A stretch of DNA of 64,000 nucleotides from Elusimicrobiota bacterium (GTDB taxonomy: Bacteria > Elusimicrobiota > Endomicrobiia > Endomicrobiales > Endomicrobiaceae), in assembly GCA_031274365.1 (NCBI GenBank), contig JAISQF010000011.1, positions 1 to 64,000 on the forward strand, written 5' to 3'. A model generated the notes under the pieces. It saw only the letters and a list, made by a program, of their open reading frames with translations. It was not told the origin of the DNA and made no database searches. The stretch's first letter is position 1. Each line of letters starts with the position of its first letter. Both the position numbers and the translations under genes were made by a program. Below are positions 1-64,000 of the stretch, one piece after another.

Positions 1-2
1 TA

Positions 3-3000
3 AGCGTAGATGCGGGAACATTTTCATTGGTTGACGCTGGAAATGCAAGCGGATATTTGCCAAAGACATTTACATTAAACGCATTAAATTTATTAAACGG
101 TTCGACATTGGAAATAGGAGTGTCGGGCGGATCCAATCAAAGCGATTCGATAATTCTTTTGACGGGGATGATTGTTGATATAGACACTATATTAAATGTT
201 ATAGCTTATTCTGATTGGGACGACAGGCAGAGAGTTTATGTAATAGCGCAAGGAGTTGTGGACAATTGGAAAAATTTTGTTTATGACACTGATAATTATT
301 TATTAACTTATAGTAATACTACGGAAAGATTATTGTTATCAAGATTAAATCTTTCAGGCTGGGAGATAATGTATTGGAATGATTTGGGTTATCAGACAAA
401 CAGCTTGCAGCCGGTGTATAATGATTTAGCGACAAACGGCGACACATTATACATTAGAGAGAATATAGAATTTGACGAGGCGTTGTCAGATACAGTTAAT
501 TGGACGACATTGACTATGAGAGGTCAAGACGAGTTAGGCGGAGCGGTATTGAGAACGTTTAACGGGCAAGGAAATTCCGGACTTAGTTTATTAGGAAAAG
601 AATTGACATTTTCAGATTTGATTTTTACGAATTTCTCTACGTCAACAAACGGCGGAGCGATTTGGGCAAGCGGGTCAACGATAACATTTGGCGGAGAGAT
701 ACAATTTATAAATAATACGGCCGGTATTTTGGGCGGAGCGATTTATGCGGTAAATAATTCGTCAATAAACTTCATAGCCGGCGGAAATATTTTATTTAGC
801 GGAAATACTGCGGGCGTATTGGCAAATGATATTTATTTAGATAATTCAAAACTTTATTTGAATGCGGGAGATTATCAAATAACAATGGACGGCGGAATAA
901 CGGCAAATAACGGCGGCGAGATTTATGTGACAAACGGCGGAAATATTGGCGGTTGGCTTTTGTCAGGAGTTTCAGAATTTAACGGAATAAATAGATTTGA
1001 AATATCGCAAGGTTCAATGAGCGTGATAAACGGGAATTTGACATATATAAATAATGTTAATTTGAATTTAATAAATTCGGCGGTAAGTTTTATAAACAGC
1101 GCGGCGAGCTTTGCAAATAATACGTCGGCAACAAACGGCGGAGCGATATATGCCGAGGGTTCGACAATAAGTTTTGTATCAGGCGCCGATACGTTGTTTA
1201 GCGGAAATAAAGCGGGCGTATTGGCAAACGATATTTATTTGAATGCGTCAAAACTTTATTTGGACACAAAGAATTATCAAATAACAATGGAAGGCGGAAT
1301 AATAGCAAATAAAGGCAGCGAGATATTCTTAACAAATAGCGGCTTGGGCGGGGCTTGGGTATTGTTGGGAGCCGCAGAGTTTGGCGGCGTAAGTTCATTT
1401 AATATATCTCAAGGTTTATTAAGCGCGATAAGCACAAGCTGGACATATGTAAATAATAAAGACGGCATAAATTTATCGCATTCAACGATAAGCTTTATAG
1501 ACAGCACGGCAAGTTTTGCGTCAAACAGCACGGAGATAAACGGCGGAGCGATTTCTTTAGAAAGTTCGTATGTTGAATTTACAAATTCATCGACAAGCTT
1601 TATAAATAACAGCGCGGCGTCAGAGGGCGGAGCGATTTATGCGGTCAACGGTTCGTCAATAAGATTTACGGTTGACGGAAGCATATTGTTTAGAGGAAAT
1701 ACGGCGGGCGGATTGTCAAATGATATTTATTTGGATAGTTCAAGCCTTTATTTAGACGCTAAAAATTATCAAATAAGAATGCACGGCGGAGTAAAAGCAT
1801 ATGATGGCAGCGAGATTTCTTGGGTGCATAACGGCGGGAGCTGGTATTTGGGAGGAATTTCAGAGTTTAATAATATGAGCTTGTTTTATATATCGGCGCA
1901 AAGTTCAATCAGCGTAGTTAACGCAAGCTGGACATATATAAATAATAATAGCAGTTTGGATTTGTTGCAATCAACAATAAGTTTTATAAACAGCAGAGTG
2001 AGTTTCTTGGACAATACCAATAATACTTATGAGGAGGGCGGAGCGATTTCGCTTTCTTACGGTTTCCACTCGCGGGCAAATTTTATAAGTTCAATAGTGG
2101 ATTTTATAAACAATAAAGTTGTCGGCGGCAATGACGGCGGAGCGATTTTCATCGGCGACGGTTCGCAAATAGACTTTGTAAATTCATCGGCAAGTTTTGT
2201 GGGAAATAATGCAGACAGCGACGGCGGAGCGATTTCTCTCATTGCTTCGACATTGAACTTTACAAATTCAACGATAACTTTTATAAGCAATGCCGCCAAT
2301 TATAGAGGCGGAGCGATTTATGCCGCTTATGCCTCGCAAATGAATTTTACAAAGACATCGCTTAATTTTATAAGCAATACTTCCGAGGACGGCGGAGCGA
2401 TTTATTTCGATACTACATTAAGATTAAATTTGATGAATTCAAATGTAAGTTTTGCGGGTAATAGAGCCGCAAGATACGGCGGAGCGATTTATCTTAGCGG
2501 GGATTCAGTGCTGAGTTTTACAAATTCCGCAGCGAGCTTTATAGGTAATGACGTCACCGAATCAGGCGGAAGCGGCGGAGCGATTTATCTTATAGGCGCG
2601 CAAATAAATTTCATAAATTCATCGGCAAGTTTTGTTGGAAACCGCGCGATTGAAAACGGCGGAGCGATTTATGCGATAAATAATTCGTCGGTTGGATTTA
2701 CGGCAGGCGGAAATATTTTGTTTAGAGAAAATATGGCAAACGGTTTGGAAAACGATATTTATTTAGACGCTTCAAAACTTTATTTGGACGCGGGCGTGTA
2801 TCAGATAAGAATGGAAGGCGGAATAAAAGCCTATGCCGGCAGCACGATTTCTTGGACAAATGCGTCGGGCGGGGCTTGGATTTTAGGCGGAATAAATGAA
2901 TTGAAAAATATGGGATTGTTTAATATAGGTTCGCAAAGTTCAATTACCGTAATGAATGCAAGCTGGACATATATAAATAATAAAGCGAATTTGAATTTGA

Positions 3001-6000
3001 CAAGTTCGAGAATAAGTTTTATGGACGATATAGTGAATTTTTCAACAAATAGCGCCGCCGGAAACGGAGGAGTGATTTCTCTTAACAATAGATCTACGGC
3101 AAATTTTGTGAACGCGCAAGTGAATTTTACAAGCAATACTTCTTCTCAACAAGGCGGGGGAATTTATCTTAATAATTATTCTCAAGCAAGATTTATAAAT
3201 TCAATGGTAAGTTTTACAAGCAATGCGGCTTTGTCGGGCGGAGCGATTTCTCTTGTAAATTCACAATTGAGTTTTGCAAATTCGTTGATAAGTTTTATAG
3301 GAAATAGCGCTAATGATTTGGGCGGAGCGATTTATGCGGCAAATAATTCGTCAATAGAACTTGCGGCAAGCGACGATATATTGTTTAAAGGAAATACGGC
3401 GGGCGGAGCGGGAAATGATATTTATTTAGACAGATCAAGACTTTACTTAAGCGCTAACGACTATCAGATAAAAATGGAGGGCGGAATAAAAGCCTATGGC
3501 GGCAGCACGGTTTCTTGGACAAACGGCGCGGGCGGAAGCTGGCTGTTGGAAGGAAATTCAGAATTTAACAATATGGGTTTATTCCAAATATCAGACCATA
3601 GTTCAATTACGGTAATGAGCGCAAATTTCACTTATGCAAACAATAAGAGAGAATTGACTTTGATATTATCAACGATGAGTTTTATAGACACTTTGGGAAA
3701 TTTCACGGGCAATAGCGCGATTAACGGCGGCGGAATTTATATTCTCGGCAATTCGCTGGTAAATTTCATAAATTCAACAATGAATTTTGTGAGCAATACG
3801 GTGAACTATTACGGCGGAGCGCTTTATATTGGCGGAACTTCTCAAATAGATTTTGAAAATTCATCGGCAAGTTTCATAGGAAATAGAGCTAATTATCAAG
3901 GCGGAGCGATATATAATGCAAGAGAATTAACATTTAAGAATACTAATGTTATTTTTGAAGGAAATGTTGCGGGCATTGCCGGCAATGATATTTATAATGA
4001 TAACGGCGGAGTGATAAATATTATAGAGCAAAGCGAAATAAAACTTAGAAGCGGAATAAACGGCGGCGGAAATATAAATATAACAAATGCCGTATTGAGA
4101 GTTTCGGCAGACGGATCGACAGCAAGAGATATAACGGTTGACGCGGGAACATTTTCATTAGTTGACGCGGGAAATATAAACGGTTATTGGCCAAAAACAT
4201 TTACTGTGGACGTATTAAGTCTCATAAACGGCGGGACATTAGAAATAGGAATAGTCGGCAATTCGTATGCGAGCGATTTGATAAAACTTCTTGGGACAGG
4301 GGCGGTTATGAATGTTGGCGTTGGCAGCAAGCTGAGCATTATGACCTATGTGCCGGTGGAACAGGGGGAAAGAAATTATATTATAGCGCAAGGTTTAGTA
4401 TCTGGATGGGAAAACTTTGTTTATGACAATCAGCATTATCTATTGAGCTATAGCAATAATAGTTTATTGTTATCAATAAAAGATCCGTCAAGGGGAGATA
4501 TATATTATTGGCATGATGATGAATCGCCAGTGCACAGCTTGGAACAGGAATATGACGATATAGCGGTCGATTACGATACATTAAATATTATGGACGATAT
4601 AGGTTTTCTCAATGCATTGACGGCTAATCCAGCTAATTGGACGACATTGAAAATAAGAGGCTGGAACGGCGCGGCTGCGTTTTTAAGAACATTTGACGGG
4701 AATTCAAATCCCGGGTTTAATTTGTTTGGAAAAGATGTGGCTTTCTCCGATTTGAATTTTGTGGAATTTTCAACAGCGACAAACGGCGGAGTAATTTTGG
4801 CCGAGCAGTCAACGATAACATTTAGCGGACGAGTAAATTTCATAACCAATACCGCTGTTGGAAACGATGGAATAGGCGGAGCGATATATCTTAACTATTA
4901 TTCGCAGGCAAATTTTATAAATTCATCGGCAAGTTTTATAGACAATACCGGCGGAGAGGCTGGAGCGGTTTATGTCAATGTGAATTCAACGTTAAGTTTC
5001 ACAAATTCAACGGCAAGCTTTATAGGTAATAAAGCAACTTATCAAAACGGCGGAGCGATTTCTCTTACAAATTCGCAAGCAAATTTTATAAATTCATCGG
5101 CAAGTTTTATAAATAATCAGGCGGCTCAAAACGGCGGAGCGATATATGCGGCCAATGGTTCGCGGGTAAGTTTTGAGGCAAGCGGAGATATATTGTTTAG
5201 CGAAAATACTGCGGGCGGAGCGGCAAACGATATTTATTTGGATAATTCTCAGCTTTCTTTGGATGCAAAGAGCTATCAAATAATAATGGAAGGCGGAATA
5301 AAGGCGATAAACGGCAGCAAGATTTCTTTGACGCATAGCGGTTCGGGCGGCGGCTGGCTTTTATTGGGCGTTTCAGAATTTAACGGAGTAAATTCATTTA
5401 GAGTATCGCAAGGTTCGATGAGCGTGATAGATACGAGCTTTACATATAGACATAATCAAGACAGCCTGAGATTGGCGAGTTCGACAATGAATTTTATAAA
5501 CAGCACGGTAAGTTTTGCGTCAAATATCGGGACTGAAAACGGCGGAGCGATTTCTCTTACAAATTCGCAATTAGAGTTTACGAATTCATCAATGAGTTTT
5601 GTAAATAATCAGGCGGCTCAAAACGGCGGAGCGATTTATGCGGCTAACGGTTCATCAATAAGTTTTACGGCAATCGCTGATATAATGTTTATAGGAAATA
5701 CGGCAAACGGCTTGGCAAATGACATTTATTTGGACAATTCAAAACTTTATTTGAATGCGAGAACTTATCAGGTAAGAATGGAAGGCGGAATAATAGCAAA
5801 TAAAGGCAGCGAGATTTATTGGACAAATGAAAGCGGCGGAAACTGGGTATTGCTGGGTATTTCAGAAATTAACGGCGTAAATTCATTCCAAGTGCATCAA
5901 GGTTCAATGACTGTAATGAATGGAAGCTGGACATATATCAACAATAATGCAAATATGAAATTGACGGGCTCAACGATAAGCTTTATAAATACGATAGCGG

Positions 6001-9000
6001 ATTTTTCGACAAATACCACAATTAATAACGGCGGAGGAATTTATCTTGGCAATTATTCGCAAGTAAGTTTTATGGATTCGCAAGTGAGTTTTGCAAGCAA
6101 TAGCGCGCAATTGGGCGGAGCATTATATTTTGCCGACAATACTTCGCAATTAAATTTAATAAATTCAACGATAAGTTTTACGGGAAACAGCGCTGCGGGA
6201 AGCGGCGGAGCGATTTATCTTAACAATATGTCGTCGGTCGGTTTTATCGGACAATCGATAGATTTTGAAAACAATGCGGCGCAGAATGCGGGCGGGGCGA
6301 TTTATCTTGACGTCAATACGCAGGTGAATTTCATAAATTCATCGGTAAGTTTTACGGGAAATAGAGCCGGCAGAGGCGGAGCGCTTTATTTTAGCAATAG
6401 CACTTCGCAATTAAATTTAATAAATTCAACGATAAGTTTTACGGGAAACAGCGCGACGGGAAGCGGCGGAGCGATTTATCTTAATAATACTTCGTCAGTT
6501 GGTTTTGCCGATCAAACTGTGAATTTTATAGGCAATTCGGCTGAAACAAACGGCGGGGCGCTTTATCTTGACAGCAATACGAAATTAAACTTTACAAACT
6601 CTGTGGTGAATTTTATAGGAAATAGCGCCGACAGAGGCGGAGCGCTTTATTTTAGCAATGACACTTCGCAATTAAACTTACATAATTCCTCAATAAGCTT
6701 TGAAAACAACGAAGCGCGCGTGAACGGCGGAGCGATATATGCGATAAATAATTCGTCGATAGGATTTACGGCGGTGGGAGATATATTGTTTAGAGGCAAT
6801 AAAGCAAACGGCGCGCCAAACGACATATACTTGGTAGATTCAAGACTGTATTTGGACGCTAAGGGATATAAGATAATAATGGACGGCGGGCTGAGGGCGT
6901 ATGAGGATAGCGAAATTACTTGGAGAAATGACGAAGGCGGCGCATGGGAGCTTGGAGGGGAGAGCGAGATAAACAATATAGTATCGCTTAAGATAGCGGA
7001 GGGAAGTTCGATAACGGTGACAAACGGAAGGTTTGTATATACGGCAAATAGAAATAACTTGCATATAAGCGGTTCGACGATAAGCTTTATAAATGCCGAA
7101 GGGGCGTTTGTAAGAAATAGCGCAAGTAATAATGCAAGCAATAATGGAGGCGGCATATACTTGGATAGGGGATCATTGCTAACAAGCGAAGCGGCGGCGA
7201 TGAGTTTTGTAGGTAATGGAGCGGGGAATATGGGAGGCGGTATATATTTGGAAAGCGACAGCGATATGACGATAAAAGACTCTGAAATAAGTTTTACAAG
7301 CAATACGGCAAGATACGGCGGAGGGCTGTATGTTAGCGGCGGAGCGCGCGCAAACTTTATAGGAAGCAGCGTAAGCTTTATAGGAAACACAGCGACAGGA
7401 AACGGCGGAGCAATATATGGAGCCGAGGGATCGTCAATAGCTTTTGAAGCGGGCGGGGATATAATATTTAGAGGAAATAAAGCGAGCGGAAAAGCAAACG
7501 ACATATATTTAGAGGGCGGAAGCATATATTTGAATGCGGGAATACATCAGATAATAATGGAAAGCGGGATAAGGGCATATAAAGGAAGCACGATAACATG
7601 GAGAAACGACAGCAATAGCAATAATGGTAATAGCGGCGCTATGGTGAGAGGGATGAGAGGAAGCGGAGCGATGAGCGGCAGTTTAGGTATAGAGGCGCAA
7701 GAGAGCGGATGGATATTGGGAGGCGTGAGCGAGATAAGCGATATAGCATTATTAGAGATAGAGGAAAATAGCATAATAAGCGTAGTGAATGGAAGCTTTA
7801 CGTATGTGAATAATAAGGAAGGAATGAAGTTGGAACGTTCGACGATAAACTTTATAAACAGCACGGCAAGTTTTATAGCAAATAAAGCGGGTGATGCCGG
7901 TATGGGCGGAGGAATATATCTCAATAATAATTCGCAAATAAACTTTATAGGTTCAAAGATAAGTTATATAAACAATGAGGGGGAGCTTGGAGGAGGAATA
8001 TACCTTGATGATAGTTCGTATGCGAAATTTGAGAATACGGTTGGGATTTTTAGCGGGAATGTGAGCGTATCAAGCGGGGGCGGGATGTATGTGAACACGA
8101 ATTCGAGGATGGAATTTATAAATTCAAATATAAGTTTTACAAACAATAAAGCGGAAATCGGCGGCGGAATATATAATGAAGGGCGGTTAACGTTTAGAGG
8201 GTCGAGAGTTATAGTGGAAGGAAATGAGGGCAGAGAAGGGCGAGGGATATATAATGATGAAAGGGGAGAAATAAATATAGCAGACGGCAGTGAAGTAATT
8301 ATAAGGGATGGAATGATAGACAAAGGCAGTATAAACATAGACAATAAAGGTATATTGAGAGTATCGGCAGACGGCTCAGAGTTGGGGACGGTTAAGATAA
8401 CGAGGGGCGGTATGCTGTCAACGGTTGATACAGGCGATGGAAATAAGGGTGTGAATTACACGACAAAGACGGTGAATGTGACGGGATTAGAATTGCAAGG
8501 GATATTAGAGGTAGGAATAGTATTGAATACAAATATAAATGATTTAATAAATGTAGAGGGATCGATAGATATAATGAACGGCAGCATATTGAGCATAAGA
8601 TATTTTGGGTATTGGAAAGACGTGAGGGAATATACGGTATTAGAAGGGACTGTAAACAATTGGGAAGGTTTAAGCTATGACAATAGGTATTATTCGGTAA
8701 ATTATGATTACGGAAACAATAAATTGTTATTATTTGTGCATTCGGATCCGACGCCTAAAGCAATAGACGTGAGCGCGATATTTATAGCAAACGCCTTGAT
8801 GAATGCCGGAACAGATGTAAATGCCGATGGAATATACAATAATATAAAAGACGTGGGATTAGGCGTGAATGTTTGGGGAGAAGTGAACGGAGGGGTAACG
8901 AAAGGCGATAACGGAAATGCGATGGGAACATTTGACGTCGGCGGCGAGAATGTATATGCCGGTATGGATGTAATTGTATTAGAAAATAGCAAATTAGGAA

Positions 9001-10370
9001 TATATGTAGGGGGAATAAACAAGACATTTGGGCAAGGGGATAATAGAGGCAGTATGGACGGGTTTGAGGGAGGAATGTATGGAGGAATATTTGGAGATAG
9101 ATTGACATTAAAAGCAAAAGCGGGCGTAGAGATAGACAATATAAAGACACAAAGGGAAGTAAAAGGCGAATATGTAACGGAGAAAATGGAAGGCAGCGTG
9201 GAGGCTACGACAATAAAAGGCGGAGCGGAGATAGAGTATGAGCCGATAAAGATATCAAAAAACAAATCGTTTAAGATATTTGCGCGGGCGGATACGTCGT
9301 TGACGTCGAGCGGGGAAATGAGAGAGAAGTATAGAGAGGGCGAGTCGTTGGCGATGACAGTGGAAGGCAAGAGCGATTATATTCGCTTGACGACGAGGAT
9401 AGGCGGAAAATACACATTTAATATGGGCGGTTTGACGATAGGGGTAAAGGGATATATGGGAATGATGCCGATAGGCAATGCAGCTACATATAAGATGAGT
9501 TTAGACGAGAAGTTTGATGTGAGCAAGGAAGTGGATGGAGGAAAGTTGGCCGAGACATTTTTCGGCGCCGGGATAAACGGCGAGTATAAGATAAGCGACG
9601 GGGTATCGTTGACTGCAAATCTGAATGGAAGCAATGGGACGGATGAGTATGGATATAATGTAGGCGGAGGTTTGGGGTTGAATGTGAAGTTTGGAGGAAA
9701 GAAAGAAGTAAGAAAAAGAGCGGGCAATAATAGAAATAATAACAATAGAAATAATAATAAGAGAAGTTCAAACAATGAGAGAGTAGTGGAGAAAGTAGTA
9801 GAGACGGCTACGATAAAAGAGAAAGTGACGATAACGGAAGAGATAATACCGGTAAAAGAAGAAATAGTGCAAGTAGGTTTAGAGGACAGAGCTGTGATAA
9901 GCGGGATATTAGAAAACAGGGAAGAGGGGATAGGGGAGTGGAAGTTTAGAGTAAGAGGGAATATGTTAGAGATAAGCAAAGGTTTTGCAAAGAAGTTCGG
10001 GATAAAGGAAGGCGGCAGGATATATATAGTAGAGTATAGCGGGAGAAAGTTTTTATTTAACGGCCGTGAGAAAGCGCTGACATTTGTGAGGGAGTTGAGG
10101 GTGAGAGGCGGAAAAATAAACGGTTTAGCAATAAGGGCGATAAGGGTGAGAGGCGGAGCGATATCGGCGAGCGAATTAAGAATGAAAGACAAGAGCCAGC
10201 CATTGATAATGGAGTATAGGAATGAATATGCGGAAGCGATAACGACGAGGGAGAAAGCCAAGAGAAAATCGAGAAGCAGTAAGAATAGTAATAATGGCAA
10301 TAGCAACAATAATAATAATGTGAAATCCTATAGGGTAAAGATAGTGCCGGATGCGGCGAATTCTAATTAA
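3..10370 (+). CDS. Giant Pmp-like autotransporter adhesin (5' partial)
   Basis: The frame is open to the left edge, so the true start is upstream; the first in-window TTG (27) is internal, because the residues before it (VDAGTFSLVDAG) recur inside the protein near 4135-4175. The passenger consists of short units with F-x-x-N and GGAIY motifs, the pattern of Chlamydia polymorphic membrane protein repeats (parallel beta-helix). Nine longer modules (around a YQI-x-MEGGI core) lie near 855, 1258, 1750, 2785, 3445, 5257, 5750, 6850 and 7530. A linker module (LEIGIV...WENFVYD) occurs at about 60, 4150 and 8420. A Gly-rich alternating-strand region at about 8750-9700 looks like a type V autotransporter barrel. 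It is followed by about 220 extra residues: an Asn/Arg-rich linker, a Val/Glu/Ile segment, a small folded-looking region and a second Asn-rich tail. The role is probably surface adhesion (inference). Codon choice turns strongly purine-rich from about 6700 onward. Confidence 0.85.
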   Translation, partial: SVDAGTFSLVDAGNASGYLPKTFTLNALNLLNGSTLEIGVSGGSNQSDSIILLTGMIVDIDTILNVIAYSDWDDRQRVYVIAQGVVDNWKNFVYDTDNYLLTYSNTTERLLLSRLNLSGWEIMYWNDLGYQTNSLQPVYNDLATNGDTLYIRENIEFDEALSDTVNWTTLTMRGQDELGGAVLRTFNGQGNSGLSLLGKELTFSDLIFTNFSTSTNGGAIWASGSTITFGGEIQFINNTAGILGGAIYAVNNSSINFIAGGNILFSGNTAGVLANDIYLDNSKLYLNAGDYQITMDGGITANNGGEIYVTNGGNIGGWLLSGVSEFNGINRFEISQGSMSVINGNLTYINNVNLNLINSAVSFINSAASFANNTSATNGGAIYAEGSTISFVSGADTLFSGNKAGVLANDIYLNASKLYLDTKNYQITMEGGIIANKGSEIFLTNSGLGGAWVLLGAAEFGGVSSFNISQGLLSAISTSWTYVNNKDGINLSHSTISFIDSTASFASNSTEINGGAISLESSYVEFTNSSTSFINNSAASEGGAIYAVNGSSIRFTVDGSILFRGNTAGGLSNDIYLDSSSLYLDAKNYQIRMHGGVKAYDGSEISWVHNGGSWYLGGISEFNNMSLFYISAQSSISVVNASWTYINNNSSLDLLQSTISFINSRVSFLDNTNNTYEEGGAISLSYGFHSRANFISSIVDFINNKVVGGNDGGAIFIGDGSQIDFVNSSASFVGNNADSDGGAISLIASTLNFTNSTITFISNAANYRGGAIYAAYASQMNFTKTSLNFISNTSEDGGAIYFDTTLRLNLMNSNVSFAGNRAARYGGAIYLSGDSVLSFTNSAASFIGNDVTESGGSGGAIYLIGAQINFINSSASFVGNRAIENGGAIYAINNSSVGFTAGGNILFRENMANGLENDIYLDASKLYLDAGVYQIRMEGGIKAYAGSTISWTNASGGAWILGGINELKNMGLFNIGSQSSITVMNASWTYINNKANLNLTSSRISFMDDIVNFSTNSAAGNGGVISLNNRSTANFVNAQVNFTSNTSSQQGGGIYLNNYSQARFINSMVSFTSNAALSGGAISLVNSQLSFANSLISFIGNSANDLGGAIYAANNSSIELAASDDILFKGNTAGGAGNDIYLDRSRLYLSANDYQIKMEGGIKAYGGSTVSWTNGAGGSWLLEGNSEFNNMGLFQISDHSSITVMSANFTYANNKRELTLILSTMSFIDTLGNFTGNSAINGGGIYILGNSLVNFINSTMNFVSNTVNYYGGALYIGGTSQIDFENSSASFIGNRANYQGGAIYNARELTFKNTNVIFEGNVAGIAGNDIYNDNGGVINIIEQSEIKLRSGINGGGNINITNAVLRVSADGSTARDITVDAGTFSLVDAGNINGYWPKTFTVDVLSLINGGTLEIGIVGNSYASDLIKLLGTGAVMNVGVGSKLSIMTYVPVEQGERNYIIAQGLVSGWENFVYDNQHYLLSYSNNSLLLSIKDPSRGDIYYWHDDESPVHSLEQEYDDIAVDYDTLNIMDDIGFLNALTANPANWTTLKIRGWNGAAAFLRTFDGNSNPGFNLFGKDVAFSDLNFVEFSTATNGGVILAEQSTITFSGRVNFITNTAVGNDGIGGAIYLNYYSQANFINSSASFIDNTGGEAGAVYVNVNSTLSFTNSTASFIGNKATYQNGGAISLTNSQANFINSSASFINNQAAQNGGAIYAANGSRVSFEASGDILFSENTAGGAANDIYLDNSQLSLDAKSYQIIMEGGIKAINGSKISLTHSGSGGGWLLLGVSEFNGVNSFRVSQGSMSVIDTSFTYRHNQDSLRLASSTMNFINSTVSFASNIGTENGGAISLTNSQLEFTNSSMSFVNNQAAQNGGAIYAANGSSISFTAIADIMFIGNTANGLANDIYLDNSKLYLNARTYQVRMEGGIIANKGSEIYWTNESGGNWVLLGISEINGVNSFQVHQGSMTVMNGSWTYINNNANMKLTGSTISFINTIADFSTNTTINNGGGIYLGNYSQVSFMDSQVSFASNSAQLGGALYFADNTSQLNLINSTISFTGNSAAGSGGAIYLNNMSSVGFIGQSIDFENNAAQNAGGAIYLDVNTQVNFINSSVSFTGNRAGRGGALYFSNSTSQLNLINSTISFTGNSATGSGGAIYLNNTSSVGFADQTVNFIGNSAETNGGALYLDSNTKLNFTNSVVNFIGNSADRGGALYFSNDTSQLNLHNSSISFENNEARVNGGAIYAINNSSIGFTAVGDILFRGNKANGAPNDIYLVDSRLYLDAKGYKIIMDGGLRAYEDSEITWRNDEGGAWELGGESEINNIVSLKIAEGSSITVTNGRFVYTANRNNLHISGSTISFINAEGAFVRNSASNNASNNGGGIYLDRGSLLTSEAAAMSFVGNGAGNMGGGIYLESDSDMTIKDSEISFTSNTARYGGGLYVSGGARANFIGSSVSFIGNTATGNGGAIYGAEGSSIAFEAGGDIIFRGNKASGKANDIYLEGGSIYLNAGIHQIIMESGIRAYKGSTITWRNDSNSNNGNSGAMVRGMRGSGAMSGSLGIEAQESGWILGGVSEISDIALLEIEENSIISVVNGSFTYVNNKEGMKLERSTINFINSTASFIANKAGDAGMGGGIYLNNNSQINFIGSKISYINNEGELGGGIYLDDSSYAKFENTVGIFSGNVSVSSGGGMYVNTNSRMEFINSNISFTNNKAEIGGGIYNEGRLTFRGSRVIVEGNEGREGRGIYNDERGEINIADGSEVIIRDGMIDKGSINIDNKGILRVSADGSELGTVKITRGGMLSTVDTGDGNKGVNYTTKTVNVTGLELQGILEVGIVLNTNINDLINVEGSIDIMNGSILSIRYFGYWKDVREYTVLEGTVNNWEGLSYDNRYYSVNYDYGNNKLLLFVHSDPTPKAIDVSAIFIANALMNAGTDVNADGIYNNIKDVGLGVNVWGEVNGGVTKGDNGNAMGTFDVGGENVYAGMDVIVLENSKLGIYVGGINKTFGQGDNRGSMDGFEGGMYGGIFGDRLTLKAKAGVEIDNIKTQREVKGEYVTEKMEGSVEATTIKGGAEIEYEPIKISKNKSFKIFARADTSLTSSGEMREKYREGESLAMTVEGKSDYIRLTTRIGGKYTFNMGGLTIGVKGYMGMMPIGNAATYKMSLDEKFDVSKEVDGGKLAETFFGAGINGEYKISDGVSLTANLNGSNGTDEYGYNVGGGLGLNVKFGGKKEVRKRAGNNRNNNNRNNNKRSSNNERVVEKVVETATIKEKVTITEEIIPVKEEIVQVGLEDRAVISGILENREEGIGEWKFRVRGNMLEISKGFAKKFGIKEGGRIYIVEYSGRKFLFNGREKALTFVRELRVRGGKINGLAIRAIRVRGGAISASELRMKDKSQPLIMEYRNEYAEAITTREKAKRKSRSSKNSNNGNSNNNNNVKSYRVKIVPDAANSN
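640..8170 (+). repeat. DNA-level repeat array inside the giant autotransporter gene
   Basis: A near-identical core reading GGCGGAGCGATTTAT, encoding G-G-A-I-Y, recurs dozens of times at irregular 60-120 nt spacing (for example at 736, 1624, 2140, 2224, 2308, 2392, 2476, 3318, 6207, 6464). Longer modules of about 500 nt, with ND-IYLD, YQI-x-MEGG and SWTYINN blocks, recur nine times. Nucleotide identity is high enough that unequal recombination could change repeat number. Module copies past about 6700 have diverged in codon use from the earlier ones. Confidence 0.8.
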
Positions 10371-10485
10371 AGATTGATTTTTCTTTATTATTATAATATT
10401 TTTTTGTTTTTTAGCTCCGTCCGCGTCAAGTTCATTTAACCTATTATTATAAAAAGTCTAATATGTTGAGAGATTTAACTTTTGC

Positions 10486-10514
10486 TTGACAAAGCGGAAA
10501 GCTAATTCTATAAT
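10486..10514 (+). promoter_or_regulatory. Consensus sigma-70 promoter of the zapB-like gene
   Basis: TTGACA (10486-10491), a 17-nt spacer and TATAAT (10509-10514): both hexamers and the spacing are ideal. The ATG of the next gene is at 10521, only six bases after the -10 element, so transcription should begin at or next to the start codon. No Shine-Dalgarno sequence is possible on such a transcript. Confidence 0.8.
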
Positions 10515-10520
10515 AAAAAT

Positions 10521-10760
10521 ATGGATAAAGTCGCCGAATTGATAGATGAATTAACCTCTAAGCTGCAAAGCGCGGTAAAAAATATGCAAAAACTCAAAGA
10601 GGAGAATAAAAGTTTATCTCTTGAATTGAATTTTTTAGAAAAAGAGAATGAAAAAAACAGGAAAATCGCCAATTCTTACGAAGCGCTAAAGAAAAATGTG
10701 GAAAGCGCCGCTATAAAAATAGATAGATTATTAAAAAAAATAGATACTTCTAAAGGATGA
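10521..10760 (+). CDS. ZapB-like coiled-coil cell division protein
   Basis: This 79-residue protein is almost entirely heptad-like coiled coil (Lys/Glu/Leu-rich, residues 5-75), with the size and character of ZapB-type Z-ring accessory proteins. It lies 36 bases before a ZapA homologue, which supports a role in FtsZ-ring assembly in the cytoplasm. The assignment rests on context and composition, since coiled coils give little family signal. The start ATG sits directly downstream of an ideal -10 box with no ribosome binding site, so the mRNA is predicted to be leaderless. Confidence 0.6.
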   Translation: MDKVAELIDELTSKLQSAVKNMQKLKEENKSLSLELNFLEKENEKNRKIANSYEALKKNVESAAIKIDRLLKKIDTSKG

Positions 10761-10796
10761 ATAATAAGATTGGAGTTTTCAAAAAAAGGTTAAGAT

Positions 10797-11123
10797 ATGG
10801 AACTTATAGAGATTAAAATATTCGATGATAAACAAAGAGCTTGGAACATTATGGGAATGGATATGAAGCTGAGCGGAATAGACGAAACCGGCCAGCTTGA
10901 GTTTTTGAATGTTGTAAATTATGTAAATGATGTTTGGCAGGAAGTTAGGAGTAAAAACTCTAAGACAGCCGACACTCAAAAGATATGTATATTAACAGCG
11001 GTTAGAATTGCGGAAGAACTTATTAAACTTAAAAGTTTGCAAGAAAATATTTCAAGCAATAATGAAAAAAAACTTAATATGCTTATTAGGCAGATAGAAA
11101 ATATTAACCTGGCTAATCAATAA
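10797..11123 (+). CDS. zapA: Cell division protein ZapA
   Basis: This 108-residue protein matches the ZapA layout: an N-terminal beta segment (ELIEIKIFD), a region containing T-A-D-T-Q-K-I-C-I-L-T-A (about residues 58-69, corresponding to the ZapA stretch leading into its long helix) and a C-terminal coiled coil. ZapA binds FtsZ and bundles protofilaments at mid-cell. The ribosome binding site is weak (AGG ten bases upstream). Its place just before 6S RNA and 5-formyltetrahydrofolate cyclo-ligase mirrors the zapA-ssrS-ygfA order of Proteobacteria, although rarA is inserted here. Confidence 0.75.
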   Translation: MELIEIKIFDDKQRAWNIMGMDMKLSGIDETGQLEFLNVVNYVNDVWQEVRSKNSKTADTQKICILTAVRIAEELIKLKSLQENISSNNEKKLNMLIRQIENINLANQ

Positions 11124-11146
11124 TGTAAATTTTAATTTTTAATGTT

Positions 11147-11318
11147 TTTCCCTGCAGTGTTGGTGATGTTCTAAGTGTATTTATTCCTACAAGTCTAATT
11201 AGGAGAACCGCAGACGAGCGTATGCTTTTGGGCCTATGCCTCTGTTTCTCACTTATAAAAAAGGGCTTAAATCACTTATAACGCACGGCGCTGTGGGGAT
11301 TTTTTTTGCCATAATTAT
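11147..11318 (+). ncRNA. ssrS: 6S RNA (ssrS)
   Basis: Both ends form a long closing stem: CCCTGCAGTG near 11150-11159 pairs over ten positions (with G-U pairs) with CGCTGTGGGG near 11290-11299. A second stem, TAAGTG/CACTTA, flanks an internal region, as in the 6S closing stem and central bubble. A T8 run follows at 11301-11308 and can end transcription. The position between zapA and the 5-FCL region is the classic 6S location. 6S RNA binds the sigma-70 holoenzyme by mimicking an open promoter and downshifts transcription in stationary phase. Exact ends are approximate. Confidence 0.75.
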
Positions 11319-11385
11319 TAAAAATGCGGCAATTGTTAAAATGTGCGCGGACACAGCCGCAATTTTGTAATAATAAAGGACTTAT

Positions 11386-12705
11386 ATGAGTCAAATGGAT
11401 TTTCTAAATCAGGCGGCAAGCCAAAAAAATAAACCTTTAGCCGCAAGGATGACGCCGAAATCTTTTGAAGATTTTATGGGACAGGAAAATATTGTCGGAA
11501 ACGATAAATTGCTCAGACGTTCCATAGAGGCCGACAACTTGGGTTCGGTGATAATTTTTGGTCCGCCCGGAACGGGAAAAAGCGCTTTGGCAAAAATTAT
11601 CGCTTCAAAGACAAAATCTTATTTTGAGGAAGCAAACGCCGTAACCATAGGCATAGCCGATATAAGAAAAATATTGGAATCTGCAAAATCGCGCTTGGAA
11701 CTTTCCGGAAAAAAAACGATTTTGATGCTTGATGAAATTCATCATTTTAATCGTTCGCAGCAAGACGCTTTGCTGCCGGATGTCGAAAGAGGAATAATAA
11801 CTTTAATAGGCATAACAACGGAAAACCCTTTTTTTTATATCAATGCGGCGATAATTTCGAGGAGTTTGGTTTTTGAATTTCAACCTCTTTTGCCTCAAGC
11901 TCTCGAAAAAATTTTAGATCAGGCGTTAAAAGATTCAGTCAATGGTTTGGGAAAATATAAAATTGAAATGTCGCAAGAAGCAAAACAGCATTTGATTCTA
12001 AATGCAAACGGGGATGCAAGGAAACTTCTTAACGCTCTTGAAATAGGAACGCTTTCCACAAAGCCCGATGAAAACGGAGTAAGAATTTTTGACATCGCGG
12101 CGGCTCAAGAATCTTTGCAAAAAAGAGCCGTTCTCTACGATCGCAGCGGGGACGGACATTATGATCATATTTCCGCTTTTATAAAATCTATGAGAGGGAC
12201 TGATCCGGATGCCGCAGTTTATTGGATGTCTAAAATGCTTCAAGCGGGAGAAGATCCGAGATTTATAGCGCGCAGAATAATAATTTGCGCAAGCGAAGAC
12301 GTAGGAATGGCGGACCCGCGCGCATTGATGTTTGCCGTGTCGGCTTTACAGGCTGTTGAATTTATCGGAATGCCCGAGGCAAGAATAATTTTAGCTCAAG
12401 CGGCAATTTATGTGGCGACGGCTCCGAAATCAAATTCAGCTTATTTGGCCGTCGAGGCGGCATTGTCCGAAGTTAAAAACGGCGGCGTCAGAAGCGTTCC
12501 AAATCATCTAAAAGACGCAAATCTCGACGCTCAGCATTTGGGGCATGGCGAGGGTTATAAATATCCTCATAATTATCCCGGGCATTTTACAAAGCAGGAA
12601 TACGGGGCTTCTAATGAGGAATTTTATAAACCGTCAAAGGAAGGATATGAAGGAAAAATCCGCGAAAGATTATCGCAGCTTAAACAAAGAAAAGATAAGG
12701 AGTGA
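11386..12705 (+). CDS. rarA: Replication-associated recombination protein A (RarA/MgsA)
   Basis: A 439-residue AAA+ ATPase of the clamp-loader-like RarA family. Walker A GPPGTGKS is at residues 59-66, Walker B LMLDEIHHFNRSQQDALL at about 122-139, and sensor region TTENPFF follows. The C-terminal tetramerisation region has the family-typical GTDPDAAVYW, A-R-R-I-I-I-C-A-S-E-D-V-G and P-N-H-L-K-D. RarA acts at stalled replication forks with SSB. The ribosome binding site AAAGGA lies 8 bases before ATG. It overlaps the next gene by 59 bases. Confidence 0.93.
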   Translation: MSQMDFLNQAASQKNKPLAARMTPKSFEDFMGQENIVGNDKLLRRSIEADNLGSVIIFGPPGTGKSALAKIIASKTKSYFEEANAVTIGIADIRKILESAKSRLELSGKKTILMLDEIHHFNRSQQDALLPDVERGIITLIGITTENPFFYINAAIISRSLVFEFQPLLPQALEKILDQALKDSVNGLGKYKIEMSQEAKQHLILNANGDARKLLNALEIGTLSTKPDENGVRIFDIAAAQESLQKRAVLYDRSGDGHYDHISAFIKSMRGTDPDAAVYWMSKMLQAGEDPRFIARRIIICASEDVGMADPRALMFAVSALQAVEFIGMPEARIILAQAAIYVATAPKSNSAYLAVEAALSEVKNGGVRSVPNHLKDANLDAQHLGHGEGYKYPHNYPGHFTKQEYGASNEEFYKPSKEGYEGKIRERLSQLKQRKDKE

Positions 12706-13261
12706 GTTTTTACGTCTGAGAAATTCTTTGAGTAAGGATTTTATTTTAGAAAGCAGCGCGGAAATTTTTGCAAAAGCGCAATCTTTGGAAAATTATAAAA
12801 GTGCAAAAACCGTGATGTTTTATCTTTCTTGCGGAAGCGAAGTTTTTACCGACGATATGATAAAAGCCGCATTAAAATCAGGCAGGCGCGTCGCGGTTCC
12901 GGCTATAACGAATTTGGAAAAATCCGAGATGGAAGCGGTTGAAATTTCAAAAATTCAAGACGCCGATAAAATAATTTTGGGTATAAGACAGCCTGATATA
13001 AAAAATGCGGTTAAAATTAGTAAGGATGAAATTGATTTTATTGCAGCGCCCGGACTTGTTTTTGACATTATGGGTTTTAGGATAGGTTATGGGAAGGGTT
13101 TTTTTGACAGATGGCTTAGAGAAGTTGACAAAAACAAGACGGTTGGTTTGGCCTACGATTTTCAAATAATCGACAAAATATGCCGAGATGAAAATGATAA
13201 ATGCGTGGGAAATGTAATCAGCGAGAAAAGAATATTGGCAGTTCCTAAAAAGGAGTTCTAA
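12647..13261 (+). CDS. ygfA: 5-formyltetrahydrofolate cyclo-ligase
   Basis: Converts 5-formyl-THF to 5,10-methenyl-THF with ATP. The 204-residue product has the family signature [11 protein letters not shown] near the C-terminus (G-x-G-K-G-[YF]-[YF]-D-R) and the earlier FYLSCGSEV substrate loop. I chose the ATG at 12647 because an AAGGAAGG ribosome binding site sits just upstream and the protein then begins with the typical K-x-x-I-R-x-x-F-L-x-L-R-N helix. A longer reading frame from 12545 lies wholly inside rarA and is not family-like. The overlap with rarA suggests translational coupling. Confidence 0.9.
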
Positions 13262-13262
13262 A

Positions 13263-14819
13263 ATGAATATGTTTATTTTGACTATTTGTATTACTGCTTT
13301 AACGGCTTTATGCGCCGGATATTTGCTGCGATTTGTTTTTGCTAAGATGAATGCAAATTCCGCAGAGCAAGTTTCTGAAAAAATTATAAATGAAGCCAAA
13401 TTGCTGGCTCAAACAAAATCAAAAGAAGCTATGTTGGAAGCCAAATTGATTGTCGATAAAGAAAGAAAAGAATTTGAGCAGGAAATTAGAGAAAGAAAAC
13501 AAGCGATACAATCTCAGGAAAATAGAATCAATCAACGCGAGGAAGCGCTTGACAGAAGAGTTGATAATGTCGATAAGAGAGAGAAATCTCTTTTGCAAAA
13601 AGAGAGAGATTTAGTATCAAAAGAGCAGGGGCTTAGCGCAAAAATAGACGATATTGAAAAAATCAAATTGCAGCAGACGCAGTCTCTTGAAAGAATAGCG
13701 GCTATGACAAAAGAGGAAGCTAAAAACACTCTTATTTCCTCGATGGAAAATGAAGCAAAGAGAGACGCCGCAATTATCTTACAAAGAATTGAGCAAGAAA
13801 TCCGCGATAATTCCGAAAAAAAATCTAAAGAAATTCTTTCAACGGCAATACAAAGAATTGCCGCCGATCACACCGCAGACATAACGACATCAACCGTTCA
13901 AATTCAAAACGACGACATTAAAGGCAGAGTTATAGGGCGCGAGGGCAGAAATATAAGAGCTTTTGAGCAAGTGACAGGGGTGGACTTAATAGTGGACGAT
14001 ACTCCCGACGCCATAACTATTTCGGCTTTTGACGGAGTTAGACGACAGATAGCAAAAATAGCTTTGGAAAGACTTATATCAGACGGCAGAATACATCCTG
14101 CAAGAATAGAGGAAGTGGTTGATAAAGTAAAAAAAGAAATGGATACTCATATAAAAGAAATAGGAGATCAAGCAGCTATTGACGCCGGCGTTATTCTTAA
14201 TCCTGAAATAGTAAAATTGCTTGGAAAATTAAAATACAGAACTTCTTACGGGCAAAATCAACTTCAGCACACTTTAGAAGTTTCTTGGCTTGCGGGGGCA
14301 ATCGCGGGGGAGCTTGGGGCGGATATAATATTTTGCAAAAAAGCCGGACTTTTGCATGATATAGGTAAAGCGGTTGATCATGAAGTTGAGGGAACGCATC
14401 ATCAAATTTCGGCGGATTTGGCTAAAAGATACGGGGAATCTCCAAAGATGATAAATGCCATTTTGGCGCATCACGAGGGTTTCGCCGTTCCTGAAAGTCC
14501 GGAGGCGTTTATAGTTGCGGCGGCAGACGCCATCTCGGCGGCAAGGCCGGGGGCGCGTCGCGAATCAGTCGAGCATTATATAAAACGTTTGGAGAAACTT
14601 GAAAAAGTTGCGGCAAATTTCAAAGGGGTTTTGATGGCTTATGCCATACAAGCGGGCAGGGAAGTGAGGATTTTAGTCGAACCTGAGGATGTTGACGATA
14701 AGCAAATGCAAGTTTTAGCGCATGATATTTCAAAGAAAGTTGAGCAGGAACTTGAATATCCGGGGCAAATAAAAATAACTGTAATCCGCGAAACCAGAGC
14801 GCAAGACATAGCTAAGTAA
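13263..14819 (+). CDS. rny: Ribonuclease Y
   Basis: Membrane-anchored endoribonuclease that initiates mRNA decay. The 518 residues show an N-terminal transmembrane segment (residues 3-24), a long Glu/Lys/Arg coiled coil (about 30-190), a KH RNA-binding domain containing [15 protein letters not shown] (about 220-235) and an HD domain with [12 protein letters not shown] (about 362-373). The length equals that of Bacillus RNase Y (about 520). An AAGGAG ribosome binding site precedes the ATG, one base after the 5-FCL stop codon, so the two are cotranscribed. Confidence 0.95.
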
Positions 14820-14820
14820 A

Positions 14821-15678
14821 ATGTTTTATCTAATTATAGTAACGATATTGTGGGCTTTTTCATTCAGCCTTATAGGCGTATATTTGATGGATTTGGACAA
14901 ATATTTTTTAGTCTTTATCCGCGCCGCCTTGGCTGCGCTTTTGTTTTTGCCGTTCACGAAATTTAGAGGCGTGCCGCTTATTTTGCAGCTTCAACTTATG
15001 CTGATAGGAGCTGTGCAGATAGGCATAATGTATCTGTTTTTGTATCATTCTTATCAATTTTTAAGCGTGCCTGAGATTTTGCTTTTTACGATATTTACGC
15101 CGTTTTATGTAACGCTTGCTTATGATATTTTGGCAAGAAGTTTTCACTTTTTATATCTGATAAGCGCGGGAGTTGCCGTGCTCGGGGCTTTTATCATACG
15201 CTATGATAATGTCAACAATGACTTTCTGGCGGGATTTTTACTCATACAAGCGGCAAATATTTGTTTTGCAGCGGGACAGAGCGCGTATAAATATGTGCTA
15301 AAAAACAGGCAAAATTTCGACCAAAAAGAGATTTTCGGATATTTCTATTTCGGCGCGGCTTTGGTAACTTCCATTGCCTTTTTTGCGCTCGGCGATTTTG
15401 AAAAAATTACCCCTTCGCCTTTGCAATGGGTCATACTATTCTGGCTTGGTTTGGCGGCTTCCGGAGTCGGATACTTTTTATGGAATAAAGGAGCCGTAAT
15501 GGTGGACGCCGGAGTTTTAGGCATAATGAATAATGCGCTAATTCCCGCAGGGCTTATCGTAAATATCGCCATTTGGGGCAAAGTGGAAAATTACACAACC
15601 CTAACCATCGGCACATCAGTCATACTTTTCTCTTTGTATCTACATGCAAAATTTATGAAAATGAGAGCAGCCTCTTAA
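14821..15678 (+). CDS. EamA/DMT-family transporter
   Basis: The 285-residue polytopic protein has about ten hydrophobic segments and two internal halves typical of EamA drug/metabolite transporters; WAFSFSLIGVYL at the N-terminus and SGVGYFLWNKGA in the second half are family-like. The substrate cannot be read from sequence; amino acids or related metabolites exported across the inner membrane are usual. ATG begins one base after the rny stop with no separate ribosome binding site, implying coupled translation. Confidence 0.8.
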   Translation: MFYLIIVTILWAFSFSLIGVYLMDLDKYFLVFIRAALAALLFLPFTKFRGVPLILQLQLMLIGAVQIGIMYLFLYHSYQFLSVPEILLFTIFTPFYVTLAYDILARSFHFLYLISAGVAVLGAFIIRYDNVNNDFLAGFLLIQAANICFAAGQSAYKYVLKNRQNFDQKEIFGYFYFGAALVTSIAFFALGDFEKITPSPLQWVILFWLGLAASGVGYFLWNKGAVMVDAGVLGIMNNALIPAGLIVNIAIWGKVENYTTLTIGTSVILFSLYLHAKFMKMRAAS

Positions 15679-16050
15679 GTGGGCGTATATTTTCAGCACT
15701 CCCGTATAAAATCATTTTCGCCGTCCATTATGATATGAGAGCGGGATTTTGATTTTTGATTGTAAATATGATAAAAATATTATGATGTAGTTTTTTGGTT
15801 TTTTTGCTCGACCGCTTCGGACATTCGCTTCGCTCGTAGGCTCGTCCTTTAATGCGGTCTCCGCAAAAATCCTTAATAAATAAATATATTACAAAGACAG
15901 AGCAGAGACAAAATTATTCTAAAATAAAAGACATAATTATAAATGACAAACAGAATCAGAAAGGAGGTTGTGGATACAGTAGAATATTAAGATCAATGAC
16001 ATATTAAAGGCTATACTATAACGATACTGGAGCGACAGAGAGGAGGCGCG
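15679..16050. other. Intergenic region before the second autotransporter
   Basis: This 372-bp gap contains palindromic repeat copy A (15791-15880). A very strong Shine-Dalgarno-like AAGGAGGT (15961-15968) is followed only by a six-codon GTG frame ending at 15990. The true AGGAGG for the autotransporter is at 16041-16046. The roughly 170 bases between copy A and the start codon are a probable 5' leader; no clear consensus promoter was found. Confidence 0.5.
15791..15880. repeat. Palindromic intergenic repeat, copy A
   Basis: A potential stem-loop in which T-runs followed by GC (left) pair with GC followed by A-runs (right). Nested arms are GACCGC (15810-15815) with GCGGTC (15854-15859) and GGAC (15819-15822) with GTCC (15844-15847). 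About 80% identical to copy B at 19107-19200, on the other side of the autotransporter gene. The arms are conserved while the loop differs, which suggests that structure matters. It could be a bidirectional terminator or a REP-like element. Confidence 0.65.
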
Positions 16051-19000
16051 ATGCTGACAAATCGAATACGCTATAATGCTTTAGCCATTATTTTGAATAA
16101 GTATTGTAATTGCAGTTTTTGGACAGTAGGCCGCAGTAAATTGTTTTTCTTACGCCGTAAATCAAAACATACGGTTAATAAAGTGTCGTCACTGCAGGAC
16201 TACAACAAAAGTGACGAAATCAATATAAAATCATATCAGAATTGTCGTATTTCTTCTCTTATTAAAATATTGCGAATTAAAAAGACCGCGGCGGTTGCGG
16301 GGTTATTATTTATTGGGAGTTTTTGTTTTGCAACAGAGTATTCTGTAAATAATTGGACTGACTTAGATAGAGACTATAGCGCCGCAACGGGAACAGACGG
16401 TATTTTAAATATTCTCAATAATATCACTTTTACCGCTATCTTAAACAGCAGCCCTTCTTGGACAACGTTAAGGATAAGAGGGTGGAATGCCAGCGCGGTG
16501 ATTTTAAGAACATTTGACGGGAATGGAAATTCAGGGTTTAGTTTGACGGGAAGAATAGCGACTTTCTCCGACTTGAATTTTATAAATTTTTTGAATACCG
16601 GTAATAACGGGGTTATTTCTGTAAATGGGTCAACAGTAACGTTTGATGGAGAAATAAATTTTACAAACAATACGGCAGAGACAAATGGCGGAGCGATATA
16701 TGCTATAGGGAATTCGTCAGTGGGGTTTATAGCGGGCGGGGATATTTTGTTTAGAGGAAATAGAGCGGGTAATTTGGCAAATGATATTTATTTAGATAGT
16801 TCGCGGCTTTATATGAATGCAAAAAATTATCAAATAATGATGGAAGGCGGAATAAAAGCGGTCAACGGAAGCACAGTAATTTGGACAAATGACGCGGGTG
16901 GGAGCTGGATTCTAAGCGGAATAAATGAATTTAATAATATGGCTTTGTTTAACATAGATCAGCAAAGTTCGATAACGGTGAAAAATGCAAGCTGGACATA
17001 TATAAATAATAATGGAGTGAACTTGAGTTTAGAAAATTCGACAATGAATTTTATAAACTCAATAACAAAATTTACAGAAAATACAAGGGCAAACCCGGGC
17101 GGAGCGATTTATCTCGACAGTAATTCACAATTAAATTTTACAAATTCGACAGTAAGTTTTGCTGGTAATAATACAGACGGCAGAAATAGTTATGGCGGAG
17201 CGATTTATCTCGACAGTAATTCACAAGCAGATTTTATAAATTCGTCGGTAAGTTTTGCAGGCAATAATGCCAAACTTGGATATGGCGGGGCGATATGGAC
17301 GAGTCAATCAACAATAACATTTAGCGGACGAATAAATTTCACAAGCAATTCCGCCGGTATTGGCGGAGCGATTTATGCAAAAACCCGCTCAATAATAACA
17401 TTCAATGGACAAATGAATTTTACAAGCAATACGGCCGGCGCTTATGCCGGAGCGATTGATATTGAGAGTAATTCGCAAGCAAATTTCATAAATTCGACAG
17501 TAAGTTTTATGGGCAATACAACCGGCGGTGACGGCGGAGCAATTTATATTAGCAATAATTCGCAAATAAGGTTTAGCAATACGAGAGCGATATTTGAAGG
17601 AAATAATGCGGCATCCGGCAAAGACATTTATAATAACGGTGTGATAAATATTTTGGCCAAAAGCGAAGTGATACTCAGGAGCGGGATAAACGGCGGCGGA
17701 GATATAAATATAGAAAATGCGGTATTGCGGGTGTCGGCTGATAATTCGAATGCAGAAGTTATAACGGTAAAAGGCGGGGGCGTATTTTCATTAGTGGATG
17801 CGCAAAACGCAAATGAATATTCGACAAAAACATTTAGCGTCAACACATTGAATTTGAACAATGGCGGGGCATTGGAAATAGGCATAGTGTTAAGTTCTGA
17901 CACGAGTGATTTAATAGATTTGGGAGCATCAGGAGAGATGAATGTTGACATTGGCGGAAAGCTAAACATTAGATATTTTGGGCAATGGCAAACAGCGAGG
18001 AGTTATGCGATAGTGCAAGGAACAGTAAATAATTGGGAAGGATTAGTTTATGATAAGGGGCATTATTTATTAGATTATGATGAAAATGTAAAAAGATTAT
18101 TTTTACGTGCGCTGAGTGATCCGAGCATAAGCTCTGCAGGTGAGGCGATAAGCGGAGTATTTTTAGCAAATGTAATAAGGGAAATAGGGCGGGCTGATAA
18201 TAGCCAAATATATGAAAATAGTCATAGGGATATATGGGTGTCTGGAGGGATAAGCGGAGTGAAAATAAATGATAAAGACAATGGGGATTTTATAAATAGA
18301 GGCAGCGGAGTAAAAACGGGAATTGCGATGATAAGAAGAGGAGGATTTGCGGCGGGAATTTACGGGGGATATTTGAAAGGTGATTTTAAGGATGAAAATA
18401 ATATGGCAAATTTTGAAGGCGGGGAAGCGGGGATATACGGGTCATATTTAATAAGCAAAGCGATAAAGCTGCAAGGAGCTGTTGGGTATGGAGTATCGAG
18501 GGTGATAGCGAGCAAAGGAATGACAAATGCGGATTTTGAAGCGGAGTCAATAAGGTATGGATTTGAGGGCGAGTATAAGATTAAAAAGGGATGGGCCTCG
18601 TTTATAGGAATGGAAAGGGCGGAAGTATCGCATAAGAAAATAGCGGAATATGATAAAGAGGGCGAGGTTGGGACGATAGGCGGTGCGCAATATTCAAGAT
18701 TAAATGCGACGGGGGGAATAAAGGCAGGTGGAAAGATTTTTAAAGTAAGAGGGTATATTGGATATACGATAGAGGGTAGAAAACCGGAATTAAGATATAG
18801 CGGCGCAGGCGCGGCAGAGACGGAAAAGATAGAAGGGAAAGAGGATGCGGCGATATTTGCGGGATTGGGTATGGGTATGGAGATATCCTTTAGCGATAAT
18901 TTATCGATATTTGTAAATGGTCAGACGAATGGAAATAATGATTATTTAGCATACGGGGCAAATGCGGGAATAAGTTATAAATTTATTCAAAAGAAGTCTA

Positions 19001-19062
19001 AAAACAAGAGAATTATTAAACGTAGGAAAATTATTAGACTTCAAAGATGCCGCAGAGGATAA
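16051..19062 (+). CDS. Pmp-like autotransporter with extended signal peptide
   Basis: The 1,003-residue protein is a compact relative of the giant protein at the left edge. AGGAGG four bases before the ATG fixes the start, giving a 94-residue N-terminal extension that ends in a signal peptide (RIKKTAAVAGLLFIGSFCFA, cleavage after residue 94), comparable in length to extended autotransporter signal regions. The passenger (about 95-690) has F-x-x-N and GGAIY units and one YQI-x-MEGGI module. About 700-980 is a Gly-rich barrel region (ISGVFLANVIRE, then alternating strands to GANAGISYKF). A very basic tail of about 25 residues follows the final predicted barrel strand, whereas canonical barrels end with an aromatic residue. 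It is flanked by two copies of a palindromic repeat. Confidence 0.85.
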   Translation: MLTNRIRYNALAIILNKYCNCSFWTVGRSKLFFLRRKSKHTVNKVSSLQDYNKSDEINIKSYQNCRISSLIKILRIKKTAAVAGLLFIGSFCFATEYSVNNWTDLDRDYSAATGTDGILNILNNITFTAILNSSPSWTTLRIRGWNASAVILRTFDGNGNSGFSLTGRIATFSDLNFINFLNTGNNGVISVNGSTVTFDGEINFTNNTAETNGGAIYAIGNSSVGFIAGGDILFRGNRAGNLANDIYLDSSRLYMNAKNYQIMMEGGIKAVNGSTVIWTNDAGGSWILSGINEFNNMALFNIDQQSSITVKNASWTYINNNGVNLSLENSTMNFINSITKFTENTRANPGGAIYLDSNSQLNFTNSTVSFAGNNTDGRNSYGGAIYLDSNSQADFINSSVSFAGNNAKLGYGGAIWTSQSTITFSGRINFTSNSAGIGGAIYAKTRSIITFNGQMNFTSNTAGAYAGAIDIESNSQANFINSTVSFMGNTTGGDGGAIYISNNSQIRFSNTRAIFEGNNAASGKDIYNNGVINILAKSEVILRSGINGGGDINIENAVLRVSADNSNAEVITVKGGGVFSLVDAQNANEYSTKTFSVNTLNLNNGGALEIGIVLSSDTSDLIDLGASGEMNVDIGGKLNIRYFGQWQTARSYAIVQGTVNNWEGLVYDKGHYLLDYDENVKRLFLRALSDPSISSAGEAISGVFLANVIREIGRADNSQIYENSHRDIWVSGGISGVKINDKDNGDFINRGSGVKTGIAMIRRGGFAAGIYGGYLKGDFKDENNMANFEGGEAGIYGSYLISKAIKLQGAVGYGVSRVIASKGMTNADFEAESIRYGFEGEYKIKKGWASFIGMERAEVSHKKIAEYDKEGEVGTIGGAQYSRLNATGGIKAGGKIFKVRGYIGYTIEGRKPELRYSGAGAAETEKIEGKEDAAIFAGLGMGMEISFSDNLSIFVNGQTNGNNDYLAYGANAGISYKFIQKKSKNKRIIKRRKIIRLQRCRRG

Positions 19063-19106
19063 TAATTTAGATTTTTGCGTAAAGCCTCTGCCGGCGCACG
19101 CTGTAA

Positions 19107-19200
19107 ATTTTTTTGTTTTTTTGCTTCGACCGCTTTGGACATTATTTTGCTCATAGGCTCGTCCTCTAATGCGGTCTGCGCAAAAAAACCTCAATAAACA
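19107..19200. repeat. Palindromic intergenic repeat, copy B
   Basis: Same element as copy A: arms GACCGC (19128-19133) with GCGGTC (19171-19176) and GGAC (19137-19140) with GTCC (19161-19164), with T7-GC on the left and GC-A7 on the right. It lies between the convergent ends of the autotransporter (plus) and the SDR gene (minus), where it could terminate both. Confidence 0.65.
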
Positions 19201-19298
19201 ATGACTACAACAAAAATAGAAATTCAAAAATATTTCACTTGCAGGCTAAACATCGGCGATTAGCGATACAAGTCAAGCTGTTAATTTAATCTCAATTT

Positions 19299-20054
19299 TT
19301 AATCAGCTGTGGTGCCGCCGTCAACGGGCAAAGCGACTCCGTTTAAGAAAGACGCTTCGTCTGAAGCCAAAAATAAAGCCGCATTAGCAACATCTAAATC
19401 TGTGGCAAGTCTGCCCAAAGGAACTTCTCCAAGCCTTTCGGCTTTGCGGTCAGGATTCTTAAACAATTCTTGAACGAGAGGCGTATTAACAGTGCTTGGA
19501 TGTATTGAATTACACCGTATATTGTCTTTTGCATAACGAACGGCTATAGTTTTTGTCATCAAAGTCAAAGCGCCTTTTGTAATAGTATAAGCTTCCGTCG
19601 TATAACGATGACCTATGAGTCCGCATACAGAGGACATATTTATAATCGAACCTCCGCCGGCTTTGCGCAAAACTGGAATAAAATGTTTTATTCCCAAAAA
19701 AGGACCTTTTACATTTACGGCAAGCATAGCGTCGAAAGATTTTACCTGCATTTCTTCTATGGGTTCGCGTATATTTATACCGGCATTGTTGACCAAAATA
19801 TCAATTTTGCCTTCGCTTTTTATTATCTCTTCTTTTGCTTTAATCCAGCTCTCCTCGCTTGTGACATCAAGAGATAGAAAATAAACTTTTGCTCCGATTT
19901 CTTTTATTTGATCAAGGGTTTTTACAGCCGCACCGGCATTCAAATCGGCTATAAAAACTACGGCCCCTTCCTGAGCAAATCTTTTTGCTATTGCCGCTCC
20001 AAGCCCTTGAGCCGCCCCTGTGATAAGAGCGATTTTATTTTTTAGACGCGTCAT
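19299..20054 (-). CDS. Short-chain dehydrogenase/reductase (SDR)
   Basis: A classical SDR of 251 residues: cofactor motif TGAAQGLG (about residues 12-19), NNAG (about 88-91), the catalytic Ser in NMSSVCG and YTITK as the Tyr-x3-Lys pair, ending in VDGGTTAD. Its ATG overlaps the garR stop (ATGA), so it is translationally coupled to garR and probably oxidises or reduces a hydroxy-acid or sugar intermediate in the same pathway. The exact substrate cannot be assigned. Confidence 0.85.
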   Translation of the reverse strand: MTRLKNKIALITGAAQGLGAAIAKRFAQEGAVVFIADLNAGAAVKTLDQIKEIGAKVYFLSLDVTSEESWIKAKEEIIKSEGKIDILVNNAGINIREPIEEMQVKSFDAMLAVNVKGPFLGIKHFIPVLRKAGGGSIINMSSVCGLIGHRYTTEAYTITKGALTLMTKTIAVRYAKDNIRCNSIHPSTVNTPLVQELFKNPDRKAERLGEVPLGRLATDLDVANAALFLASDEASFLNGVALPVDGGTTAD

Positions 20055-20941
20055 TTTCTCACCTCTTTTTTAGCGAGTTTTTCATAATAACGAACTATCG
20101 CGCTATGATCATTTGCTCCCATTCCGTCAACTTTTAGGGCTTGTAAAATTTCCATTACGGAAGCCGTAAGCTGTATAGGAACATTTAATTCATGAGCCGT
20201 ATCAAGAGCATTTTGTAAATCTTTAATATGAAGTTCAATGCGAAAACCCGGCTTAAAATTTCCGTCAAGAATCATCGGGACTTTTGCATTCATTACCGTT
20301 GAGCCGGCAAGTCCGCCTTTTATCGCGTTAAAAACAGATTCGGGATTAACGCCGGCTTTTGTGGCAAGGACAAAAGCTTCCGAGACGGCCGCGATATTTA
20401 GGGCAACTATAATTTGATTTGCAAGTTTTGTGACATTGCCGCTTCCTATTTCTCCAACATAAGTAACTGAAGATCCCATTTTTGCAAGTATGGGATTTGC
20501 AATTTCAAAAGCTTCTTTATCGCCGCCGACCATAATTGCAAGAGTGGCGTCTATGGCTTTCGGCTCGCCGCCGGAAACTGGCGCGTCAATCATCAGCGCT
20601 CCCTTTTCTTTTAATGCGGCGTATATTTCTTGCGAAGCGGCAGGAGCTATTGAACTCATATCAGCTAAAACTGTTCCTTTTTTTATGCCTTCTATCACTC
20701 CCTGCCCGCCCAAAACAGCTTCTTTGACATGCGGGGAATTTGGCAGCATTGTAATTATAATATCGCTTTTTTCAGCGACTTCTTTATTTGATTTGGCAAT
20801 CTCCGCGCCCAATGAAACAAAATCGTCTGTTTTTGCAAACTTATCATAAACTATAAGTTTATAACCCGCTTTGATTAAATTTTTAGCCATCGGTCGTCCC
20901 ATAATGCCCAAACCGATAAAACCGATTGAATTGATAGTCAT
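20051..20941 (-). CDS. garR: Tartronate semialdehyde reductase (2-hydroxy-3-oxopropionate reductase)
   Basis: Reduces tartronate semialdehyde to D-glycerate with NAD(P)H. The 296 residues closely match E. coli GarR/GlxR along the whole length: GFIGLGIMG (Rossmann), ITMLPNSPHVKE, the substrate-binding DAPVSGGEPKAID, GSGNVTKLANQ carrying the catalytic Lys, and FKPGFRIELHIKDL. A dedicated promoter lies in the 139-bp gap upstream and the SDR gene is coupled downstream. It links the transketolase/permease block to glycerate metabolism. Confidence 0.9.
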   Translation of the reverse strand: MTINSIGFIGLGIMGRPMAKNLIKAGYKLIVYDKFAKTDDFVSLGAEIAKSNKEVAEKSDIIITMLPNSPHVKEAVLGGQGVIEGIKKGTVLADMSSIAPAASQEIYAALKEKGALMIDAPVSGGEPKAIDATLAIMVGGDKEAFEIANPILAKMGSSVTYVGEIGSGNVTKLANQIIVALNIAAVSEAFVLATKAGVNPESVFNAIKGGLAGSTVMNAKVPMILDGNFKPGFRIELHIKDLQNALDTAHELNVPIQLTASVMEILQALKVDGMGANDHSAIVRYYEKLAKKEVRK

Positions 20942-20959
20942 TCTTTTCTCCTTTTTAAT

Positions 20960-21074
20960 ACGGCTGACAAGTCTGCAAATTTAATCTTATTAATTATCTA
21001 TGAAAATTATACCGCCGTCTTAATTTTGTTTCAAGATTATTTCACAAGATTTTTATGCATATAATGTCAGCCGT
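20960..21074 (-). promoter_or_regulatory. garR promoter flanked by 10-bp inverted repeat
   Basis: On the minus strand TTGAAA (21029-21034), a 17-nt spacer and TATAAT (21006-21011) form a good sigma-70 promoter for garR-SDR. The perfect inverted repeat ACGGCTGACA (20960-20969) and TGTCAGCCGT (21065-21074) brackets it, with one arm in the transcribed leader and the other upstream of -35. The arms may be repressor half-sites that allow looping, or a stem of an upstream transcript; this is inference. Confidence 0.6.
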
Positions 21075-21080
21075 TTATTA

Positions 21081-22016
21081 TTACTTTTTTAATGCTTTTC
21101 GGACAGCTTTAATCACATCAATTGTTGAAATATTGTATTTGGTCAACAATTCTTCATAGCTGTGAGCCGAAGTTCCAAAAGAATCGTTAATTGCCACTTG
21201 CTCAAAAGGCAAATTCGTTTCTCCTATAATTAAGGAAGCAATATCCGAGCCGAGACCTCCGATTTTTTCAGCTTCTTCGGCGGTGATTATCGCTTTTTTA
21301 CCCTTAATATATTTTAATATCTCCTCTTTTTTGAGAGGTTTTAGGGTGCTTACATTGATTACTTGAACGGCTATGCCCTCATTATTAAGTTCTTCCGCGG
21401 CTTCAACGGCTTTTGAAACCATAACCCCCGTGGCAAAAATCACGGCGTCCTCTCCCTCTACAATCGGATACATCTTTCCAATTTGATATTCTGTTTTTTC
21501 GGAAGTAAAAACAGGGAGATCGTTTCTATTTATCCTAATATAAACGGGACCTTTGATTTTGGCTATAACTTCCATCATCTTTTTAACTTCCACAGCGTCA
21601 ACGGGATTTAATACCGTCAAATGAGGAATTGTTTTGATGATATTTGCGTCCTCAACGGATTGATGCGTTTTGCCGTCGCCAAAATCTGAAAGACCGCAGC
21701 TTGAGCCGCAAATTTTCACATTAGCGTTTGGTATCGCTATAGAGCAGCGAATTTGATCATAAGCTCTGCCCGAAGCAAAAACGGCAAATGTTCCGTAAAA
21801 AGGAATTTTGCCCGCAAGAGCTAATCCAGCCGAGACGGAAGCCATATTTTGCTCCGCTATGCCCATTTCAAAATAACGCTCCGGAAAAGCGTCCTTAAAT
21901 AAGCACGACATAGTCGATTTTCCAAGATCCGCTTCTAAAACGACAATATCGGAATTCTGTTTTCCAAGCTCAACAAGAGCCTCTCCATATGCTTTTCTTA
22001 AACTTTGTTTTTCCAT
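21081..22016 (-). CDS. Transketolase-like protein, C-terminal subunit
   Basis: The 311-residue product carries the pyrimidine-binding and C-terminal domains of transketolase (FEMGIAEQNM near residue 50, DAPFPERYFE-like region, AEEAEKIGGLGSD near the end). It starts two bases after the N-terminal subunit stop, so the two form a split transketolase using thiamine diphosphate to move two-carbon units. Split enzymes like this are often dedicated to a single pathway rather than the main pentose pathway. Confidence 0.88.
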   Translation of the reverse strand: MEKQSLRKAYGEALVELGKQNSDIVVLEADLGKSTMSCLFKDAFPERYFEMGIAEQNMASVSAGLALAGKIPFYGTFAVFASGRAYDQIRCSIAIPNANVKICGSSCGLSDFGDGKTHQSVEDANIIKTIPHLTVLNPVDAVEVKKMMEVIAKIKGPVYIRINRNDLPVFTSEKTEYQIGKMYPIVEGEDAVIFATGVMVSKAVEAAEELNNEGIAVQVINVSTLKPLKKEEILKYIKGKKAIITAEEAEKIGGLGSDIASLIIGETNLPFEQVAINDSFGTSAHSYEELLTKYNISTIDVIKAVRKALKK

Positions 22017-22018
22017 AA

Positions 22019-22855
22019 TTATGCTCCCGCCTTTACCGCGTCTAAATCTTTTAACGCGATATTTTTTGTCTCTTCAGTGAGGATTCCGTTATGATATGCC
22101 GCGTTTGCCTCGGCAAAAGAAAAATATTTGCCTTTAACCGTATCCAAAATAATCACGCTCGGTTTTCCTTTAATATATTTTGCCTCTTCTATCGCGTTAG
22201 CAATTTTATCGACATTATGTCCGTCGGCTTTTATAACATTCCAACCAAAACTGTCCCATTTTTTATCGAGATCGGGAATGTAAAAAATATCTTTGGTCGG
22301 ACCCGTCGCCTGAAGTTTATTGAAATCTATAAAAGCGGTTAAATTGTCAATCTTAAAATTGACCGCGGCCATAGCGGCTTCCCAAAGCTGTCCTTCGCTT
22401 TGTTCTCCGTCGCCCATTATTGTATATACGCGCGCTGAACTTTTATCAAGTCTTAAAGCGAGAGCCATTCCGACGGAAATGGAAAGTCCCTGCCCCAAAG
22501 AACCGGTGACGGCTTCTATACCGGGTATCGATAAATCGGGATGTCCCTGTAAAAGTCCGTTGAGCGTTTTAACTTTTTTCAACTCCTCTCTCGGAAAACA
22601 ACCCGCCTCGCAAAGAGCGGCGTATTGTATGAGAGCGGCATGACCTTTTGAGAGAACGAGTCTGTCGCGGTTCGGATCTTTGAGTTTATCTTTGTTAAAA
22701 TTCATTTTGTCAAAATACAAAACGGCAATAGTTTCGGCTAATGAACTTGACCCGCCCAGATGACCGGCATTTCCCACGCCTATCATTTCAACAATATCAT
22801 AACGCAGTTGAAGAGCTATTTCATTTAATTTTTTTGTTTTTTCATCTGCTGACAT
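22019..22855 (-). CDS. Transketolase-like protein, N-terminal subunit
   Basis: The 278-residue thiamine-diphosphate-binding half: GHLGGSSS (residues about 29-36), LSKGHAA, GSLGQGLS and GDGEQSEGQLWEAA followed by N at the metal site (FIDFNKLQ). RBS AAGGAG lies 7 bases before the ATG. The next gene supplies the other half. It lies between a GntP-type permease and garR, suggesting cleavage or transfer of a C2 unit from an imported sugar acid. Confidence 0.9.
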   Translation of the reverse strand: MSADEKTKKLNEIALQLRYDIVEMIGVGNAGHLGGSSSLAETIAVLYFDKMNFNKDKLKDPNRDRLVLSKGHAALIQYAALCEAGCFPREELKKVKTLNGLLQGHPDLSIPGIEAVTGSLGQGLSISVGMALALRLDKSSARVYTIMGDGEQSEGQLWEAAMAAVNFKIDNLTAFIDFNKLQATGPTKDIFYIPDLDKKWDSFGWNVIKADGHNVDKIANAIEEAKYIKGKPSVIILDTVKGKYFSFAEANAAYHNGILTEETKNIALKDLDAVKAGA

Positions 22856-22874
22856 ATTTCTCTCCTTGCGTTTA

Positions 22875-24284
22875 TTAAATTATTCCCAACTTTATGAAAA
22901 CAAAAATAGCTATTAAACTTATAACTCCGGCGACTGCTTGAATGAGAGTTAAATATTTTAATCCTTGTTTTACATTGAGGTTATAAAGCTGAGTTCCGAC
23001 CCAGAAACCACTGTCTGAAACGTGCGTTCCAACCAAAGTTCCAGAACCTATTATAAGAGCAAGCTGTAATGGATTAAACCCTAAAGCGCCAGACATCGGG
23101 AGAACTATTGCCGCCGCAGTCATTCCAGCCGTGGTGCGCGAACCGACCGCTATCATCATCACAGCCGCTATAACCCAAGGAACTAAAATTGTGGGGAATT
23201 GATATTGAGCCACTAAATCGCCAAGCAAAGCAATGTCCGGATATGCTCTGATAATTGCGCTAAAACCTCCGCCCATAGCCGTAATCAATAAAGGAAGCAA
23301 AGCTATAGTCAAAGCGCGATTCGTCCATTTATTTAAGACAATGTCTGATATATTTTTATTATCTTCGCCCGTATTGATTTTATAATGTTTGATAACATTA
23401 TCTTTCATTGAGAAAGCCATAACTATCGCTATAAGAGCGCCGATAAACATGGCGATATTTCTTTCTCCGACCGCCGCAAGAAAAACCCTAATGGGATTTC
23501 CGTCGGGAAGCCACAAAGCCGCAAAAGAAGCGCCCGCGATAAAAATTACGGGAAGCAAAATCGGCAGAACTGAAACGCCCACTGAAGGAAGCCCGGGCTC
23601 TATCATCAAAAGCTCTTTGTAATCGTCGCTTTTTGCAGGCTCTATCCCGGCTGAATAATCGGCGCGCGGCTCAATCCATTCTTTAGCAACCCATTTGCGC
23701 ATAACAGCATAAGTGCCCAGATAAGCTATGATAGAGACAACTATGCTCCAAAAAATCATCAATCCAACGTCCGCGCCCAATAAAATTGTAACGGCTAAAA
23801 TCCCGGGCGTCGGAGGGATTAAAGAATGCGTCAAAGAAGCCGCAAAAGTCGTCCAAGTCGCCATTGTTGACATTGATGTTTTTTTACGTTTTGCAATAAT
23901 TGCCGCAATAGGAGCCATAAGAACTTGAGTGACGTCTCCAAAAATTGGAATTGACATTACAAAAGCTGTAAAACCTGTAGCCAATTCCAAAACTTTTCCT
24001 TTGAAAAGTCTGATAAAGAAATTGACTATGGATTTTACCGCTCCGGAATCTTGAATGCTGACGGCTATTATAGAGCCGAAAATAATAGTAGCCCCTATGC
24101 TTCCAAGCGTGCTCCCGAAACCGCCCGTGAAAACTTGAGCAGTTTTTACAAAACCGTAACCATAAGCGATACCTGCCAGAACTCCCACAGTGAAAATTGC
24201 TAATACAGGATGAACTTTGAACTTGACAATCAATAGAATTAAAATAATGATTGCCGCGATTAAAACTACTCCGAAATGAGCCAT
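22875..24284 (-). CDS. GntP-family gluconate/sugar-acid permease
   Basis: An inner-membrane H+ symporter of about 469 residues with 12-14 hydrophobic segments and family features such as GFGSTLGSIGATIIFGSIIA, PIFGDVTQVLMAP, SLIPPTPGILA and GSRTTAGMTAAAIVLP. I use the ATG at 24284 because AAGGAG lies 8 bases upstream; a GTG nine bases earlier overlaps that ribosome binding site. Gluconate, related aldonates, D-serine or glycerate are known substrates of the family. The neighbouring LarA-type gene favours a 2-hydroxy acid. Confidence 0.87.
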   Translation of the reverse strand: MAHFGVVLIAAIIILILLIVKFKVHPVLAIFTVGVLAGIAYGYGFVKTAQVFTGGFGSTLGSIGATIIFGSIIAVSIQDSGAVKSIVNFFIRLFKGKVLELATGFTAFVMSIPIFGDVTQVLMAPIAAIIAKRKKTSMSTMATWTTFAASLTHSLIPPTPGILAVTILLGADVGLMIFWSIVVSIIAYLGTYAVMRKWVAKEWIEPRADYSAGIEPAKSDDYKELLMIEPGLPSVGVSVLPILLPVIFIAGASFAALWLPDGNPIRVFLAAVGERNIAMFIGALIAIVMAFSMKDNVIKHYKINTGEDNKNISDIVLNKWTNRALTIALLPLLITAMGGGFSAIIRAYPDIALLGDLVAQYQFPTILVPWVIAAVMMIAVGSRTTAGMTAAAIVLPMSGALGFNPLQLALIIGSGTLVGTHVSDSGFWVGTQLYNLNVKQGLKYLTLIQAVAGVISLIAIFVFIKLGII

Positions 24285-24358
24285 AAAAAACACTCCTTAC
24301 CCGTATGGGATTTTTTGTTGTTCACGCCTGCGATGGCATGAAAATATCTACAAACTTT

Positions 24359-25609
24359 CTAATTTTCTTTCAATGTCCATAAACCCAGAGCGGGATTACT
24401 TATATAATATATCTCCTCGCCGTTTATGGTGTTGTATCCGTCTTTAAGTTTTTTGGGATCGTAAATTTTTGCCGCTTCGTCATAAGGCATATAATTAAAA
24501 TTTACGTCTCTAATTTCTTTTTCGGTCAAAAGTTTTGTGCAATAAGTTATCTTAAAATTTCCGTCGCTTGAGCCGTGAATCAAATGTGCGGCCACGGAAA
24601 GATTTTTTTTGACTTCGTCGTATTTTTTGACTAAATCTAAAACATTTTCCCGTCCGATATATCCGTATTTTCGTATGAGAGCGTCGTTTTGATCGTCTTC
24701 TCCAAATTTTCTTATACCCGGAGCCAAAATAATAAGTTCTCCTCCCGGAGCCATTGCTTTTCTTGAACGATAAATGGATTTATTTCCAACCCATGTTGTT
24801 TTGAATTCCAACGGGTCGAGATAGACGACGGCTTTTTTTATCGGTTTGTCCACATATATTATGTTGTTTTTTTGAGAGAGGCGGACGGCGGCTTCAAAAT
24901 TTGCTCGTTCGCGTCCGATATAAAGTCCTTGAATGAGAGCATTATTTTTTTCAACGGTAATGACGGTGAGGATATATAGTATAGGCAGGTTTTTAAGAAA
25001 TTTTTCCTCGGCATAATCAAAGACTTTTCGGACGGGAGAAAAATCTTTTCCCAAAAGTCTTTCGGCGCCGTAAAAAGCTCCCAGCATATGAGAGGAATTT
25101 ATCATACTGTATCCGCCGCATCCTACGAAAATATTTTTTGAATAATTAGCCATACCGACGACTTCGTGAGGAACAACTTGTCCTATTGAAAGGATAATAT
25201 CGTATGCAGAATCGGTCAATCTTTTATTGACCTCAACGTCTATTTTATTATCGACAAGTCCTTCGGAAACCTCTTTGACAAAATCGGACGGAACTTCGCC
25301 AATTTTGACAACATCGTTTCGCCAATTATGATTTATAATTTTTTCAAAAGGGACAGCGCCTTCAAAAAAATCTTGACATTCTTGAGACGTCATATATTCG
25401 TGAGTCCCCAATGCGGGCATAATGTCAACTTGAACTTTATCTTTTAAGAGATTGTAATACATTGCGGTGAGTTTTCCTGCTCCAGAATACATTCTGGTAT
25501 AATCCGGCGGTAAAATTAAAACTTTCTTTAGATTTTTTCCTTCAATTGATTTTTTAAGCGCTTCAAACAACTGCTCGTCAGGAATGCCCAATTCATTTTC
25601 TATAATCAT
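24359..25609 (-). CDS. LarA-type nickel-pincer 2-hydroxyacid racemase/epimerase
   Basis: The 416-residue protein aligns with lactate racemase LarA at the key positions: PDYTR (D36, R39), GTH (H70), PHEVVG (H148), K158 exactly ten residues later, and H174 at +26. The last three have the spacing of LarA H174, K184 (the lysine that bonds the nickel-pincer cofactor) and H200, so a functional cofactor site is likely. LarA homologues include lactate and malate racemases and a gluconate 2-epimerase; with GntP next door an aldonate epimerase is my preferred reading. Cofactor genes larB/C/E are not in this window. RBS AAAGGAG precedes the ATG. Confidence 0.8.
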   Translation of the reverse strand: MIIENELGIPDEQLFEALKKSIEGKNLKKVLILPPDYTRMYSGAGKLTAMYYNLLKDKVQVDIMPALGTHEYMTSQECQDFFEGAVPFEKIINHNWRNDVVKIGEVPSDFVKEVSEGLVDNKIDVEVNKRLTDSAYDIILSIGQVVPHEVVGMANYSKNIFVGCGGYSMINSSHMLGAFYGAERLLGKDFSPVRKVFDYAEEKFLKNLPILYILTVITVEKNNALIQGLYIGRERANFEAAVRLSQKNNIIYVDKPIKKAVVYLDPLEFKTTWVGNKSIYRSRKAMAPGGELIILAPGIRKFGEDDQNDALIRKYGYIGRENVLDLVKKYDEVKKNLSVAAHLIHGSSDGNFKITYCTKLLTEKEIRDVNFNYMPYDEAAKIYDPKKLKDGYNTINGEEIYYISNPALGLWTLKEN

Positions 25610-25779
25610 TTGTCATCTCCTTTGGCTTGCAGTGTTTAGCATATTTTTTCGCATTGCCAAATATCTTTTTTATTAAACAAAATAAAAATTTTTGCAATAG
25701 TGAGCCGCAACAATAAATAATATATTGTATAGAAATTGAATTTGAATTTGAGTTTTTTGATAGATTTAATATAGAAAAT

Positions 25780-25794
25780 GGGGGGGGGGGGGGG
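25780..25794 (+). repeat. G15 homopolymer in divergent promoter region
   Basis: Fifteen consecutive G in otherwise AT-rich DNA, in the context AAAAT-G15-TATAT. The same flanks surround the G14 tract inside the flavoprotein gene at 50199-50212 (minus strand). The distance to the larA-type start is about 170 bp. Confidence 0.8.
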
Positions 25795-26101
25795 TATATT
25801 TTAATATATTACTACACATAAAACCGTTGAAGTTAAATAAAGTAAGAGCTTCCACAGAAAAGTTTGAAAACTTGGTAAAAATTGAAAAGCGTGAATTGTT
25901 AGGCATAAAGCAAAACCTTTCGTCTTTTAATTTTAACAGCAAAAATCTATGTATTAAATTTTTATAAAATTGTCAAGCATATTAAAATAAATCCGCAATT
26001 TAATAACATTGACATATTGCTATTAAATTTTTTTTTTGTCATAATTATTTTGCTCGTATTTGATTTATATTAAACACAATGGCGTGTGCAATAGAGGAAA
26101 T

Positions 26102-26170
26102 ATGAATAAGTTTATCAATATTAGATATTGTTGTAAATTTATAAATGATAAAGAACGACGCAGAAAATAG
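26102..26170 (+). CDS. Candidate 22-residue leader peptide
   Basis: ATG preceded by GAGGAAAT, encoding MNKFINIRYCCKFINDKERRRK and ending in TAG. The stop codon coincides with the beginning of the downstream terminator stem, so a ribosome reaching it would cover the 5' arm. The end is rich in Arg/Lys. This arrangement is like a transcription-attenuation leader, but it is inferred from one sequence only. Confidence 0.4.
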   Translation: MNKFINIRYCCKFINDKERRRK

Positions 26171-26204
26171 GCTTTCTTATGTTTAATATAAGGAAGCTTT
26201 TTTT
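26169..26204 (+). terminator. Attenuator-like hairpin before yiaL
   Basis: AGGCTTTCTTAT (26169-26180) pairs at all twelve positions (with G-U) with ATAAGGAAGCTT (26188-26199). The T run 26198-26204 follows. It lies only six bases before AGGAGG of yiaL, inside the presumed leader of the 13-gene operon, so it probably controls read-through. Confidence 0.65.
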
Positions 26205-26220
26205 ATTTTAGGAGGATATT

Positions 26221-26682
26221 ATGATTACAGGAAGTTTGAAAAATGTGGATTTTTACAGCGGTTTATTTCCGAAAGCAAAGAAAGGTTTTGATTTTCTCAA
26301 AGAAGTGTCGGCGTCAACTGATAATAAAGTTTATGAACTTACAGACGGTATAAAAGCTCAAGTTTTTACGTTCAAAGCCAATCCTCCATCCCAGCGCAAT
26401 TTGGAAACTCACGATGAATATATCGACATACAATTTATAGTGAATGGATATGATATTATAGGTATGAAACCTGCGGACGAATGCAATGAAGTTCTTACAC
26501 CTTATAATAAGGAAAGAGATATAACTTTTTTTAAGGGCGCGCCGAATTATTCAATCAAAGTAAGAGAGGGAGAATTTGCAATAATTTTCCCCGACGAGGC
26601 GCATGCGCCGGCTTCGGGGGATTCTGACAGAGAATCTAAAAAAGTTGTTGTTAAAGTAAGAAAAGATTTGATGGGATTATAA
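26221..26682 (+). CDS. yiaL: YhcH/YjgK/YiaL-family beta-galactosidase-subunit-like protein
   Basis: The 153-residue cupin-like protein has the family motifs ETHDEYIDIQFIVNG (about residues 60-74) and FAIIFPDEAHAP (about 120-131), with conserved His/Asp/Glu. In E. coli yiaL sits beside yiaK and the yiaMNO TRAP genes, the same neighbours as here. The biochemical role is unsettled (anomer or isomer handling of sugar acids has been suggested for the family). AGGAGG lies 5 bases before the ATG. Confidence 0.85.
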   Translation: MITGSLKNVDFYSGLFPKAKKGFDFLKEVSASTDNKVYELTDGIKAQVFTFKANPPSQRNLETHDEYIDIQFIVNGYDIIGMKPADECNEVLTPYNKERDITFFKGAPNYSIKVREGEFAIIFPDEAHAPASGDSDRESKKVVVKVRKDLMGL

Positions 26683-26788
26683 TGCGCGGCAATTTGCGCT
26701 GTTAGTCGAGCTTGAAATGACAAATGAAATGTGCGGCGGGCTTTGAAACAAATCCGTAATTGTCAAATAGAGAATAGGAGATTAATAT

Positions 26789-27793
26789 ATGAGAATACCT
26801 TTTGAAGAAATGAAAGCGGAGTTTGAGAGAGTTTTCATTAAATACGGTTTGAGCAAAGAGAAAGCCGAGATATGCGCCCGCGTGCATGCTCAAACAAGCA
26901 GAGACGGAGTATATTCGCATGGAGCAAACCGCATAGCAAGATTTATAAGCTATGTAAAAAAAGGATGGGTTGACGTCAATGCCGAGCCAACGAAAGAAAA
27001 AGAATTTGGCGCCATTGCAGTCTATAACGGTAATTTAGGTCCAGGAATTACAAACGCTTTGTTTTGCACTGACCGCGCTATAGAGATAGCAAAAAAATAT
27101 GGCATAGGACTTGTTGGATTAAAAAACACAACTCACTGGATGCGCGGCGGAACTTATGGTTTATATGCGGCGCAAAAAGGTTTTGTCTCAATTTCTTGGA
27201 CAAATACGGAATCCAGTATGCCCCCTTGGGGAGGCGCCGAGCCCAGATTAGGAAATAATCCTTTTGTGATGGCCGCGCCGGCTGAACCTGAACCCGCTTT
27301 GCTTGATATGGCTATGTCTTTATATTCGTATGGGAAATTGCAAGTCACTCGTCTTGCGGGAAAAAAACTTCCTTTCCCCGGAGGATTTGATAAAAATGGA
27401 ATATTGACAAATGATCCGGGCGCTATTGAAGAAAGTATGCGCATTTTGCCGATGGGATATTGGAAAGGTTCGTCGTTTGCTTTTATGCTTGATATTTTAG
27501 GAGCTATACTTTCCGACGGAATCGGGGCCGCTGATATTGATAAAATAGGAAAGGGAAGCTGCGGGGGTTGCTCTCAAATTTTTATAATTATTGATCCTGA
27601 AAAAATATCGGTTAAAGATCATATAAATGAAGTGATAAAAAAAGCGAGAGAATATATCAAGACGTCTTCTCTTGCGCAGGGAGATAAAGAAATTCACTCG
27701 CCGGGAGAGGGGATTACAGCAGCGAGAAAAGAAAATGACGAGAAAGGAATTTTAATCGACGACGGCGTCTGGGCGGAGATAAAAGCTTTGTAA
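26789..27793 (+). CDS. yiaK: 2,3-diketo-L-gulonate reductase-like (malate/L-lactate dehydrogenase type 2 family)
   Basis: 334 residues, close to E. coli YiaK (332). Shared blocks include DGVYSHGANRIARFI with the catalytic His (about residue 44), GIGLVGLKNTTHWMRGG, MPPWGG, DMAMSMxSYG-like DMAMSLYSYGKL, RILPMGYWKGSS and a C-terminal DDGVWAEIKAL. The family uses NAD(P)H with a non-Rossmann fold. It should reduce an alpha-keto sugar acid such as 2,3-diketo-L-gulonate to 3-keto-L-gulonate. Its stop codon lies inside an 18-nt tandem repeat. Confidence 0.87.
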   Translation: MRIPFEEMKAEFERVFIKYGLSKEKAEICARVHAQTSRDGVYSHGANRIARFISYVKKGWVDVNAEPTKEKEFGAIAVYNGNLGPGITNALFCTDRAIEIAKKYGIGLVGLKNTTHWMRGGTYGLYAAQKGFVSISWTNTESSMPPWGGAEPRLGNNPFVMAAPAEPEPALLDMAMSLYSYGKLQVTRLAGKKLPFPGGFDKNGILTNDPGAIEESMRILPMGYWKGSSFAFMLDILGAILSDGIGAADIDKIGKGSCGGCSQIFIIIDPEKISVKDHINEVIKKAREYIKTSSLAQGDKEIHSPGEGITAARKENDEKGILIDDGVWAEIKAL

Positions 27794-27852
27794 AAGATAA
27801 AAGCTTTGTAAAAGATAAAATCTTTATAAAAGATAAAAGCTTTATAAAATAT
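27781..27852 (+). repeat. Four tandem 18-nt repeats at the end of yiaK
   Basis: Units at 27781-27798, 27799-27816, 27817-27834 and 27835-27852, each a variant of AAAAGCTTTGTAAAAGAT. The first two are identical; the third and fourth carry one to three changes. The first unit contains the last codons and stop of yiaK, so duplication extended the spacer to the next gene. Copy number may vary between strains. Confidence 0.85.
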
Positions 27853-27870
27853 GTTTTTAGGAGATGAGAG

Positions 27871-28875
27871 ATGAAAACAGTGACGTGGGGTATGATAGGG
27901 TGCGGCGCGGTTACAGAGAAAAAAAGCACGCCGGCATTATATAAATCCGAGCATTCAAAACTCAAAAGCATTTATGCGACACAGTATGAAAAAGCCGCCG
28001 ATTACGCAAAGAGGCATAATGTTTCAACCGTTTGTAAGAGCGCGGACGAAATTTTTCAAGATAAAGAAATTGACGCCGTTTATATAGCCACCCCTCCGAA
28101 ATTTCATAAAGATTATGCAATTGCCTGTTTGAAAGCCGGAAAAATTCCTTATATAGAAAAACCTTTGGGTCTGAATTATCAAGAATGTCTCGATATTCTT
28201 GACGCTTCTAAAAAATATAATTTGCCGGTTTTTACAGCTTATTATCGACGCGGCATGGAAAAATATATTTTTATTAAATCTCTTATAGATTCAAATGCTT
28301 TGGGAAAAATTCTTTTTGTCCGATTAAATCATTTCTTAAAACCGGAACCTTGCGATTTGGATAGAAATAAACTTCCATGGCGTCTTATTCCGGAACAAAC
28401 GGGCGGCGGAAAATTTATAGATATGGTTACTCATGTTCTCGACATTACGGAATATTTTTTTGGAAATTTAGACGTGTTGGGCGCGGCCGCACAAAATAGA
28501 GGCGGATTATACGACGTAGAGGACACGGTCATAGCTTCATTAAAAAGCCAGAGCGGAGTATTGATTAGCGGGTGCTGGTGTTATGCGGCGGATTTTAATA
28601 ATGAGGAAATGCTTATAGCCGGCTCAAAAGGAGCGATATTAACTTCGGGTCTGTATTATGATTCGGTTAAAGTCCGCATCGATGGAAAAGAAGAAATAAA
28701 AGAATTCAAAGAACCCGAGCATGTCGCGATGCCTTATATGCAGATGGTAATAAATGAAATCGCCGGGGGCGCAAAGTCTCCCGCCGATATTTTGAGCGCG
28801 GCAAATAATGTTCGAATTATAGACGAGATATTGAAAGAATACCGCCGGTCGTATTCAAATTGCAAAGTTTCGTAA
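27871..28875 (+). CDS. Gfo/Idh/MocA-family oxidoreductase
   Basis: NAD(P)-dependent sugar or cyclitol dehydrogenase, 334 residues: N-terminal Rossmann motif GMIGCGAVTEKKS (about 7-19), the EKP cofactor loop in YIEKPLGLN (about 93-101) and the C-terminal beta-sheet domain with GGGKFIDMVTHVLDI, where the Asp and His are typical active-site residues. RBS AGGAG is 8 bases upstream. The substrate is not identifiable, but it sits between yiaK and the TRAP genes. Confidence 0.85.
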   Translation: MKTVTWGMIGCGAVTEKKSTPALYKSEHSKLKSIYATQYEKAADYAKRHNVSTVCKSADEIFQDKEIDAVYIATPPKFHKDYAIACLKAGKIPYIEKPLGLNYQECLDILDASKKYNLPVFTAYYRRGMEKYIFIKSLIDSNALGKILFVRLNHFLKPEPCDLDRNKLPWRLIPEQTGGGKFIDMVTHVLDITEYFFGNLDVLGAAAQNRGGLYDVEDTVIASLKSQSGVLISGCWCYAADFNNEEMLIAGSKGAILTSGLYYDSVKVRIDGKEEIKEFKEPEHVAMPYMQMVINEIAGGAKSPADILSAANNVRIIDEILKEYRRSYSNCKVS

Positions 28876-28948
28876 AATAAATAAACAATCCATTGTCTTT
28901 TTATTTCTATAAAAAGATGTGGAAAAAACAAAACGGAGGCAGTTGATC

Positions 28949-29938
28949 ATGAAAAAAGTATTGTTGGGAACAGCAGCATTGTTATTGGCTTTTGCAGTCG
29001 TTTCATGCGGCGGGAAAAAGTCCGATACTGTGGTATGGAAATTGGCTTTTAATCAGTCGGGCGAGCATCCGCAGGCAAGAGGTATGAAGTGGTTGAGCGA
29101 TGAATTCTATAAAGCAACAAACGGCGCTTACAGAATTGAAGTAAATCCCAATGAATTGTTAGGCAATCAGAAAGATTCTTTTGAACTTGTTCAAAGAGGA
29201 GCAATTCAGATGGCTTTGCTTGGAAATCCTATAGTAGAAGCGGTAAATCCTGATTTCGGACTTCTTGCTTTGCCCGGACTTTATAGCAGCGTAGAACATC
29301 AACAGAGAGTTTTCACAAGCGATCTTCTTAAAGATTTATACGCTTCGACGGCAAAAAATAATTTTTATGTATTGTCTGCAATACACGGCGGGACTCGTAA
29401 TATATATGCAAAGAAACCGGTTCGTTCGCCCGCAGATCTTAAAGGTATGAAAATCCGCGTTATGCAGTCTCAATCCATGATGGATGTTATAAACGCCATG
29501 GGCGGTATAGCTGTCGCAATGTCGCAAGGAGAAGTTTATACGGCTATTCAGCAAGGCGTGCTTGACGGAGCTGAAAATAATGAAGTCACTTATTATGATT
29601 TGAAACAATATGAAGTCGCTCCTATTTATTCATATACGAAACATTTTATGATGCCGGATATTCTTGTGATAAATAAAGAAGCTTATGACAGCTTAACCCC
29701 TGAGCATAAAGCTATATTTGATAAGCTTGTAAAAGAAGCCGTTGTTTTGACAACATCATTATTTTTAGAGCAGATTGAAAAAGCAAAAGTGGATGCAATT
29801 AAGGGAGGCGCCCAATTTATTGAAGATTTTGACCCCGCGGTATTTAGTAAAAATTTCGCGGCAATCGTCAATAATTTTATTTCAAAAAGCGCTTTCAGAA
29901 AAAATCTTTATAATAAGATAAAAGCCGCAGGGAAATAA
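28949..29938 (+). CDS. TRAP transporter solute-binding lipoprotein, copy 1
   Basis: DctP/YiaO-type binding protein, 329 residues. GGAGG before the ATG at 28949 fixes the start; a GTG at 28919 is rejected. A lipobox-like VVSC puts the lipidated Cys at residue 20, so it is anchored rather than free in the periplasm. MKIRVMQS carries the conserved Arg that binds the substrate carboxylate, followed by GGIAVAMSQGEVYTAIQQGVLDGAENN, the DctP signature. About 70% alike by eye to the second copy at 31891. The ligand is presumably a sugar acid. Confidence 0.92.
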   Translation: MKKVLLGTAALLLAFAVVSCGGKKSDTVVWKLAFNQSGEHPQARGMKWLSDEFYKATNGAYRIEVNPNELLGNQKDSFELVQRGAIQMALLGNPIVEAVNPDFGLLALPGLYSSVEHQQRVFTSDLLKDLYASTAKNNFYVLSAIHGGTRNIYAKKPVRSPADLKGMKIRVMQSQSMMDVINAMGGIAVAMSQGEVYTAIQQGVLDGAENNEVTYYDLKQYEVAPIYSYTKHFMMPDILVINKEAYDSLTPEHKAIFDKLVKEAVVLTTSLFLEQIEKAKVDAIKGGAQFIEDFDPAVFSKNFAAIVNNFISKSAFRKNLYNKIKAAGK

Positions 29939-29949
29939 ATAAAAAAATT

Positions 29950-29990
29950 GCAGATTCCCGTTTTGCTTATTGTGCGAAACGGGAATTTGC
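29950..29990 (+). promoter_or_regulatory. Hairpin between TRAP P1 and Q1 genes
   Basis: GCAGATTCCCGTTT (29950-29963) pairs with AAACGGGAATTTGC (29977-29990) with one mismatch. No T run follows, so it more likely stabilises the upstream mRNA or partly attenuates, giving more binding protein than membrane subunits. Confidence 0.6.
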
Positions 29991-30046
29991 GATAAACGAG
30001 TCTTCCTCAATTATTTAAAAATAGCACACATAATACGGGAGTTTTT

Positions 30047-30520
30047 ATGGAAGATATAAAAAGAAAAATAGACGTATTTCTACAATGGTTTTGTATTATT
30101 ATAGTTGCCGTAATGACTTTTTTTGTTACGTATCAGGTGATTACCCGCTATCTTTTTAACAGCCCAAGTGCAATAAGCGAAGCTCTTGCACGGTATTTAT
30201 TTGTTTGGCTCACAATGTATGGCGGGGCTTATGTTTTTGGTAAAAGAGAGCATATGAATCTTGGATTTATCCGCGATAAAATGCCTCTAAAAATAAAAAC
30301 TGCCATTGAAATGTTCTCTGAATTTGTCATAGCCGTTTTTGCCGTTATCGTGATGATAATCGGCGGCTATATACAAACTTCCACTCAGATGATTCAGGCT
30401 GATCCATCGACTCAAATTCCTATGGGATATATATATTCGTCGGTTATGATAAGCGGTATTTTGATAGTATTCTATTCTTTGTGTAATGAAATAAAGCTGT
30501 TAAAAAAATTGAAAGTTTAA
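30047..30520 (+). CDS. TRAP transporter small membrane subunit, copy 1
   Basis: DctQ/YiaM-type protein, 157 residues with four hydrophobic segments; the typical RYLFNSPSAISEALARYLFVWLTMYG region spans about residues 40-65. It bridges the binding protein and the large DctM subunit in the inner membrane. GGGAG lies 7 bases before the ATG. Confidence 0.9.
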   Translation: MEDIKRKIDVFLQWFCIIIVAVMTFFVTYQVITRYLFNSPSAISEALARYLFVWLTMYGGAYVFGKREHMNLGFIRDKMPLKIKTAIEMFSEFVIAVFAVIVMIIGGYIQTSTQMIQADPSTQIPMGYIYSSVMISGILIVFYSLCNEIKLLKKLKV

Positions 30521-30540
30521 TCATATTTCGGAGGTTTATT

Positions 30541-31848
30541 ATGGACGCAGCAGTTCTTGCCGGATTGGTAATGGTTGTAAGCGTTTTGATAATGCTTGCC
30601 CTCGGTATTCCGATAGCTATTAGTATAGGATTGGGTTCTACAATTTCTATGTTATTTATTTTGCCGTTTGACGTGGCAATGTCATCTTCAGCGCAGCGAA
30701 TGTTTACCGGTTCGGATTCATTTCCGCTTATGGCTATAACTTTTTTTATTCTTGCCGGAAATATTATGAATAACGGGGGGATAGCTCTGCGTCTTGTCAA
30801 TTGCGCAAAGGTTCTCGCCGGACGTATGCCGGCCCCTCTTGCACAAACTAATATATTAGCCAATATGCTTTTTGGCGCTTTAAGCGGTTCGGGAGTGGCG
30901 GCCGCGGCGGCAATCGGCGGGACTTTAGGTCCTATTGAAAAGAAAGAGGGTTATGATCCAAATTTTATAGCGAGCGTAAACGTGGCTTCGGCTCCTACCG
31001 GAATGTTAATACCCCCTTCAAACACTTTAATAGTTTATTCTACAGTCGCGGGAAGCGTATCTGTTTCGGCATTATTTATAGCGGGATATTTTCCGGGCAT
31101 ATTGTGGGGAATATTCTGTATGATTTTGGTTGCGTTTATAGCCAAAAGACGCGGATACAGATCCGCCGAAAGCGTAGATTTTAAGACCGGACTAAAAACA
31201 ATTATTATTGCCATACCCAGCCTTTTGCTTATAGTAATTGTTATTGGCGGAATTCTTGCCGGTATCTTTACCGCTACGGAAGGAAGCGCAATAGCGGTTT
31301 GTTACAGCCTCTTTTTAAGTTTGTGTTATAGGACAATCAATTGGAAACAAGTAAAAACTATTCTTCTCTCAACTGCGGAAACTACCGTGATTGTTACTTT
31401 TATGATCGGCGTCTCTATGATTATGAGCTGGATTATGAGCTTTACGCATATCCCGGCTATCGTAGCCGATACTCTTTTAGGTTTTACTCATAATGAATAT
31501 GCGATTCTTTTTATAATGAATGCCATTTTGCTCATTGTAGGTATGGCTATGGATCCTATACCTGCGATTTTGATTTTTACGCCTATATTTTTGCCAATAT
31601 GCGTAAGCTTTGGAATGAGCCCGATTCAGTTTGGCATAATAATGACTATGAATCTTTGTATAGGCACTATCACCCCGCCGGTAGGTCCCATACTGTTTAC
31701 AGGCTGCAGGGTGGGAGGAGTAACGATAGAATCAATTTTTAAGCATTTATTGCCGTTTTTTACAGTTACTGTTATTGCTCTTTTATTGACTACTTATGTT
31801 CCGGCCGTGTCAATGTGGCTTCCGAGCGTTTTTGGATTAGTAAAATAA
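30541..31848 (+). CDS. TRAP transporter large permease subunit, copy 1
   Basis: DctM/YiaN-type 435-residue transporter with about 12 membrane segments. Family hallmarks: FPLMAITFFILAGNIMNNGG, GALSGSGVAAAAAIGGTLGP, SNTLIVYSTVAGSVSVSALF and GMAMDPIPAILIFTPIFLP. Uses an Na+ gradient to drive uptake of the acid delivered by the P subunit. Follows Q1 by 20 bases with GGAGG ahead of the ATG. Confidence 0.93.
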   Translation: MDAAVLAGLVMVVSVLIMLALGIPIAISIGLGSTISMLFILPFDVAMSSSAQRMFTGSDSFPLMAITFFILAGNIMNNGGIALRLVNCAKVLAGRMPAPLAQTNILANMLFGALSGSGVAAAAAIGGTLGPIEKKEGYDPNFIASVNVASAPTGMLIPPSNTLIVYSTVAGSVSVSALFIAGYFPGILWGIFCMILVAFIAKRRGYRSAESVDFKTGLKTIIIAIPSLLLIVIVIGGILAGIFTATEGSAIAVCYSLFLSLCYRTINWKQVKTILLSTAETTVIVTFMIGVSMIMSWIMSFTHIPAIVADTLLGFTHNEYAILFIMNAILLIVGMAMDPIPAILIFTPIFLPICVSFGMSPIQFGIIMTMNLCIGTITPPVGPILFTGCRVGGVTIESIFKHLLPFFTVTVIALLLTTYVPAVSMWLPSVFGLVK

Positions 31849-31890
31849 TGTGTAAAACCTCTTGAAAAAGAGGAAATAAAAGGAGGGCGT

Positions 31891-32874
31891 ATGAAAAAAG
31901 TATTATTGGGAAGTTTAGTATTGTTGTTTGCTTTTGCTCTTGTGGCATGCGGCGGAAAAAAGTCAAAAACACAAGTATGGAAATTGGCTTTTAATCAGTC
32001 CATAGAGCATCCTCAAGCGCAGGGATTGTTGTGGTTAAGCGACGAATTCTACAAAGCCACGGACGGAGCTTACAGAATTGAAGTAAATCCGAATGAACTT
32101 TTAGGAAATCAACAAGAATCTTTAGAATCTCTGCAAAACGGAGTAATTCAAATGGCTATAGTTGGAAATCCTATAGTTGAAGCGGTAAATCCTGATTTTG
32201 CAGTCTTAGCTTTGCCGGGTCTTTATGGAAACGCCGAACATCAGGAGGAGATTTATAAGAGCGGAGTTCTCAATGAATTATTCGCTACGACTGTAAAAAA
32301 TAATTTCTACACTTTGGCGGCCATTCATTCCGGAGTTAGAAATATTTTTGCAAAGAAACCGGTTCGCTCGCCCGCGGATCTTAAAGGTATGAAAATTCGC
32401 GTTCAGCAATCTCAGCTTATGATTGACGTAATCAACGCTATGGGCGCAGTAGCCGTTCCGATGTCGCAGGGAGAAGTTTATACGGCTATCCAGCAGGGCG
32501 TGCTTGACGGAGCGGAAAATAACGAAGTCACTTATTATCAATTGAAACATTATGAAGTCGCTCCCGTTTTTTCTTATACAAGACATCTTATGATTCCAGA
32601 TATTATTGTGATAAATAAGGACGTCTATGATAGTTTAAGCCCAGAGCATAAAGCTATTTTTGACAGACTTATGAAAGAAACTATAGACCGCGTTTTTGCA
32701 AACTTCCTTGAGCAAGTAACACAATCAAAAGAAGCTGCCGCGGCAAAAGGCGCCACGTTTATAGATGATTTTGACTCTTCTGTATTTAATAAAAATTTCG
32801 CGGGAGTTATAACTAAAACCCTTAATACTCCTTCAAAGAAAAAACTTTATAACGCTATTAAAGCGATAAGATAA
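31891..32874 (+). CDS. TRAP transporter solute-binding lipoprotein, copy 2
   Basis: 327 residues, paralogue of the protein at 28949, with lipobox LVAC (Cys20), the same MKIRVQQS Arg motif and AVPMSQGEVYTAIQQGVLDGAENN. Differences cluster in the ligand-facing and C-terminal parts (for example GAVAVP versus GGIAVA), which would fit a shift in substrate. AGGAGGG precedes the ATG. Confidence 0.92.
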   Translation: MKKVLLGSLVLLFAFALVACGGKKSKTQVWKLAFNQSIEHPQAQGLLWLSDEFYKATDGAYRIEVNPNELLGNQQESLESLQNGVIQMAIVGNPIVEAVNPDFAVLALPGLYGNAEHQEEIYKSGVLNELFATTVKNNFYTLAAIHSGVRNIFAKKPVRSPADLKGMKIRVQQSQLMIDVINAMGAVAVPMSQGEVYTAIQQGVLDGAENNEVTYYQLKHYEVAPVFSYTRHLMIPDIIVINKDVYDSLSPEHKAIFDRLMKETIDRVFANFLEQVTQSKEAAAAKGATFIDDFDSSVFNKNFAGVITKTLNTPSKKKLYNAIKAIR

Positions 32875-32888
32875 TTTCTTTGCGTTTT

Positions 32889-32917
32889 GTCTCCTCTCTA
32901 TTTTTTAGAGAGGAGGC
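32889..32917 (+). promoter_or_regulatory. Hairpin between TRAP P2 and Q2 genes
   Basis: GTCTCCTCTCTA (32889-32900) pairs at all twelve positions with TAGAGAGGAGGC (32906-32917) around a T5 loop; GATTTTT follows. It is in the same P-Q position as the hairpin of copy 1, though unrelated in sequence, so the structure rather than the sequence appears to be kept. Confidence 0.65.
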
Positions 32918-32958
32918 GATTTTTAATTTTTGACTTTAGTTGTAAAAATGGAGCGCTT

Positions 32959-33432
32959 ATGAAAAAAATAAAAGATTATGTTGACACAATTTTGCAATGG
33001 TTTTGTATTAGTATTTTGGTTGTTATGACTATTTTGGTTACATATCAAGTTATCACAAGATATATTTTCAATAATCCCAGCGCTATAAGCGAAGCTCTCG
33101 CTCGGTATTTATTCGTTTGGCTCACAATGTATGGCGGGGCTTATGTTTTTGGAAGACGGGAACATATGAATCTCTCTTTTATCCGCGACAAATTCCCGCC
33201 TAAAATAAAAACCATCCTTGAAATGACTTCAGAATTTCTTGTGGCAATTTTTGCCGCGGCAATAATGATTTACGGCGGAAAATTTTATGTTTCCCAGCAA
33301 ATGATTCAGTTAGATCCGTCTATGCAAATTCCCATGGGTTATATTTATTCATCACTGCCTATCGGAGGAATTTTGATTTTGTTTTATTTTGTTTGTAATG
33401 AATTGGATTTGTTAAAAAAGTTAAAGAATTAA
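32959..33432 (+). CDS. TRAP transporter small membrane subunit, copy 2
   Basis: 157 residues, same length as copy 1 and nearly identical through RYIFNNPSAISEALARYLFVWLTMYGGAYVFG. I place the start at the ATG at 32959 (GGAG seven bases upstream), which matches copy 1; an upstream ATG at 32887 would lie inside the P-Q hairpin. Confidence 0.9.
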   Translation: MKKIKDYVDTILQWFCISILVVMTILVTYQVITRYIFNNPSAISEALARYLFVWLTMYGGAYVFGRREHMNLSFIRDKFPPKIKTILEMTSEFLVAIFAAAIMIYGGKFYVSQQMIQLDPSMQIPMGYIYSSLPIGGILILFYFVCNELDLLKKLKN

Positions 33433-33457
33433 ACTTTATTTTAGGACGGGAGGTTTT

Positions 33458-34768
33458 ATGGATGCAGCAGTTCTTGCCGTATTGATAATGGCAATATCTA
33501 TAGTAATAATGTTAGCTATCGGAGTTCCAATAGCCGTTAGCATAGGATTAGGTTCAGCTCTTGCGATGGCGGCTTTCTTGTCTTTTGACAGAGCTATGAT
33601 GATGAGCGCTCAAAAAATGTTTTCGGGAGCAAACTCTTTTCCTCTTATGGCGATACCGTTTTTTGTTTTAGCGGGAAATGTTATGAATAATGGAGGAATA
33701 GCGATAAGGCTTGTCAATTGCGCAAAGGTTTTAGCCGGACGTATGCCTGCGCCGCTTGCTCAAACAAATATTATAGCCAATATGCTTTTTGGCGCATTGA
33801 GCGGATCAGGCGCCGCCGCGGCAGCCGCTATCGGAGGAACAATAGGACCTCTTGAGAGAAAAGACGGTTATGATCCAAATTTCAGCGCCGCCGTAAATAT
33901 TTGCACAGCGCCCACGGGGATATTGATTCCTCCTTCAAATACTTTAATCGTTTATTCAACAGTCGCGGGAAGCGTGTCCGTCTCGGCTCTTTTTATCGGC
34001 GGCTATTTGCCCGGTATTCTCTGGGGCGCTTTGTGTATGATTTTGGTTGCGATTATAGCCAAAAGACGCGGATATTCTTCGGCGCAAAGAGTTGATTTTT
34101 TAACCGGAATCAAAACAATTTTAACAGCGGTGCCGAGTTTATTATTGATTGTTGTGGTTATCGGCGGAATTCTTGCCGGTATTTTTACCGCTACGGAAGC
34201 AAGCGCGATAGCGGTGGTTTATTCCTTAGTTTTAAGTTTATGTTATAGAAATTTAGACGCGAAAAAAATGAAACGTATTCTTTCTCAAACTGCCGAGACA
34301 ACGGTTATAATTCTTTTTATGATAAGCGTTTCTATGATTATGAGTTATGTGATGGCATATACCCATATTCCTGAAATTATCGCCAATACTCTTATGAGCT
34401 TTACTCAAAATCCTTACGCTATTTTGCTTATAATGAATATCATTTTACTTTTGATAGGTATGGCAATGGATCCAACGCCCGCAATTTTAATTTTTACGCC
34501 TATATTTTTGCCGATGTGCTTAAAATTTGGAATGGATCCGGTTCAGTTTGGAATTATTATAACGATGAATCTTTGCATTGGAACAATCACGCCGCCCGTC
34601 GGAACAATTCTTTTTACGGGCTGTAAAGTCGGCGGAGTAAGCATAGAATCAGTTTTCAAACATTTACTGCCTTTTTTCATAGTTACAATAATAGCGCTTA
34701 TGCTTACGACATACGTTCCGGCTCTGTCTTTGTGGCTGCCAAGTTTATTTGACTTAGTTAAGTTTTAA
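33458..34768 (+). CDS. TRAP transporter large permease subunit, copy 2
   Basis: 436 residues, paralogue of the gene at 30541 with the same hallmarks (GALSGSGAAAAAAIGGTIGP, GMAMDPTPAILIFTPIFLP). Large blocks are identical between the copies at protein level while codons differ, which indicates an old duplication held by selection rather than a recent copy or assembly artefact. Confidence 0.93.
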   Translation: MDAAVLAVLIMAISIVIMLAIGVPIAVSIGLGSALAMAAFLSFDRAMMMSAQKMFSGANSFPLMAIPFFVLAGNVMNNGGIAIRLVNCAKVLAGRMPAPLAQTNIIANMLFGALSGSGAAAAAAIGGTIGPLERKDGYDPNFSAAVNICTAPTGILIPPSNTLIVYSTVAGSVSVSALFIGGYLPGILWGALCMILVAIIAKRRGYSSAQRVDFLTGIKTILTAVPSLLLIVVVIGGILAGIFTATEASAIAVVYSLVLSLCYRNLDAKKMKRILSQTAETTVIILFMISVSMIMSYVMAYTHIPEIIANTLMSFTQNPYAILLIMNIILLLIGMAMDPTPAILIFTPIFLPMCLKFGMDPVQFGIIITMNLCIGTITPPVGTILFTGCKVGGVSIESVFKHLLPFFIVTIIALMLTTYVPALSLWLPSLFDLVKF

Positions 34769-34838
34769 TTTGGATTTATTTTAGAGTTAAATTAGAGTTT
34801 CTAATTTGTTATTCAAATAAAGTTTAACGGAGAATAAA

Positions 34839-36449
34839 ATGTTAGAAAAAATTCAGAAGTTTGGCGGAGCTTTATTTACACCAGTATTATTGTTTCCGTT
34901 TGCCGGTATCGCCATAGCTTTGGGCATACTTTTTACGACTGAAATGGTAATGGGCTCCATAGCAAAACCCGGAACATTGTGGTATCAAATTTGGAATCTT
35001 GTTATGGAAGGCGGATGGACGGTTTTTAGACAAATGCCTCTGCTTTTTGTCGTGGCTTTGCCCATAGGTATGGCAAAAAAACAAAATGCGCGCTGCGCTA
35101 TGGAAGCCCTAATTTTATTTTTAACTTTCCATTATTTTTTAAGCGCTATTTTGTCTCAATGGGGATCGTATTTTGGAGTGAACTTTTCTTTGGACGCCGG
35201 CGGCACAAGCGGTCTGGCTATGGTGGCAAATATAAAGACTTTGGATATGGGAATTATGGGCGCTTTGCTCATTTCCGGAATAGTTATTTTTATTCATAAT
35301 AAATTCTATGATACAAATCTTCCGGATTGGATCGGCGTTTTTCGCGGTTCGACTTTTGTTTATGCCATAGGTTTTATCGTTATGATTCCTATGGCTTTTC
35401 TTATGGCTTTGATCTGGCCGAAAGTTCAAAGCGGTATGTCTATTTTTCAGATATTCGCCGCTCAGACGGGCGCTTTGGGAGTTTGGATTTTTATTTTTCT
35501 TGAAAGAATTTTAATTCCGTTTGGACTTCATCATCTTTTATATTTTTCCTTTTATTATGATAATGCGATAGTGCACGGAGGAATTTATGCGACTTGGGCT
35601 GAGAATTTGCCTATGCTTGCCGCTTCTACCGAACCTCTAAAAGTTTTAGCGCCTTATGCGAGATTTACATTGACGGGACTTTCTAAAATGTTTGGATGCT
35701 TGGGAATAGCGATGGCTTTTTATTCGACGGCAAAACCCGGAAAGAAAAAAATTACTTTGGGTCTGTTGATACCGATTACGCTTACGGCAATTTTATGTGG
35801 AATAACGGAGCCGATAGAGTTCACATTTTTATTTATAGCGCCCATGTTATTTGTCATTCACGCATTATTGGCGGCGACATTAGCCACTATTGAATATCTT
35901 TTTGGTTTAGTCGGCATATTTTCAGGCGGAGCCATTGAGATGGCGGCTTTTAATTGGATACCTTTAATGCGTAATCATTGGCATCTTTATATCGTTCAAT
36001 TTATAATCGGCTTTATATTTACGGGAATTTATTTTGTAATTTTTAGAACTATAATTTTGAAATTTAACTTAAAAACACCCGGCCGCGAAGACACTCCCGA
36101 GGAAGTTAAATTCTATTCTAAAAAAGATTATAAAGAAAAACAGGGCGGAACTTCGGCAAATGAAACAAATGACACTTCATCCGCCCCATCCCTAACCGGA
36201 GAGAATGATAATTCAATGTCTTTTGAGGCTAAGATATTGGCCGGTCTTGGCGGAAAAGACAATATTGTCGAAGTGACAAATTGCGCCACAAGGTTGAGAG
36301 TTGGAATAAAAGATCCGAGCCTTGTAAAAGACGACGCTTATTTTAAGTCTATCGGCGCTTTTGGATGTATGAAAGCGCATGACAGCGTTCAGGTGATAAT
36401 AGGTTTGAAAGTCGCGAAGGTTAGAGATGATTTTGAAAAACTTTTGTAA
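34839..36449 (+). CDS. PTS alpha-glucoside transporter subunit IICB
   Basis: 536 residues. The EIIC membrane domain (about 1-430) is of the glucose/maltose superfamily (GITEPIEFTFLFIAP motif near residue 327). A flexible linker rich in Ser/Thr/Asn leads to EIIB, whose phospho-Cys482 sits in TNCATRLRVGIKD. It matches AglA/GlvC-type carriers that pair with GH4 6-phospho-alpha-glucosidases, as here. No EIIA domain is present, so phosphate must come from a separate glucose-type EIIA elsewhere. CGGAG precedes the ATG. Confidence 0.9.
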   Translation: MLEKIQKFGGALFTPVLLFPFAGIAIALGILFTTEMVMGSIAKPGTLWYQIWNLVMEGGWTVFRQMPLLFVVALPIGMAKKQNARCAMEALILFLTFHYFLSAILSQWGSYFGVNFSLDAGGTSGLAMVANIKTLDMGIMGALLISGIVIFIHNKFYDTNLPDWIGVFRGSTFVYAIGFIVMIPMAFLMALIWPKVQSGMSIFQIFAAQTGALGVWIFIFLERILIPFGLHHLLYFSFYYDNAIVHGGIYATWAENLPMLAASTEPLKVLAPYARFTLTGLSKMFGCLGIAMAFYSTAKPGKKKITLGLLIPITLTAILCGITEPIEFTFLFIAPMLFVIHALLAATLATIEYLFGLVGIFSGGAIEMAAFNWIPLMRNHWHLYIVQFIIGFIFTGIYFVIFRTIILKFNLKTPGREDTPEEVKFYSKKDYKEKQGGTSANETNDTSSAPSLTGENDNSMSFEAKILAGLGGKDNIVEVTNCATRLRVGIKDPSLVKDDAYFKSIGAFGCMKAHDSVQVIIGLKVAKVRDDFEKLL

Positions 36450-37802
<1,353 letters not shown>

Positions 37803-37845
37803 AAAATTAAATCGCGGCAGAAACACCAAAAACAAAGGAGGATGT

Positions 37846-38865
37846 ATGAAAGTAGCTAAAGTTTATGCAAAAAAAGATTTGAGATTAGAAGAAATTGAAA
37901 AGCCATCTATTACAAGACCGGGCGATGTGTTGATAAAAACTAAATACGTCGGCATTTGCGGTTCCGACGTTCATCTTTATCACGGCGCAAATCCGCTGGC
38001 CATTTTACCTCGCATTATGGGGCATGAAATTGTCGGAGTGGTTGAAGATATGGGCGCGGACGTTAAAGGTTTGGCGGCGGGGGATCATATTGTGATAGAG
38101 CCTATAAGTTATTGCGGAAAATGTTACGCTTGCCGCAATAATATGCCGAATGTCTGCGAAAGTTTATTGGTTTTTGGAGTTCAGCAAGACGGAGGAATGC
38201 GGGAATATTTTACAATTCCTCAGAAACAAGTTCTAAAAATCGATAAGAATTTGCCGTGGGAAGAAGCCGTTTTGATAGAGCCTTTTACAATCGGCGCAAA
38301 TGCGACGCTTAGAGGAAATGTCGGCATAGGCGACACTGTCGTCGTCTTTGGAGCGGGACCCATCGGCATAGCCGCTTTGAAACTTGCAAAAATTAAAGGC
38401 GCATCGGTTATGGTTGCCGATATTGTCGATGAGAAATTGGAATTTGCAAAAAAACAAGGCGCGAACGTAATAGTAAATACGTCGAAAGTTAAAATTGAAG
38501 ACGCTGTAAAAGAATGGACAAAAGGCGAGGGCGCAAATAAAGTTATAGACGCCGTTTGTATTCCGAAAATTCTTGAGGATGCTCTCAATATTCTTTCCGT
38601 AGCGGGCGTTTTTGTCAATTTAAGTTTTAATGCCGCGGCGGCGCAAGTTCCGGCTTTGCCTCTTACAAGAAAACAACTTACTATAGCCGGATCCAGACTT
38701 GAATCATATCAATTTACAAATGTCATAAGACTTATGGAATCGGGAACTTTAAGAGGCAACGGTTTGGTGACGCATAAATGGAAATTCTCCGAAATTCAAA
38801 AAGCTTTTGATTTTATCGACGCAAACGCCGCTCAAGTCAAAAAAGGACTTTTGGAATTTTTTTAG
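37846..38865 (+). CDS. Zinc-dependent medium-chain dehydrogenase (sugar-acid/polyol type)
   Basis: 339 residues of the MDR superfamily. Catalytic zinc site GICGSDVHLYHG (Cys about 38) and GHEIVGVVEDMG (His/Glu about 60), structural zinc cysteines in CGKCYACRNNMPNVC (about 92-106) and Rossmann VFGAGPIGIAALK. It resembles L-galactonate 5-dehydrogenase (LgoD/YjjN) and sorbitol dehydrogenases. With an IdnO-type SDR next to it, oxidation of an aldonate or hexitol is likely; the exact substrate is open. Confidence 0.85.
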   Translation: MKVAKVYAKKDLRLEEIEKPSITRPGDVLIKTKYVGICGSDVHLYHGANPLAILPRIMGHEIVGVVEDMGADVKGLAAGDHIVIEPISYCGKCYACRNNMPNVCESLLVFGVQQDGGMREYFTIPQKQVLKIDKNLPWEEAVLIEPFTIGANATLRGNVGIGDTVVVFGAGPIGIAALKLAKIKGASVMVADIVDEKLEFAKKQGANVIVNTSKVKIEDAVKEWTKGEGANKVIDAVCIPKILEDALNILSVAGVFVNLSFNAAAAQVPALPLTRKQLTIAGSRLESYQFTNVIRLMESGTLRGNGLVTHKWKFSEIQKAFDFIDANAAQVKKGLLEFF

Positions 38866-38939
38866 ATTTTGCGAAACTGAAAATTTGCGGAAATGGAAAT
38901 ACGGAATAATAGTTTTTAATTTAGTAAAGGAGGCATAAA

Positions 38940-39731
38940 ATGGATTTAAGATTAGACGGAAAAGTCGCATTGGTGACGGGCGCCGCTTACGGAATAGGAT
39001 ACGCTATGGCTAAAGCTTTGGGAAAAGCGGGCGCTAAAATAGCGTTTAATTGCAGAGATAAAAAACATTTGGACGACGCTTTGGCTCTATATAAAAAAGA
39101 CGGGATTGAAGTTAAAGGTTATATCTGCGATGTCACAGACGAGGTCGCTGTCGGCAAAATGATTGAGGATATAAAAAAGACATTGGGATCGGTTGATATT
39201 CTGGTCAACAATGCCGGGATTATAAAAAGAATCCCTATGCACGAAATGAGCAAAGCCGATTTTGAGCAAGTTATAGATATAGATTTAATCGCTCCTTATA
39301 TTATGTCAAAAGCCGTTCTCGGCGATATGATGAAAAAGGGCGCGGGAAAAATTATCAATATTTGCTCGATGATGTCGGAACTTGGGCGCGAAACTGTCAG
39401 CGCTTATGCGAGCGCAAAAGGCGGCCTTAAAATGCTTACGAGAAATATCGCTTCGGAATATGGAGAATACAATATTCAATGTAATGCAATCGGCCCGGGC
39501 TATATAGCCACTCCTCAAACCGCTCCGCTAAGAGAAAAACAAGCCGACGGATCAAGACATCCTTTTGATAAATTTATTATTTCAAAAACCCCCGCGGCAA
39601 GATGGGGAAATCCCGAGGATTTGGAAGGACCTATTGTCTTTTTAGCTTCGAGCGCTTCGGATTTTGTCAACGGTCATGTCTTGTATGTTGACGGTGGAAT
39701 TTTGGCTTATATAGGAAAGCAGCCTAAATAA
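38940..39731 (+). CDS. SDR, gluconate 5-dehydrogenase / 2-deoxy-D-gluconate 3-dehydrogenase type
   Basis: 263-residue classical SDR with TGAAYGIG, NNAGIIKR, Ser in ICSMMSELGRETVSAYASAK and a C-terminal YVDGG. The stretch KIINICSMMSELGR and QCNAIGPGYIATP match Ga5DH (IdnO) closely; KduD is a near relative, and kduI occurs two genes later. It interconverts gluconate and 5-ketogluconate or 3-deoxy ketouronates. AAAGGAGG lies 7 bases before the ATG; an intrinsic terminator follows, closing the operon. Confidence 0.85.
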   Translation: MDLRLDGKVALVTGAAYGIGYAMAKALGKAGAKIAFNCRDKKHLDDALALYKKDGIEVKGYICDVTDEVAVGKMIEDIKKTLGSVDILVNNAGIIKRIPMHEMSKADFEQVIDIDLIAPYIMSKAVLGDMMKKGAGKIINICSMMSELGRETVSAYASAKGGLKMLTRNIASEYGEYNIQCNAIGPGYIATPQTAPLREKQADGSRHPFDKFIISKTPAARWGNPEDLEGPIVFLASSASDFVNGHVLYVDGGILAYIGKQPK

Positions 39732-39749
39732 ATTGTATCGGTTAAAATC

Positions 39750-39791
39750 GCAACGGTTTTCTTTATTCTTATAAAGAGCCGTTGCTTTTTT
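39750..39791 (+). terminator. Intrinsic terminator closing the catabolic operon
   Basis: GCAACGG (39750-39756) and CCGTTGC (39779-39785) form the outer stem, extended inward by CTTTAT/ATAAAG, and a T6-T7 run follows immediately (39786-39791). Confidence 0.85.
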
Positions 39792-39810
39792 ATAATAGGC
39801 GTGCTATCAT
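39782..39810 (+). promoter_or_regulatory. Candidate lepB promoter overlapping the terminator
   Basis: TTGCTT (39782-39787), 17-nt spacer, TATCAT (39805-39810). The -35 box shares bases with the right arm and T run of the preceding terminator. Confidence 0.4.
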
Positions 39811-39874
39811 TAGCAATGTGTTTCTTTAAACGACGTCAAAATAATAAGAGCAGTAAATAAAACGGGAGATAACA

Positions 39875-40636
39875 ATGGAACTTAAACTATTTATAATTGG
39901 AATAGCTTTTCTTATTATCGCTATCGCTATGAAAATTTTTAGAAGGATAAAATACTATAATGCCGCTCCTTCTGTTTTATGGTCAAAAACTTATTCTTTT
40001 GTCGATACTGTTTGGACAGCGCTTTTGATAGCGTCGATTATAATGTATTTGTTTATTCAGGCTTTCAAAATTCCGTCGGGAAGTATGCGCAACACTTTGC
40101 TTGAGGGCGATCATCTTTTTGTCAATAAATTTATTTACGGTTTTCATATTCCGTTTGCCGACGGGAAAAGATTTTTTCCTCTGACAAAAATTAAGAGAGG
40201 GGATATTGTTGTTTTCCAAGCGCCTCAATCCGCTTTGTCTAATGAGGAAAAAGCGGCGGGATTAGAAAAAGATTTTATAAAAAGATGCGTGGCTGTTGCC
40301 GGAGACACAGTTGAGGTAAAAAATAAAAAATTATTTATCAACGGCATAGAGCAGGAGGAAAATTATGTAATTCACGACGATTCCACTTCATATCCCGAAT
40401 TTTCGGCAAGAATTTTAGATTATCAAAATTCATGGGAGAACGGATTTTTTGTCTCAATTCCCGTTAGAGATAATTTTGGTCCTGTAATTGTTCCCGAGGG
40501 ATATTATATGATGATGGGCGACAATAGAGATTATTCTTTTGACAGCAGATTTTTCGGGCCAGTTCCCGATAAACTTATAAAAGGCAAGGCTTTATTTTTA
40601 TACTGGCCTTTATCAAGAATGAGAATTATAAAATAG
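39875..40636 (+). CDS. lepB: Signal peptidase I
   Basis: 253-residue membrane serine protease that removes Sec signal peptides. Catalytic Ser70 in FKIPSGSMRNTL, general base Lys136 in DFIKRCVAVAGD, and box E GDNRDYSFDSRFFGPV. Two N-terminal hydrophobic segments (about 4-20 and 43-63) anchor it. It interrupts the sugar-acid genes between the IdnO-type SDR and kduI. CGGGAG precedes the ATG. Confidence 0.93.
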   Translation: MELKLFIIGIAFLIIAIAMKIFRRIKYYNAAPSVLWSKTYSFVDTVWTALLIASIIMYLFIQAFKIPSGSMRNTLLEGDHLFVNKFIYGFHIPFADGKRFFPLTKIKRGDIVVFQAPQSALSNEEKAAGLEKDFIKRCVAVAGDTVEVKNKKLFINGIEQEENYVIHDDSTSYPEFSARILDYQNSWENGFFVSIPVRDNFGPVIVPEGYYMMMGDNRDYSFDSRFFGPVPDKLIKGKALFLYWPLSRMRIIK

Positions 40637-40687
40637 TTTTTGTCTGATATTTTTTAGTTAAATAGTATTTTAGAAAAGGAGATTTTT

Positions 40688-41530
40688 ATGATAATAAATA
40701 TTGAGGAAAGATGGGGAACTCACCCAAACGACGTTAAGTATTATGATACGGAGGAATTGCGCGAAGAATTTTTATTTGAAAATATTTTTGCAAACGACGA
40801 GATAAATATGGTTTATACGCATAATGACAGATTGATAATCGGCGGAGCTTTACCGTCGAAAGAAAATCTTAAATTGGAGACAACGCCGTTGATACGTTCC
40901 GATTTCTTTTGCCAACGACGAGAGGTTGGAATAATTTGTATTGAAAATACGGGGATTGTTTCGGTTGACGGAAAAGATTACGAGCTTTCTTATAAAGACG
41001 CTCTTTATGTCGGCAGAGGAGCAAAAGATATTATTTTCAAAAATGCTGATAAAAATAAACCCGCTAAATTTTATTTTGCTTCGTCGCCCGCTCACACTCA
41101 ATATCCAACTGTGAAAATCACGGATAAAATGAGAGTGGTTAAAGAATTGGGGGAAGCAAAAACAAGCAATGAAAGAACTTTGAATCAATTGATTTTAAGC
41201 GAAATTATTCCGTGCTGCCAATTGCAAATGGGTATGACGGAAATTCATACTGGAAGCGTGTGGAATACTATGCCGCCTCATACGCATTCTCGCAGAATGG
41301 AGGCTTATTTTTATTTCAAGGTTCCTAAAGATCAAGCGGTTTGTCATTTTATGGGAGAACCTCAGGAAACGCGCCATATTTTTTTGACAAATGAGCAAGC
41401 GGTAATATCTCCGTCTTGGTCGATACACAGCGCGGCGGGAACGAGCAATTACACTTTTATTTGGGCAATGTGCGGGGAAAATCTTGACTATAACGATATG
41501 GATACTTTCTCCCCTGATAAATTGAAATAG
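40688..41530 (+). CDS. kduI: 5-dehydro-4-deoxy-D-glucuronate isomerase
   Basis: Isomerises 5-keto-4-deoxyuronate to 3-deoxy-D-glycero-2,5-hexodiulosonate in pectin and uronan breakdown. 280 residues, the usual size, with cupin metal ligands H198, H200, E205 (PPHTHSRRMEAYFYF) and H247 (WSIHSAAG), matching E. coli KduI H196/H198/E203/H245. AAAAGGAG lies 7 bases before the ATG. The substrate of the neighbouring KduD/IdnO-like SDR would be its product. Confidence 0.93.
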   Translation: MIINIEERWGTHPNDVKYYDTEELREEFLFENIFANDEINMVYTHNDRLIIGGALPSKENLKLETTPLIRSDFFCQRREVGIICIENTGIVSVDGKDYELSYKDALYVGRGAKDIIFKNADKNKPAKFYFASSPAHTQYPTVKITDKMRVVKELGEAKTSNERTLNQLILSEIIPCCQLQMGMTEIHTGSVWNTMPPHTHSRRMEAYFYFKVPKDQAVCHFMGEPQETRHIFLTNEQAVISPSWSIHSAAGTSNYTFIWAMCGENLDYNDMDTFSPDKLK

Positions 41531-41559
41531 TTAATTTTATTATTCATTTAAGGTGAAAA

Positions 41560-42144
41560 ATGAAACGGAGAAAATCTAAAATTATTAGACAAACAAATGA
41601 GACAAATGTAAAAGTTGAAATAAATTTGGATAAAGCGGACAAGCCAAAGATTTCGACTGCAATACCTTTTTTGAATCATATGCTTGAACTTTTTGCTTCT
41701 CATGCCGGCGTATCGCTTAAGATTGAAGCAAGCGGCGACACTTGTATAGACGATCATCATCTTATGGAAGACGTCGGCATAGTTCTCGGCAAAGCGATAA
41801 AAGAATCTTTGGGCGATAAAAAAGGAATAGCTCGTTACGGGCATGTTCTTTTGCCGATGGACGAGGCTTTAAGTTATATTGCTTTGGATTTATCGGGGAG
41901 ATTTTTTCTAAGCTATGAAGTCAAAATAAAATTTCAAAAAACAGGTTTTAACTACGATTTGATTGAGGAGTTTTTTTACGCTTTGGCGTCAAACGCTTTA
42001 ATGACATTGCATATAAAAATGATTAGAGGAAGAAATAATCATCACATAGCCGAATCTATTTTTAAGGCTTTCGGACGCGCTTTTAGACAAGCTATAGCTC
42101 TTAGTAAAAATAAAACCATACCTTCCACTAAAGGGATACTATGA
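41560..42144 (+). CDS. hisB: Imidazoleglycerol-phosphate dehydratase
   Basis: Histidine biosynthesis, step 6. 194 residues, the monofunctional form, with the two manganese-site repeats FLNHMLELFASHA / DDHHLMEDVGIVLG and HIKMIRGRNNHHIAESIFKAFGRAFRQA. No other his gene is nearby. Its stop overlaps the ligA start (ATGA), suggesting translational coupling with an unrelated housekeeping gene. Confidence 0.93.
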   Translation: MKRRKSKIIRQTNETNVKVEINLDKADKPKISTAIPFLNHMLELFASHAGVSLKIEASGDTCIDDHHLMEDVGIVLGKAIKESLGDKKGIARYGHVLLPMDEALSYIALDLSGRFFLSYEVKIKFQKTGFNYDLIEEFFYALASNALMTLHIKMIRGRNNHHIAESIFKAFGRAFRQAIALSKNKTIPSTKGIL

Positions 42145-44228
42145 ACGACGTAAAAAAGCGCATCGATGATTTGAGAAAAGAAATCGAAAAACATAACGAT
42201 CTCTATTATCAAAAAAGCGCGCCGATAATTTCCGATTCTCAATATGACGTTTTAGTAAAAGAACTTGAAAAATTAGAAAAAGATTATCCCGAATTTGCGT
42301 CAAAAGATTCTCCCGTTCGAAAAGTCGCGGGAGTTGCGTCGTCGTCATTTGCTCAAGTCAAACATTGCGTGTCAATGCTGTCTTTGGATAATAGTTATTC
42401 CAAAGAGGATATTCTTAAATGGTATGAAAGAACGGTTAGAAATTTGGGGCAAAAAAAAGATTTGAATTTTATAATCGAACCTAAAACGGACGGATTGAGC
42501 GTTAGTTTGGTTTATAAAAAAGGTATTCTTGAGACTGCGGCAACGCGCGGCGACGGAGAAACGGGAGAGGACATTACTGAAAATATCAAAACTGTTTTTG
42601 ACATTCCTCATAAACTTTCGTCTTGGATAAAAGACGCGGATTTATTTGATCTGAGAGGGGAAGTTTATATGGACAAAAAAGATTTTGATACTATCAATGA
42701 GGAAATAGAAAAGTCGTCGGGACAAAAATTTGCCAATCCCAGAAATGCCGCAAGCGGTTCTCTAAGACAGAAGAATCCTCAAATCACCGCAAAAAGAAAA
42801 TTAAAGTTTCTTGTTCATACTTTTGGAAAAATACAATTTTATAGAGAATTTATCTTAAATTCAAAAAAAGAAAAATCAAATGATTTATTAAATGTTTCTT
42901 CCAAATACGGATTGCAAATACGTGAAAACGGCGACTGTTTTTTTGCGGAGCAAATTCAGTTTTTAGAGTTTTGTAGATATTCCGGTTTCAAACTTCAAAA
43001 CGGCATTTGCTTATGCAAAACTTATAATGAAATTCTCGACGTTATAGAAAATATGACGCAAAACAGAGAAGATTTTGCTTATGAAATAGACGGTCTTGTG
43101 ATAAAAGTAAATCAACAAAGTTATCAAGCTCAGCTTGGAAATACAAATAAAAGTCCGCGCTGGGCAATAGCTTATAAATTCCCCGCAAAACAAGCGCTGA
43201 CAAAAATAAAAGAAATACGCACTCAAATTGGACGAACCGGAGTTGTCACTCCGTCGGCGGTTTTAGAGCCGGTGGCTCTATCGGGGGTAACGATTACTCA
43301 TGCGACATTGCATAATTTTGACGAAATAGAAAGATTAAATGTAAATGAAGGGGACGAAGTTTTAATAGAAAGAGCGGGCGAGGTGATACCTAAAATTTTG
43401 AAAGTCGTCAAAAAAAATAGCGGCGGTTATTTTAAGCCTCCTCAATTTTGTCCGTCGTGTAATAGCAAAATAATTAAAGAAAACGAGCAAGAGGTCGCAT
43501 ATCGCTGTATAAATCCGGAATGTCCCGCGCAGTTTAGACGACATTTGATTCATTTTGTGAGCAGAAACGCTATGGATATAGACGGATTTGGCGATGTTGT
43601 GATAGATCAATTACTTTCTAAAAAAAAATTAAAAATTCTCGCCGATATTTACGCTTTAACTTTTGACGATTTTTTTGAGCTTGAACTTTTTGGACAAAAA
43701 AAAGCGGACAATTTAATTGATGCTATAAATGCAAGCAAAAGCAGACCTTTGAATAAAGTTTTATTTGCTCTTGGTATTCGGCATGTGGGGCAAAAAGCTG
43801 CTGAAGTATTGGCAAAAAGATTTAAGAATATGGACGCTCTGTTTAATGCCGGAATTGACGATTTTTTGAAAATAAATGAAGTAGGGGAAACAATCGCTCA
43901 GTCTGTAACGGATTTTTTTAGCGAGCCTGAAGTCCGCGCGACGGTGGATGCTTTGATTTCTGCCGGCGTAAATATGACGGAGCCGGATTCTGATTTGGAG
44001 GGTTCTCAATTTGAAGGAATGGCTTTTGTTTTGACGGGCGAACTTTCAAAATGGACAAGAGAGGAAGCAGCTGAAATAATTAAAGCGCGCGGGGGGAAAG
44101 TTATATCGGCCGTAAGTAAAAAAATTGATTTTGTTTTGGCGGGGGAAAATCCCGGCCAGAAAATCGACAAAGCTAAAGAGCTTGGAGTTAAAATTATAAA
44201 TGAAAATGAATTTGAGAATATGATTTAG
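42141..44228 (+). CDS. ligA: NAD+-dependent DNA ligase
   Basis: 695 residues with the full LigA domain order: Ia and adenylation domain (AMP-Lys115 in KTDG), OB fold (EGDEVLIERAGEVIPK), four-Cys zinc finger (CPSC ... CINPEC, about 434-457), helix-hairpin-helix region and a C-terminal BRCT domain (about 615-693, GMAFVLTGELSKWTREEA). Seals nicks in replication and repair. Confidence 0.95.
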   Translation: MNDVKKRIDDLRKEIEKHNDLYYQKSAPIISDSQYDVLVKELEKLEKDYPEFASKDSPVRKVAGVASSSFAQVKHCVSMLSLDNSYSKEDILKWYERTVRNLGQKKDLNFIIEPKTDGLSVSLVYKKGILETAATRGDGETGEDITENIKTVFDIPHKLSSWIKDADLFDLRGEVYMDKKDFDTINEEIEKSSGQKFANPRNAASGSLRQKNPQITAKRKLKFLVHTFGKIQFYREFILNSKKEKSNDLLNVSSKYGLQIRENGDCFFAEQIQFLEFCRYSGFKLQNGICLCKTYNEILDVIENMTQNREDFAYEIDGLVIKVNQQSYQAQLGNTNKSPRWAIAYKFPAKQALTKIKEIRTQIGRTGVVTPSAVLEPVALSGVTITHATLHNFDEIERLNVNEGDEVLIERAGEVIPKILKVVKKNSGGYFKPPQFCPSCNSKIIKENEQEVAYRCINPECPAQFRRHLIHFVSRNAMDIDGFGDVVIDQLLSKKKLKILADIYALTFDDFFELELFGQKKADNLIDAINASKSRPLNKVLFALGIRHVGQKAAEVLAKRFKNMDALFNAGIDDFLKINEVGETIAQSVTDFFSEPEVRATVDALISAGVNMTEPDSDLEGSQFEGMAFVLTGELSKWTREEAAEIIKARGGKVISAVSKKIDFVLAGENPGQKIDKAKELGVKIINENEFENMI

Positions 44229-44240
44229 ACAAGGTTTAGA

Positions 44241-44966
44241 ATGAATAAAAAAAATGAAATTATTTTTCAGGATGAAAATTTTATAGCCGTTAATAAAGAG
44301 CCGGGGATTTGCGTTTTTTGTTCAAAAGACGATTTTGACGATAAAAATAATTTGAAAAATATAATTGAGCAAAGCGTAAATCAAGAATTGTTTATTGTCT
44401 CTTCATTGGATAAAGACAGCTCGGGTATTGTGATTTTTGCAAAAAATGAAAATAGCGCGGAACTTTTAAGAGAGCTTTTTAGAGATGGAAAAGTTTTAAG
44501 AAAATATATAGTTTTGCTCTCGGGAACTTTAGAAAACGACGAGGAAATTATCGAGAAAAAAGTTTTAATCTCAAGAGATGAAATTCAAATTATGCCTTAT
44601 GGCCAGAGAGTTGCCGTTAAATATAAAGTTATGGAAAAATTTAGAGGTTATACTCTAATCGAGGCATATCCTCTAACCCAAATTAAAAGACAAATAAGAC
44701 TGCTTTTTTGGAGCATTGGAAATCCTTTGGCTATAGATAAAGAATATTCAAGCGGCGAGCCTATATTTTTATCATCATTTAAGCGCAATTATAAAATGAA
44801 AGAGGGCGTTAAAGAAAAACCGATTATTTCAAGATTGACTTTGCATTGCTCTGAAATAGAATTTGAAATTCCAAAGTTAAGCGATAAGAAAAAATATAGT
44901 CTCAAAGCTCAAATGCCAAAAGATTTTGAAATAACAATTAAACAAATGAGGAAGTATTATAGATAA
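44241..44966 (+). CDS. RluA-family pseudouridine synthase, divergent
   Basis: 241 residues. The catalytic motif reads SSLDKDSSGIVIFAK (about residues 54-68): the nucleophilic Asp and SG are kept, but the usual H-R before L-D is S-S. The second motif LTQIKRQIRLLFWSIGNPLAIDKEY replaces the usual T-G-R-x-H-Q-I-R. It may modify an rRNA or tRNA uridine with altered specificity. Twelve bases after ligA and two bases before priA. Confidence 0.75.
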   Translation: MNKKNEIIFQDENFIAVNKEPGICVFCSKDDFDDKNNLKNIIEQSVNQELFIVSSLDKDSSGIVIFAKNENSAELLRELFRDGKVLRKYIVLLSGTLENDEEIIEKKVLISRDEIQIMPYGQRVAVKYKVMEKFRGYTLIEAYPLTQIKRQIRLLFWSIGNPLAIDKEYSSGEPIFLSSFKRNYKMKEGVKEKPIISRLTLHCSEIEFEIPKLSDKKKYSLKAQMPKDFEITIKQMRKYYR

Positions 44967-44968
44967 AA

Positions 44969-46978
44969 ATGACAATATTAGAAGTGGCCGTTCCTATCCC
45001 AATAAACAAAACATTCCATTATTTGTCCGCACAAAATATTATACCGGCTGATATTATAGGCAGGAGGGTGAAAGTTCCTTTCGGTCAAAGAAAGCTTATA
45101 GGTTATGCTTTGAGAGAAGTTAACGATGTAAATAATTTGCAAAATAAATCTAATTTTAAGTTAAAAGAAATTCTTGAAGTAATCGACTGCGAGCCTATAA
45201 TTTACAGAGAAAGTATCGAGCTTGCAAAATATATGTCTGAAAACTATATATGCTCAATCGGCGAAGCTGTCTCGTCAATTATTTCCCCGTCAATGAAAGC
45301 GCCTAAACGTATTTCTAAAAAAAAAGCCGCGCCTTATATCATTTCGTCCGAAAGTCCTTTGTTAAATTCATATCAGCAAAATGCCGTTGATTTAATATCT
45401 CAATCGATATTAAATTATACAAATCCGCAAAAAAATAATTTTCTAATTCATGGAGTGACGGGTTCGGGAAAAACTGAGATTTACTTAAATTGTATAGACT
45501 TTGCGATTAAAAACGGTAAAAGCGCGATAATGCTTATTCCTGAAATATCGCTTACGGCGCAATTTGTGGAAACGGTGACAAAAAGATTTGGCGATATTGT
45601 AGGGGTTTGGCACAGCGGAATAAGCAATATTGATAAATACAAACTTTTTTGCAAATCTCTGCATGGAGAAATCAAAATAATGCTCGGCACAAGATCGGCA
45701 ATTTTTGCGCCTTTTAAAAATATAGGGATTATTGTAATTGATGAGGAGCACGAAGACACTTATAAGCAAGAACAAAAACCGTCTTATGACGCGAGAGAAA
45801 TAGCTTTTTGGAGAGGGGAATATCACGAAGCATCCGTAGTTTTGGGTTCGGCCACTCCTTCTTTAGAAACGTATAAATCGGCTTTGGAAAATAAAATGAC
45901 TCTCATAAAATTGCCGGAGAGAATAGACAAAAAAGATATGCCAAATATTGAGATTATATCTTTGAAAAATAGATTAAAAGCAGGCGGTTTATTGCTTTCG
46001 GAAACAGTTGACGCTTTGTCAAAAACTTTGGCGAGAAAAGAACAAGCCATAGTTTTTCTAAACCGCAGAGGTTTTTCCACTTCTTTAATGTGTAAGAATT
46101 GCCAGACTGTTTATCAATGTCCAAATTGTTCAATATCTATGGTTTATCACAGCAAGCCCGCGAGTTTGCGTTGTCATTATTGCGGTTATGTTAAGAACTT
46201 GCCGGCAATATGTCCCGAATGTAAAAGTAAAGAGATAGCGGTTTTTGGCAGAGGAACTCAAAGGGTTGAGGATGAATTGAATAAACTTTTCCCATCGGCA
46301 AAAATTTTTAGATTGGATAAAGACACCGCTTCATTAAAAGAAAATTACGGCAAAGCGTATCATGGCATAAAAAACGACGAATACGATATACTTTTGGGAA
46401 CTCAAATGATTGCCAAAGGTTTTGATTTTCCGAGAGTTTCTTTAGTATGTATTATAGACGCCGACACATCTTTGTATTTGCCGGATTTTAAGTCTGCTGA
46501 AAAAACATTTCAAATTATTACTCAAGTTGCGGGCAGATGCGGCAGGGGGAAAACACAAGGAAACGCTATTATTCAAACATCCCGTCCGGAACATTACGCT
46601 ATAAAATATGCAAAGACTCATGATTATGAATCTTTCTATCAAAAAGAAAATAGTAAAAGACAGGCTATGTTTTATCCGCCGTTTTGCGATATTTCAAAAA
46701 TTGTTATAAAAAACAAAGATAATGACAGGTGCGAAATTGAGGCTGATAATTTAATAAAAATTCTCGAAAATATAGCTGAACAAAACAAATTGAATCTGAA
46801 ATTGTTGGGGCCGGCGCCCGCATATATTGCCAAACTTTATAATGTTTATCGCCAGCATATAATTATAAAAGGTATGAGAAAAGAGATTTTAAGATTGATG
46901 GAGCTTTCGGGGGAATTTAAGAAAAAATTTTCGGACACGCAAATAGGGATAGAAATGTCGCCGTCGAACTTAATTTAA
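44969..46978 (+). CDS. priA: Primosomal protein N' (replication restart helicase)
   Basis: 669 residues: an N-terminal DNA-binding domain, helicase core with Walker A GVTGSGKTEIY (about 162-172) and DEEH box, then two zinc-binding clusters (CKNCQTVYQCPNC, CHYCGY...CPEC) inserted before motifs V/VI (GTQMIAKGFDFPRV, QVAGRCGRG). PriA reloads DnaB at collapsed forks. The short N-terminus starting MTILEVAVPIPINKTFHY is typical. Confidence 0.93.
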   Translation: MTILEVAVPIPINKTFHYLSAQNIIPADIIGRRVKVPFGQRKLIGYALREVNDVNNLQNKSNFKLKEILEVIDCEPIIYRESIELAKYMSENYICSIGEAVSSIISPSMKAPKRISKKKAAPYIISSESPLLNSYQQNAVDLISQSILNYTNPQKNNFLIHGVTGSGKTEIYLNCIDFAIKNGKSAIMLIPEISLTAQFVETVTKRFGDIVGVWHSGISNIDKYKLFCKSLHGEIKIMLGTRSAIFAPFKNIGIIVIDEEHEDTYKQEQKPSYDAREIAFWRGEYHEASVVLGSATPSLETYKSALENKMTLIKLPERIDKKDMPNIEIISLKNRLKAGGLLLSETVDALSKTLARKEQAIVFLNRRGFSTSLMCKNCQTVYQCPNCSISMVYHSKPASLRCHYCGYVKNLPAICPECKSKEIAVFGRGTQRVEDELNKLFPSAKIFRLDKDTASLKENYGKAYHGIKNDEYDILLGTQMIAKGFDFPRVSLVCIIDADTSLYLPDFKSAEKTFQIITQVAGRCGRGKTQGNAIIQTSRPEHYAIKYAKTHDYESFYQKENSKRQAMFYPPFCDISKIVIKNKDNDRCEIEADNLIKILENIAEQNKLNLKLLGPAPAYIAKLYNVYRQHIIIKGMRKEILRLMELSGEFKKKFSDTQIGIEMSPSNLI

Positions 46979-47635
46979 GGGAAAATCCATGTGAGATTTT
47001 TCAATTACTTTTTTCATCTATTTACTTTTTCGTCAGGTTTTATCAAAAATATTAGCATGATATTTACCACACAATATGTTAACAACTTCTGCGTAAGTAG
47101 CAAAACAATACTCAATAAAAAACTTCAAACTATCAAAATAGATTACGAAAATACTAATAAATTACCACGGTTAAAATCATAAAAAATCAAAAAAATTAAA
47201 TTTTTACACATTAAAGAAAGGCTAAAAACTCTTAAAAAACGCAAGAAAATCTTATTATTGTTTTGCCGATAATTGAAATTATGTTAAGTTGATGAAGGGA
47301 AGTCTTGGGTTTCAACATTGAAGTGAATAAGTATGTTTTTAATGATTTTCATTGATATTCAATATAATATAAATCTGATTTAATATTTCATTTTAAGATT
47401 TATAAATTAGCACTCACAAAATTCTGAATAACTTTTTTATTGTGTATAATCTTATTCATTTTAATGATTGGTTAATTGATTTCGACTCAGGCAAAAAAAG
47501 CAGCTATACCTTATTATAATAAGATATAACTGCTTGATGGATTTTTGGCTTGTTTTTAAGAAATCTTGCTGTGATATTTGATAAGTATTAAATTGGATGG
47601 ATTGTGTCTAATAAATTTTCCCCTTATCCCCCTTT
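46979..47635. other. 657-bp gene-poor AT-rich gap after priA
   Basis: No convincing gene. A 63-codon GTG frame at 46991-47182 lacks a good ribosome binding site and has a random-looking Phe/Asn/Lys composition. The only structured feature is the long palindrome at 47499-47534. Confidence 0.6.
47499..47534. terminator. 36-bp palindrome, possible terminator of the small membrane gene
   Basis: AGCAGCTATACCTTATTA (47499-47516) and TAATAAGATATAACTGCT (47517-47534) pair at 16 of 18 positions with no loop bases. An A7 run precedes it on the plus strand, which becomes a T7 run after the hairpin on the minus strand, the direction of the gene at 47636-47824. Confidence 0.55.
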
Positions 47636-47824
47636 TTATTTTGTCAAAAATAAAATCAATATGACAATAAAAGCAGATAAAGACACTATGAATAGTATTA
47701 ATATTAAATTCAATTTCTTTTTAAGAGATTTTATTTCTCTTTCTAATTCTTTTTTGTCAGCAATTTCCTCTAATGATGACAAAATCGCGGGCAAGACAGA
47801 AAGAATAATTTTTATAATATTCAT
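47636..47824 (-). CDS. Small single-span membrane protein, unknown
   Basis: 62 residues: an amphipathic N-terminus (MNIIKIILSVLPAILSSLEE), a charged Lys/Glu heptad stretch (about 20-38) and a hydrophobic C-terminal helix (about 40-60, Leu/Ile/Val/Phe). GGAGG six bases before the ATG supports it; the overlapping plus-strand frame has no ribosome binding site. The plan resembles a small holin-like or transporter-modulating protein; no family recognised. Divergent from cstA with 159 bp between. Confidence 0.65.
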   Translation of the reverse strand: MNIIKIILSVLPAILSSLEEIADKKELEREIKSLKKKLNLILILFIVSLSAFIVILILFLTK

Positions 47825-47926
47825 ATAAAACCTCCATTTTTTATAAACGACTTGAATTTAATTGCAAAAATATAATAGGATTTCATCAGTAAAAATAAAA
47901 GAAGTATATTTTCTATATTATACCAC

Positions 47927-47952
47927 ATATTACACCAAAGAAGATGTAATAT
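47927..47952. promoter_or_regulatory. Operator-like inverted repeat upstream of cstA
   Basis: Perfect arms ATATTACA (47927-47934) and TGTAATAT (47945-47952) with a 10-nt spacer, 31 bases before the cstA ATG and next to AT-rich -10-like sequence. The symmetry suits a dimeric regulator. Confidence 0.5.
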
Positions 47953-47983
47953 GAAATTTGATAGTCAAAAGGAGGAGTAAAGT

Positions 47984-49402
47984 ATGATTTCTTTTTTTAT
48001 TGCATTAGCGATTTTAATCGGCGGTTATTTTATTTATGGAAAAATAGCCGAAAAAGCTTTTGGTCCAGATGATAGGAAGACGCCGGCGCTTGAGCATCCG
48101 GACGGAGTTGATTTTGTCCCGCTGCCTACTTGGAGAATTTTTTTAATCCAACTCTTAAACATTGCGGGACTCGGTCCTATTTTTGGAGCGCTCGGCGGAG
48201 CTTTATGGGGACCTCAAGTTTTTCTTTGGATAGCGCTTGGATCCGTTCTTGCCGGAGGCGTTCACGATTATTTATCGGGAATGATAAGCGAAAGACATAA
48301 TGGTAAAAGCATAGCCGAAATTTCAGGTCTTTACCTTGGCGGAGGAATGAAAATCGTAATGCGTATTTTTTCATTTATCTTGCTGATTTTTGTCGGAACG
48401 GTTTTCTGGACAGGACCAGCGGGTTTGCTTACAAATCTCACCGGCTTTAATCCTATTATCTCAGGTTTTGGTTTTTGGGTTATTGTGATTTTCCTTTATT
48501 TTTTCATTGCGACGATTTTTCCTATCGATAAAATTATCGGAAGAGTTTATCCATTTTTTGGCGCCGTTCTTATTATTATGGCGGTGGGAATTTTGGGAGG
48601 AATGTTCTTTGGAGGTTATACAATTCCGGAAATAACTTTCACCAACGTTCATCCAAAATCAATGGCGATTTGGCCGTTTATGTTTATCACTGTGGCTTGC
48701 GGAGCTATAAGCGGTTTCCATTCCACGCAATCCCCCATTATGAGCAGATGTATAAAAACTGAAAGAGACGGACGTAGAATTTTTTACGGAGCTATGATTG
48801 CCGAAGGCGTTATCGCTCTTATTTGGGCTGCGGCTGGATGCGCATTTTATGTAACGCCAGAAGCGCTTGCGGCTGCCGGCGCGCCGGCGATAGTAGTTAA
48901 TAATATTTCCGTCGGAATGCTGGGAACTGTGGGAGGAATACTTGCAGTGCTTGGAGTTATCGTCTGCCCGATAACGAGCGGCGACACGGCGTTTAGAAGC
49001 GCAAGACTTACAATTGCGGATTGGTTTAATATCGATCAAAATCCAATAAAGCAAAGATTATTGCTTGCTATTCCAATTCTTGCAATAGGCGGAATTTTGA
49101 GCCAATTTGATTATCAAATAATTTGGCGTTATTTTGCTTGGTCAAATCAAACGCTTGCAACTATCGTTTTGTGGGCTGGGAGCGTATATTTGTTTAAACA
49201 TGGGAAAAATAAAATTTATTCAATAATGACTGTGATACCCGCGACATTTATGACGGCTGTAACAGTTACCTATATTTTTCTTGCGCCGGAAGGTTTTACT
49301 CTTTCGCCGGCAATATCTTATCCCATAGGTTTTATCTCGGCGGCTGTCTGCTTATTTTTGTTTATGTTTTTGATAGTCGGAGGCAAGGCAAAAAAAGCTT
49401 AA
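47984..49402 (+). CDS. cstA: CstA-family transporter (short form)
   Basis: 472 residues, shorter than E. coli CstA/BtsT (about 700) but typical of the compact form found in many anaerobes. Family blocks: LNIAGLGPIFGALGGALWGP, GGVHDYLSGMISERHNGKSIAE, GAISGFHSTQSPIMSRCIKTERDGRRIFYG and CPITSGDTAFRSARLTIAD. About 12 membrane segments. Members import pyruvate, amino acids or peptides, often on carbon limitation. AAGGAGGAG precedes the ATG. Confidence 0.9.
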   Translation: MISFFIALAILIGGYFIYGKIAEKAFGPDDRKTPALEHPDGVDFVPLPTWRIFLIQLLNIAGLGPIFGALGGALWGPQVFLWIALGSVLAGGVHDYLSGMISERHNGKSIAEISGLYLGGGMKIVMRIFSFILLIFVGTVFWTGPAGLLTNLTGFNPIISGFGFWVIVIFLYFFIATIFPIDKIIGRVYPFFGAVLIIMAVGILGGMFFGGYTIPEITFTNVHPKSMAIWPFMFITVACGAISGFHSTQSPIMSRCIKTERDGRRIFYGAMIAEGVIALIWAAAGCAFYVTPEALAAAGAPAIVVNNISVGMLGTVGGILAVLGVIVCPITSGDTAFRSARLTIADWFNIDQNPIKQRLLLAIPILAIGGILSQFDYQIIWRYFAWSNQTLATIVLWAGSVYLFKHGKNKIYSIMTVIPATFMTAVTVTYIFLAPEGFTLSPAISYPIGFISAAVCLFLFMFLIVGGKAKKA

Positions 49403-49422
49403 GCAGTAATTTATCTGAAATG

Positions 49423-49461
49423 AAAACGACGTATTCTATCTTTAGGATACGTCGTTTTTTT
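49423..49461. terminator. Bidirectional terminator between cstA and the UDG-like gene
   Basis: AAAACGACGTAT (49423-49434) pairs with ATACGTCGTTTT (49447-49458); a T run follows on the plus strand and A residues (T on minus) on the other side. It separates convergent genes. Confidence 0.9.
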
Positions 49462-49470
49462 ATGTCAATT

Positions 49471-50082
49471 TTATAGTAATTTTATATCCTCAAACATAGC
49501 TTTATAAATGTCCGCTTTTTCAGATAACGGTTTTGGATAGGCTCTTGAAGTGGAAGGCATTCTATAAACTTTCAATAATCTTTTCTTATATTTATATTCT
49601 GAGAAATGTCCTATCAGAGGTTCCTCAATTGAAACTTTGGATAAAAATATATCCATCGCTTTTTGTCCGGTTAAAATAATTGTTTTGCATTTTGGAATAC
49701 TATCGATTATTTTTTCTATAGCGGCTGTTTTTATGACTTTCAAAAAATTGTCCGAAGCATTATTTTTTAAGCGAATAATCTCAACCGCGCTATCGCCTAT
49801 TCCTATTGCTTTTTTTATGCAAAAGTTTCTGGCTTTTTTCTCGTCAAAAGCTTTGCCTGATAAATCCACGAAATAATTTTTATCGTTAAAAAATATCAAT
49901 CCCAAAATTCGCCACATATCGTTTTGAAAATTAGGATAATAAAAATTCATAGACCAACGTTGTTTTTTGGGAGGAAAGCTGCCGAGCATAAGAACTTTTG
50001 TGTTTTTGCGTAGGAAAAATCCAAGAGGATGCTTTTGTATTTTTTGAGAATCTTTAAGAATTTTTATTTGTTTTTCTTTCAT
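49471..50082 (-). CDS. Uracil-DNA glycosylase superfamily protein
   Basis: 203 residues. KVLMLGSFPPKKQRWSMNFYYPNFQNDMWRILG (about 29-61) is the active-site region of a UDG-like subfamily seen in anaerobes; GIGDSAVEIIR and the late MPSTSRAYP resemble the second UDG motif. Probably removes or recognises a damaged base; the exact activity is untested for this subfamily. If the upstream flavoprotein is read in its alternative frame, the gap between the two genes is only 16 bases. Confidence 0.75.
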   Translation of the reverse strand: MKEKQIKILKDSQKIQKHPLGFFLRKNTKVLMLGSFPPKKQRWSMNFYYPNFQNDMWRILGLIFFNDKNYFVDLSGKAFDEKKARNFCIKKAIGIGDSAVEIIRLKNNASDNFLKVIKTAAIEKIIDSIPKCKTIILTGQKAMDIFLSKVSIEEPLIGHFSEYKYKKRLLKVYRMPSTSRAYPKPLSEKADIYKAMFEDIKLL

Positions 50083-50180
50083 TTTGATTTTGCAGTTTTT
50101 ATTTCCTCAACTCTAATCCCGTCTCATTAATCAGAGAACTCTCCTGATACGAATCATAATCTGTATTCACTTGCCAAAGA

Positions 50181-51548
50181 TTATGCCGCCTTGATATACC
50201 CCCCCCCCCCCCATTTTATGTTTTCAGCCGCCAAAATACCCATCAATAATGAATGATCTTGATTGTTATATTTGAACGCTCCATTACGTCCTATGCATTG
50301 TAAATTGGAAATTGAGTCAAGATAATTTTGAAGCGGCTTTAAGTCCTTTTTATACCCTTTGTGATAAGTAGGATAAGAGCGGCTAACTTTATATACATAT
50401 CCGTCTATTATGGGATAATTTTTGGACAACCCTGATTTTTGAATTTCTGCTTTTGCAGTGTTTATGATATCTTGTTCGGGCATATTCCAAAAAGCATCAT
50501 TTTCATTGCACCAATACTCCAAAGCAAGAATTGTTATTTTGTTTTTGCCGTAAAGTTCCGGTATCCAGTTTCTAAAATTTGTAATCCGCCCCATCATCAA
50601 ATCTGGGGAGTGAACATAAAGCCAATTGTCGTCAAATAATTTTGTCCCTTCAACTTTAAGATAGACGATAATGCTATTTCTGTATTTTAAATTTTCCAAA
50701 TGCGCGATAATTTCCGCCGGCAAATTCGGCAATTGCCGAATAAGGTCGGTAAAAGGCATAGTGGATATTATCTCATCAAAAAAGCGCGGCCTTTGTCTCC
50801 CCTCTATCTCTACGCCAAGCGCAACACCGTTTTCCACTATCACTTTTTTGACAGAGGTATTGTAAAGTATTTTCCCATTATGATTTTGGATATATTCGGC
50901 CATGCGCCGATAGATCAGACCCGCGCCTTCTTTTGGATAAGCAAATTTATCGGCAAGCGTTTTGTGCTGATTTTTCTTTAACTTTAAGGCGTTGAGTATT
51001 ACCTCGGACATAGACAACTTTTTTATACGTTGCCGCGCAAAATCATCATCAAGTTGGCTGCACTTGATACCCCATAGTTTTTCACTGTATGTCTTAAAAA
51101 ACATTGTATAGAGCTTTTTCCCAAAGCGGCTAATCGTCCAAGTCTTAAATGACCCATCTTGTTTAATTGGCGCTATTTTCTCTTTTAGATAGCTCAAAGC
51201 GCATATTGCGGCGGTAAAGACGCCCACTTTTTTCAAAGCGTCAAACGCGGCGATTGGATAAAAGAAAAATTTATTTTTATAAAAAATGCGCGTAAGCCTA
51301 TTGACCATTTTATAGTCTTTTTGCGCGGCTTGGAGCCACAGTTTATTGACGCGCAAATTGTAAGAAAAAAAGCGGTGAGGACCAATATCAACTAAACAAT
51401 CCCAGAGTTTGATAGTTTTACACATACCGCCGGGAACATCAGACATTTCATAGAGGGTAATCTCATTGTTTGGATTAGTTGATAGTTCATAGGCGGCCGC
51501 AAGACCCGCAGGTCCGGCGCCTATAATTGCAATGCGTTTTTTTGTCAT
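50181..51548 (-). CDS. UDP-galactopyranose mutase/amine-oxidase-like flavoprotein, C-terminus shifted at a G14 tract
   Basis: The 455 residues begin with FAD motif IAIIGAGPAGLAAAYEL (6-22) and VPGGMCKT, followed by GPHRFFS, ECSEKLWG-like YSEKLWGIKC and YPKEGAGLIYRRMAEYI, all as in COG1232/UGM-like oxidoreductases of glycan synthesis. As read the protein ends W-GGGG-YIKAA just after a G14 run. With 13 or 16 G the frame continues to a stop at 50099, adding RRHNLWQVNTDYDSYQ and about 14 more residues. That ending has the W-x-V-N-T-D...Y-x-E pattern typical of the family. The displayed form may therefore be an OFF or altered phase. Confidence 0.8.
   Translation of the reverse strand: MTKKRIAIIGAGPAGLAAAYELSTNPNNEITLYEMSDVPGGMCKTIKLWDCLVDIGPHRFFSYNLRVNKLWLQAAQKDYKMVNRLTRIFYKNKFFFYPIAAFDALKKVGVFTAAICALSYLKEKIAPIKQDGSFKTWTISRFGKKLYTMFFKTYSEKLWGIKCSQLDDDFARQRIKKLSMSEVILNALKLKKNQHKTLADKFAYPKEGAGLIYRRMAEYIQNHNGKILYNTSVKKVIVENGVALGVEIEGRQRPRFFDEIISTMPFTDLIRQLPNLPAEIIAHLENLKYRNSIIVYLKVEGTKLFDDNWLYVHSPDLMMGRITNFRNWIPELYGKNKITILALEYWCNENDAFWNMPEQDIINTAKAEIQKSGLSKNYPIIDGYVYKVSRSYPTYHKGYKKDLKPLQNYLDSISNLQCIGRNGAFKYNNQDHSLLMGILAAENIKWGGGGYIKAA
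50199..50212 (-). repeat. G14 tract inside the flavoprotein gene
   Basis: Fourteen C on the plus strand (G on the coding strand), flanked by AAAAT and TATAT exactly as the G15 tract at 25780-25794. It covers the point where the family's conserved C-terminus should begin. Slippage by one G changes which of three C-termini is made. Confidence 0.9.
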
Positions 51549-51576
51549 TTAAACTTTGTCTCCTTGCTAACAAGCG

Positions 51577-53292
51577 CTATTTTCTTTTATAAAAAACAAA
51601 ATAGGGTGTCTCATAAACAATTTCAAAATCTTTTGCTCTTTCGGCAATATATTGTCTCATATAAAACTCAGCTTCATAAGGGGTAAGAATGTATTGGAGA
51701 CGTTCTCTTTTGGGAATGATAAAAATATTTGCGCCGTCAAATTCCCGCCAACGTAAATATGGTCCAACGTCGCCATTGCTATGAAAAATCAAAGAATTGT
51801 CAGGATATGTCCCATTGACAATAAAAGGCGCAAAATTGACATGAGTCCCTATTATAAGTTTATCATCACTTTTTATGCCGACTTTTTTGTAAAAATCCAG
51901 GATATCGTCAAAATAATTTATAGCTTCATCATCTTCTTCATCATGATTTATGAACCACCCGCCATGTTTTTGCGCAAGGATCTGCCCCCGCTCGTGAAAT
52001 TTTTGAGGATGAGCAAAAAATCTTATTTCGCGGCGAGGGTTAACATTTCTATAAACAACTTCTTGCCAACCATCTCCGTTTGATTTAATGAAAGAACGAG
52101 AATAAATAATGTCAAAATGTAGAATATAAAGCAAACAAAAAATGAGCAAAAGAGGTTTAATATATTTATGTTTTATAAAAACAAAGAAGCCAATTATTAA
52201 TGGGAAAAAAAATAAACGCCAGAAAGTCGAGGCATTGCTCCGCGTTAAAATATAAACGATAAGAATGAAAATAAAAATAAAAATAAGGTTTTGAATCGCC
52301 GACTTAAATGTAAGCAGTGAAATAAAATTTTTAACACTTCCTATTACCTTTTCCTGTATTTGGCGCTTTTTAATTGATAATTCTTGACATCCCCCATTTT
52401 CAAAACTCTTGCTTATTTGGGCAAGAATCATTATTCCGCATAAAGTAAAAAAAGAAAGAATTGCCATGGAATGCACATGCGGTTCGATTTGCATTACGAC
52501 AGGATGAGACATTCTTTGCTCAAACCAAATTTTTAATGAGCTTATATATTGAATGTAATCATAACCGAAAATAAAAGTAGTCAAAACATTTAAGACAATA
52601 AGTAAAATTACGATCAATAAAAAATACCTTATAGATTTCTTGATAGGCCAAATCATAAACGGAATTGCTGATAATGCGCAGGACACGACAAAAAAATTCA
52701 TTTTGTAGTTAAAAAAAATGTATAGAAAAAGCACTTGGATGATAGACAAAAAACAAATATCTTTGTTTTTTAGGGTTTTGAAACTTTCTTTTTGGTCAAA
52801 AATCATCGCCGACAAAATCATTTGCAGCAATAGTAAAGCCCATAAATTAGAGTGATAAAAGGATGACCATATTATGTCAATATTAAAAATTCTAAAGAAA
52901 GCGAACTCAGAGATTCCAGAAAGCTCTACGAGCGCTAACAAAACGAGAAAAGGGATTTTGAACTGTGTCCAAACTCTTATCAAAGCCCAAATTGCTATAA
53001 GGAAAAAAGAAAAAATCAAAGACGCAATGAAAATTATTTTGTCCATGCCTAAATCTAATCTCTCTATGATTTTAAAAGAAAGTCCATTTATCAGGTCATA
53101 AATAAACCCAAGCCCAGATACAAGCTGGACGTTTTGGCTAAAAGCATAGCCCGCATTTATTGCATAGAAAAACTCATCAACTGCGGAGAATTCGGAATTT
53201 TTTAAATATTGACTTGATAAAATAAAAAAACTAAGAGCCGCAAAAACTAAAACACTGGCAACAGAACTTATTATCCATACTTTTTTTGACAT
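51577..53292 (-). CDS. Polytopic membrane protein, possible GT-C glycosyltransferase
   Basis: 571 residues from the ATG at 53292 (GGAG six bases upstream; an ATG six codons earlier lacks this). About ten membrane segments up to residue ~400, then a soluble domain of about 170 residues. An early acidic-aromatic loop (SAVDEFFYAINAGYAFSQN) resembles the D-E-x-x-Y loop of GT-C enzymes such as PMT/ArnT, which take lipid-linked sugars. It precedes a UGM-like gene, so cell-surface glycan assembly is plausible but unproven. Confidence 0.6.
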   Translation of the reverse strand: MSKKVWIISSVASVLVFAALSFFILSSQYLKNSEFSAVDEFFYAINAGYAFSQNVQLVSGLGFIYDLINGLSFKIIERLDLGMDKIIFIASLIFSFFLIAIWALIRVWTQFKIPFLVLLALVELSGISEFAFFRIFNIDIIWSSFYHSNLWALLLLQMILSAMIFDQKESFKTLKNKDICFLSIIQVLFLYIFFNYKMNFFVVSCALSAIPFMIWPIKKSIRYFLLIVILLIVLNVLTTFIFGYDYIQYISSLKIWFEQRMSHPVVMQIEPHVHSMAILSFFTLCGIMILAQISKSFENGGCQELSIKKRQIQEKVIGSVKNFISLLTFKSAIQNLIFIFIFILIVYILTRSNASTFWRLFFFPLIIGFFVFIKHKYIKPLLLIFCLLYILHFDIIYSRSFIKSNGDGWQEVVYRNVNPRREIRFFAHPQKFHERGQILAQKHGGWFINHDEEDDEAINYFDDILDFYKKVGIKSDDKLIIGTHVNFAPFIVNGTYPDNSLIFHSNGDVGPYLRWREFDGANIFIIPKRERLQYILTPYEAEFYMRQYIAERAKDFEIVYETPYFVFYKRK

Positions 53293-53352
53293 TTTGAACT
53301 CCAGTACCATTTCATTACATAATTAAAAACATATTCAAAGCGTAAAAGATTT

Positions 53353-54168
53353 CTATCTTGAAAAACCTTTTTCTTTTAAGAATTTAATTACTTTTTTCAT
53401 ATCTTCCCAAACGGGTTTTTTTAGACTTGGATTTCTAAGTAATGCGGCGGGATGATATGTGGGCATTAAAGTAATTCCATTATATGTGAAAAATTCCCCT
53501 CTCAAATCGCTTATTGTTTTTTCAGAATTTAGAAGAGTTTTGGACGAAGGAGCGCCAAGAGTGATGATAATTTTAGGTTTGATAATGTCTATTTGCATGT
53601 CAAGATATTTTTTGCATTTAGACGTTTCTTCCGGCAGCGGCGGTCTGTCATTTGAACGCAATTCGGGATTTGCTTCTTTCATAGGATGGCATTTAACAAT
53701 ATTTGTTATATAAACTTCTTGTCTTTGATAGCCCATAGCTTCAATTATTTTTGTCAATAATTGTCCGGCTCTGCCGATAAAAGGACGTCCTTGATGATCT
53801 TCGTCATATCCGGGTCCTTCCCCTATAAACATCAATTTGGCATTTGAATCGCCTTCGCCAAAGACGCAGTTTAATCTATGTTCTCCAAGCGGACAATCTT
53901 TACAATTTTTCAATTTTTCTTTCAGAGCTTCGAGCGTTTTTCCCGTATCTTGCGACGGCTGCGATTGTATGGATGAGTATTTAGCCTGAGGTTCGGATAC
54001 TGAAATATCATTTTGTAAAATTTCTTTATCATTATCGTTATCAGAAGAATAGGTCTGATTGTTAACGATTTTTTTTGCTTTATAAATTTCCCCTTCCCCC
54101 CAATTTTTATATTCGCTTAGAGTTGTTTTTGTCAGTTTTAATACTTTCAAAAATCGCGATGCTTTCAT
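53353..54168 (-). CDS. Uracil-DNA glycosylase, family 4 (Fe-S)
   Basis: 271 residues with a variable N-terminal extension (about 1-80) and a family-4 core: first iron-sulfur Cys pair CKDCPL (about 88-93), motif A GEGPGYDEDHQGRPFIGRAG (about 116-135), NIVKCHP, CKKYLDMQ carrying further Cys ligands and the late TYHPAALLR (His, motif B). Removes uracil from DNA. The start overlaps coaB by 62 bases; AAAGGA is 5-6 bases before the ATG. Confidence 0.9.
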   Translation of the reverse strand: MKASRFLKVLKLTKTTLSEYKNWGEGEIYKAKKIVNNQTYSSDNDNDKEILQNDISVSEPQAKYSSIQSQPSQDTGKTLEALKEKLKNCKDCPLGEHRLNCVFGEGDSNAKLMFIGEGPGYDEDHQGRPFIGRAGQLLTKIIEAMGYQRQEVYITNIVKCHPMKEANPELRSNDRPPLPEETSKCKKYLDMQIDIIKPKIIITLGAPSSKTLLNSEKTISDLRGEFFTYNGITLMPTYHPAALLRNPSLKKPVWEDMKKVIKFLKEKGFSR

Positions 54169-54793
54169 TTATTATCCTTTTTGAAATTTCTTTTTTTGAA
54201 ACATTTTTTAGACTTATGGCTTTTAAGTTTTTTCTTAAAATATAAACCGTCGTAATATCTTTTCCAAACGATTCATTTGTATTTGCGGCAATTAAATCCA
54301 AATTTTTATTTTCCAATTTTTCTTTTGCATTTTTAATCAAATTCTGGGTTTCAAGAGCAAATCCCGCAATGACTTGATTTTTTTTGTTTTTCCCGCAATA
54401 AGCCGCTATGTCCGGATTTTTTACAAGAGAAATTGAAAGGTTATCGCCGCTTTTTTTAATTTTATGTTTTTTTGTTTTGCGAACTTTAAAATCGCAAACA
54501 GCGGCCGTATTTATAATAATGTCCGCTTTTTTTATATTCTTTTTGAGAGCGCAAAACATTTCATCGGCTGTATTCACTTTTATCATCTCGCGGTTAGAAT
54601 TATTTTGAAAAGCTTTAATTGAAGGCAAAAAAGTTGACGGACCGGTTATAAAAATTAAATTTTCTTTTCTCCTTAAAATTTCCTCGGCAAGCGCTTTACC
54701 CATTTTCCCGGAAGATTCATTACTGATAAAACGGACGGGATCAATATATTCTCTTGTCGGGCCCGATAAAACCAAAAAATTTAACTTATACAT
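54107..54793 (-). CDS. coaB: Phosphopantothenate-cysteine ligase (CoaB)
   Basis: 228 residues covering only the CoaB half of the usual CoaBC fusion. SGPTREYIDPVRFISNESSGKMG (about 10-32) and INTAAVCDFKV (nucleotide/phosphopantothenate site) are diagnostic. Uses CTP (or ATP) to join cysteine to 4'-phosphopantothenate. Starts 13 bases before the coaC stop with only a weak ribosome binding site, implying coupled translation. Confidence 0.9.
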   Translation of the reverse strand: MYKLNFLVLSGPTREYIDPVRFISNESSGKMGKALAEEILRRKENLIFITGPSTFLPSIKAFQNNSNREMIKVNTADEMFCALKKNIKKADIIINTAAVCDFKVRKTKKHKIKKSGDNLSISLVKNPDIAAYCGKNKKNQVIAGFALETQNLIKNAKEKLENKNLDLIAANTNESFGKDITTVYILRKNLKAISLKNVSKKEISKRIINESIAIFESIKTDKNNSKRI

Positions 54794-55326
54794 TTTACAG
54801 TCTCTGATATTATCGTATCTATCAAAGCAAGACGGCCGTCGCCGCTATCGCCGCAAGCAAGTTCTCCTTTTTGCGCGGGAATTATTTTGTAGCCGAAACT
54901 CTCTAAAATTGAAATATTATTTCTAACGGCTTTATGATTATACATATTTGAATTCATCGCCGGGCAAATAATTATTTTTGCTTTACTTGCAAGAACTGTG
55001 CAAGAGAGCAAATCGTCCGCCCTGCCGGCGGCAAAGCGCGCTATTGAATCGGCGCTTGCCGGCGCGATTAAAATAATATCGGCTTTTTTTGCAAGAGAAA
55101 TATGCTCTATGTCCCAATTATGATTTTTTCCAAACATATGCGTATGGACTTTATTTTTTGAAAGAGTTTGTAATGTAAGAGGAGTTATAAATTCAGCGGC
55201 GCGTTTTGTTAAAATACATTCAACATTAGCTCCTTCTTTTACAAGTTTTCTTATAATGTCGCAGGCTTTATAAGCGGCTATACTTCCCGTAATTCCTAAG
55301 ATAATATTTTTAGATTTTAGCGGCAT
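54781..55326 (-). CDS. coaC: Phosphopantothenoylcysteine decarboxylase (CoaC)
   Basis: 181 residues, the flavin-dependent half of CoA synthesis: GITGSIAAYK (11-20), catalytic His75 in IEHISL, PAMNSNMY substrate loop and ACGDSGDGRL with the reactive Cys. Together with coaB it covers exactly the span of a fused CoaBC (181 + 228 residues), split at the domain border. Confidence 0.92.
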   Translation of the reverse strand: MPLKSKNIILGITGSIAAYKACDIIRKLVKEGANVECILTKRAAEFITPLTLQTLSKNKVHTHMFGKNHNWDIEHISLAKKADIILIAPASADSIARFAAGRADDLLSCTVLASKAKIIICPAMNSNMYNHKAVRNNISILESFGYKIIPAQKGELACGDSGDGRLALIDTIISETVKCIS

Positions 55327-55341
55327 TTTTCTCTCAATTAA

Positions 55342-55377
55342 AAAGAGCGTTTTCTTGTGTTGACAAAAACGCTCTTT
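55342..55377 (-). terminator. Intrinsic terminator/attenuator between rpoZ and coaC
   Basis: AAAGAGCGTTTT (55342-55353) and AAAACGCTCTTT (55366-55377) form a 12-bp stem; on the minus strand a T5 run directly follows. It ends just 15 bases before the coaC ATG, so coaC-coaB-udg must depend on read-through or an unseen promoter. Confidence 0.75.
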
Positions 55378-55400
55378 ATTATTTTTTAATTATTATATTA

Positions 55401-55730
55401 TTATTCTATTTCTTTTGATTCTTGATTTTTCCCGTCTAATTCTTTAGATTGTGTTTTTCCCTTATTTTCCCCTCCCGAATTTTCCGGGTGTTTTTCAGCG
55501 GCTGACAATCTTGCTTTATATTTATTTCTCAATTCTTCGATAGCTTCAGGAGTGACTCTTCCCTCCACAACGTCTTCTATGGCTTTTGAAATTAAATCTT
55601 GATGAGTCAATTTTCTATAATCCTCGTCGTATTTTTTTACAGAGATCCATTCCAAAGCTCTTTTAACAATTTCATATCTTCCGATTTTTGATTCCAGAAT
55701 TTCTTTAGTTAATTCTTCTTGCGTTGCCAT
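55401..55730 (-). CDS. rpoZ: RNA polymerase omega subunit
   Basis: 109 residues. GRYEIVKRALEWI...KKYDEDYRKLTHQDLISKAIEDVVEGRV (about 17-58) is the conserved omega core that latches onto beta-prime; the C-terminal 40 residues are a charged, disordered tail. Order gmk-rpoZ-coaBC is widely conserved. RBS AAAGGAG lies 6-7 bases upstream. Confidence 0.9.
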   Translation of the reverse strand: MATQEELTKEILESKIGRYEIVKRALEWISVKKYDEDYRKLTHQDLISKAIEDVVEGRVTPEAIEELRNKYKARLSAAEKHPENSGGENKGKTQSKELDGKNQESKEIE

Positions 55731-55771
55731 TTTTATCTCCTTTAACTTTAACTTAAATTAAATTGAAAATA

Positions 55772-56344
55772 TTATTCCACTTTGTATTGTAAGGATTTTA
55801 TTATACTCTTTACCGCCTCCACGGATTGCCTCAAATTATCATTGACTACGATATAATCATATTTATTTATATACTTTAATTCAGTTTTAGCGTTTGCAAT
55901 TCTTTTTTTTATAATATCCGGTTTGTCCTGTCCTCTTTTTATAAGTCTTTCTTTTAACGCTTTAATTGTCGGGACTTTAATAAAAATCATACAAGCTTTT
56001 GGAAAATATTTTCTTATTTTCATAGCTCCTTGCACGTCCACATCCAACAATATATTTTTTCCGCTTTTAATTATTCTTTGTAAAAAAAATTTAGGCGTTC
56101 CGTAATAATTATCATATACTTTAGCCCATTCTATAAATTTATCATTTTTTATCATTTTTAGAAAATTATCGGACGAAGTAAAAAAATATTCAACTCCGTT
56201 TTTTTCACCGTCCCTCGGCTTTCTTGTGGTATAAGAAATAGAGTAAATCGTATTCTTATCGGTTTTTATAATTTCATTACAGATAGTCGTTTTGCCGGCG
56301 CCCGAAGGAGCTGAGACGACTATAATATGTCCTTTATTTTTCAT
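55772..56344 (-). CDS. gmk: Guanylate kinase
   Basis: 190 residues; converts GMP to GDP with ATP. P-loop SAPSGAGKTT (11-20), GMP-binding SYTTRKPRDGEKNGVEYFF (about 35-53), lid region and IKKRIANAKTEL. The length is typical. AAAGGG precedes the ATG, 23 bases after rsmG. Confidence 0.95.
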   Translation of the reverse strand: MKNKGHIIVVSAPSGAGKTTICNEIIKTDKNTIYSISYTTRKPRDGEKNGVEYFFTSSDNFLKMIKNDKFIEWAKVYDNYYGTPKFFLQRIIKSGKNILLDVDVQGAMKIRKYFPKACMIFIKVPTIKALKERLIKRGQDKPDIIKKRIANAKTELKYINKYDYIVVNDNLRQSVEAVKSIIKSLQYKVE

Positions 56345-56367
56345 GCAAAATCCCTTTTTAGAATAAT

Positions 56368-57111
56368 TTATAAAGGTCTTTTTTGAGGAATTCCCGTCTT
56401 TCTTGGAAACATATCGGGAGTTTCTTTATATTTTTTAAACGCTAAAAGACAATAAATTAATTCTTGTTCGGGCAATTTATATTCCATAAATTTTTCTAAT
56501 TTCACGCCCAAATGTCTTAATGCATTTTTAACGGAAGGCAATCCCTCGTTTTCATCAAATGCCGAATTTTTTGTTTTGTAAACGATAAAATATCCGCCTG
56601 TCTTTAGTAAAGGGACGGCAAATTCAAGATTTGGAGAGAGCTTGCTCACGGCTCTTGATAAAACAAAATCATATTTTTGGCGATACTGTTTTTTGCGTCC
56701 TATTTCCTCAGCTCTTGCGTTTAATATTTTAATATCAATGTTGAGTTTATCTTTTACATTTTCTAAAAATTTACATTTTTTATTTATTGATTCTATAAGA
56801 GTTAAATCTGTATCGCCCAAAGCTATTTTTACCGGAATGCCCGGCATTCCAGAACCCGTTCCAATATCCGCAATTTTTAAGCCAGTTTTTTTTGTTAAAC
56901 TTTTTATTAATTTTGCGCCATATAAAGAATCGCAAAAATGACGATAAATTAAGTCGTTAAAATTTTTGAATGAAATTAAATTGAATTTATTATTCCATTC
57001 GACAATTTCATCAAAATACTGCGCAAATTTTTTGGATTGAATGTCTCCAAAGTCAGGAATGATGTTTTCTAAAATATATGTCCTTAAGCATTCTAAAAGC
57101 GCATTATCCAT
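56368..57111 (-). CDS. rsmG: 16S rRNA (guanine-527-N7)-methyltransferase
   Basis: 247 residues. AdoMet site IADIGTGSGMPGIPVKIAL (about 84-102) and RAVSKLSPNLEFAVPLLKTGG are diagnostic of RsmG/GidB. Methylates G527 in 16S rRNA. Follows mnmG by only six bases, the familiar gidA-gidB pair. The C-terminal extension after LLAFKKYKETP is slightly longer than usual. Confidence 0.92.
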   Translation of the reverse strand: MDNALLECLRTYILENIIPDFGDIQSKKFAQYFDEIVEWNNKFNLISFKNFNDLIYRHFCDSLYGAKLIKSLTKKTGLKIADIGTGSGMPGIPVKIALGDTDLTLIESINKKCKFLENVKDKLNIDIKILNARAEEIGRKKQYRQKYDFVLSRAVSKLSPNLEFAVPLLKTGGYFIVYKTKNSAFDENEGLPSVKNALRHLGVKLEKFMEYKLPEQELIYCLLAFKKYKETPDMFPRKTGIPQKRPL

Positions 57112-57117
57112 AACAAA

Positions 57118-58986
57118 CTATATTTCATCGCCGTCATTATCCGTTTTATTTTTATGCGTATATTCTTTTTTAATTTTTTCCATTCTATTACATTTTACAG
57201 TTTTCTCTCTCTCTTTTTTCTGCCTGTCAAGAGCGAGCGTTAATATCGCTATATCAGACGGCTTAATAGCGGGAATTTGCATAGCCTGCCCTATAGTCTC
57301 AGGTCTAACGGCGGCAAGTCTTTGTTTTGTTTCAGCCGAAAGAGAATGGACTAATTGATAATCAAATCCTTCCGGAATTTTCTTATCTTCATTTTTTCTA
57401 ATTTTATCGGTTAATCTGTCTTGTATCTGAATATATCCCTCGTATTTTTTTTGAATGGCTACTTCTTCTTTTGCTTTCTCCACAGTCCATGGAGCAAAAG
57501 AGGACGGATCACAGTCAAAATCGTCGGGAATGACGCTTTGCTTTACAAGAGAAGAAACTACCTTTTTATAATTTTCAAAACGCGAAAAAGCCTCGTCTGA
57601 AATAAATCCCAAATTATGCCCTATATCCATCAATCTTAAATCGGCGTTATCATTTCTTAATAACAATCTATACTCGGCGCGTGATGTGAACATTCTATAG
57701 GGTTCGTCCACGCCTTTTGAAGTTATATCGTCGATAAGTATGCCTATATAAGATTCATCTCTGCCTAAAATCATAGGATCTTTGCCTTGAATTTTTAAAG
57801 CGGCATTTACTCCCGCGACAAAACCCTGAGACGCCGCTTCCTCATAACCGGTAGTGCCGTTAATCTGTCCCGCAAGGTAAAGATTTTCAATATTTTTTGT
57901 TTCTAAAGTTCTTTTTATATCGCGCGGATCCGAATAATCATATTCAATAGCGTATGCGTATCTGATAACTCTCGCATGCTCTAAACCCGGTATGGAATTT
58001 ATCATCCTCTGTTGAACTTGAAATGGAATTCCCGTAAAAAGTCCGTTGAGATAAGTTTCATTTGTCGTTCTGCTTTCAGGTTCTACAAAAACTTGATGAC
58101 TTTCTTTTTCGGGGTATCTTTCAATTTTTTCCTCTATTGCGGGACAATATCTTGGACTTTTACTATCTGTTTCTCCTATGTCTATAGACGAAGTATCGAG
58201 ACTATCAAAAACAATTTTATGCGTTTCTTTAGTCGTGTGAGTAAGCCAACATGAAATTTGAGTTAAATTTTTTCTCCATGCGTCAATATCTATAAGGTGA
58301 GAAAAAGGAATAGGCTTTTCATCCCCGGGCTGCTCAAGCATTTTTGAATAGTCGATAGAATTGCTGTTTATTCTCGGAGTAGTGGTGGTTTTGAATCTCC
58401 CAAGATTAAGTCCGCAATCCTCTTTTAATGAACTTGATAAATATGTTGCGGATCTTTCATTAAATCTTCCGCCTAAGAAATAATTTTTTCCCAGATATAT
58501 TCTGCCTCTTAAAAATGTTCCCGTTGTTATAATTGCGGCTTTTGTTTTTATAGTTTCGCCGGTTACAATTTTAACTCCGCAGACTTTAGAATTTTTGACA
58601 ATTATAGCCGATGCTTCCGATTGTAAAATATCTAAATTTTCTTGTTTTTGTAAAGAGGATGACATCATCAACGAATACATTTCTTTATCGCATTGAGCCC
58701 TTGGCGACCATACGGCCGGACCTCTTGAGCTGTTTAATAATTTAAATTGCAGTCCCGTATGATCCGCAATCCATCCCATCTCTCCGCCCATGGCGTCAAT
58801 TTCCCTAACCATTTGACCTTTTGCAACTCCGCCTATCGCTGGATTACAAGGCATTCTGGCTATGGCGTCAACGTTTATGGTGATAATTAACGTTTTTAAT
58901 CCTGATCTTGCGCCGGCTAAAGCGGCTTCACAACCCGCATGACCGGCCCCGACGACAACAATATCATACTCGCACATACTATCCAT
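57118..58986 (-). CDS. mnmG: tRNA uridine-5-carboxymethylaminomethyl modification enzyme
   Basis: 622 residues. FAD motif [21 protein letters not shown] (about 10-30), [17 protein letters not shown], the [11 protein letters not shown] and QVFVEPES signatures, and [20 protein letters not shown]. With MnmE it installs cmnm5 on wobble uridine 34. Starts at the first ATG (AAAGGAG upstream). First gene of the mnmG-rsmG-gmk-rpoZ-coaC-coaB-udg string. Confidence 0.95.
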
Positions 58987-59324
58987 CTTTTAAGCCGCTC
59001 CTTTGAAAAATCATTTTTGTTTTTCTAATGTATTGCGTAAAATACATCTTAATGAACAAATAAAACTTACAAACAATTTATTCAGATTTAGAATTTGTTA
59101 AAACAAGTTTGGCCATAAGTTTTTTAGGGTTTTGTGTCGAGTTTAATAATAAAACGAAACGTCGTCCAAAAAATTAAAAAGTAAATGTTGCGGAAATTTG
59201 CCAAACTTTCTTTTCAGTATGTTTTACAAACTAATTGATTTTACATTTATTTCGAGTAATTTTGCAAGTATGATTTTTTTGTAATTAAAAAAATGTTATC
59301 GCAATCTCATATATAAATATTTGT
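58987..59324. other. 338-bp gap between ushA-like gene and mnmG
   Basis: No gene. A perfect 9-bp inverted repeat, AAGTTTGGC (59105-59113) and GCCAAACTT (59200-59208), lies in the middle. The mnmG promoter must be here on the minus strand, but I see no pair of boxes close to consensus. Confidence 0.55.
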
Positions 59325-60884
59325 TTAAGGATTCACTCCGCCAATCACTTTAAGCCGTCCGTCAATTACGGGAGTAATGATTTTTTGCGCCTTGACATAC
59401 TCGACCAACACATAGGATAGAAGCAAACTCGTATTGAAAGGGTCTTTAGCTCGTTTCATTACCTCGTATCCGTCGCCGCCTCTTAGAATATAATCATTGG
59501 TGCAGAAACGATAAATTTTATTAGGATCCACCGGCGCGCCGTTGATGGTAAGGTCTTTTAGCCGTCCTTTGCCATCGGAATAATCAATAGTGTAGCGCAC
59601 TTCTTTTGACACTTGAGCAAAGCCTCCGCTGCCCTGAGGAATGGATGCGATAAAATTAAAAAGTTCGATAATGTCAGAACCTTTGAGAGATACGATAAAG
59701 AGATAATTTTCAAACGGTATAGTTGTCAATATTTGTTCCTGACTGATCGGTCCTTTTGGAATTGCCGCGCGGATATTGCCTCCATTATGAAAAGCAAAAT
59801 CAATCTGTTGATGATATACAGTTTTGAAATACCAAACATTTGAATCGGCGATAAGATTTCCCAAAGCGGTTTCTTGATAGCGCGGCAGACGATTGCCGAA
59901 TATAAAAGTGCCAGCCGCCTCGCCCACAATTTCTTTAAGGCTTTCATTACTCTTTTTAATATAGCGTTCCAGCATAGCTGTTACTTCTCTGTCGGGACCA
60001 ATCTCGACGGGAACCCATGCAAAATTTACTAATTTGCCATTTTGTATTAAAAGTTTTCCATGACCGACATATTTTCCCCATTCATTAGCGGAAACAATAT
60101 AAGTATTTCCCACTTTTTTAGGAACCTTAAAAAAGGAATGCGAATGACCGTCAACAATAATGTCAATGCCGCCAACTGCGGCGGCTAAGTCAAGGGATGT
60201 GATATGTTCGGGATTTTCTTTCACGTCTCCAATGTGAGTAATGGCGATTACAATATCTACTTTCTCTCGATTTCGCAAAATATTTACCATTTCTCTTGCA
60301 GCGTCAATTTCATTGATAAAAATAAGATTCTTATCGGGAGTGGCAATATTTTTGGTTAGCAGTGTGGTGATACCAAAAAGTCCGACGGTAAATCCGTCGT
60401 ATTTTTTTATCAGATACGGAGTATTTCCTAAATATTTTCCATTTGATGTTTTGATATTAGACGAGATAAAAGGGAATTTGGCTAATTTCAATTGTTTGAG
60501 AAGTTTTTTCTGATCGCCGTCAAATTCATGATTGCCAAAAATCGCGGCATCATAGCCCATAATATTGTAGGCCAAAATATCCGGTTCCGCGGCAAACATA
60601 TTGGAAAGAGCGGGTCCAGTGTTGATGTCTCCGGCATCCACTAACAAAACTTGCGGATTGGTAGCTTTGACCGCTTTGACATAAGCCGCCACATAAGCAA
60701 GCCCGCCTTGATTGTTATTTGGCAAGACCGCTCCGTGATGATCATTTGTGTGGAGCAATATTAATTCATATTCATAAGTTTTTCCTGATTCGCTAAATTC
60801 CTGAACCGATTCTGCGGATAGAAAAAAAGTTGTCAGAGAAAACAATACAACTATGGATATTATTATGTGCGATAAACGTTTCAT
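59325..60884 (-). CDS. ushA: 5'-nucleotidase / UDP-sugar hydrolase family, exported
   Basis: 519 residues with a Sec signal peptide (cleavage near A24). The metallophosphatase domain has the two-metal ligands in HTNDHHG (about 45-51), DAGD, GNHEFD and DGHSHS; the C-terminal 5'-nucleotidase domain has ALGNLIADSN, FHNGGNIRA, NYLFIVSLKGSDI and NDYILRGGDGYE. Releases nucleosides from nucleotides outside the inner membrane for salvage. RBS AAGGAG sits in a leader that can fold. Confidence 0.88.
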   Translation of the reverse strand: MKRLSHIIISIVVLFSLTTFFLSAESVQEFSESGKTYEYELILLHTNDHHGAVLPNNNQGGLAYVAAYVKAVKATNPQVLLVDAGDINTGPALSNMFAAEPDILAYNIMGYDAAIFGNHEFDGDQKKLLKQLKLAKFPFISSNIKTSNGKYLGNTPYLIKKYDGFTVGLFGITTLLTKNIATPDKNLIFINEIDAAREMVNILRNREKVDIVIAITHIGDVKENPEHITSLDLAAAVGGIDIIVDGHSHSFFKVPKKVGNTYIVSANEWGKYVGHGKLLIQNGKLVNFAWVPVEIGPDREVTAMLERYIKKSNESLKEIVGEAAGTFIFGNRLPRYQETALGNLIADSNVWYFKTVYHQQIDFAFHNGGNIRAAIPKGPISQEQILTTIPFENYLFIVSLKGSDIIELFNFIASIPQGSGGFAQVSKEVRYTIDYSDGKGRLKDLTINGAPVDPNKIYRFCTNDYILRGGDGYEVMKRAKDPFNTSLLLSYVLVEYVKAQKIITPVIDGRLKVIGGVNP

Positions 60885-60888
60885 GACA

Positions 60889-60922
60889 ATTCTCCTTAAC
60901 TCGCCCCGAAGAGGAGTTAACC
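60889..60922 (-). promoter_or_regulatory. Foldable leader over the ushA ribosome binding site
   Basis: On the minus strand TTAACTC pairs with GAGTTAA (60896-60902 with 60914-60920). Alternatively CTCCT can pair with the AGGAG ribosome binding site; the two stems exclude each other. This could make translation initiation switchable. Confidence 0.35.
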
Positions 60923-60998
60923 TTCGACGAGAAAATGCTACTTTGCGATTATTTTGCTAACGAAATACTCAAAATTTAATTATCTTTTAATAATCATA

Positions 60999-61032
60999 CA
61001 AAAAGCCGACAGAAAAATCTATCGGCTTTTGT
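60999..61032 (-). terminator. Terminator of the 61.1-62.3 kb gene string
   Basis: AAAAGCCGA (61001-61009) pairs with TCGGCTTTT (61022-61030) around a 12-nt loop; on the minus strand the right arm runs into T5. Confidence 0.8.
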
Positions 61033-61051
61033 TTGTATGAAAAATATTTTT

Positions 61052-61351
61052 TTATTGTTGAGCGGTTATGATAGGTATTATTATGTCTCTCAAATAATCC
61101 GCCGGCTTTTTGCTTTTGTTTCTTGCGAGATTTTCAATAATTATTCTTTCTTTTGGGGTTATTCTAAAAGAAATATGTTGTGTTTTTCTCTCGGTTTCGT
61201 TCATATTCGCAATTAGTGCCGCTGATACTTTATAAGAAAGAATATCAGGGTCTTCACCTTTGAGATACCTTTCTTTTTCAATCTTTGAAAAACTTAATCC
61301 TAATACTTCGCCTGCTTTTATAAGTGATTCAATCTTTTTATTGTCATTCAT
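61052..61351 (-). CDS. Small protein with ribbon-helix-helix-like C-terminus
   Basis: 99 residues. The segment HISFRITPKERIIIENLARNKSKKPADYLRDII (about 59-91) has the beta-strand/helix/helix look of MobC or CopG-type DNA-binding proteins; the N-terminal 50 residues are unassigned. AAGGAG precedes the ATG. Last gene of the 145-177-99-residue string, 14 bases after the previous one. It may be a regulator or relaxosome-like accessory of a mobile element; inference. Confidence 0.55.
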   Translation of the reverse strand: MNDNKKIESLIKAGEVLGLSFSKIEKERYLKGEDPDILSYKVSAALIANMNETERKTQHISFRITPKERIIIENLARNKSKKPADYLRDIIIPIITAQQ

Positions 61352-61365
61352 ATTTTTCTCCTTTA

Positions 61366-61899
61366 TTAAATATTTTCTGGGTCTGAATAAAAATTTTCAT
61401 AAAATTCTTTTTCATCGTTTTCTTCTGTTTCAAAATCTATATTTGAATTTAATGATAATTGTTCCATTTGGTCTAAAATAAAATCTACGGTATCGGGATT
61501 AGAGACAATTACTACTCTAATTATTGCCTCATTTGGCAATATTTTGTTTTTATAAACCCAATAACCGCCGTCGGCGTGTGTGCAATGTCCGCCGATGTTC
61601 CCTTTATCAGTGATTACAAAATATAAATCAGTTGACAAAAAATTAAACTTTAATTCTTTGTGTTCTGAAATATTTCCTGTAAAAACTTCACCTTTATTTA
61701 CTATTCTTGCCAGCAAAGCGGTTAAATATTTTTGCTGTAAATTTTTCTGTAATTGCGTCATTTTATGAGAAACTGTTATCATATTGTCAATGACATCATA
61801 GATTATAACCAAGTGTGTATCTGCATTTTCACTTTTCTTTAAGTCATCATTCAATAAAAAAAATATTCTGCCATTTTTTATTACAGGTTTCAAATACAT
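61366..61899 (-). CDS. Unknown 177-residue protein
   Basis: No recognised family. Short beta-rich blocks at the N-terminus (VIKNGRIFFLLNDD), a central GNIGGHCTHADGGYWVYKN stretch with Cys and two His that could hold a metal, and a strongly acidic C-terminus (EENDEKEFYENFYSDPEN). AAAGGAG precedes the ATG. Twelve bases from the upstream gene. Confidence 0.6.
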   Translation of the reverse strand: MYLKPVIKNGRIFFLLNDDLKKSENADTHLVIIYDVIDNMITVSHKMTQLQKNLQQKYLTALLARIVNKGEVFTGNISEHKELKFNFLSTDLYFVITDKGNIGGHCTHADGGYWVYKNKILPNEAIIRVVIVSNPDTVDFILDQMEQLSLNSNIDFETEENDEKEFYENFYSDPENI

Positions 61900-61911
61900 T
61901 TTTTACTCCTT

Positions 61912-62349
61912 TTATACTTTACTCAAAACTTCATTCATTTCTTTTCTATATGTCCTTCCTTCTCTCGCGAAAGCTCCTCTGCGGTGTTTCTCATCTGCAA
62001 TCTCTTTTCTCTTTAACTCATAATCATCATTCCCCAGAATTCTAATAAAGTTCGTGCCATATAAATTCCGCCCTTTTATTCTGAAAGTGGTATCAGTCTC
62101 AATATTTTTTAATGTGAAAGTATGCTGTTGTGTTTCAAACCCATAGCTTTCTTTTTGAACTTCCGCCAAAATCGTCTCATAGCCTGCGAATTTTGGACGG
62201 CGGAATGACCCTGTGAATGTTGGTCGTTGAAATATAATGATGTCGCCAACAGCGGCGTCTTTATTTCTTGTAATTTTTGAATTTGCCGGCAAATTGTCAA
62301 ATCCGCTTTTTCTTATTTCTTCTAAAATTTTAAGTCCATTTTCTTTCAT
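61912..62349 (-). CDS. Unknown 145-residue protein
   Basis: No recognised family. Residues about 30-110 alternate short strands (VGDIIIFQRPTFTG, YETILAEVQKES, TTFRIKGRNLYG), followed by a charged helix with KRKEIADEKHRRGAFAREGR. AAGGAG before the ATG. Leads a three-gene string; a prophage-type accessory gene is plausible. Confidence 0.6.
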   Translation of the reverse strand: MKENGLKILEEIRKSGFDNLPANSKITRNKDAAVGDIIIFQRPTFTGSFRRPKFAGYETILAEVQKESYGFETQQHTFTLKNIETDTTFRIKGRNLYGTNFIRILGNDDYELKRKEIADEKHRRGAFAREGRTYRKEMNEVLSKV

Positions 62350-62402
62350 TTTTTTTCTCCTTTCCTTTGACTTTTTTATTTAGTTTTTTATATACTTCTT
62401 TT

Positions 62403-62486
62403 GAGTGAGATTGTCGTTGCTCTAAAAGTTAACGCTCTCACTCTTTGCTTTTTGCAAAGCCCCCGCACCCCGCTTATAGAGCGGGG
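62403..62486. other. Three consecutive hairpins between accessory genes
   Basis: GAGTGAGA/TCTCACTC (62403-62410 with 62436-62443), CTTTGC/GCAAAG (62443-62448 with 62454-62459) and CCCCGC/GCGGGG (62468-62473 with 62481-62486). They sit in the 153-bp gap just after the 137-residue gene's stop (minus strand) and are far more GC-rich than the surroundings. There is no T run directly after any of them on the minus strand. Confidence 0.55.
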
Positions 62487-62502
62487 CTATGCGGTGGCGG
62501 AG

Positions 62503-62916
62503 TTATTCCGCACTATCTTTATATTCTATCCACGACGCGACTTTATCACATTCATCCTCATAGTATGCCGAGACAAGCCCACACTGCCGAGACCAAGCGT
62601 CCTTAAAGGGCTTTTCAAGCACTTCCACAAGCTTTTTTATATCACAAAAGCGCTTGAAGTATTCGAGACTTTGTTGGTATCCCGTTCCCTTTTTTACATC
62701 ATAAGATACCTTTCCGTCCTGTATCTTTTTTTGGATGTAGAAAAAAATTTCATCTCGTGTTTTTGAATCAGAAGTTTTCAATACGATGATGGCTTGATTT
62801 TTTTCGAGGACGCCAAGTTTTGTATCTAATAACTTTTCTTTCTGTTCAATGGCATACTTGTGCCACTTACTAAAAGTCCTGCTCAAGTCCAAAACATAAT
62901 TTTTTTGCATTTCCAT
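62503..62916 (-). CDS. Unknown 137-residue protein
   Basis: Mostly alpha-helical and charged; Trp-rich spots at WHKYAIEQKEK (N-terminus) and DAWSRQ...ASWIEYKD (C-terminus). No family recognised. AAAGGAG precedes the ATG. Transcribed from two near-identical upstream promoters, which suggests high expression. Confidence 0.6.
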   Translation of the reverse strand: MEMQKNYVLDLSRTFSKWHKYAIEQKEKLLDTKLGVLEKNQAIIVLKTSDSKTRDEIFFYIQKKIQDGKVSYDVKKGTGYQQSLEYFKRFCDIKKLVEVLEKPFKDAWSRQCGLVSAYYEDECDKVASWIEYKDSAE

Positions 62917-62964
62917 TTTGTTTCTCCTTTTTTTTAGCCGCTCTCAAACGGCTTTTAATCTTTA

Positions 62965-63010
62965 TGTAATAATTCTATAACATTTTTATTTTTTTTGTCA
63001 AGTCTTTTTT
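62965..63010 (-). promoter_or_regulatory. Promoter repeat, proximal copy
   Basis: Minus-strand TTGACA (62996-63001), 16-nt A-rich spacer, TATAGA (62974-62979) preceded by TG one base upstream (extended -10). The 46-bp block is identical to the one at 63062-63107. Confidence 0.65.
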
Positions 63011-63061
63011 TTATTTTTCCCGTCGGTAAATCTTATTTCAAAAAACATTTCACTCTCTTTG

Positions 63062-63107
63062 TGTAATAATTCTATAACATTTTTATTTTTTTTGTCAAGT
63101 CTTTTTT
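63062..63107 (-). promoter_or_regulatory. Promoter repeat, distal copy
   Basis: Identical 46-bp block: TTGACA (63093-63098) and TATAGA (63071-63076), directly after the terminator of the M15 gene. Unit spacing between the copies is 97 bp. Confidence 0.65.
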
Positions 63108-63145
63108 ACAAAAAAAATCCATACAAGAAAATCCCTGTATGGATT
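63108..63145 (-). terminator. Intrinsic terminator of the M15 peptidase gene
   Basis: AATCCATACA (63116-63125) and TGTATGGATT (63136-63145) form a perfect 10-bp stem; on the minus strand a run of seven to eight T follows at once. Confidence 0.9.
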
Positions 63146-63187
63146 GTTATATATATATAGTATGTTTTTTATAAGATGATTTTTTTA

Positions 63188-63610
63188 TTAAGGATTAAAA
63201 AGTCTGTTGCTTCTGTTAAAAGTATCAATGTGCAGCCAATATATGCCCGTCTCAAAACTCAAATTATTAAATTCTGAAATCTGCAATAATTCCTTTCTGA
63301 TTTTTTTATACTCGGTTATTTTTGCGTCTTTACTTAAACCTTTTTTTTCAATTTCAACGATGTGCAAATCTAAAGCCCGCCCGTATTTGTGAGCGCTAAA
63401 TTTCGCTCCCGTCTTGCTGTCGTCAAGTCTCAATCCGCAATCCGTCAAACTCCCGCCGTTGATAATTATCGCTCCATACATATCACGGATTTTGTCTGCC
63501 GCCCTTAAAAGCCTATCGTCAAAAACTTTCCATAATATCGTCTCATCCGTCATTTTCAAAAAAGCAGGATTGACTAATTCTTTAATAGTAAAATATTTGC
63601 ATTTATACAT
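63188..63610 (-). CDS. M15-family peptidase (endolysin-like)
   Basis: 140 residues. SAHKYGRALDLHI (72-84) gives the S-x-H-x-x-G-x-A-x-D motif with zinc ligands H74 and D81; WLHIDT supplies the third ligand H127, with E120 a candidate catalytic acid. This matches small M15 D-Ala-D-Ala carboxypeptidase/endolysin proteins of phages. No signal peptide is seen, fitting a phage lysin that needs a holin. Starts inside the end of the zinc-ribbon gene (8-base overlap). Confidence 0.75.
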   Translation of the reverse strand: MYKCKYFTIKELVNPAFLKMTDETILWKVFDDRLLRAADKIRDMYGAIIINGGSLTDCGLRLDDSKTGAKFSAHKYGRALDLHIVEIEKKGLSKDAKITEYKKIRKELLQISEFNNLSFETGIYWLHIDTFNRSNRLFNP

Positions 63611-63728
63611 TTATTTTTCTCTCTTTTATTATTTTACCGCACGCAGACCATCCACACTCAGGACAACAGCAACAGCCGCTCCCATACTCTAATCGGTGTC
63701 CACATTCTGGACATACTTCATATAACAT
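63603..63728 (-). CDS. 41-residue zinc-ribbon miniprotein
   Basis: Reads MLYEVCPECGHRLEYGSG then CCCCPECGWSACG and a basic tail. Two C-P-E-C-G knuckles are the hallmark of a zinc ribbon. A GGGGGAG ribosome binding site lies just before the ATG (tight spacing, 2 bases). Overlaps the start of the M15 gene, so it is coupled to it. Confidence 0.65.
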   Translation of the reverse strand: MLYEVCPECGHRLEYGSGCCCCPECGWSACGKIIKERKINV

Positions 63729-63772
63729 AACTCCCCCTTTTTAACTATTAGAATTTTTCTAAAACTTGTAGA

Positions 63773-63790
63773 GGGGGATGTCTCCCCCGC
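63773..63790. terminator. GC-rich hairpin between accessory genes
   Basis: GGGGGA and TCCCCC arms around a short loop, in the 90-bp gap between the right-edge partial gene and the zinc-ribbon gene. No strong T run follows on the minus strand, so it may be an RNA-processing or attenuation hairpin. Confidence 0.4.
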
Positions 63791-63818
63791 AAACCTCAAC
63801 GACTGCTGTGCACGTCCA

Positions 63819-64000
63819 TTATCTCGGACTATTGAGGACGGGCGCATTGCCCGTTTTCTTTACTGAACTAAACACATAATTATCATACAAAGCCCAAACC
63901 CCGTCATTGCGCTTGCCGTCATAAAGATAAATATCCACGTTAACAAACTTATAGTTTGAGCTGCTTGAGATTTTCCATATAAAAACTCCCGTCCAAAAAA
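63819..64000 (-). CDS. Partial unknown protein running off the right edge
   Basis: The last 60 codons of a frame that stays open to the window edge. It reads as a plausible protein C-terminus with mixed hydrophobic and polar residues (NYKFVNVDIYLYDGKRNDG, then VWALYDNYVFSSVKK). No family recognised; continues upstream of the minus-strand string with the zinc-ribbon and M15 genes, so likely part of the same element. Confidence 0.5.
   Translation of the reverse strand, partial: FWTGVFIWKISSSSNYKFVNVDIYLYDGKRNDGVWALYDNYVFSSVKKTGNAPVLNSPR

Follow-up and report, generated by a model that had tools for sequence, protein, structure and literature searches.

A G14 tract that probably switches the conserved C-terminus of a UGM-fold flavoprotein in and out of frame in an Endomicrobiaceae genome

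Is a run of 14 G near the 3' end of a flavoprotein gene a genetic switch, an error of counting, the scar of a decaying gene or a site at which ribosome or polymerase changes frame? The window, i.e. the whole 64-kb stretch of DNA analyzed here, belongs to a 1.04 Mb assembly (59% complete) of a member of the Endomicrobiaceae, phylum Elusimicrobiota. The first-pass annotation of this locus proposed phase variation of a UGM-like enzyme. The features that bear on the question are the following.

50199..50212, minus strand: G14 tract (C14 on the plus strand), the proposed switch; exact run length and frames for 9-19 G
50181..51548, minus strand: UGM-fold flavoprotein gene as read, 455 aa, ending 5 residues past the tract; open reading frame and NF005548
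50099..50185, minus strand: conserved C-terminal tail HNLW...ELRK plus stop, in frame at 13, 16 or 19 G; frames, homologues and codon differences
49471..50082, minus strand: next gene, 203 aa, starting 16 nt past the long-frame stop; spacing and TIGR04274
51577..53310, minus strand: upstream gene for a 577-aa hydrophobic protein; open reading frame

The run consists of exactly 14 C on the plus strand, as had been claimed, and the three endings described for different G counts are reproduced exactly. With 14 G, the assembled length, the protein of 455 aa closes with GGGGYIKAA; 13 or 16 G give 482 or 483 aa with HNLWQVNTDYDSYQESSLINETGLELRK; and 15 G give the ending VYQGGIIFGK. As in a contingency locus, the length of a long simple repeat sets the frame, the full frame being reached at 13 or 16 G. 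The stop of this long frame ends at 50099 and the next gene starts at 50082, so that the 16-base spacing reported for the two genes is exact on recounting. The tail had been put at about 30 residues; it exists in the 13-G frame, but measures 28 residues from HNLW to the stop. All other G or C runs in the window are 6 bases or shorter, save a G15 at 25780-25794. Runs of at least 14 are expected about 7e-6 times per 64 kb under an independent-base model, which places G14 far beyond chance. As to the neighbors, the likeness of the next gene to DNA-deoxyinosine glycosylases is weak (TIGR04274, 40.9 bits against a cut-off of 80), and searches of Pfam and NCBIfam with the upstream gene returned no family match.

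The flavoprotein matches the Pfam family Amino_oxidase and scores 499.7 bits against NF005548, well above the curated cut-off of 389 for the PRK07208 group even without the tail. The equivalog model of UDP-galactopyranose mutase (UGM), TIGR00031, is missed by far (25.6 bits against 303.75), and the likeness to this enzyme is found at the level of the fold only. When the full-length homologue L064 was modelled (mean pLDDT 87), the solved structures closest to it were UDP-galactopyranose mutases (4dsg, TM 0.80); the tail of L064 is modelled with moderate confidence (about 71-75) as two short strands. The protein is hence a PRK07208-family flavoprotein with a predicted UDP-galactopyranose-mutase fold, modelled on homologue L064. 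The description "UGM-like" holds for this fold but not for the sequence, which is of the PRK07208/NF005548 type. For the protein as read, model confidence is very low past residue 447, with a pLDDT of 34 in the last block.

Is the tail out of frame part of the normal protein? The first-pass annotation took W-x-V-N-T-D...Y-x-E for the usual C-terminus of the family, and a set of 80 homologues fetched from GTDB genomes bears this out: all carry the ending, with YQE in 80 and LWx[IV]NTD in 77. The frame proposed as ON is accordingly that of the conserved protein. None of the 80 homologous genes contains a G or C run of at least 7, and in this the window gene differs from all of them. The linker before LW spans 18 residues in 72 of the 77 homologues with LWx[IV]NTD and 19 in the other five, compared with 23 residues in the window gene when read with 13 G. 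Since a run of one or four G would give the window gene a linker of 19 or 20 residues, the expansion of a short G run would be the simplest history. Over 26 codons of the tail, the gene differs from L064 by 9 synonymous and 4 nonsynonymous changes and from L065 by 9 and 3, while the core (444 positions) shows 169 and 134 differences, respectively. Judged from these codon differences, the tail codons are under purifying selection; such a pattern is expected if selection acts on the tail as protein. From the conservation of the tail we infer that function would be lost without it.

These observations also bear on the reading of the gene as a recent pseudogene with a tract that is a neutral lesion, a reading we consider quite improbable. 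The tail is indeed missing from the assembled frame, and genome erosion is documented for Endomicrobiaceae (PMC11257099); yet the 455 residues as read align end to end with the homologues and show no second lesion, the tail remains conserved with mostly synonymous codon changes, and tracts of the same kind occur in many other genes.

We therefore regard slipped-strand ON/OFF phase variation at a simple-sequence contingency site, assembled in its OFF state, as the probable explanation of the locus. The basis is the tract, the frames, the conservation of the tail and a set of similar tracts. Replication slippage at the run would add or remove G and thereby shift the last 28 codons of the UGM-fold flavoenzyme in or out of frame. 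Lengths of 13, 16 or 19 G would be ON and yield the full enzyme with its conserved tail; all other lengths, including the assembled one, would be OFF and yield a protein without it. A fixed DNA sequence on which ribosomal frameshifting or transcriptional slippage produces both a short and a long protein is a very remote prospect by comparison. Translational frameshifting at G/C tracts is described for Campylobacter maf genes (cited in PMC3068675); here nothing favors it over slippage of the DNA, and it does not need long pure runs, though the two processes may act together.

The assembly contains 26 G or C runs of at least 9, some of which are contig-end debris; the genome's count is about 20. 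Ten tracts, that of the window gene and nine others in which 1-2 G restore the frame, sit where an altered G count rejoins two frames:

UGM-fold flavoprotein gene of the window: 14 G, split frame
acetyltransferase: 12 G, hexapeptide-type sequence past the tract, named by eye
PMT_2-like protein: 18 G, Pfam match just under the cut-off
family 8 glycosyltransferase (GT8): 16 G, split frame
three FkbM methyltransferases: 12, 15 and 16 G, split frames; tract length varies among the copies
two family 2 glycosyltransferases (GT2): 14 and 15 G, tracts near the N-termini
PTS EIIBCA (permease): 16 G, split frame

The contingency layout proposed for the locus is strengthened by these nine further frame-splitting tracts, mostly in glycan genes, and related genomes, whose FkbM genes also have tracts, strengthen it further. 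Given the similar runs in about nine other surface-sugar and uptake genes, the window tract most likely belongs to a group of on/off switches that flip at random. With about ten of them, mostly in glycosyltransferases, FkbM methyltransferases and an acetyltransferase, the population would form a mosaic of cells that differ in their surface glycans, if these genes act on the surface as we suppose.

The same inventory speaks to the possibility that the gene has a fixed in-frame length of 13 or 16 G, that the assembly has miscounted it by one, and that no switching of consequence takes place. Long homopolymers are poorly counted in short-read assemblies, several contigs start with poly-C of 22 to 70, which hints at trouble at such runs, and only one of the ten split genes, the 16-G FkbM copy, is in frame as assembled. 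We nevertheless judge a mere miscount unlikely: a run of 13-16 G would itself be expected to slip, and counting errors would not produce other tracts of 12-18 G mainly in one functional class. The poly-C stretches lie at or near the starts of contigs C1, C3, C6 and C18 (L009, L013, L020, L031); they are probably artefacts where reads enter a real tract, and they were not counted as biology.

Elsewhere in the genome, tracts precede genes; among these genes are two autotransporters, with tracts 163 and 177 nt before their starts. The second tract of the window is of this intergenic kind:

25780..25794, plus strand: G15, intergenic, 170 nt upstream of a minus-strand hexonate epimerase-like gene (24359-25609)

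A role of this tract as a promoter spacer was dropped on inspection by eye: about 32 nt separate the nearest -35-like hexamer from its -10-like partner, and the distance of 170 nt to the start is a further point against it. Loss of mismatch repair as the cause of the tracts was dropped as well, judged on MutS alone, which is present with an intact frame of 853 aa.

Two further observations concern the surroundings of the tracts. The tract upstream of several unrelated genes, namely glycosyltransferases, an autotransporter and an epimerase-like gene, is directly adjoined by a repeat of about 250-320 bp that has diverged to 65-79% identity; its copies are L014 (window 25795-26100), L009, L020, L021, L028 and L030. 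Homology among them often ends at the tract, which gives the impression of a shared 5' module linked by the tract to different genes. The window also contains two repeat-rich open reading frames on the plus strand, 27-10370 and 16051-19062 (3447 and 1003 aa), with GGAIY-type repeats, an autotransporter-like C-terminal part and, by eye, a resemblance to Pmp adhesins.

Some paralogues in the same genome lack the tract. Where the tract copy of the GT8 gene has GGAGAC-G16-TATTTAG, its tract-free tandem paralogue has GGAGAATATGGGGCAGGGTATCTAG; where the FkbM tract copies have AAAAGAT-Gn-TATCTCC, a tract-free copy has AAGAACTCGAACGGTAATTTTTG. We thus dropped the idea of an inserted element with target duplication: judging by the tract-free paralogues, short G-containing sites have been expanded or replaced. 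Two FkbM contigs, L226 (end of C11) and L231 (start of C21), agree at every position over the last 119 bases (104 nt plus G15); past this stretch they are about 85% identical, and their tracts count 16 and 15 G. This looks like a fork of the assembly graph at the tract, due either to identical 5' halves of two paralogues or to recombination there.

FkbM genes carry tracts in other Endomicrobiaceae as well. One on contig C100 of genome G001 is in frame as read (12 G, 392 aa), and in G001 C37 (10 G), G005 C170 (13 G), G013 C18 (14 G) and G013 C207 (15 G) an altered count lengthens the frame by 61 to 230 residues beyond the tract. On G035 C27 a tract terminates an FkbM-like frame, the gain there being only 26 residues. 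In Candidatus Endomicrobium trichonymphae, 11 G precede a tRNA-like sequence (L043; G023 C1, about 128476). Such tRNA-like genes usually begin with about four G, and the case looks like run expansion at the start of the gene.

Puzzling, too, is the sequence that follows the tracts. In the window's genome, 13 of 17 distinct contexts of G runs of at least 9 continue with TA, compared with 4.5% after runs of 3-6. The proportion is 7 of 11 in G006 and 11 of 20 in the metagenome-assembled genomes (MAGs) G060-G064, but only 1 of 9 in the sister species G001; related copies inflate all of these counts. Summed by hand over 295 genomes of the phylum, G11-TA has about 128 occurrences, against 48 for the mirror AT-G11. 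In the tract-free GT8 and FkbM paralogues, TA or GTA is already present. TA thus follows the tracts far more often than expected by chance.

The flavoprotein gene itself is likely to have been acquired horizontally, judging from its phylogeny. Its nearest kin are found in MAGs of Bacteroidales, at about 70% identity, while the best match among the sampled genomes of its own phylum reaches 40%. In the tree, it groups with MAGs of Dysgonomonadaceae and Tannerellaceae (100/98) inside a six-member clade (100/100); no second-strain orthologue was found. Going by their isolate codes (Cc175, Cf509, Nc350, Kf353, Pcl387), these MAGs are presumably from termite guts. Gene uptake from other gut bacteria is documented for Endomicrobiaceae (PMC11257099). 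The window itself is of this family, in which G023 has a plasmid that matches NZ_AP017460.1 (Candidatus Endomicrobium trichonymphae) with full identity. The nearest homologues come from five MAGs (G060-G064, owners of L064-L068), which belong to different families and hold 6-8 long G tracts each, whereas nine of 11 other homologue-bearing genomes hold none. This richness could reflect the biology of the habitat or a shared sequencing pipeline. In the genome with the nearest homologue (Dysgonamonadaceae), tracts split four further genes, by eye an acetyltransferase, an epimerase-like gene, a membrane protein and an FkbM-like gene.

The closest known counterpart is Campylobacter jejuni, whose G/C homopolymeric-tract contingency genes serve LOS, capsule and flagellin glycosylation, e.g. 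Cj1295 (PMC3068675). Both systems have pure G/C runs within many sugar-modifying genes, where a change of one G shifts the frame, and tracts common to paralogous families. They differ in tract length (8-10 in the table of PMC3068675, mostly 12-18 G in the Elusimicrobiota genome), in phylum, in the position of the window gene's tract near the C-terminus, and in that the present tracts are known from assembled sequence. For the Pmp autotransporters of Chlamydia pneumoniae, poly-G phase variation has been hypothesized (cited in PMC4514472); the likeness is that G tracts accompany repeat-rich autotransporters, here two genes, and the difference is that the autotransporter tracts of the window's genome lie outside the coding frame. 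Among the papers searched, none joins Endomicrobium and phase variation, and only four mention both Elusimicrobia and phase variation. Most likely, the locus would be a contingency locus of the Campylobacter/Neisseria kind in a new lineage, the mechanism being known and the setting new.

The best-known cases of homopolymer-tract phase variation come from vertebrate pathogens and commensals; the relatives of the source bacterium are symbionts of termite-gut flagellates. If the reading as a genome-wide set of switches is true, it would mean bet-hedging of surface glycans in an uncultured member of the Elusimicrobiota, in a system without adaptive immunity, and the selective force would be phages, protist hosts or competitors. 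A wider proposal is tentative and, in our view, rather doubtful: gut symbionts of unrelated phyla (Endomicrobiaceae, Bacteroidales and others, probably all from termite guts) may have independently built large sets of long-G-tract switches in glycan genes of the same kinds (FkbM methyltransferases, acetyltransferases, epimerases and UGM-fold enzymes), with some genes exchanged horizontally and the tracts preferring TA-followed sites through an unrecognized mutational preference. Should this joint reading hold, surface variation would be a shared way of life of the symbionts in these guts.
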